Virus record (IMG/VR): IMGVR_UViG_3300034093_002412
Coordinates: 1-22,292 of that record
DNA from: a virus
Reading direction: 5' to 3' (one strand)
Length of the DNA: 22,292 nt
Shown: piece after piece, positions 1 to 22,292 of the stretch
Layout of the letters: each line of letters starts with the position of its first letter
Position numbering within the stretch: position 1 is the stretch's first letter
The notes under the pieces: generated by a model
Told to the model about the DNA's origin: nothing
What the model saw: the letters and a program-made list of their open reading frames with translations, nothing else
Databases searched by the model: none
Translations under genes and position numbers: made by a program

Positions 1-117
1 GCTCCAGCTTTCTCCGTTTGCTCCATCTAGGTATTTACCGGCAACGTAGATTTGATCGACGCAACGGCTTTTGATGTAGCGAATGGTGAGCTTGCCTTTA
101 GGAAGTGGTAGTTTCAT
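1..117 (-). CDS. Unrecognised protein, N-terminal 39 residues only
   Basis: An open frame starts with ATG at 117 and reads without a stop to the window edge (39 codons, beginning MKLPLPKGKLTIRY). The visible part is basic and predicted to be soluble, and I do not recognise a family. It is the first gene after the late-operon terminator and the control region. A sigma70-like promoter at 140-169 would give a leader of about 15-20 nt before this ATG. Its position beside operator-like repeats makes an early or lysogeny-module gene possible, but nothing in the 39 residues shows this. The frame is clean and the promoter placement supports it. Confidence 0.55.
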   Translation of the reverse strand, partial: MKLPLPKGKLTIRYIKSRCVDQIYVAGKYLDGANGESWS

Positions 118-139
118 AGCGGTGTCGTGTGACGCGCAA

Positions 140-169
140 AGAATAGTCGAAAACCTTGCAAAGTGTAAA
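140..169 (-). promoter_or_regulatory. Candidate sigma70 promoter for the leftmost gene
   Basis: On the minus strand a -35-like TTTACA (169-164) and a -10-like TATTCT (145-140) are 18 nt apart. This is 5/6 and 4/6 agreement with TTGACA and TATAAT. It sits just upstream of the ATG at 117 and downstream of the repeat cluster at 232-357. Moderate, because the -10 is imperfect. Confidence 0.4.
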
Positions 170-231
170 GCATAAATCGCAATTATTTTTCAGATGTTTT
201 ATTTTTCTATATTCTACAAAGGTTCCACGGC

Positions 232-275
232 GGGAAATCTGCACTTCCCAATCGGGAAATCTGCGGGAAATGCGC
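232..275. repeat. 11-bp repeat cluster, possible operator or iteron
   Basis: GGGAAATCTGC occurs at 232-242 and 254-264, and a variant GGGAAATGCGC follows directly at 265-275. Spacing is therefore 22 and 11 bp, about two turns and one turn of the helix. The segment between the first two copies contains the dyad TTCCC-AATC-GGGAA. It lies in a non-coding stretch between two outward-facing promoter candidates. Protein binding is inferred from the phasing. Confidence 0.5.
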
Positions 276-357
276 GCGATTTACGTCCAATGATACCGAT
301 TTTACGTCTGGTGATACCGGTAAATCGCATGTTGACAATCGCTCGCTTACTGGTATC
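276..357. repeat. Direct and inverted repeats around GATACCRGTAA, candidate operators
   Basis: TTTACGTCCAATGATACCG (280-298) is repeated at 301-319 with three differences, so the period is exactly 21 bp. GCGATTTAC (276-284) has a perfect inverted partner GTAAATCGC (320-328). GATACCGGTAA (313-323) has a near-perfect inverted partner at 347-357 (one difference). The last copy lies between the -35 and -10 of the plus-strand promoter at 332-359, as expected for a repressor site. No repressor gene is visible in the window. Confidence 0.55.
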
Positions 358-359
358 TT
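332..359 (+). promoter_or_regulatory. Plus-strand sigma70 promoter candidate
   Basis: A perfect -35 TTGACA (332-337) is followed after 16 nt by TATCTT (354-359). It is the best plus-strand promoter in this region and points away from the gene at 1-117, against the direction of all protein genes. An inverted copy of the GATACCRGTAA motif lies inside it (347-357). The transcript would start near 366 and meet a plus-strand terminator at 497-541. Confidence 0.5.
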
Positions 360-365
360 TTGCTC

Positions 366-541
366 GCCTATCTGCCACGATGCAGAAAAGGATACGGATT
401 CGCTCTGTGGCTCCAGCAACGATTCCCGCCCCGATTGAAAGTTGACTTCATGCCATCGCGAAAGCTAGGTCGGGTGCGGGTTTCCATTCTCAGCAGATCC
501 CCCACGCCTCTCAACGATGCGCACCTTGGGGGATATTTTTT
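366..541 (+). ncRNA. Candidate small non-coding RNA, about 175 nt
   Basis: The stretch lies between a plus-strand promoter (332-359) and a plus-strand terminator (497-541). It carries a strong internal stem: 425-434 (CCCGCCCCGA) pairs with 470-480, ten Watson-Crick pairs with one bulged T at 475 and a 35-nt loop. The only short frame that ends before the terminator is 21 codons (379-444), without a ribosome-binding site. Longer plus-strand frames run through the terminator and are not credible. The RNA would be read opposite to the late operon and is not antisense to any gene seen here. Promoter, fold and terminator are visible in the sequence; the RNA itself is inferred. Confidence 0.45.
497..541 (+). 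terminator. Rho-independent terminator of the candidate small RNA
   Basis: ATCCCCCA (497-504) pairs with TGGGGGAT (527-534), eight pairs, with a possible inner CGC/GCG stem (505-507 with 519-521). ATTTTTT follows at 535-541. There is no T-run on the minus-strand side, so it acts on plus-strand transcripts. It stands back to back with the minus-strand terminator at 556-585. Confidence 0.6.
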
Positions 542-555
542 CACAAAACTGATAG

Positions 556-585
556 AAAAAACCCCGCCAGTGGGAGCTAGCGGGG
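556..585 (-). terminator. Rho-independent terminator ending the late operon
   Basis: On the minus strand, CCCCGC (585-580) and GCGGGG (567-562) form a six-pair GC stem with a 12-nt loop, followed at once by six T (561-556). It lies about 95 nt after the stop of the winged-helix gene. The intervening 586-679 shows no gene or other signal. Confidence 0.75.
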
Positions 586-679
586 CTGAATGGCTAAGTC
601 TGGTTCGCTTCGCAAGAGTCGCGCAACTAGCACTGTCGCGGGAAAACCTAGCGCAATCGGGCGATGAGTCAAGGCATAA

Positions 680-916
680 TCACGCTTTGCCAGTAGCGTC
701 CGAGTAAGCGTTTGCAGACTTGCCGTTGTGGCTGATTTTGCGCATTTTCAAAACTCCATTTTTGACCTGCTTGGATAAAAAATCCTGAGCTGTTCTCGGG
801 TTCATTTTGTATTTTGCGCAAAACTCCTCGGTTGTAAATTCATCGGGTCGAATCTTCGTTGTCATCAGTTCGCCCATCTGTGCCATGAGCTTCTCAGCGT
901 TTCCTATCTTCTTCAT
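680..916 (-). CDS. Small winged-helix DNA-binding protein
   Basis: 78 residues from ATG at 916, two bases after the stop of the metallophosphoesterase gene. A longer reading from 949 would overlap that gene and is less likely. Residues about 25-65 read like a helix-turn-helix with a wing: TTEEFCAKYKMNPRTAQDFLSKQVKNG places a recognition helix after the NPRT turn, followed by a basic, glycine-containing hairpin (KMRKISHNGKSAN). Such domains bind DNA. A role in late or early transcription is plausible but not shown. It is the last gene of the late block, 95 nt before the terminator, and about 300 nt from the operator-like repeats near 276-357. No family name can be given with certainty. Confidence 0.7.
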   Translation of the reverse strand: MKKIGNAEKLMAQMGELMTTKIRPDEFTTEEFCAKYKMNPRTAQDFLSKQVKNGVLKMRKISHNGKSANAYSDATGKA

Positions 917-917
917 G

Positions 918-1712
918 TTACTCTGCGGTGTAAACTCTCGAATGAACAATCGGCAGCTCGGTTTTGTCCTGATTCCGTGCGTCGAAAATGATCGCTGAAG
1001 GCTGCGGGATAGCGTCTGGCACGACCTTAAATCCGTAGCGTGTCAGCCCCTGCCATGCACCGGTGATTGCGCTGATCTGATTGCCGTCTTGCCAGATGCC
1101 GTGCCTGTGCCGGTGAGCGCGAATCATAACGTCTGGCACTCGCTTCTTGGCTCGCGCCCGTGCGTGGGTTAGGTTGCCTAGCATGATGCTGTGCGCCGAT
1201 GCCTCAAGATATGTCCGAGCTGTGGCTGAGATGTGGTGAGCGAAGTTGTAGAGCTTGGTGTTCATCTCCAGATCCAGAACGTCCCATGCGTGTTGCCCGT
1301 TGGATTTGTTTTTGCTAGCACCTAGCGCACGGCCGACAGCGATCTCCTGATTGAGCGTGTGCGATTCCGTCCCCTTGATGATGTGGATCGAAGATGACCG
1401 TTCCATCAGCTCGCTGAGAATCTGCTTCACCGCCGTCACTTGGTCGCCTAGATCGGGTGTCATGACCTGTAGCGTTTTGTGGTGGATGCCGTCCACGATG
1501 TCGCCGTTGATAACGATGTCGTATGGATGCCCATCCGTAATTTTTGCCACCCATTCGTTCATATCCAGCCAGCATTTCCATAACCATTTCTGGAAATGAT
1601 TCTGACCGATGGGATTGCCTTCGTTGGAGATAAAATCCGAAGGCCACAAGCCCACGGTTGACCCCACGTGGAGATCGCTTAGAACCAGAATGAGCCTGTT
1701 TGTAGTTTTCAT
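918..1712 (-). CDS. Calcineurin-like metallophosphoesterase
   Basis: 264 residues from ATG at 1712, two bases after the endolysin stop. The metal-binding motifs of the family appear in order: D13-L-H15 (SDLHVGS), G70-D71-x-x-D74 (NGDIVDG), GTESH at 114-118 where classical enzymes have GNHE, His159-His160, and AHRHRHG at 199-205 (the GHxH motif). The family hydrolyses phosphomonoesters or diesters at a two-metal centre. The GTE-H form is, from memory, common in phage members, so the enzyme is probably active. The substrate cannot be told from the sequence. It is cotranscribed with the endolysin and the winged-helix gene, so it would be made late. A role in nucleic-acid or nucleotide processing is inference. 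Confidence 0.85.
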   Translation of the reverse strand: MKTTNRLILVLSDLHVGSTVGLWPSDFISNEGNPIGQNHFQKWLWKCWLDMNEWVAKITDGHPYDIVINGDIVDGIHHKTLQVMTPDLGDQVTAVKQILSELMERSSSIHIIKGTESHTLNQEIAVGRALGASKNKSNGQHAWDVLDLEMNTKLYNFAHHISATARTYLEASAHSIMLGNLTHARARAKKRVPDVMIRAHRHRHGIWQDGNQISAITGAWQGLTRYGFKVVPDAIPQPSAIIFDARNQDKTELPIVHSRVYTAE

Positions 1713-1714
1713 AG

Positions 1715-2212
1715 TTATACGGTGAATGCGATCCAATCGCGAACGTCTTTGATGTTGCGAGTCCTTATCATGACGCATCCGCCATCACGCGAACCTTTGG
1801 CGTTTGTGTTGCCTTCGATTGTCTGGAAATTGCCAGATTTTGTCGGCGCTGAAATCGCAATGCCGCAATGGCTCGTGGAGTGTAGCGAGAAGATGCCGAT
1901 TGCTTCGCCTGTGTGGCTCCTACGCGTCTTTGTGCTGCGATCCTGAGCGAGTGACCACTCATCGAAGCCGTAAGCCGCTGCGGTCTTTGGGCGCGCGAAT
2001 GTGAGCTTGCTACCATGCTCCTTTTCCCATCGTGCCATTGCCTCGCGAACGACCCAGCAAATAAACGCTGCGCACCATGGCCAGCCCGTGCCATCGAGTG
2101 ACGTAGCCGCTTGGTATTGTTGCACGCGTTTGCCCGTGTTACTGTAGCCGACTTCCTTCGTGCCGATTTCCTCGGTGGCAACTTCGCGGATGTGTTCGCT
2201 GAGTGTTTTCAT
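1715..2212 (-). CDS. Endolysin, CHAP/NlpC-P60-like peptidase or amidase
   Basis: 165 residues from ATG at 2212, which overlaps the upstream stop as ATGA. The N-terminal part (EEIGTKEVG, then NTGKRVQQY) leads into WPWCAAFICW with the likely nucleophile Cys47. A His follows at 115 (SHCGIAI) and a polar pair Glu133/Asn135 in TIEGNT, which together fit a Cys-His-polar catalytic triad of cysteine-type murein hydrolases. It would cut peptide or amide bonds in host peptidoglycan at lysis. No signal peptide, membrane segment or separate cell-wall-binding domain is visible, so release would depend on a holin. The candidate holin is two genes upstream (2664-2870). Confidence 0.8.
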   Translation of the reverse strand: MKTLSEHIREVATEEIGTKEVGYSNTGKRVQQYQAATSLDGTGWPWCAAFICWVVREAMARWEKEHGSKLTFARPKTAAAYGFDEWSLAQDRSTKTRRSHTGEAIGIFSLHSTSHCGIAISAPTKSGNFQTIEGNTNAKGSRDGGCVMIRTRNIKDVRDWIAFTV

Positions 2213-2667
2213 AATGCTTTGCTGTGGACTGTCTTGTCCTTCTGCCAAAAGTCCAAGCCGAAACCCATCACCGCTTGGTAATACATTTCAGAAAGCGGAA
2301 AGCGATCCTTGCGCATGAGCGAGCGGAAAAGCCCGTTGACCTGCTCAAACGTTAGTTTGAAATGCTTTGTGGCAGAGAACTGGAAAAGCACATCGTGAAC
2401 TAGCGATGCGTGGACGTTGCTCGCTGTGTCTGGAGTGCCGAGCCAAACGCCAAGAACCTTACGCTTCGGGCTGCATCCGTTCCACGCGTAGCCTTGTGAG
2501 ACGTAAAGTATGCCTTCTTCAATCGTTGCCCAGACTCGCCCAGAGCGGTCACAGAACGCCGCATTGCGGTGGAAGAACGGGATCGGCGTGGCGACAATGC
2601 GTTTAGTGACAAAGCGATAGACATTGCTGTCAGTGGTGCGAACGTAGTCTGTGCCGAGGTGGATCAT
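2209..2667 (-). CDS. DUF1353-like phage protein of the lysis cassette
   Basis: 152 residues, ATG at 2667 overlapping the upstream stop. The motif GYAWNGCSPKRKV (about residues 59-71) followed by an ASLVHD segment (about 87-92) matches the pattern I associate with the DUF1353 family (GYxWDGAS ... HD), seen in phages and prophages. The function of that family is not established. The conserved His-Asp suggests a possible metal or catalytic site. It lies between a membrane protein and the endolysin, with translational overlaps on both sides, so a part in lysis or in late virion assembly is likely. The rest is a mixed alpha/beta sequence without membrane segments. Confidence 0.6.
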   Translation of the reverse strand: MIHLGTDYVRTTDSNVYRFVTKRIVATPIPFFHRNAAFCDRSGRVWATIEEGILYVSQGYAWNGCSPKRKVLGVWLGTPDTASNVHASLVHDVLFQFSATKHFKLTFEQVNGLFRSLMRKDRFPLSEMYYQAVMGFGLDFWQKDKTVHSKAL

Positions 2668-2870
2668 TTGTCAGGTGATTGAATTTTTCTCCAGAAGCAC
2701 CCATGCGCCCCGCATCCACCACTCAAGCGTGTAACGTCTTTTTCGAGAGCTTGAATGCGATACATGAGAAGCGAATAAATCAGTTTTCCCAATGCGCCAA
2801 CGATGCCGCAAAGCGAGAGAAAACCCGTCAATGCCCATCCGATCGGGATCGTGAAAGTTGCGTCATTCAT
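2664..2870 (-). CDS. Small membrane protein, candidate holin or lysis accessory protein
   Basis: 68 residues. One hydrophobic segment (about residues 9-37, IGWALTGFLSLCGIVGALGKLIYSLLM in essence) is followed by a short charged helix (RIQALEKDVTRL) that looks like a coiled coil, and a Cys-containing tail. One transmembrane helix near the N-terminus plus a cytoplasmic coil is a common layout of small phage membrane proteins next to endolysins. Both neighbours overlap by ATGA. Holin function rests on size, membrane segment and location only. Confidence 0.6.
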   Translation of the reverse strand: MNDATFTIPIGWALTGFLSLCGIVGALGKLIYSLLMYRIQALEKDVTRLSGGCGAHGCFWRKIQSPDK

Positions 2871-3256
2871 AATTCAGGCTCAGGCTCAGGTTGTGGCTCA
2901 GCCTGTGGCTCGGTATAACTAAATGCAGTGCCATCATTGGAGTAACCCTCTGGCATTGCAATCGGCACACGAAACGCATGACCTGCATCTGCAAGCCACT
3001 CATTGACGGTTGTAGCCATTAGGTAGTGCTTTGTGTTGCGCTCATTGGCAAGCGCGTAGTCTGCGTTCAAGTCGGAAACAATCGCCTCGGGCGTGCGACC
3101 GACGAAGCCTAGCAGCTCATTGACCTCTGGTTTGAGATTCCAGAAACGGTCGTATGATTCAGACAATACCGTGGCGAGATGCACGATACCCTTGAGCGTT
3201 TGAGACTCAATGGCAGCGTTTTGATAATTGATCGGGAGTGGTTGGAGTAGGGACAT
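2867..3256 (-). CDS. Unrecognised late protein with a Pro-Glu tail
   Basis: 129 residues from ATG at 3256 (MSLLQPLP...). An in-frame TTG six codons upstream would overlap the fibre gene and is less likely. The body is predicted to be alpha-helical and soluble. The C-terminus ends in a Pro/Glu/Gln repeat (EPQAEPQPEPEPEL), encoded by short GGCTCAG-type repeats at 2873-2912. It follows directly after the tail fibre gene, where phages often carry a fibre chaperone or fibre-associated protein, but no family match is recognised. Confidence 0.55.
   Translation of the reverse strand: MSLLQPLPINYQNAAIESQTLKGIVHLATVLSESYDRFWNLKPEVNELLGFVGRTPEAIVSDLNADYALANERNTKHYLMATTVNEWLADAGHAFRVPIAMPEGYSNDGTAFSYTEPQAEPQPEPEPEL
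2873..2912. repeat. Short imperfect repeats encoding the Pro-Glu tail
   Basis: GGCTCAG-like units recur through the segment and code for alternating Pro and Glu/Gln. Unit number could vary by slippage. They lie inside the 3' end of the gene at 2867-3256. Confidence 0.5.
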
Positions 3257-3267
3257 ATTATTAATTT

Positions 3268-4911
3268 TTACCAAGATATAAATTCAAGGGATGACCAGAT
3301 AACATACATGTTTTGACTGGCTTCTTTAGCTTCTGTATTGCAAATTAAAACTGGTTGTGTTACGGTTACTGATCCAGTCGGGCCTGCCAATGTTTCAATC
3401 AAAGTCCCGTTTCTGTAAAAACTATAATTGCCAGCTCCATCACCATAGATGGCTAAATGATCATTTGTGTTGGTGGTACGTGTAACCGTTGCAGTGGTTG
3501 TTCGTAGAGTTGTGCCATCATGAGTTTGACCGTAAAGGTTAGACCCTACTTGTAACCATCCGAAGCCGCGACTTGTTAATGCACCAGTAGTGTAGGCTGT
3601 GCTTGATGCTGGCCAGAATGTCCTGCCTTGGTTTAGCGTTCCAGAAAATGCGCTACCAGAAGTTCCATGTAAAAGAAATTTTCGCGAAAAGTTTATAGTT
3701 TCTCTCGATCCTGTTGACATGCTCAAATATGAGCCAATTTTAAGCGTGGCGTAATTGTTCAAAGTCCCACCGCATTGTATTGTTATTATGTTCGCAACTG
3801 AGCTATTATTTCCTCCGCCACTAGCAACAAAATTAACTCCACTTAGTCCAGAACTTTGAGGCATCACACGGTAAATCATTTTGCCAATGTTTAGCAAATC
3901 GGTCAACTCCTTATTCATCACCCGATCCGCAGTGCTTGAATCCTGCGATGTGAGGTTGACTGGGCCGACAAGAGTCGGACTAGTCAAAGTCGCGCCCTCG
4001 GCTCGAACAAAGCCGCCGCCTGTTCCGTTTTCGTCGGTGAGTGCCGATGCTAGGTTTGCGCTTGTTGGTGTCGCGAGGAAGTTGGCTACGTTTGCCGCTG
4101 GGGTTGTCGTTGCGAGCGTTGTAAGCCCAAGAGCCGTTCTATGCGCTGCCGCCGCTCCTGTTCCGTAGGTGTAGCTTGTGGAGTTAAAGGTGGTCGCTGT
4201 CCCGCTTGGAATAGTCAGGTTACGCCCTCCTGCACTCCAAGTGAGGCAAGGTTGCATACTGCCATCGACAAGCGATGCGCCGCCGCTTTCAACTGCTGCA
4301 AAGTTGGTGCTTTTTACTGCTGCGCTTGCGTGCGATGTCTGGATGTGAGCCGCTGAACCTGCGGTTGAAATTGTAGCGTTGGCGCCTTGAGTGTAGATCG
4401 TTGCATTTGCTCCTTGCGTGCCGATTGTCGCTCCTGCTCCTGCTGTGTAAATTTGCGCTGATGCTCCAGTAGTGTAAATCTGAGCTAGCGCACCTTCGGT
4501 AAAAATTTCAGCCCCCGATCCAAGCGTAAAAATATGCGCATCTGTCCCCTGCGTGTAAATTTGTGAATAATCACCGTTTGTGTAAAGCTCGCCGCCTACT
4601 ACTTCCAAGTCGGCAATCGATAAATTTGCCGTGCCGTCCGATGTCGTTGCGCTGGTTACGCTGTTCGGACCTGCTGCGCCTGCTGCGCCTGTTGCGCCTG
4701 TTGCGCCGCGCGGGATCGTGAAGTTAAACACCGCCGCGCTAGTCGTGCCGCTGTTTGTAACGCTTGCGTTTGTCCCAGCTGCGCCTGTGGTTGTTGTGCC
4801 GACTGCTACTGTTGCCGATGTTCCTGCCGCGCCTCTTGCCCCAGTTGGTTCAACGGTAATAACCCGCACTGGGCATTCTCTCTCGATGTGGATGTGAATT
4901 GTGTCGCTCAT
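3268..4911 (-). CDS. Tail fibre protein with collagen-like and nine-residue repeats
   Basis: 547 residues from ATG at 4911, which overlaps the previous stop as TAATG. Residues 1-20 are a short N-terminal strand region, probably the attachment end. Gly-X-Y collagen-like triplets follow at about 69-82, preceded by the FNFTIPRG motif common in phage fibres. Residues 109-198 are ten tandem nine-residue repeats of the form [LI]-[YF]-T-x-G-x-x-A-x, suggesting a beta-solenoid or trimeric beta shaft. The last 150 or so residues are rich in Gly, Ser, Thr and aromatic residues, with strand-like patterns (INFSRKFLLHG, FGWLQVGSNLYG, DHLAIYGDG), as in a lectin-like tip. It should bind the host surface. 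No intramolecular chaperone or enzymatic motif is seen. Confidence 0.8.
   Translation of the reverse strand: MSDTIHIHIERECPVRVITVEPTGARGAAGTSATVAVGTTTTGAAGTNASVTNSGTTSAAVFNFTIPRGATGATGAAGAAGPNSVTSATTSDGTANLSIADLEVVGGELYTNGDYSQIYTQGTDAHIFTLGSGAEIFTEGALAQIYTTGASAQIYTAGAGATIGTQGANATIYTQGANATISTAGSAAHIQTSHASAAVKSTNFAAVESGGASLVDGSMQPCLTWSAGGRNLTIPSGTATTFNSTSYTYGTGAAAAHRTALGLTTLATTTPAANVANFLATPTSANLASALTDENGTGGGFVRAEGATLTSPTLVGPVNLTSQDSSTADRVMNKELTDLLNIGKMIYRVMPQSSGLSGVNFVASGGGNNSSVANIITIQCGGTLNNYATLKIGSYLSMSTGSRETINFSRKFLLHGTSGSAFSGTLNQGRTFWPASSTAYTTGALTSRGFGWLQVGSNLYGQTHDGTTLRTTTATVTRTTNTNDHLAIYGDGAGNYSFYRNGTLIETLAGPTGSVTVTQPVLICNTEAKEASQNMYVIWSSLEFISW
4318..4587 (-). repeat. Ten nine-residue repeats in the fibre shaft
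   Basis: The 27-bp period codes for LYTNGDYSQ, IYTQGTDAH, IFTLGSGAE, IFTEGALAQ, IYTTGASAQ, IYTAGAGAT, IGTQGANAT, IYTQGANAT, ISTAGSAAH and IQTSHASAA. The units keep a hydrophobic residue at position 1, Thr at 3, mostly Gly at 5 and small residues at 8. Nearly identical adjacent units (7 and 8) suggest recent duplication. Confidence 0.8.
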
Positions 4912-5249
4912 TATGCTTCTCTGGTTACTGTTGTCGCAACTGTTACGGTGCCACCGATCCATCTCAAAACTTGCGCGTCTCCGTCTTCCATGCGCAGATC
5001 CCATGAGTATGATCCAGCCGCGATTGCAAGCGTTTCCGCAGCTGATAGCGTTAGCGAAATTTCACCGATTGCAGCATTTGTTTCGATGATGACAAATTCA
5101 CCAACGGCAGTTCCCGCGCTGTTCTTGATTTGCGCTCGCAATGCGTAATCGCTCAAATCAATCGGCACTTGCTTTTGACAATCGCTATACATGACTATCC
5201 TTTGCGCAAAATCCGTGTCATTTTCAATGTATAAATCAAGTAAAGTCAT
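4911..5249 (-). CDS. Small beta-rich tail/baseplate protein, fibre-adaptor candidate
   Basis: 112 residues from ATG at 5249, overlapping the glycosyltransferase stop. It reads as one beta-sandwich: alternating strands such as YALRAQIKNS, GEFVIIET, GEISLTLS, SYSWDLRM and VLRWIGGTVTV. This resembles the Ig-like N-terminal domains of phage baseplate or fibre-attachment proteins (BppU-type), from memory. It is linked to the fibre gene by a TAATG overlap, so a part in anchoring the fibre is plausible. The assignment is by pattern and place rather than by a diagnostic motif. Confidence 0.55.
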   Translation of the reverse strand: MTLLDLYIENDTDFAQRIVMYSDCQKQVPIDLSDYALRAQIKNSAGTAVGEFVIIETNAAIGEISLTLSAAETLAIAAGSYSWDLRMEDGDAQVLRWIGGTVTVATTVTREA

Positions 5250-6604
5250 GAGTTGATCAAGTTGGTTACGCTTGCGCGGTTCTGATTCAGCATTTTCAAG
5301 ATGCGATTATATCTTGCCATGTGTCCCGTGTCAATCTTATATAGCGCATCATCGTTTAATCCGTAGTCAAGCGGGACGCTGAAAACTGGTGCAACGCTTT
5401 TTTTAATGGTTACGCATTGACTGGTCAAAAACCACCCAATGATTGCATCATCAGCGATGGCAGAATCTTGATCTTGACTTATGCAATAAGCAAAAAACTT
5501 CAAAAGCTTTGATTTATCAATATCTCCGCGCTTAACCATAATTCCGCGCCAAGCTTCTGGAATGGTTTGAGATTGAGCCTCTACAGTTGCATTTGCTAAT
5601 GCCGTCGATGATTTGAATACGCTGTATTCTCTCACCATTCGCTCAATCATTTGGCATGAATAGTGGTTGTCATCATCAATGATCAAAATCAAATCGTTTT
5701 CATCCGTGACAAAATCCAATGCCCCTATCCATTTTGTAATAGATCCACAATCATCACAGCGATGGACATGCACAATATCAGACATGGCAGCAAGCTCTGA
5801 CACTAAAGATTCCTCGTATATTTCGCCCGTTCGATGTAATTTGTAAGGGATAGATAAAACAATCCCAGCAGGTTTGATTCTGTTATCCAAAATCGACTGT
5901 ATTGCTTGTTTTGCATTTGCCAGCCTGCTCGGTGTAATCGACATGCACGCCCATACTTTGCGATCCGTCTTATGTATTGGAGAACCTTTTTTCAAGTGCA
6001 TCATTTCAGCGTAAGCAAGCTCGCGCTTTTCTGGATCTCTACCATGAATTCCACAGTGGATGACCATGGCGCGATTTCCTTCGTAAGTATCAGCTCTCCT
6101 CACAAGGGAGTTGTAAAACAAATGCACGCCGTTTGGGTATAGCGTTCGGATTGCATCGCATATCAAAACGTCCTCATCCCCTTTTCGTCCGCATAAACTT
6201 TTTTGCAATTCGATCTCCAGCATTACTTCTCGACGAATTGCGTATGATATGCCAAGAAAACGATTTGGTCTTTCTCGCCACTGTATGCCAGTTGCTTTGA
6301 CGTTTTGATCTGTAAACGGGTCAAACATGCCTCCCATCAAGTGCCATGCGTCCACATCCAATTTTGCAACAATATCGGCATTTGTTTTGAGCATTGCGTT
6401 TATCATGCCACTGCCGCCATTATAATCCCAGTCCGCAATAACAATTGGCAAACCGTAAGACTCCTCAACTGGATCTTTCCTATCGTTGCCAAGCCACAAT
6501 TCAACGTCTGGATAGATTTTACGCCATTGGTCAATAAATAAAGGAAGCATTTTTTCATCACGCTTCCCACAAATCACGATCGCTGCTGTCGTTTCTTTTT
6601 TCAT
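5246..6604 (-). CDS. Glycosyltransferase with two GT-A-like domains
   Basis: 452 residues from ATG at 6604, five bases after the upstream stop. An in-frame ATG at 6649 would add 15 basic residues and overlap that gene, so I prefer 6604. Domain 1 (about 1-205) starts with a Rossmann-like strand AAIVICGKR and has D83-V-D85 after a strand (IVAKLDVDA), a DxD motif for a metal and nucleotide-sugar. Domain 2 (about 215-452) starts with VWACMSITPSRLANAKQAIQSIL and has D310-D311-D312 (LILIIDDDNHY), with an acidic LNDDALYKID segment near the end. It probably transfers sugars to a virion protein or a cell-surface glycan. It sits inside the tail operon between tail-tip and fibre genes. The gene looks slightly more AT-rich than its neighbours, by eye. 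Confidence 0.75.
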   Translation of the reverse strand: MKKETTAAIVICGKRDEKMLPLFIDQWRKIYPDVELWLGNDRKDPVEESYGLPIVIADWDYNGGSGMINAMLKTNADIVAKLDVDAWHLMGGMFDPFTDQNVKATGIQWRERPNRFLGISYAIRREVMLEIELQKSLCGRKGDEDVLICDAIRTLYPNGVHLFYNSLVRRADTYEGNRAMVIHCGIHGRDPEKRELAYAEMMHLKKGSPIHKTDRKVWACMSITPSRLANAKQAIQSILDNRIKPAGIVLSIPYKLHRTGEIYEESLVSELAAMSDIVHVHRCDDCGSITKWIGALDFVTDENDLILIIDDDNHYSCQMIERMVREYSVFKSSTALANATVEAQSQTIPEAWRGIMVKRGDIDKSKLLKFFAYCISQDQDSAIADDAIIGWFLTSQCVTIKKSVAPVFSVPLDYGLNDDALYKIDTGHMARYNRILKMLNQNRASVTNLINS

Positions 6605-6609
6605 ATAAG

Positions 6610-7596
6610 TTACACCATCCCGCCGCCTCTTCCACTTCTTCCAGAACATCCTGCGGTGAACGAAATTGAATCAGATGTAATCAATCCATCTTTCCAAGTA
6701 AGAACAATGTTTGAATTTCCATCGCAATCAACGTGTGTAAGTTCGCCATCGTTGTCATTGCCGCGAATTGTAATTGCAGCATCTCCATCTTCGGCGATAA
6801 CTTGCACTTGTGGCAAGGTGTCTCGCTGCTTTATGAGGCGAAATTGTATTGATTCGATCGAGTCTTTGGTTTCTCCGTCTGGCAAAGGCATGATAATTGG
6901 CTCGCCTGCTCCAGCTAATTGAACAATTGTTTTAAGCCAATAAACGTCTTCCGCATCATCATAATTATGACCAACTGGTCTTAATTCCCCGTCAACGTCT
7001 GGTTCCTTGTTTTTGAAATTTATCCGCTCAGAATAGTGATCAATGTTTTCCCCGGTGTGAAAGTTTTTGATTCTTGGATTGCCCTCTGGTAATTCAAAAA
7101 CCGCGAGCTTGTAATAATAGCTTCCGTCTGCTCCTCCAAATTGGAATCCCTCTGGCTTCCAATGCTCATGCGCCTTTTCGTCCTCGTCAACTAGCAAGTC
7201 TGGGACTCCTTGTATCACTCCTTTTTTGTCGCATTCAAAAAATACGTAGATTGCCTGACCAGCCTCAATTGGAAGCCAAGTTACTTCGCCGCCGTCATAC
7301 GTTATTTTGTCAACCTCGTGATATTTCAGCGAAGGGTCTTCCATGACTTGCCGTTCCACGACATAGCCCTCGCCAACTGAAACTTTGTATGTTGGATCTC
7401 CTTCGCCGCCCGATGGCTCTATTTTCAGCGATACTTCAAACGCTTGCTTTTTTTGCGAAAATGCAGAAAACCGATCGGGGTATTCCCGTTTCGATAAACG
7501 CTTCACCGCTTGGTTCAATTTTGCAATGTCACTTGCTAAAATCTTTTCTCCTCTGCGCGGGTCTTGGTTGTTTCCAACTGGGGTGTTTGATCTCAT
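6610..7596 (-). CDS. Virion structural protein of the tail tip (unrecognised)
   Basis: 328 residues from ATG at 7596, overlapping the previous stop as ATGA. The N-terminus has a short helical part (ILASDIAKLNQAVKRLSKREYP), then a long beta-rich region with many Asp, Gly and aromatic residues (KVSVGEGYVVERQ, QAIYVFFECD, YYYKLAVFELPEG). It ends in a Gly/Ser/Arg-rich tail (CSGRSGRGGGMV). A helix followed by beta domains is usual for phage tail-tip or appendage proteins. No enzymatic motif is seen. Its place between the previous tail gene and the glycosyltransferase makes it a possible acceptor for sugars, which is inference. Confidence 0.6.
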   Translation of the reverse strand: MRSNTPVGNNQDPRRGEKILASDIAKLNQAVKRLSKREYPDRFSAFSQKKQAFEVSLKIEPSGGEGDPTYKVSVGEGYVVERQVMEDPSLKYHEVDKITYDGGEVTWLPIEAGQAIYVFFECDKKGVIQGVPDLLVDEDEKAHEHWKPEGFQFGGADGSYYYKLAVFELPEGNPRIKNFHTGENIDHYSERINFKNKEPDVDGELRPVGHNYDDAEDVYWLKTIVQLAGAGEPIIMPLPDGETKDSIESIQFRLIKQRDTLPQVQVIAEDGDAAITIRGNDNDGELTHVDCDGNSNIVLTWKDGLITSDSISFTAGCSGRSGRGGGMV

Positions 7597-8393
7597 GGCT
7601 CGTAAAGCAAATTGTTGTCTGGAGTGTCGTCAATTGTCATCCAAGTGCGCGTCCATGTCACTGGGTTGTCGCTGCTCTTTGTTTCGCTCGCTCCTGACAT
7701 CATCCAGATTTTGTCTGGAGGCGATGGCGGGTTATTTGGCGGTGTATCAATTTTGCCCATGTCAGCCACTTTTGCATCCGACAAGCCGCCTTGATCCGTT
7801 CTTGTTTCAGTGTATTCGCTCACTGGCTCATTGTAAGTCCTGACACCTCGGCGAATGATCAAGTCAAACCATTGCAATGATTCACCGTCTGTGATCGTTC
7901 CAATTTCAAAGCCACTATAAACATCGGTGATTGTAACCGTGCCGCTTTCATCATTCCATCGAGCTGTGCCATTGTAAAGTTTGACGATAAAATCTTTGTC
8001 GGCAGGCACTCCAATGTTGACAAATTTCGGATGCTCAATCGTTGGTCTTTCCGATAAAGTTGTATTCAAATCATAAATTGTTTCGCGCTCGGTTTGTCCT
8101 TCGTCACCTTCAAACCACCCGACAAGCTGCAATGTTACAATGTCGATCCCGTTGCCGCCGCCGTTTTCTTCAAATTCATGGCTTTCGATAAGCAATACGC
8201 CAAAAGGATCGGGCGCGTCTGGGTTCACAGTTGCCAACGTGTTTCCTTTCAAAAACAAAGCGCGTTCTGAGTCGTATGCGCCGTGCCGAAGGCTGAAAGA
8301 TTGGCTTCCTTTGACCCTGCCTGTCGCGTCAATTGTAACGCGAAAATCATTTCTTGCCGTTACGTCTTCTAGTCCAAATCCGTTAATACTCAT
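7593..8393 (-). CDS. Minor tail protein, distal-tail/hub candidate
   Basis: 266 residues from ATG at 8393, overlapping the tape-measure stop. It is beta-rich, with an N-terminal region of alternating strands (FRVTIDATGRVKGSQSFSLRHG) and a Pro-rich linker near residue 225 (TPPNNPPSPPDKIW). In siphophages the gene after the tape measure usually encodes a distal tail protein or tail-tip component. The length (266) fits. No Cys-rich gpL-like or NlpC gpK-like motif is present, and I recognise no specific family. Confidence 0.55.
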   Translation of the reverse strand: MSINGFGLEDVTARNDFRVTIDATGRVKGSQSFSLRHGAYDSERALFLKGNTLATVNPDAPDPFGVLLIESHEFEENGGGNGIDIVTLQLVGWFEGDEGQTERETIYDLNTTLSERPTIEHPKFVNIGVPADKDFIVKLYNGTARWNDESGTVTITDVYSGFEIGTITDGESLQWFDLIIRRGVRTYNEPVSEYTETRTDQGGLSDAKVADMGKIDTPPNNPPSPPDKIWMMSGASETKSSDNPVTWTRTWMTIDDTPDNNLLYEP

Positions 8394-9430
8394 GAGTAAA
8401 GTGCGCCTCCATCGCGTGCTATTCTTGTCAAAATTTCGTTTGTTTTCATGATCTCTTTTGTTGGGTCAATCGTTGCCACTTTGTCTCCAGCTCCCATTCC
8501 GTTACTCGATAAAAAGCTTGGCAATCCAATTGATTTTTTGATTCCTGTTCCAATTGATTCTCCGATACCTTCAAACCATTTATTGATTGATTGCATGATG
8601 CCAGAATCGCTAAAAACTTCCAATGCTTTGGCAAATTCTGCTTTCAACAAATATCCAAGTTTTGAAAAATCTGATGATTGAATTGCTGCGTCAATGCCAT
8701 CAAAAAGCCGTTTTATATAGTTGCTTTCATTGCTGCCGCCCATTGCGTTAAACAATGCCAAATTTAATCCGCGCCACAGTTGCGGGATGCGTGCAAATTG
8801 ATCTTGCACTTCTCCGAGCTTTGCCGCGCTTTTATCAATGTTGTCGGCAAATGCTCCAGTCTCCTCGTTGACCTGATCGAAAACTTGCGTGTTCTTAAAA
8901 AGTCGGATCAATTGACGACCCATTTTCGCCCCAAAAATATCACTCATGACATTTTCCAATCCGTCAAAGTCAGCACCGAGCGCAGAGACTGCTTTGCCAA
9001 TCAATTCAAATTGTTGCATCGTCGAAAGACCTTTCAAGTCTTGCATTTTCACCCCGATGCGAGCAAATGATTTTTGCAGTTCTTCTCCGCCATGCGATGC
9101 GTCATAGATGTTATCTTTCATCGTTGACAACATGTTGGATGCGCTGACATTGGCACCGGCAATTTCCAAAGCGCGATTGAGCTTGATGATCTCGGCAGTT
9201 GTCGATCCTACTTGCAATGCTGCGTCCTCGGCTTCACCAGCAAAATCCGCAAGAGAGTTAATGCCAGTTGCAGCCTTGATAATGATACCCTCAAGCGTTT
9301 GAGATGCCGCCAAACCTGCCCCCATGGACATGCCTTTGCCAATGTTGCGGAACATGCCACCAATTGCGCCAAAGCCTTTTTTGACTTCGTTTCCGTCGAA
9401 TCCGACCTTTACTGTTGTTCCGATAGCCAT
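8390..9430 (-). CDS. Tail tape measure protein (short)
   Basis: 346 residues from ATG at 9430, overlapping the end of the chaperone frame. The N-terminus VKVGFDGNEVKKGFGAIGGMFRNIGKG is typical of tape measures. A Gly/Ala-rich hydrophobic stretch follows (about 30-65), then long amphipathic helices to the C-terminus. The protein sets tail length and is ejected with the DNA. At about 0.15 nm per residue, 346 residues would give a tail near 50 nm, short for a siphophage. No lytic or peptidase motif is seen. The place right after the frameshifted chaperone gene confirms the role. Confidence 0.85.
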   Translation of the reverse strand: MAIGTTVKVGFDGNEVKKGFGAIGGMFRNIGKGMSMGAGLAASQTLEGIIIKAATGINSLADFAGEAEDAALQVGSTTAEIIKLNRALEIAGANVSASNMLSTMKDNIYDASHGGEELQKSFARIGVKMQDLKGLSTMQQFELIGKAVSALGADFDGLENVMSDIFGAKMGRQLIRLFKNTQVFDQVNEETGAFADNIDKSAAKLGEVQDQFARIPQLWRGLNLALFNAMGGSNESNYIKRLFDGIDAAIQSSDFSKLGYLLKAEFAKALEVFSDSGIMQSINKWFEGIGESIGTGIKKSIGLPSFLSSNGMGAGDKVATIDPTKEIMKTNEILTRIARDGGALYS

Positions 9431-10013
9431 GCGTCAAATTTTGATTCTAGTTGTTCAAATTTCTTGTTGGTTTCATCTGATTCCACCGCTTCTTTATACC
9501 TCATCATCGCGCCATTTCTGACGGATTCAGCATAAATTATTTGTATTGTCCTTGCAAGCTCTGTGTCCCAAATTAGCAAGTTTGGATTTATGCCGTGCCT
9601 CAATCCGAAAAATTCGATCATAGCTAGGATGCACGGCTGATCTCCTTTCCCGAATTGTTGATGGCTTCCATCGTCGCTGCGCCAAGTCTTTGCGTGATTT
9701 GACCCAATATGCTGACAACTACTTCATCAATGCTGTCAGAAAATTCAGCTGCAAAATCAGCCAAAATTTCGTTCCGCTGTTGCTTGGTTTTTTTGATGTA
9801 TTCGCGGATTTCATTGCTTTGCAAATACATGACGTAAACGATTTCGATTGAGTCAATGATCATATCTCCATCGTCCGTGGTTTCGCAAAAATGCCCATTC
9901 CCGAGCGTTTTCAACGTGATATACCTACCAGCCCCCAATGGCTTCAACTCTCGATCTCCGAGCTTCTCTGAGCCAAGCCATGCGCCAAGTAATACTTTGT
10001 CTCTTTCGTTCAT
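9409..10013 (-). CDS. Tail assembly chaperone, G-T fusion by -1 frameshift
   Basis: Ribosomes that slip by -1 on GGGAAAG (9651-9645) leave the 129-codon frame after Lys123 and read on: GDQPCILA, then the frame of the downstream 70-codon ORF that begins at ATG 9621, to the stop at 9409. The product is about 201 residues. The downstream part is helical (IEFFGLRHGINPNLLIWDTELARTIQIIYAES), like the T part of other phages. In lambda a few per cent of ribosomes make gpGT, which bridges the tape measure and the tail tube subunits during assembly. The two frames, the in-frame slippery site and the position before the tape measure all fit. Confidence 0.85.
9624..10013 (-). CDS. Tail assembly chaperone, unshifted G-like form
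   Basis: 129 residues from ATG at 10013, overlapping the upstream stop (ATGA). The N-terminal half is mixed (LLGAWLGSEKLGDRELKPLGAGRYITLKTLG); the C-terminal half is alpha-helical (EIREYIKKTKQQRNEILADFAAEF). This is the main product of the chaperone locus; it coats the tape measure before tube assembly. It ends six codons after the slippery site, at 9624. Sequence similarity to lambda gpG is not obvious; the call rests on frameshift signal, length and place. Confidence 0.8.
   Translation of the reverse strand: MNERDKVLLGAWLGSEKLGDRELKPLGAGRYITLKTLGNGHFCETTDDGDMIIDSIEIVYVMYLQSNEIREYIKKTKQQRNEILADFAAEFSDSIDEVVVSILGQITQRLGAATMEAINNSGKEISRAS
9645..9651 (-). other. Programmed -1 frameshift site GGGAAAG
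   Basis: The heptamer is in the right phase (TCG GGA AAG, i.e. G GGA AAG) in codons 121-123 of the 129-codon frame. It is the same heptamer used by the lambda G-T gene. An AAGGAG sequence (9647-9642) overlaps its end and could act as a Shine-Dalgarno element, either stimulating the shift or serving ATG 9621, although 20 nt is long for the latter. Confidence 0.85.
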
Positions 10014-10543
10014 CCGTTTAGTCTATTTCGTAGTTCTTTTTGTTGGTGCTTTGGAAGCGTTAAATCAATCAACGTCCTTGCATCACCGTTTGTCATGAAA
10101 ATTTCCCGCCGCGCTTTGTTGTGCAACTTAAAAAGCTGATCCCGATTGCAAATATACGCCAATGCGTAGCTCTCTGGGTTGTCTGGAAATGCCGCAACGT
10201 GATCCGATGCAATCTGCAAATTGGTTACATGCCCAATGCTAAAAATTGATTGTGCCAAATCAATCCAGTCGGCAATTGACATTTTAGCTGCCCCTCTGCG
10301 GATAAATTGTGATACTTGATTAAGACCGTGATCAGATGGCAGCAAAGTGTTATTAGACCAAGCTTTTGACATCACGTTTGCATCAAGCTTGCCGTCATTG
10401 CTTACTGTCTGAAAATGATATCTGCTGTAAACGTTTCCGTTTTCGTGCGATATTAGCGAACATGGCTTTTGCTCATCCATCGAAAATCCAATGGTGAGCA
10501 ATGCCGATGCAAAGTGTATGTCTCCTGTGTTAAACGTATGCAT
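10010..10543 (-). CDS. Unrecognised tail-region protein between tube and chaperone
   Basis: 177 residues from ATG at 10543, four bases after the tail-tube stop, without a clear Shine-Dalgarno sequence. The protein is mixed alpha/beta and soluble, with a central aromatic region (SKAWSNNTLLPSDHG) and a basic helical C-terminus (KLHNKARREIFMTNGDARTLIDLTLPKHQQKELRNRLNG). Lambda has no gene in this place between the tube and chaperone genes. It could be a second tube component or an extra assembly factor. Translational overlap with the chaperone suggests linked expression. No known domain recognised. Confidence 0.6.
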   Translation of the reverse strand: MHTFNTGDIHFASALLTIGFSMDEQKPCSLISHENGNVYSRYHFQTVSNDGKLDANVMSKAWSNNTLLPSDHGLNQVSQFIRRGAAKMSIADWIDLAQSIFSIGHVTNLQIASDHVAAFPDNPESYALAYICNRDQLFKLHNKARREIFMTNGDARTLIDLTLPKHQQKELRNRLNG

Positions 10544-10547
10544 AAAA

Positions 10548-10973
10548 TTATGATGCCGTATATACTACGGTTGTGTCGATACCTGGCTTATAAACGCCAG
10601 TCAAATCGCCAGTCTCGAAGCCATTGTTTGTGCGTCCCATTGTTGCTCCAGTGATGACTACTCCAGCGTTTGTAACTGGTGTCACTTTGAGAATGTCAGT
10701 ATAAACTGTGCTGCTGTCTGCCGTTGCGTTAGCTAAAACAATCACGTCTGCGATGCCGACGACCATTCCAGCACCTTTTGTGGTAATAACACCATTAAAG
10801 GTGACATCAATTGCTTCGTTGGAAATTGCCATGCCGACATCTTGCCCAACGTGGTTTGGCGCGAATGCGGTTTCGGATGTGCCAGCAAAACTAATGCTGG
10901 CGATAAAAAGACCTGCGGAAGTTGCTTCGCTGGCAGCTCCAAATTTTGCGGTAGAATATACGGTTGCGCTCAT
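10548..10973 (-). CDS. Major tail tube protein candidate
   Basis: 141 residues from ATG at 10973. A GTG at 11045 would add 24 residues but overlap the terminator gene by 59 bp, so I reject it. The sequence is Ala/Gly/Thr/Val-rich and strand-forming (SATVYSTAKFG, GLFIASISFAG, VTFNGVITTKGAGMVVGIADVIVLA, VVYTAS), as in the small beta-barrel tube proteins that stack in hexameric rings. It follows the tail-terminator candidate, the usual lambda order (U then V). There is no Shine-Dalgarno sequence upstream; the region is A/C-rich. The length is within the usual range for tube proteins. Confidence 0.65.
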   Translation of the reverse strand: MSATVYSTAKFGAASEATSAGLFIASISFAGTSETAFAPNHVGQDVGMAISNEAIDVTFNGVITTKGAGMVVGIADVIVLANATADSSTVYTDILKVTPVTNAGVVITGATMGRTNNGFETGDLTGVYKPGIDTTVVYTAS

Positions 10974-10986
10974 GAATTTTGTGTTG

Positions 10987-11382
10987 TTAAAGTTTGCACC
11001 CAGTGCATAAAAAAGTGATGTTGCTGACTCGGTTATCTGAGTCACCTTCTGTATTCATATCAAAATCTCTTACTTGAAAAATTCTGCAATTTTCGATGTT
11101 TGCATCACACCAAGAAACTAGTTCTTCGTTGTCTCCGAGGACATTGTAAAGCGTTTCTTCTAATTCTGTCACGACCACATCTTGAGGCACGCTGATGATT
11201 CTTGCACTGATTCCAAGCTCTAAAACACCTCGCAAAATTTCATGCTCTCTAGTTCCTGAGCATGTCAACTCGATGTATGTTGGATCAAGTTGTTCTGCGT
11301 CCCCATCAATACTGATTTCCACATCGTCGATTGTCTCGGCAATGTATTCTCTAAGTGCTATCAGTATTAAGGTTGAGGTCAT
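10987..11382 (-). CDS. Tail terminator protein candidate (gpU-like)
   Basis: 131 residues from ATG at 11382, overlapping the previous stop. The pattern is alpha/beta: an N-terminal helix (STLILIALREYIAETI), a strand, EHEILRGVLELGISARI, then strands and a helix (ELEETLYNVLGDNEELVSWC), ending with a strand (NRVSNITFLCTGC). Lambda gpU is also about 131 residues and lies just before the tube gene. Gene order, size and fold pattern support the call; sequence identity is not evident. Confidence 0.6.
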   Translation of the reverse strand: MTSTLILIALREYIAETIDDVEISIDGDAEQLDPTYIELTCSGTREHEILRGVLELGISARIISVPQDVVVTELEETLYNVLGDNEELVSWCDANIENCRIFQVRDFDMNTEGDSDNRVSNITFLCTGCKL

Positions 11383-12059
11383 TTCAGTTTTTTGGTTGCT
11401 GCTTTCTCATACCATTTCACAGTTTTTTTCAAACCAAACTTAACCGCTTTTTGCTTTTGAGAATCGCTCAAAACGGTTTTGTCAGCCGAATGCTGTGAGT
11501 TATTTTCCAAAATTGTCTCAGATGAAAAAAGTGATCTTTTCTTCTTTGTGTCTCCTAGTCTTGCGAATTTCTGCGCATATCCAAGAAAGTTTTTGCCGAT
11601 CGTGATTTTGCCTTCGCCTTTTTGTTGCGATGACAAATTCAAACCTGCCCCGATCCATGCACCTTTGGCTCTGCCGATTTGCTCTGCCTTTATTTCTACT
11701 GCTTGCTTGAAAGTGTTATAATGCGTGGTTGGCTTTTTGTTCTCTGGGAGTGTTATTGTTCGCCGCCGCTGTTTTGTTCTTTTCGTCTCTACAAAAGCAA
11801 TAAGCGATTGCGGATCTGGAAAGTTAACCTTTGCGCTTGGCTGAGCAATCTTAACGACTTTTTGCATGTCCGAAATGATTGCACCAAGCTGGGTGTTGTA
11901 AGCTTTTTTCCCACGTCCAAAAGCCTGTGTTGCACCAGCAAGCTCACGAGCAATCGAGACACCCCACCTCAAAACTGATTGATCTGTCGAGTCTCCAAAA
12001 TCTTGCGATGCTTTTTTGAGCGATGCGGCAAGTTTCTGTTGGTCAACTGTCAATTTCAT
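11379..12059 (-). CDS. Tail completion/minor tail protein candidate (gpZ- or gp10-like)
   Basis: 226 residues from ATG at 12059 (ATGA overlap). It is basic and helical at the N-terminus (QQKLAASLKKASQDFGDSTDQSVLRWGVSIARELAGAT), the pattern of HK97 gp10/lambda gpZ proteins that act at the head-tail joint or tail end. The C-terminus is also strongly basic (QKQKAVKFGLKKTVKWYEKAATKKLK). The position between the adaptor-like protein and the tail terminator is the place of gpZ in lambda. It is somewhat longer than gpZ. Confidence 0.6.
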   Translation of the reverse strand: MKLTVDQQKLAASLKKASQDFGDSTDQSVLRWGVSIARELAGATQAFGRGKKAYNTQLGAIISDMQKVVKIAQPSAKVNFPDPQSLIAFVETKRTKQRRRTITLPENKKPTTHYNTFKQAVEIKAEQIGRAKGAWIGAGLNLSSQQKGEGKITIGKNFLGYAQKFARLGDTKKKRSLFSSETILENNSQHSADKTVLSDSQKQKAVKFGLKKTVKWYEKAATKKLK

Positions 12060-12379
12060 GCTTTGGTTACTGTCTCCAATCTCAAAGTTGTTAGCGTTCC
12101 ACCTTTTACAATTTCAGTCAGTCGAAAAGTTTTACCTCTTGCAATTGCTCGCTTTCCAACTGCCATTGACGGGTAAACCGCTGCCAGTTCGGAGTTATCA
12201 ACGACAACTGAAAAAAGCGATGTCGGCATGAATCCAGTGTTAGCGTAATCGGCTGATATTGCATCTTCCGACATAACACCATAGACATTCGCTGATCCGT
12301 CAATGACAAGCAACTCTTTGCCAATGGTGGCAGATGCTGATGCATATCCAGACTTCGCGAATGTCGTTAGTGCGCTCAT
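12056..12379 (-). CDS. Head-tail joining protein candidate (gpFII-like)
   Basis: 107 residues from ATG at 12379 (ATGA overlap). It is beta-rich, and the C-terminal part (AIARGKTFRLTEIVKGGTLTTLRLETV) looks like the barrel of gpFII-type stoppers that close the portal and receive the tail. Size and order fit: after the capsid gene, before the gpZ-like gene. The match is by pattern; no unique motif. Confidence 0.5.
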   Translation of the reverse strand: MSALTTFAKSGYASASATIGKELLVIDGSANVYGVMSEDAISADYANTGFMPTSLFSVVVDNSELAAVYPSMAVGKRAIARGKTFRLTEIVKGGTLTTLRLETVTKA

Positions 12380-12579
12380 TTACGTTTTGCCTTTTTTGTT
12401 GTTACAATTGGTTTTATCTCAATTTGCTTTTTAGGGCATACGACAAATTCCACGGTTGTTGGCATCCGGTAAACTCTTGCTTTCTCCATGGTTTCATCGG
12501 CGATAGATTGCGCAACTTTTAGCGCGGAGGTGTAACCCTCCACGCTTTGGATGCCTTTGCTATGCACCAGAATGAACAT
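12376..12579 (-). CDS. Small protein directly after the major capsid gene
   Basis: 67 residues. Its ATG overlaps the capsid stop as TAATG (12579), a sign of coupled translation. It has a strand-helix N-terminus (MFILVHSKGIQSVEGYTSALKVAQSIADETM) and a lysine-rich end (KPIVTTKKAKRK). In lambda this slot holds gpFI, a packaging helper, but the present protein is half the size. It could be an adaptor or a minor head protein. Confidence 0.6.
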   Translation of the reverse strand: MFILVHSKGIQSVEGYTSALKVAQSIADETMEKARVYRMPTTVEFVVCPKKQIEIKPIVTTKKAKRK

Positions 12580-13442
12580 TAAGGAGTGAGAGTGAGAATC
12601 TTGAGTGCCGATCCGTCAGCTTTCGAAGCACCGAACATGACATCGTAGGAAGCCCAAAGCGAACGGCTTTGACGGCTGACCCACATGTTCATTTGCACGG
12701 ACAAGCCAAGGTCAGGAATGACTACGGTTTCTTGACCTACCATGTCGGAAGCAACTGCGGATTGAACTGGAACGCCAGATGCAACGGCGATTGCTTGCGG
12801 CGAGCAAGCGAAACCGCGAATGTTGGTGCCTGCACCACTCCAACGGTTGTTGTAGGTGAAAAGGTCAAAGCCATACATGCCAACGTTCATTCCCCCGGCT
12901 GCGACATGGAAAGCTTCCAAGTTGGCGGGAAGGAATTGAGCGTAGATGCTGCCGTCAAAAATTACGTTGCGAACATCGCCATCTTTCAGGGCTGCCCAGA
13001 GTGTTTTCAGGTCAGCAACTCCAACGTCTGCGGCGGTGTCTTTATCGACAACTGCGGAGCCGAAGTTGGTGGTTGTGACTGGAGTCAAAGCAACGTCGAT
13101 AATTTTGTTTGCCAATTGATGCAAGTTGATTTTGGCGATGTTTTCAAGGCGGAAACCTTGGTTAAGCTCATCGTTGCTCAAAGCGAACGAGTTGCTGTAT
13201 TGGTTGACAGTAACTGCTACGTTGTCGAGAGTGCTATTGCCGCTCTCAAAGTCGGTTGCGTTAGTCTGAGTGGTTCCACCAGCGGTAGCAATCGGGACTT
13301 GGATTGTGGCGCGTGGTTTTACGGGTTCAGCCGAAAAATCTTTCGAGAAAGAATTAAGCGGAGCGAGGCGGGATTGCAGAACGGTGATCGCGGCATCGCG
13401 AAGAACGTCTGTTACCAATGCGGAGTCAAATGTATTAGCCAT
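12579..13442 (-). CDS. Major capsid protein
   Basis: 287 residues from ATG at 13442. The N-terminus is helical (VTDVLRDAAITVLQSRLAPLNSFSKDF), followed by a strand-rich region with the motif ATIQVPIATAGGTTQTNATDFESG and NQYSNSFALSNDEL. Middle and C-terminal parts have alternating helices and strands up to ASYDVMFGASKADGSALKILTLTP. This is the pattern of HK97-fold coat proteins, and the place after protease and scaffold candidate agrees. There is no separate decoration gene of the gpD type before it. The upstream 11 bp carry no Shine-Dalgarno sequence, only an A-rich tract, unexpected for the most abundant virion protein. Confidence 0.85.
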   Translation of the reverse strand: MANTFDSALVTDVLRDAAITVLQSRLAPLNSFSKDFSAEPVKPRATIQVPIATAGGTTQTNATDFESGNSTLDNVAVTVNQYSNSFALSNDELNQGFRLENIAKINLHQLANKIIDVALTPVTTTNFGSAVVDKDTAADVGVADLKTLWAALKDGDVRNVIFDGSIYAQFLPANLEAFHVAAGGMNVGMYGFDLFTYNNRWSGAGTNIRGFACSPQAIAVASGVPVQSAVASDMVGQETVVIPDLGLSVQMNMWVSRQSRSLWASYDVMFGASKADGSALKILTLTP

Positions 13443-13453
13443 TGTGTTTTAGT

Positions 13454-13921
13454 TTATTTGTTGAGTTTGTCCCAATTTTTGAGCGTTGCCTCTAGGCGAG
13501 CTTTCGCATCGGGAATAGCTGCGATTTTTTCGCGCAGTTGTGATGCGCTTAAATTGTTTTCTTTGGAAACTTCCAAGTTGATTGGAGGATGACCAGCCTC
13601 GGCAAGCAAAGCAGTTGCTTTGTTGGTTGCGCTTTGCTCGGCTTCTGCAATTGCTTTTTGAGCTGCTTCAAGCTCTGCTGCTGATTGCTCAGATTGCGCA
13701 GTGATTGCTTCTTCACGCTCTGCAACGGTTGCTGTGGCGTTGTCACGCTCTGCTGTGACCGCTGCAAGTGATGCTTGCAAGTCTGCAATGGTCTGAGAGT
13801 TTTGAGCGTTGAGGTCTTGAGCCTCGGCGAGTGATGCTTGCAATTCCGTTGTTTCAGACTCCAAAAGCCCGATTTTTGAAAGTGCTGCTTCGTGGTCTTT
13901 TTTGGTTACGAAAAACGACAT
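13454..13921 (-). CDS. Coiled-coil scaffold candidate
   Basis: 155 residues from ATG at 13921 (MSFFVTKKDHEAALSK). An ATG at 13948 in the same frame lies inside the 25-bp element and would add MQLLCNCNR; I consider it less likely. Residues about 8-105 are a long heptad-like coil rich in Ala, Glu and Gln (LLESETTELQASLAEAQDLNAQ...). A small C-terminal domain follows (PPINLEVSKENNLSASQLREKIAAIPDAKARLEATL), which could bind capsid. Scaffold proteins guide procapsid assembly and are removed by the head protease. In lambda the scaffold is nested in the protease gene; here it is separate. The position between protease and capsid supports the call. Confidence 0.65.
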   Translation of the reverse strand: MSFFVTKKDHEAALSKIGLLESETTELQASLAEAQDLNAQNSQTIADLQASLAAVTAERDNATATVAEREEAITAQSEQSAAELEAAQKAIAEAEQSATNKATALLAEAGHPPINLEVSKENNLSASQLREKIAAIPDAKARLEATLKNWDKLNK

Positions 13922-13927
13922 GCGATT

Positions 13928-13952
13928 ACAATTGCATAAAAGTTGCATTAAG
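13928..13952. promoter_or_regulatory. 25-bp dyad element, copy A
   Basis: ACAATTGCA, seven bases, then TGCATTAAG. It fills the gap between the protease stop (13953-13955) and the scaffold-candidate start (13921), leaving no room for a Shine-Dalgarno sequence. It matches copies at 16467, 18766 and 18978 with the same seven-base spacer. Confidence 0.6.
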
Positions 13953-14714
13953 TCAAGCGGGAATTTTTAACCCGATGATTTCATCGACTAAGCCAAGTTG
14001 CAAAGCCCGATCTCCAGAATACCAGCCTGCACGGAAAACTTCTTCGTCAACGTCTCGTTGCTCTGAAACAAACGATTTAAACGTTTCGCCAAATTGGTTT
14101 GCGGATTCTTGCAAAAATGCTAATTGCTCTGCGTTTGGCTCCAGATGGAAAGTTGATTTCAGCGTTGCGCCTTCGTTGGTAATTGCTTTTTCTTGCAATC
14201 CGTTCATGCGGTGGTTTTCTGAGTAATCAGTCCATGTCATGATTGTGCCGATGTTGCCGATCTGTGCTGTCTCGGTTGCTGCGATGTAATCGGTTGCACT
14301 TGCGAGCATGTAAGCCGCTGAGCAAGCGCAAGACGTGACAAATGCCACTGTCGGCACGGATAACGAAGCGATAAACCGAGAAAGCTCAATAGCACCATTT
14401 ACGCTGCCGCCGCCGCTGTTGATTCGTAGTTCGATTGCACCGGCTCCAGCCATGATTGCGCCTTCAATCTCAGCGCGGATCGTGTTGTATGTGGTAACGA
14501 TTCCAACTTTTTCGTAGATCGCTGGAACGTCATTTGTGAGCAATCCTTGAATTGAAATGATGCCAACTCCATCAACGATTTGAGCCGCTGGGCGCAGTTG
14601 GTAAAAGTCGTCAATCTCAATATCGTCGATTGATGCTGTAATTGCTTTTCGGTAATGCAATGCATCGCAAGCAAAAATCTGCTGCGGTGCTAGTAAATTA
14701 TTGAGCTGGTTCAT
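13953..14714 (-). CDS. S49-family head maturation protease (gpC-like)
   Basis: 253 residues from ATG at 14714, overlapping the portal gene end by 17 bp. The ClpP/crotonase-like core shows ELRINSGGGSV (96-105, oxyanion region), then SCACSAAYMLAS with the likely nucleophile Ser132, and QIGNIGTIM (151-159). A Lys at 186 (EGATLKSTF), 54 residues after the Ser, is in the place of the general base. In lambda-like phages this enzyme trims scaffold and portal in the procapsid. It is shorter than lambda gpC (439 residues), which carries the scaffold at its end; here the scaffold candidate is the next gene. Confidence 0.85.
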   Translation of the reverse strand: MNQLNNLLAPQQIFACDALHYRKAITASIDDIEIDDFYQLRPAAQIVDGVGIISIQGLLTNDVPAIYEKVGIVTTYNTIRAEIEGAIMAGAGAIELRINSGGGSVNGAIELSRFIASLSVPTVAFVTSCACSAAYMLASATDYIAATETAQIGNIGTIMTWTDYSENHRMNGLQEKAITNEGATLKSTFHLEPNAEQLAFLQESANQFGETFKSFVSEQRDVDEEVFRAGWYSGDRALQLGLVDEIIGLKIPA

Positions 14715-16167
14715 CTGGTTGGTTGATTGGTGTTGCTGTTTCGTTTGGCGTTAGCATGACCATTTCGCGGTCGTCGATTATTACGTTGTCTCGATCTGCA
14801 ATCTCTTGCGCAATCCGTTTGCGCAATGATACTTCTTCCGCACGCTCTCTGTAAAACTCATCAATTGGTTTTCCATTCGATGCTTGGATCTCGGTCATGT
14901 TGATGGTTCCGAGCTTGTAACCCTCGCGCATTGCTTGCTGCTCCCGTCCGTCATCAACGGTCAAGATTGGAGGTGTCGAAAAGATCCAAGCAAACGGCGC
15001 ATCAACCTGGTTGATACGATTGGTCTTGCGAAAAACTGAATAAGCATAAGTCAGCATTCTGCGTGCTGCGTATTTTAGTGTTTTTTGCCGGCTGACAATT
15101 GCACGGCGAGCACGTAAAACGTCTGCGCGTTCCGCTGTGCCTTGTCCCGCTGCTTTCCACACCATCGAGTAAGACCACTTGATTCCAACAAGTGCGCTTC
15201 GGATCATGCGGTCATGAAAAGATTCCCAAACTTCACCGGGGTTTTCGTGTTTCAATTGAGTTAATCCGCTGCCAGAATTGGCTTTAAAATAACGGATTTG
15301 ACCTTGCTCATAAGTCTCGGTTAAAACACCCGATTGATTGTTGCAACACGCATCGTCGTTGGCTGGGTCATCAAGATCAGCACCGCCAATTTCATTGTTT
15401 TCAATGAGTCCAATGCTGGAAATAATCATTTGTCGAACTCGCTCGTATTCCGTTGATTGCAAGCAATGGCGCAAATCCTCCAATGCATGCGTAAATGCTG
15501 GGAATCCGCGCCCTTGCTCTTGATAAACTTCGTCCATGAGGTGAATCACAGAATAGGCTGGAACGTCATTGAATTGATCAACATCGTCACCAGTAGAGAT
15601 TCGGTAAGCAATTGCACGTTGTCTGCCATCATAAATAACGCCATCGCGAATGATTGATCCAGCGTATGCTCCAGAATCAAGCGGTTGATTGTCTGGCACT
15701 CCTTTGTTGTTAACTGCGTAGCCGGGTATTTGCTGGATCAATGGAAATTCTCCGCTTTCATCGGTCGTCAAAAGCAAAAAGCTGTCCCCGTCTCGATCCA
15801 TGCCAACGCTTGCATTGTTCAAAATGCTTTGCCAATCACGCAAACCGCCTCTGACATCGCAGTTTGGGAACCATACGTTGCGGAAAAAATCCGCTGCCGC
15901 TTCTCCATCTGCTTTATCAACCTTTCCAACGTAAGACGGCAAAAATGCTTCGCCTACCGAAAAGTCTGCTTTTTGCAAGATCGCGGCGCGTGGCACTCCC
16001 ATGTTTGTAAATAAACGTCGAGACAATGCCGCCAGCGTGTTGCGGTCATGCATTGGAATCAGCTTGTTTACGTCAATGTTTGGCGTCCGTAAGACTGGTC
16101 CACGGCGCGGCGATTGCGTTGCTGCGTGTGCAAATTTAAGTGAGTTTCCGTATTGATCAACTAGCAT
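14698..16167 (-). CDS. Portal protein (lambda gpB family)
   Basis: 489 residues from ATG at 16167, three bases after the gpW-like stop. The N-terminal part has NKLIPMHDRNTLAALSRRLFTNMGVPRAAILQKADFSVGEAFLP and then DGDSFLLLTTDESGEFPLIQQIPGYAVNN, the pattern of Phage_portal_2 proteins. A long helical segment follows (MVWKAAGQGTAERADVLRARRAIVSRQKTLKYAARRML), as in the wing/stem part. Twelve copies form the ring at one capsid vertex through which DNA passes. The length and place (after terminase and joiner, before protease) agree with lambda gpB (533 residues). Confidence 0.88.
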   Translation of the reverse strand: MLVDQYGNSLKFAHAATQSPRRGPVLRTPNIDVNKLIPMHDRNTLAALSRRLFTNMGVPRAAILQKADFSVGEAFLPSYVGKVDKADGEAAADFFRNVWFPNCDVRGGLRDWQSILNNASVGMDRDGDSFLLLTTDESGEFPLIQQIPGYAVNNKGVPDNQPLDSGAYAGSIIRDGVIYDGRQRAIAYRISTGDDVDQFNDVPAYSVIHLMDEVYQEQGRGFPAFTHALEDLRHCLQSTEYERVRQMIISSIGLIENNEIGGADLDDPANDDACCNNQSGVLTETYEQGQIRYFKANSGSGLTQLKHENPGEVWESFHDRMIRSALVGIKWSYSMVWKAAGQGTAERADVLRARRAIVSRQKTLKYAARRMLTYAYSVFRKTNRINQVDAPFAWIFSTPPILTVDDGREQQAMREGYKLGTINMTEIQASNGKPIDEFYRERAEEVSLRKRIAQEIADRDNVIIDDREMVMLTPNETATPINQPDEPAQ

Positions 16168-16170
16168 AAA

Positions 16171-16461
16171 TCAGGACTGATAACCTCCAGAGTAAAAGGT
16201 TCTGTTTGGGTTTGAAAAACGATTGTGATCAACGTGCCACAAAGCGCGTTCAATCATTTTCAGCTTGTCGCCTTTTGTCATTGTGACAGTTTTACCAAAG
16301 CTTTGACCGTTAACCGTTGCGCTTGTGATTTCGCTGGCTCCGTCTGATCCTGTGGCGATTTCTAGCGCAAGTCTGCCGTATTCCGCGCGGATCTGCGCTT
16401 GCATCGCTTGATTATACCGCATGGCTTTTGCCACCGATAACGCCGTTTCGGAAATGCTCAT
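16171..16461 (-). CDS. gpW-like head-tail joining protein candidate
   Basis: 96 residues from ATG at 16461. N-terminal helix (ISETALSVAKAMRYNQAMQAQIRAEYGRLALEIATG), a short strand part (SATVNGQSFGKTVTMTKG), and a second helix (KLKMIERALWHVDHNR): the helix-strand-helix order of gpW. Lambda gpW is 68 residues and lies between A and B, the same slot. There is no Shine-Dalgarno sequence; the 25-bp element fills the gap between the large-terminase stop and this ATG. Confidence 0.6.
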   Translation of the reverse strand: MSISETALSVAKAMRYNQAMQAQIRAEYGRLALEIATGSDGASEITSATVNGQSFGKTVTMTKGDKLKMIERALWHVDHNRFSNPNRTFYSGGYQS

Positions 16462-16466
16462 GAGTT

Positions 16467-16491
16467 ACAATTGCAAATTTTATGCAATAAG
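16467..16491. promoter_or_regulatory. 25-bp dyad element, copy B
   Basis: ACAATTGCA, seven bases, TGCAATAAG. The dyad ATTGCA-N7-TGCAAT is perfect. As in copy A, it fills the gap between a TGA (16492-16494) and the next ATG (16461), so it could act as DNA operator or as an RNA hairpin over the start. Confidence 0.6.
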
Positions 16492-18189
16492 TCAAGCCGA
16501 AATTCCGAAAACCCCTTTGAGGTCTGCAACGGCAACGCCGTAATACTGGCAATCGAGCAAATGGTTTGCTTTTTTGATTTGCTTCCAATAGGTCGAAATT
16601 TCGCCCGTTTTTGCGTTCACCGCCTCAACTTTGATTTCCGATTCCATGTGCGCTCTGTATGCCGCTGTCACGTCATCTGGGGTGATAATCCGCCCAATAC
16701 CGCGCAATCGTTGCATCATGTCTTTGTAAACCTTTGTGGACACAAAGAAATAACGTGCCGTCTTGCCATTGCGACATGTTTTGTAATTGTAACGGGAATA
16801 GGTTTTTTGAATGATTTTGCCAGATTGCGTCTTGTGTGGAAATGATTCTCGCTGATCGCCCCTAATCCCGATCCATCCGTTGCGCTCGCAAATGTCCAAT
16901 GATTCGTCAAAGTTCCACGAGCTGTCCACATAAACGCAATTGTCAGCAATGCCAAGCTTGGTTTGCACGGCGCGAATGTCGCTTTCTTCGTGCAAATATC
17001 CTTCGCTCAAAACATGGATTTTGCCATCATGCGTTCCAACTTGTGCAACGTGCCAGAAATGGTCTTTGCCTCGGTCGCAAGTCATAAATCGGCATGCCTC
17101 GCCATCCAGCTTGTCAGCGTTGATTTCTTCCTTGGTATATCCTCCGCTGGTGATCTCAGCCCGTTCCTCGATCCGTTCTTCGTCCCAAAATTCCGCACGG
17201 TCTTTTTGCACAAATTGTTTGTAAGGTTCGATGACTCCAGCTTTCAATGCTGCCATTGCTCTTGTTTTCCGCTCCCACATTTCACCCCATGACACCCACC
17301 AAACCGCTAGGCGATTGAATGTTGCGTAAACCGTGCCTTGCTCAGTTCCTTTTCGAGTCATGACGTATTGCGCAGAATCGCATAAATCGCGCCTGTTTCG
17401 CGTTGTGTCCTCGATCTGATGCTCGCATGCCGCGCACTTCATCCGCGCCGTTTGCTTGGTCGCTAAGTAATCCAATTCCCCGTCAACGGTTATTTCATCA
17501 ACTTCGATTTGAGAATCACAATACGGCTGGAGCGTGTCGCAGTTTGGGCATGCAAAATGGAAATGATACTCATCGCCTTTTTGCGTTTCTGCGTAAAACT
17601 CAGATTGTTTTTTGCCACCTTGCGAAATGAGATAGCCTTTGCGGTTCCAGCGGTCGTGATGCCGTGCGAAAAACTCTTTGATCAAACCGTGATCCCATCG
17701 CCATGCTTCATCGCCAAAAAGGTAACGGCAAGAAGCCTCTTGGAAGTTTGACATGTTGGCACCTCCAAAGCTCATCGCCATATGCGGAAAGATTATATCA
17801 AGCTTTCTGCTTGCGTGCCGATCCTCGGGCCATAGTCCATCGAGTGCTTTGCATGCCATCAATGACGGTTTAAGTCGTGTCTCAACAAAGATTTTTGCCT
17901 TGTCGTTTGATTGGCAAGCGTAAAGTGACCGACCAGGGTTTTCTGCTGCAATGTAATTGTGCAATGCTTCCACCGCTGTGGATTTGCCAGATCCAGTCGG
18001 AGCAACTACAATTACTTTTTTCACCTTGCTATCTCCCATCGCGTCCAACGGCATTCGCCACCACGGGTATTGATTGACATCGTAAAATGGTGCGCGTTCC
18101 GATCCGATGACCTTTACGTTTTTCATGCACCAGTCTGAAACGCTCAGATTTGTTGGTGGTCTAATCGCGCGTCGAAATTCATCACTCAT
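16492..18189 (-). CDS. Terminase large subunit (GpA family)
   Basis: 565 residues from ATG at 18189, overlapping the small-subunit stop. The ATPase part has Walker A APTGSGKS (63-70) and Walker B YLFGDEAW (156-163) with Asp160-Glu161. Two CxxC pairs (214/217 and 252/255) form a likely zinc ribbon. The nuclease half has acidic positions in MTCDRGKDHFW and CVYVDSSWNFDE, and ends with the NHLLDCQYYGVAVADL helix typical of GpA enzymes. It cuts the concatemer at cos sites and drives DNA into the procapsid. Length is a little below lambda gpA (641). GpA-type enzymes usually mean cos packaging. Confidence 0.93.
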   Translation of the reverse strand: MSDEFRRAIRPPTNLSVSDWCMKNVKVIGSERAPFYDVNQYPWWRMPLDAMGDSKVKKVIVVAPTGSGKSTAVEALHNYIAAENPGRSLYACQSNDKAKIFVETRLKPSLMACKALDGLWPEDRHASRKLDIIFPHMAMSFGGANMSNFQEASCRYLFGDEAWRWDHGLIKEFFARHHDRWNRKGYLISQGGKKQSEFYAETQKGDEYHFHFACPNCDTLQPYCDSQIEVDEITVDGELDYLATKQTARMKCAACEHQIEDTTRNRRDLCDSAQYVMTRKGTEQGTVYATFNRLAVWWVSWGEMWERKTRAMAALKAGVIEPYKQFVQKDRAEFWDEERIEERAEITSGGYTKEEINADKLDGEACRFMTCDRGKDHFWHVAQVGTHDGKIHVLSEGYLHEESDIRAVQTKLGIADNCVYVDSSWNFDESLDICERNGWIGIRGDQRESFPHKTQSGKIIQKTYSRYNYKTCRNGKTARYFFVSTKVYKDMMQRLRGIGRIITPDDVTAAYRAHMESEIKVEAVNAKTGEISTYWKQIKKANHLLDCQYYGVAVADLKGVFGISA

Positions 18190-18725
18190 AGCTCAGATTT
18201 GTCCAGTGCGTTTTGACGTTTTTGGATGTTGATCCAAAGCTCTGATTGCGAGTCCGAAAGTTCCTCCAAAATGCCTCGGCAGGTGTCCATCAAAATTGAT
18301 TCCATCGTTGCTGGGTCTTGTCCTTCAAGTTGTCCCGGCATGTCATTGGGAATACGCATGATCGCAGTTCTGACCGCTACGCCAATCGCGCTATCACGTT
18401 CGCGGATCTCGCCAAGCGGTAAAGTTTCCATGCGCTCGTTCGCCAATTTGACTTCAACCATCTGCGCATCGAGGTATGCTTTCTTCGCTTTCGATTCTTC
18501 AAGCGGTGGGATGCCTTCGGCGAGCGAAACTTCTTTTCCGCTGATGCCTTGCAAATATTTGATGTAATCCGTTGCCGTGTCCGGTAGATCGTATTGGTTT
18601 TGCGAGTTTTTGCGCAAAATTCCCATTTTCGTCAATTCGGCGATGCGTTTTTTCGTGATGTTTAGCACGTCACAAAGTTGCATCGTTCCCACGCTCGCGA
18701 GCTTTTCAAGTCTTGGTCTGCCCAT
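18186..18725 (-). CDS. Terminase small subunit (Nu1-like)
   Basis: 179 residues from ATG at 18725, with a good Shine-Dalgarno sequence (AGGA, 5-6 bp upstream). The N-terminal winged helix (MQLCDVLNITKKRIAELTKMGILRKNSQNQYDL) matches Nu1-type DNA-binding domains. Then SKAKKAYLDAQMVEVKLANERMETLPLGEIRERD is the helical linker usual in this family, and the C-terminal helices should bind the large subunit. It recognises the packaging site, which in lambda lies just upstream of this gene. The non-coding leader at 18726-19118 with its repeats is therefore the first place to look for cos. Confidence 0.85.
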   Translation of the reverse strand: MGRPRLEKLASVGTMQLCDVLNITKKRIAELTKMGILRKNSQNQYDLPDTATDYIKYLQGISGKEVSLAEGIPPLEESKAKKAYLDAQMVEVKLANERMETLPLGEIRERDSAIGVAVRTAIMRIPNDMPGQLEGQDPATMESILMDTCRGILEELSDSQSELWINIQKRQNALDKSEL

Positions 18726-18765
18726 AATTTCCTATGCGCAAAAATAGCACGTTCACTAGTAACGC

Positions 18766-18790
18766 GCAATTGCAAAATTGTTGCATTAAA
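18766..18790. promoter_or_regulatory. 25-bp dyad element, copy C
   Basis: GCAATTGCA, seven bases, TGCATTAAA. It lies 40 bp upstream of the small terminase start, in the same orientation as the other copies. Confidence 0.6.
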
Positions 18791-18795
18791 AGAGA

Positions 18796-18813
18796 ACGCG
18801 CGACTCTGCGCGT
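18796..18813. repeat. GC-rich inverted repeat in the leader
   Basis: ACGCGC and GCGCGT flank GACTCT: a perfect six-pair stem with a six-base loop. There is no T-run, so it is not a terminator. It could be a leader-RNA hairpin or a protein-binding dyad. Confidence 0.5.
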
Positions 18814-18977
18814 GGAACAAAGCGAGAACCAAAAAGATTCCTTAGTGGGGGTTATATGTATCAATGACTTTTTGCTACATCGTAAGGCATTGCAAACTAA
18901 TTGCGAGCGTGGAACAATTTATAATTTGTTTTGAAATGGCAAATTTTCGATTGGATCGCAGCAAAATTCATCGCTAT

Positions 18978-19002
18978 GCAATTGCAAATTGATTGCAATA
19001 AG
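18978..19002. promoter_or_regulatory. 25-bp dyad element, copy D
   Basis: GCAATTGCA, seven bases, TGCAATAAG, with the perfect dyad ATTGCA-N7-TGCAAT. It lies about 55 bp downstream of the late promoter -10, and its start is 212 bp from that of copy C. Confidence 0.6.
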
Positions 19003-19054
19003 AGTCCAACTCTAAAAGAAAACGAAAAAGAAAAGCAAGCGTAGTGTCTTTTCA

Positions 19055-19084
19055 ATTTTAATGATCGAAATGAAAAAACGTCAA
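19055..19084 (-). promoter_or_regulatory. Late-operon sigma70 promoter candidate
   Basis: On the minus strand TTGACG (19084-19079) and TAAAAT (19060-19055) are 18 nt apart, 5/6 each to consensus. It stands just after the terminator of the upstream operon and in front of the packaging and head genes. The start would be near 19048, giving a leader of about 320 nt. Confidence 0.6.
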
Positions 19085-19119
19085 GCACAAATTTCAAATA
19101 GCAAAATATGCATAGTCGT

Positions 19120-19151
19120 AAAAAAGCACCGCCCGTTTGAGCGATGCCTTT
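19120..19151 (-). terminator. Rho-independent terminator of the upstream operon
   Basis: On the minus strand GCATCGCTC (19147-19139) pairs with GGGCGGTGC (19134-19126): nine pairs including two G-T, with loop AAAC. Six T follow (19125-19120). AAAAG precedes the stem, so plus-strand termination is also possible. It comes 22 nt after the stop at 19174. Confidence 0.8.
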
Positions 19152-19173
19152 TCAGCGTGTTGCGCATGTGTGC

Positions 19174-19365
19174 TTACTTGGCGCGATTTGCTTTGGTTGC
19201 TGCTTGTGGCTTTATTGATGCAAGTGCTTTTTGTAGGCTTTTAGGCATACACTCATCGCCATGAACACTTGACTGCAAATGATCGTTGTATTCATGCATT
19301 GCAATCTCTTTTTGCATCGCTAGCTCAGATTTTCTAGTTTTTCTTTGGTTTATTTTGTGTTTCAT
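19174..19365 (-). CDS. Small basic unrecognised protein
   Basis: 63 residues from ATG at 19365, 14 bp after the previous stop. It is very basic at both ends (MKHKINQRKTRKSELAMQKE; ALASIKPQAATKANRAK), with a middle segment HEYNDHLQSSVHGDECMPKSLQKA. Basic character suggests nucleic-acid or acidic-protein binding, but no domain is recognised. It is the last gene before the terminator. There is no Shine-Dalgarno sequence. Confidence 0.5.
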   Translation of the reverse strand: MKHKINQRKTRKSELAMQKEIAMHEYNDHLQSSVHGDECMPKSLQKALASIKPQAATKANRAK

Positions 19366-19379
19366 TTTGTATATATGAT

Positions 19380-19562
19380 TTAATTTGATTTTTCCTGCTC
19401 TCTTTTTTCGCGCCTGCGTTTCAATAACGCGATATAAAACGGATCGGAATCAAGCTTTTTCCAGTCATCACTGAATTTAGGATCTCTCGATTTGGCTTCC
19501 TTGATAGACGGTGGACGCTGGTCAATGCTGCTTACTTTGTATTTTATTTTTGATTTCTTCAT
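19380..19562 (-). CDS. Small charged unrecognised protein
   Basis: 60 residues from ATG at 19562. Lys/Arg/Glu/Asp-rich, predicted partly disordered then helical (DPFYIALLKRRREKREQEKSN). No known domain. The start has an A-rich upstream region and no clear Shine-Dalgarno sequence. It lies 79 bp after the DnaA-like gene, with an inverted repeat at the beginning of that gap. Confidence 0.5.
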   Translation of the reverse strand: MKKSKIKYKVSSIDQRPPSIKEAKSRDPKFSDDWKKLDSDPFYIALLKRRREKREQEKSN

Positions 19563-19613
19563 ATCTCATTATTTTTGATTCTTAATTCGCCCCCTATCCC
19601 GCCGCCTGAACAT

Positions 19614-19644
19614 TGACGGGTATAGGAGGCATTAGTTCCCGTCA
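19614..19644. repeat. Seven-bp inverted repeat at the end of the DnaA-like gene
   Basis: TGACGGG (19614-19620) and CCCGTCA (19638-19644) are perfect inverted copies with a 17-bp spacer, and the second arm contains the stop of the DnaA-like gene. No T-run follows on either strand. It could be an mRNA hairpin or an operator. Confidence 0.45.
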
Positions 19645-19923
19645 GTCACTCGACTGGGAGAGTGTTAGCGCGGTTTTTGCCGCATCGTAAGCTTTGACCA
19701 TGGCGCGAGCCTGTTCGATCTTTTGGCAATTGCGCCTAACTGTGGCGTGATCCGTGCTGAAAACTAATGCGATCCGCGAGTAAATCCATCCTCGGTCACG
19801 CATGACAGCCTGCACGACTGCGCGAGCGTCTGCAACTTCTTGCACTCGGCTTTTGCTGGTGATTTCGTCTTGGTCAACGTCCATTTCTGCCGCTACGATT
19901 TCGATGATGTCTGAGATTTTCAT
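19642..19923 (-). CDS. Stand-alone DnaA domain IV-like DNA-binding protein
   Basis: 93 residues from ATG at 19923 (ATGA overlap with the MazG-like gene). The sequence follows the DnaA C-terminal domain: IIEIVAAEMDVDQDEITSKSRVQEVADARAVVQAVMRDRG, then YSRIALVFSTDHATVRRNCQKIE (48-70). D58-H59-A-T61-V62 corresponds to the DHSTV/DHTTV signature that reads DnaA boxes. The AAA+ ATPase and DnaB-interacting parts of DnaA are absent. Such a protein could bind host or phage DnaA boxes, competing with or recruiting DnaA, or act as a transcription factor. The role is inferred; the domain assignment is strong. Confidence 0.8.
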   Translation of the reverse strand: MKISDIIEIVAAEMDVDQDEITSKSRVQEVADARAVVQAVMRDRGWIYSRIALVFSTDHATVRRNCQKIEQARAMVKAYDAAKTALTLSQSSD

Positions 19924-20279
19924 GGGTTTGATTTCACGAAAACGCCGTCGATCATCATCCCGTTGCGCTTGCTAATTGTATCGTAAGCCATTTGGAGACA
20001 TTCTTCCAGAGTGAATCCATACATTTCACAGACCCCAATCAAGGTGACTACTGTATCGCCAATGCCATCTTTGATTTCGTTGAGAAGATCAAGACATTCG
20101 TCAACGCCAACCCCAGATTGTAATTCCACAATCGCACCTAGGTATTTTAACTTGACTGCCGCATCTCGCGTCTCGGTTAGTTCTTCCTGGGTCTTTTCGA
20201 GTTGTTTCAGCGGTGTGCTGTTCGCGATGATCCCCTTGTCGTGGAACCATTGTCTTGTTTTTTCGATTAGTTCGTTCAT
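19920..20279 (-). CDS. MazG-like nucleotide pyrophosphohydrolase
   Basis: 119 residues from ATG at 20279 (MNELIEKTRQWFHDKG). An in-frame reading from 20333 would overlap the previous gene. The all-alpha fold is shown by E32-E33-x-x-E36 (QEELTE) in the first helix pair and NEIKDGIGDTVVTLIGVCE with D71 and D75, the metal-binding acidic set of MazG-like proteins, and then TLEECLQMAYDTISKRNG. These enzymes hydrolyse NTPs or dNTPs to monophosphates; phage versions are thought to adjust nucleotide or (p)ppGpp pools. The next gene overlaps by ATGA, coupling it to the DnaA-like protein. There is no Shine-Dalgarno sequence before the ATG. Confidence 0.85.
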   Translation of the reverse strand: MNELIEKTRQWFHDKGIIANSTPLKQLEKTQEELTETRDAAVKLKYLGAIVELQSGVGVDECLDLLNEIKDGIGDTVVTLIGVCEMYGFTLEECLQMAYDTISKRNGMMIDGVFVKSNP

Positions 20280-20284
20280 ATTTA

Positions 20285-20449
20285 TTATTGATTTTTGATT
20301 TGTTGTTTGTGCCGCTTCGCCATACCGTCCCACGATACTTCATAGGCTCTCTCCCATGCGGGGTTCCGATTGGCTAGCAATACCCACCAGAAGCTTTTAC
20401 GCTTGCGGAAAAGGTGCGAGATCCGCGCTTGCTTTTGTTTGTTTTTCAT
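20285..20449 (-). CDS. Very small basic unrecognised protein
   Basis: 54 residues from ATG at 20449, overlapping the previous stop (ATGA). Earlier in-frame starts exist at 20458 and 20491 but overlap more. It is strongly basic (MKNKQKQARISHLFRKRKSFWWVLLANRNPAWERAY...) with a central Trp-rich segment. The overlap on one side and the tight gap (5 bp) to the MazG-like gene support it as real. Confidence 0.5.
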   Translation of the reverse strand: MKNKQKQARISHLFRKRKSFWWVLLANRNPAWERAYEVSWDGMAKRHKQQIKNQ

Positions 20450-21069
20450 TCGATCCATTTTCCGATTGATCGCAGGTAAGCAGTTGCCCACTGCTTAGCT
20501 GTTGCCCACGCTGGTTCGTTTGCTGTGTTTTTTGGATCTTCTAGCACTTCTAGGTAGAGAAAGTCTCTTAGCAGTTCTTTTCGAGGGTGCAACAGCATAG
20601 CTTCGTGCATCGCGTTGAAATCGTTGCAGTAGTCTGGGACATCCCACGGTGACGGCCCGTATCCTTTGATCAATTCCTTGGTTGTAGGTTTGCGAGCGTC
20701 AGGCGGGTAGCCATGTGGCTTGCACCCTTCTACTTGCCCAAGGCACGTCCAACCACACGCTTCCGCGATGGAGATGTTGATTTGTTCGTCAGTCATTTTG
20801 CTGGTGTCAGCAACATGATCAACCCACTCCATCAAGCTGTCTTTCCAGTAATCGGCGTAGGGGGGGTGGTCTATGCTAATGGCGTGTTCACCAACATCTG
20901 GATAAAACGCAAAAATACCAACATCTGATGTGCCTGTCGTGTCGGGTTCTCCATCATAATGCCAAACGGTTCCATCTTCATCCTGCGCGATATACCTGGG
21001 CTTCTCAACCCCCGCCGCTTTGCACGCAGCGAGCAGGGATTCCGATAGTTCTTTTTCTGGTGTGTTCAT
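20446..21069 (-). CDS. Phage ABA-sandwich-like protein with an N-terminal extension
   Basis: 207 residues from ATG at 21069 (ATGA overlap). From about residue 90 (MTDEQINISIAEACGWTC) to the end (AWATAKQWATAYLRSIGKW) the sequence follows the small phage family often listed as ABA sandwich: an N-terminal helix, then PDYCNDFNAMHEAMLLH, then a helix ending in W..A..R. The first 90 residues (KPRYIAQDEDGTVWHYDGEPDT...) look like a separate beta-rich part. No enzymatic function is established for the family. Confidence 0.65.
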   Translation of the reverse strand: MNTPEKELSESLLAACKAAGVEKPRYIAQDEDGTVWHYDGEPDTTGTSDVGIFAFYPDVGEHAISIDHPPYADYWKDSLMEWVDHVADTSKMTDEQINISIAEACGWTCLGQVEGCKPHGYPPDARKPTTKELIKGYGPSPWDVPDYCNDFNAMHEAMLLHPRKELLRDFLYLEVLEDPKNTANEPAWATAKQWATAYLRSIGKWIE

Positions 21070-21269
21070 AGTCTCGATATTTGATACTTGATGAAATCCG
21101 CTTGAGTCAATAACCCGCTGATCTCCGCATGTTTGCGCTCGATCTCGGCGCGTTCGTCGATTGGAAACAATGGATACTCTGGTCGCTGCATTGTCGCCTC
21201 AAGCTTGTCAAACTGCCCCAGCAGCTCAGCCTCCAGCGCGGTGGCTAGTTCTAGCGCGCGTTCATTCAT
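21066..21269 (-). CDS. Small helical unrecognised protein
   Basis: 67 residues from ATG at 21269 (ATG also at 21265 in another frame). A good Shine-Dalgarno sequence (AGGAG) lies upstream. Acidic and helical throughout (ALELATALEAELLGQFDKLEAT; EIERKHAEISGLLTQADFIKYQI), probably a helical bundle or oligomer. No domain recognised. Overlaps both neighbours. Confidence 0.55.
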   Translation of the reverse strand: MNERALELATALEAELLGQFDKLEATMQRPEYPLFPIDERAEIERKHAEISGLLTQADFIKYQISRL

Positions 21270-21747
21270 GTAATTCTCCTTTCGTGGCTGCTAGGGCTTG
21301 TTTGGCGTTCAATACATAGCCATGCCATCTTTCTTGCACACGTTTACTCAAAGGATTCAGTGTTACGAACGGGCCGAGAGCCTCAGCCAACGCATCGCGC
21401 TGCTTGGTGGTTTCCTGCAACTTGCAAAGCATTTCATCCTCGCTGTATTGGTCGCAAGCTTTCTTGTAATGGTCACGTTGTTTGGTGACTTCTGCAAGCT
21501 CACGTTTTAGCGCATTGATTGCTGCCTTGGCGGCTTCTCGCTCATAGGGGTCGATCTGCTTTGCGAGGTTAACAACATCCTCTCGCAGCTGCCTGTTGGC
21601 GAGGGTAAAAGCGTCACAAGTATCGCATCCATTTTTTTTACTTTCGGCAAGCTCACGCTCTAGCTTCTGTGCGTCCTGAATTGGCACCATGTATTCGCCA
21701 GAGAAAGCCATGCGCGTTGCTGCGTCTGTCCTCGGTGTATCACTCAT
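21262..21747 (-). CDS. Coiled-coil phage protein of the MSDTPRTDA type
   Basis: 161 residues from ATG at 21747 with a strong Shine-Dalgarno sequence (AGGAGG, 6 bp). The start MSDTPRTDAATRMAFSGEYMVPIQDAQKLERELAES is a widespread opening in phage accessory proteins, from memory. Long coiled coil about 28-125 with a CDTCDAF pair of cysteines (41-44), ending in an ALAEALGPFV segment. The function of this group is not known. Confidence 0.65.
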   Translation of the reverse strand: MSDTPRTDAATRMAFSGEYMVPIQDAQKLERELAESKKNGCDTCDAFTLANRQLREDVVNLAKQIDPYEREAAKAAINALKRELAEVTKQRDHYKKACDQYSEDEMLCKLQETTKQRDALAEALGPFVTLNPLSKRVQERWHGYVLNAKQALAATKGELHE

Positions 21748-21928
21748 GGGAGCCTCCTTTCACGCCGTATGCGCTTCCCTGCGCGTCCCTGCCGTCAAGG
21801 TCGGTCGGTGGTAGATCATAGCCGGTGTCCCCTGGCTGATGCGTTGCCCATAGGAAAACAATGTGCAATAGCGAGACGAGAATCGCTATGATTCCAATTG
21901 TGATTATGATTTGGTCGATGGTGGTCAT
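21740..21928 (-). CDS. Small single-pass membrane protein
   Basis: 62 residues from ATG at 21928, overlapping the previous stop (ATGA). A hydrophobic segment of about 23 residues (QIIITIGIIAILVSLLHIVFLWA in outline, about 6-28) is followed by a polar Gly/Asp-rich tail (DLPPTDLDGRDAQGSAYGVKGGSHE). It lies far from the lysis genes, so it is more likely an early membrane protein than a holin. No family recognised. Confidence 0.6.
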   Translation of the reverse strand: MTTIDQIIITIGIIAILVSLLHIVFLWATHQPGDTGYDLPPTDLDGRDAQGSAYGVKGGSHE

Positions 21929-22110
21929 TGTTCTGTGTTTTCTTTGCTGAGGGTTTCGATTTTTTGAGTCAGCCAGCCGAGATTTGTTGCGTCGTTAGCT
22001 GGTGATGGCATGTAGATCGCATTGCGTAGGTCGCGCATTGCGTATTCGAGCAGGAGCTTTGCCTGCGCCTCGGTCAGGTTCTGGATTTGGTCTTGGATTT
22101 GGTCTTGCAT
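21925..22110 (-). CDS. Small helical unrecognised protein with a QDQI repeat
   Basis: 61 residues from ATG at 22110, five bases after the previous stop. The N-terminus repeats QDQI twice, encoded by a 12-bp tandem repeat at about 22084-22107. The rest is helical (LTEAQAKLLLEYAMRDLRNAIY; LGWLTQKIETLSKENTEQ). No domain recognised. Confidence 0.55.
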   Translation of the reverse strand: MQDQIQDQIQNLTEAQAKLLLEYAMRDLRNAIYMPSPANDATNLGWLTQKIETLSKENTEQ

Positions 22111-22115
22111 CTGGA

Positions 22116-22292
22116 TTAGATGTTACGAGTTGAATAAATGTGCGACTCGGTGCCGTCATTGTTTTTGAAGCACTTTCCGTATTCGCCGATGCGCACTGTT
22201 TTTTTCGCGCCTGATTTCAGCGTGACTTCGATTTCGCCAAGCAAGCTGATTTCTTTGCCGCCGATGATTTCAACTGTGCTGTTGAGAGTGTT
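22116..22292 (-). CDS. Partial gene, C-terminal 58 residues
   Basis: An open frame enters from the right edge and ends at TAA (22116-22118). The visible 58 residues form a strand-rich sequence (STVEIIGGKEISLLGEIEVTLKSGAKKTVRIGEYGKCFKN) ending HIYSTRNI. The stop lies five bases before the ATG of the next gene, as in an operon. The missing N-terminus prevents a family call. Confidence 0.6.
   Translation of the reverse strand, partial: NTLNSTVEIIGGKEISLLGEIEVTLKSGAKKTVRIGEYGKCFKNNDGTESHIYSTRNI

Follow-up and report, generated by a model that had tools for sequence, protein, structure and literature searches.

A 25-base dyad beside a putative cos site and before two head genes of an uncultured phage

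Introduction

What role could a single short palindromic element play when it recurs in the gaps of a phage head-gene region? The question is raised by a 22,292-nucleotide stretch of viral DNA (IMG/VR record IMGVR_UViG_3300034093_002412; hereafter the window, meaning the whole stretch), whose minus strand carries, in this order, the genes for the small and large terminase subunits (terS and terL), a 96-aa protein in the gpW position, the portal, an S49 protease, a scaffold candidate and a major capsid candidate. A first-pass annotation had described four copies of a 25-bp element here, RCAATTGCA-N7-TGCAWTAAR, and had proposed either that a dimeric regulator or the small terminase binds it, or that it forms an RNA hairpin that sets the translation of head proteins. 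Since the genes lie on the minus strand, this pattern is the reverse complement of the functional orientation, which reads YTTAWTGCA-N7-TGCAATTGY, a near-palindrome made of two AWTGCA half-sites (6-bp arms) placed 13 bp apart around an A/T-rich centre. Comparison with 31 related contigs puts the dyad in two settings, a cos-like site and head-gene promoters, and we consider it reasonably probable that it is a double-stranded DNA site for a dimeric protein of the helix-turn-helix type, which would serve both at cos and as the operator of leaderless promoters. Genes, dyads, hexamers and the Q-like element of the window described below are all on the minus strand.

Results and discussion

Copies of the dyad in the window and in related phages

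Four exact copies were confirmed (13928-13952, 16467-16491, 18766-18790 and 18978-19002), all in one orientation and with a spacer of exactly 7 bases. As the annotation had stated, all four lie outside called genes, in a window whose non-coding share is 734 of 21,431 bases (3.4%, measured from the first to the last called gene). With up to 3 mismatches allowed, five matches were found compared to a mean of 0.45 in shuffled sequence, and none of 100 shuffles reached five. The fifth match (15608-15632, 3 mismatches) falls within the portal gene, and the four strong sites cluster in 5 kb.

Relatives were collected by TerL and portal searches of IMG/VR, which gave 31 loci. They comprise a contig nearly identical to the window (L008/L027/L034; DNA 97% identical across 13 kb), five sister contigs (TerL 75-78% identity), further groups with portals about 60% identical (clades 2 and 3) and three more loci at 37-42%. 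The sole cultured phage with a matching portal was Verrucomicrobia phage P8625 (26%), which suggests that the host of these phages is probably a member of the Verrucomicrobiota; scans of genome contigs for a prophage or host link gave no host genome with a detectable relative.

Across about 200 kb of the relatives' loci, matches to the core with at most 1 mismatch were concentrated at the cos region and the adjoining small gene. In this phage, the promoters of the gpW-position gene and of the scaffold candidate carry the core as well, and the few other matches are isolated and have 1 mismatch. The exact pattern occurs in 20 stretches of IMG/VR, where the only family members are the near-identical L008 and the clade 3 relatives L012/L018, the remaining stretches being unrelated contexts. 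Counting dyads by arm over the whole genome gave no clear signal for either the window phage or P8625, because chance dominates such counts at 2 mismatches. The discriminating property of the dyads is their position relative to start codons, not their whole-genome count.

A cos-like site beside terS

Two of the copies lie 5 or 6 nt from the ATG of sizeable genes, but the copy at 18766-18790 (TTTAATGCA-N7-TGCAATTGC) is about 40 nt from the start of terS (18186-18725) and is not adjacent to it. When separate assemblies break at one base, this is the signature expected of fixed genome ends, and 13 related contigs (L028, L029, L032/L035, L037, L038, L039, L041, L042, L043, L048, L049, L055 and L034) begin 20, 21 or 23 nt before the AATGCA of this dyad, while L056 starts 15 nt further in. 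Contigs from the same population may be non-independent, so the independent ends number fewer than 13; the contigs beginning near cos have at least five distinct end sequences. The equivalent position in the window would place cosN-like genome ends at approximately 18795-18815.

A conserved TAAGGAATCTYTT block lies 57-58 nt from AATGCA in every contig that spans the site (the window, L031, L046/L047, L057 and L053/L012). In the window it occupies 18832-18844, where it reads TAAGGAATCTTTT and is cosQ-like by position, and it was located at 1834 in L031, 2262 in L046, 7371 in L053 and 1714 in L057. The distance from the dyad to the start of terS varies from 31 to 62. This fixed spacing to TAAGGAATCTYTT, together with the variable distance to terS, indicates that the dyad holds its place relative to the genome ends and not to terS. 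The copy at cos is the only dyad found throughout the family; its core persists in every clade, and in L031, L033/L056 and L039 one arm reads TACA instead. P8625, with a TerL only about 21% identical, also has TAAGGAATCTTTT (position 567) beside its inferred genome ends, and the block has the look of a cosQ-type element.

In phage lambda, cos has the order cosQ-cosN-cosB, and the R sites are bound by TerS (PMC4669245). The arrangement seen here is similar in that a conserved Q-like element at a fixed distance, genome ends next to terS (as judged from the contig starts) and a site resembling a protein-binding site just before terS occur together, in a phage with a GpA-type terminase. It differs in having one dyad 20-23 nt from the ends, where lambda has three R sites, and in the presence of the same dyad in head-gene promoters. 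On the best reading of the sequence comparison, the terS-proximal dyad is part of a cos-like site and is placed like a cosB R site, so that the conserved Q-like element and the cutting region would be followed by the dyad as a fixed component. The TAAGGAATCTYTT block could then mark genome ends in uncultured relatives.

Beside the one fixed cos dyad, there are further dyads to the left of the Q-like element, in positions that vary. The window has a weak truncated one there (CGCAATTAGTTTGCAATG, 18888-18905), recognised from sequence only, and the exact copy at 18978-19002, which lies 6 nt ahead of the start codon (ATG) of a short ORF (24 codons). Relatives hold a 49- to 77-aa gene in this slot (18978-19002 to 18844 in the window), between a terminator-like sequence and cos.

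Promoter-like sequences before the gpW-position gene and the scaffold candidate

The two copies close to sizeable genes share one layout, namely TTGACT, the dyad, 5 or 6 nt and the ATG. At the 96-aa gpW-position gene (16171-16461; no match in Pfam or PHROG), the dyad (16467-16491, CTTATTGCA-N7-TGCAATTGT) is 5 nt from the ATG, and the -35-like TTGACT (16490-16495) includes the TGA stop of terL (16492-18189, GpA type). At the scaffold candidate (13454-13921; a coiled coil with no curated family match), the dyad (13928-13952, CTTAATGCA-N7-TGCAATTGT) is 6 nt from the ATG, and TTGACT (13951-13956) includes the TGA that ends the S49 protease gene. The region matching the scaffold candidate shares one ORF with the S49 protease in L039 and L049.

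Of the distinct sequences compared, 14 of 16 carry TTGAC in the 45 nt preceding the gpW-position gene, and 12 of 14 carry it in the same interval before the scaffold candidate. The two starts combined (26/30) compare with 0/50 for the regions upstream of terL, portal, S49 and MCP, and where TTGAC is present it is 34-37 nt before the ATG. Two sister contigs have a recognisable sigma-70-type promoter that would leave no leader at the equivalent place, TTGACA-N17-CATAAT-7-ATG in L029 and TTGACT-N17-TAGATT-6-ATG in L031, in which CATAAT and TAGATT have the spacing of a leaderless promoter (-10 at 16-18 bp, ATG 5-8 nt on). The putative window promoters combine a good -35 with a poor -10 (AATTGT at 17-bp spacing). 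The sequence between the -35 and the ATG is lineage-specific: the window has the TTGCA dyad, the sisters have 11-bp repeats of TGTTAGA or TCTAACA, and clades 2 and 3 have sequences of other kinds. The annotation had named the absence of the element from these junctions in relatives as grounds for rejecting it, and this is partly the case: the cos copy is family-wide, but the gpW-position and scaffold junctions differ in the five sisters and in clades 2 and 3. In clade 2 the dyad of the window stands in a TTGACA-dyad-ATG layout before a 67-aa gene (TTGACATAACGCAATCAAATTGCAATTGTCAGCGC-ATG), and in clade 3 it lies 8 nt before the homologue of that gene, without TTGAC. A relaxed search with the promoter pattern retrieved this family and apparent chance matches. 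The TCTAACA/TGTTAGA repeats, 11 bp apart, occur in the gpW-position and scaffold promoters of sisters L028, L029, L031, L032 and L033 (e.g., L032 5261-5323), and TCTAACA is also frequent elsewhere in the sister contigs, coding DNA included.

These data suggest how the promoters could work. The dyad spans the region from the TTGACT -35 to the start codon, and a -10 would sit 5-7 nt before the ATG, from which we propose that transcription begins on the ATG or very close to it. With a dimer bound, the spacer and the -10 would be covered and a promoter of a single gene would come under its control, repression being the simplest outcome.

The annotation had also stressed that two copies fill the space between a TGA and the next ATG, where a Shine-Dalgarno sequence should be. 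The copies do fill that gap, but the TGA forms part of TTGACT, and in relatives TTGAC persists even where it provides no stop codon. The missing Shine-Dalgarno sequence is a weak argument because most genes here are without one, even an SD-like 4-mer being found in only 6 of 36. Occupying the gap from stop to ATG would suit an mRNA hairpin that tunes head-gene translation, and among the bare 25-mers the 18978 copy has a fairly good fold (z -2.1). The other three bare 25-mers gave z values of -1.4, -0.2 and 0.2, and with flanks none of the four copies fell below z -0.93 relative to shuffles, that is, they fold no better than shuffled sequence. Arm changes are also uncompensated, both the A/T change in the left arm, which the right arm does not match, and the change of one arm to TACA in the cos copies of L031, L033/L056 and L039. 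Moreover, under the promoter layout the dyad would lie upstream of the transcript. Taken together, these results make a hairpin role very improbable, and we return to the dyad as a site in double-stranded DNA.

A different dyad before late genes of P8625

Phage P8625 (NC_029047) carries GTATCC-N7-GGATAC directly before five starts, at 5448 (gpW position), about 9656, 10772, 15594 and 17541, and TTGACA lies about 36 nt upstream in three of them, the gpW-position gene included. The positions immediately preceding starts, 1.9% of all, hold five of the eight matches with at most 2 mismatches (binomial, 1.3e-7, for a motif found before the test and with two starts reassigned by us). The arrangement is conserved in seven IMG/VR stretches from relatives of P8625. 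It resembles that of the window in having a 6-N7-6 dyad directly before late-gene start codons, with TTGACA upstream in three cases. In contrast, GTATCC/GGATAC is unrelated in sequence to the window dyad and its centre is nearer the start codon. The window also has a dyad at cos, whereas neither a copy of the window-type dyad nor P8625's own was seen beside the Q-like element of P8625. A search of the paper on this phage (PMC4642752) found no mention of this arrangement. A perfect GTATCC-N7-GGATAC is also present in the Clp protease-like gene of P8625 (8089-8107), with an in-frame ATG within the dyad, possibly an internal scaffold start.

Candidate binding proteins

One phage-associated factor acting at both cos and the promoters would be the simplest unification. 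The proposal of a dimeric regulator or the small terminase agrees with the dyad form, with a copy that appears to be a cos component and with two copies in putative promoters, but the binder can be named only among candidates. Of the candidates that can be named, the small terminase ranks first. Two points make it attractive, the position of the family-wide copy at cos and the winged helix-turn-helix predicted for its N-terminus. TerS would then bind all copies, in a cosB-like manner at cos and as a repressor or activator at the two head-gene promoters. The protein belongs to PHROG 57, and among known structures it matches MerR-type regulators best; regulators of this type bind dyads located between -35 and -10. 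These winged-helix and MerR-type matches to the PDB are weak and not significant (E 0.06 or worse), a sequence profile search of TerS against the PDB gave nothing informative, and the predicted recognition helix varies between clades while the dyad does not. The TerS sites of lambda are, in addition, separate R sites joined by bending and not one palindrome (PMC4669245). We regard binding of all copies by TerS as rather unlikely on present evidence, though it leads the named candidates. Regarding a MerR-like geometry, in which the dyad has its centre in a spacer of 19-20 bp, the scaffold candidate offers a fit (TTGACT-N20-TGTAAT). The ATG would then, however, be 3 nt after the -10, and the 20-bp spacing is at odds with the sister promoters, which use 17 bp.

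A separate phage transcription regulator could bind all copies instead, the cos copy being merely the terS operator. In P8625 dyads stand in the promoters but none was seen at cos, in clades 2 and 3 a dyad is found before the gene of a small basic protein, as autoregulation predicts, and a DnaA-domain protein is encoded beside the site. The fixed distance of the cos copy, to the genome ends and not to terS, argues against this regulator, as do the lack of a small basic protein gene in the window and the failure to find DnaA-domain proteins in P8625 or in several relatives' contigs, some of them fragments. We consider such a regulator possible, although on balance doubtful. As specific binders, the 67/77-aa basic protein was rejected, being absent from the window, and so was the stand-alone DnaA domain IV protein (19642-19923), which is encoded by an adjacent gene but was not found in P8625 or several relatives, and for which the half-site differs from the textbook DnaA box.

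The constancy of the cos dyad across phages with TerS proteins only about 30% identical would also fit a host DNA-binding protein (e.g., a nucleoid or global regulator) that bends DNA at cos and controls the promoters, and lambda cos employs host IHF (PMC4669245). The motif is, however, almost absent from the remaining phage sequence and P8625 has another dyad, which leaves a host factor improbable.

Whichever protein is involved, a single factor may act on both packaging and the expression of head genes. A bolder and tentative proposal, which we hold to be unlikely as it stands, is that the small terminase or one shared factor binds cos and the gpW-position and scaffold promoters, with packaging directly regulating the synthesis of head proteins, and that relatives swap the operator but keep the slot. 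If our main reading is right, the late genes of these phages would not simply form one operon; single head genes would each be read from a leaderless promoter with an operator particular to the lineage. In this phage that operator would be the packaging-site dyad, directly linking packaging to head-gene expression.

Comparison with repeated elements of mycobacteriophages

By its anatomy, the element resembles a cos R site in one place and a phage operator in the others. Two sets of mycobacteriophage elements were compared with it. The SAS of Cluster K phages is an asymmetric 13-mer with a ribosome-site-like AGGAG and the ESAS consists of 17-bp repeats with a variable spacer, both with a function given as unknown (PMC3203893). 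Like the window dyad, they are repeated elements immediately upstream of starts and in one orientation, with an inverted repeat in ESAS; unlike it, they are not described at cos in the consulted parts of that paper (PMC3203893). The dyad was not assigned to this class, since its sequence differs and no GGGATAGGAGCCC-like 13-mer as described there is present. The operators or stoperators of Cluster A phages are bound by a repressor, lie in promoters and in short gaps between genes and point in the direction of transcription, and in this they are comparable to the dyad; they are asymmetric 13-mers bound by a monomer, at more than 20 sites genome-wide (PMC9283540). The element was not placed among them, as it is a dyad with four strong sites within 5 kb.

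Genes around the cos-like site

In L046/L047, cos and terS are separated by an inserted ParB-domain gene (L046 2370-3167). The methyltransferase gene of P8625 (from about 648) starts similarly to it, and the annotated start of that methyltransferase gene may be too early. In L051 (1-1400), the terS side of cos is inverted relative to the portal gene, probably reflecting a chimeric assembly at the genome end. Stand-alone DnaA domain IV proteins are encoded just upstream of cos not only in the window but also in L046 (376-747) and, in tandem, in L031 (945-1202 and 1199-1471).
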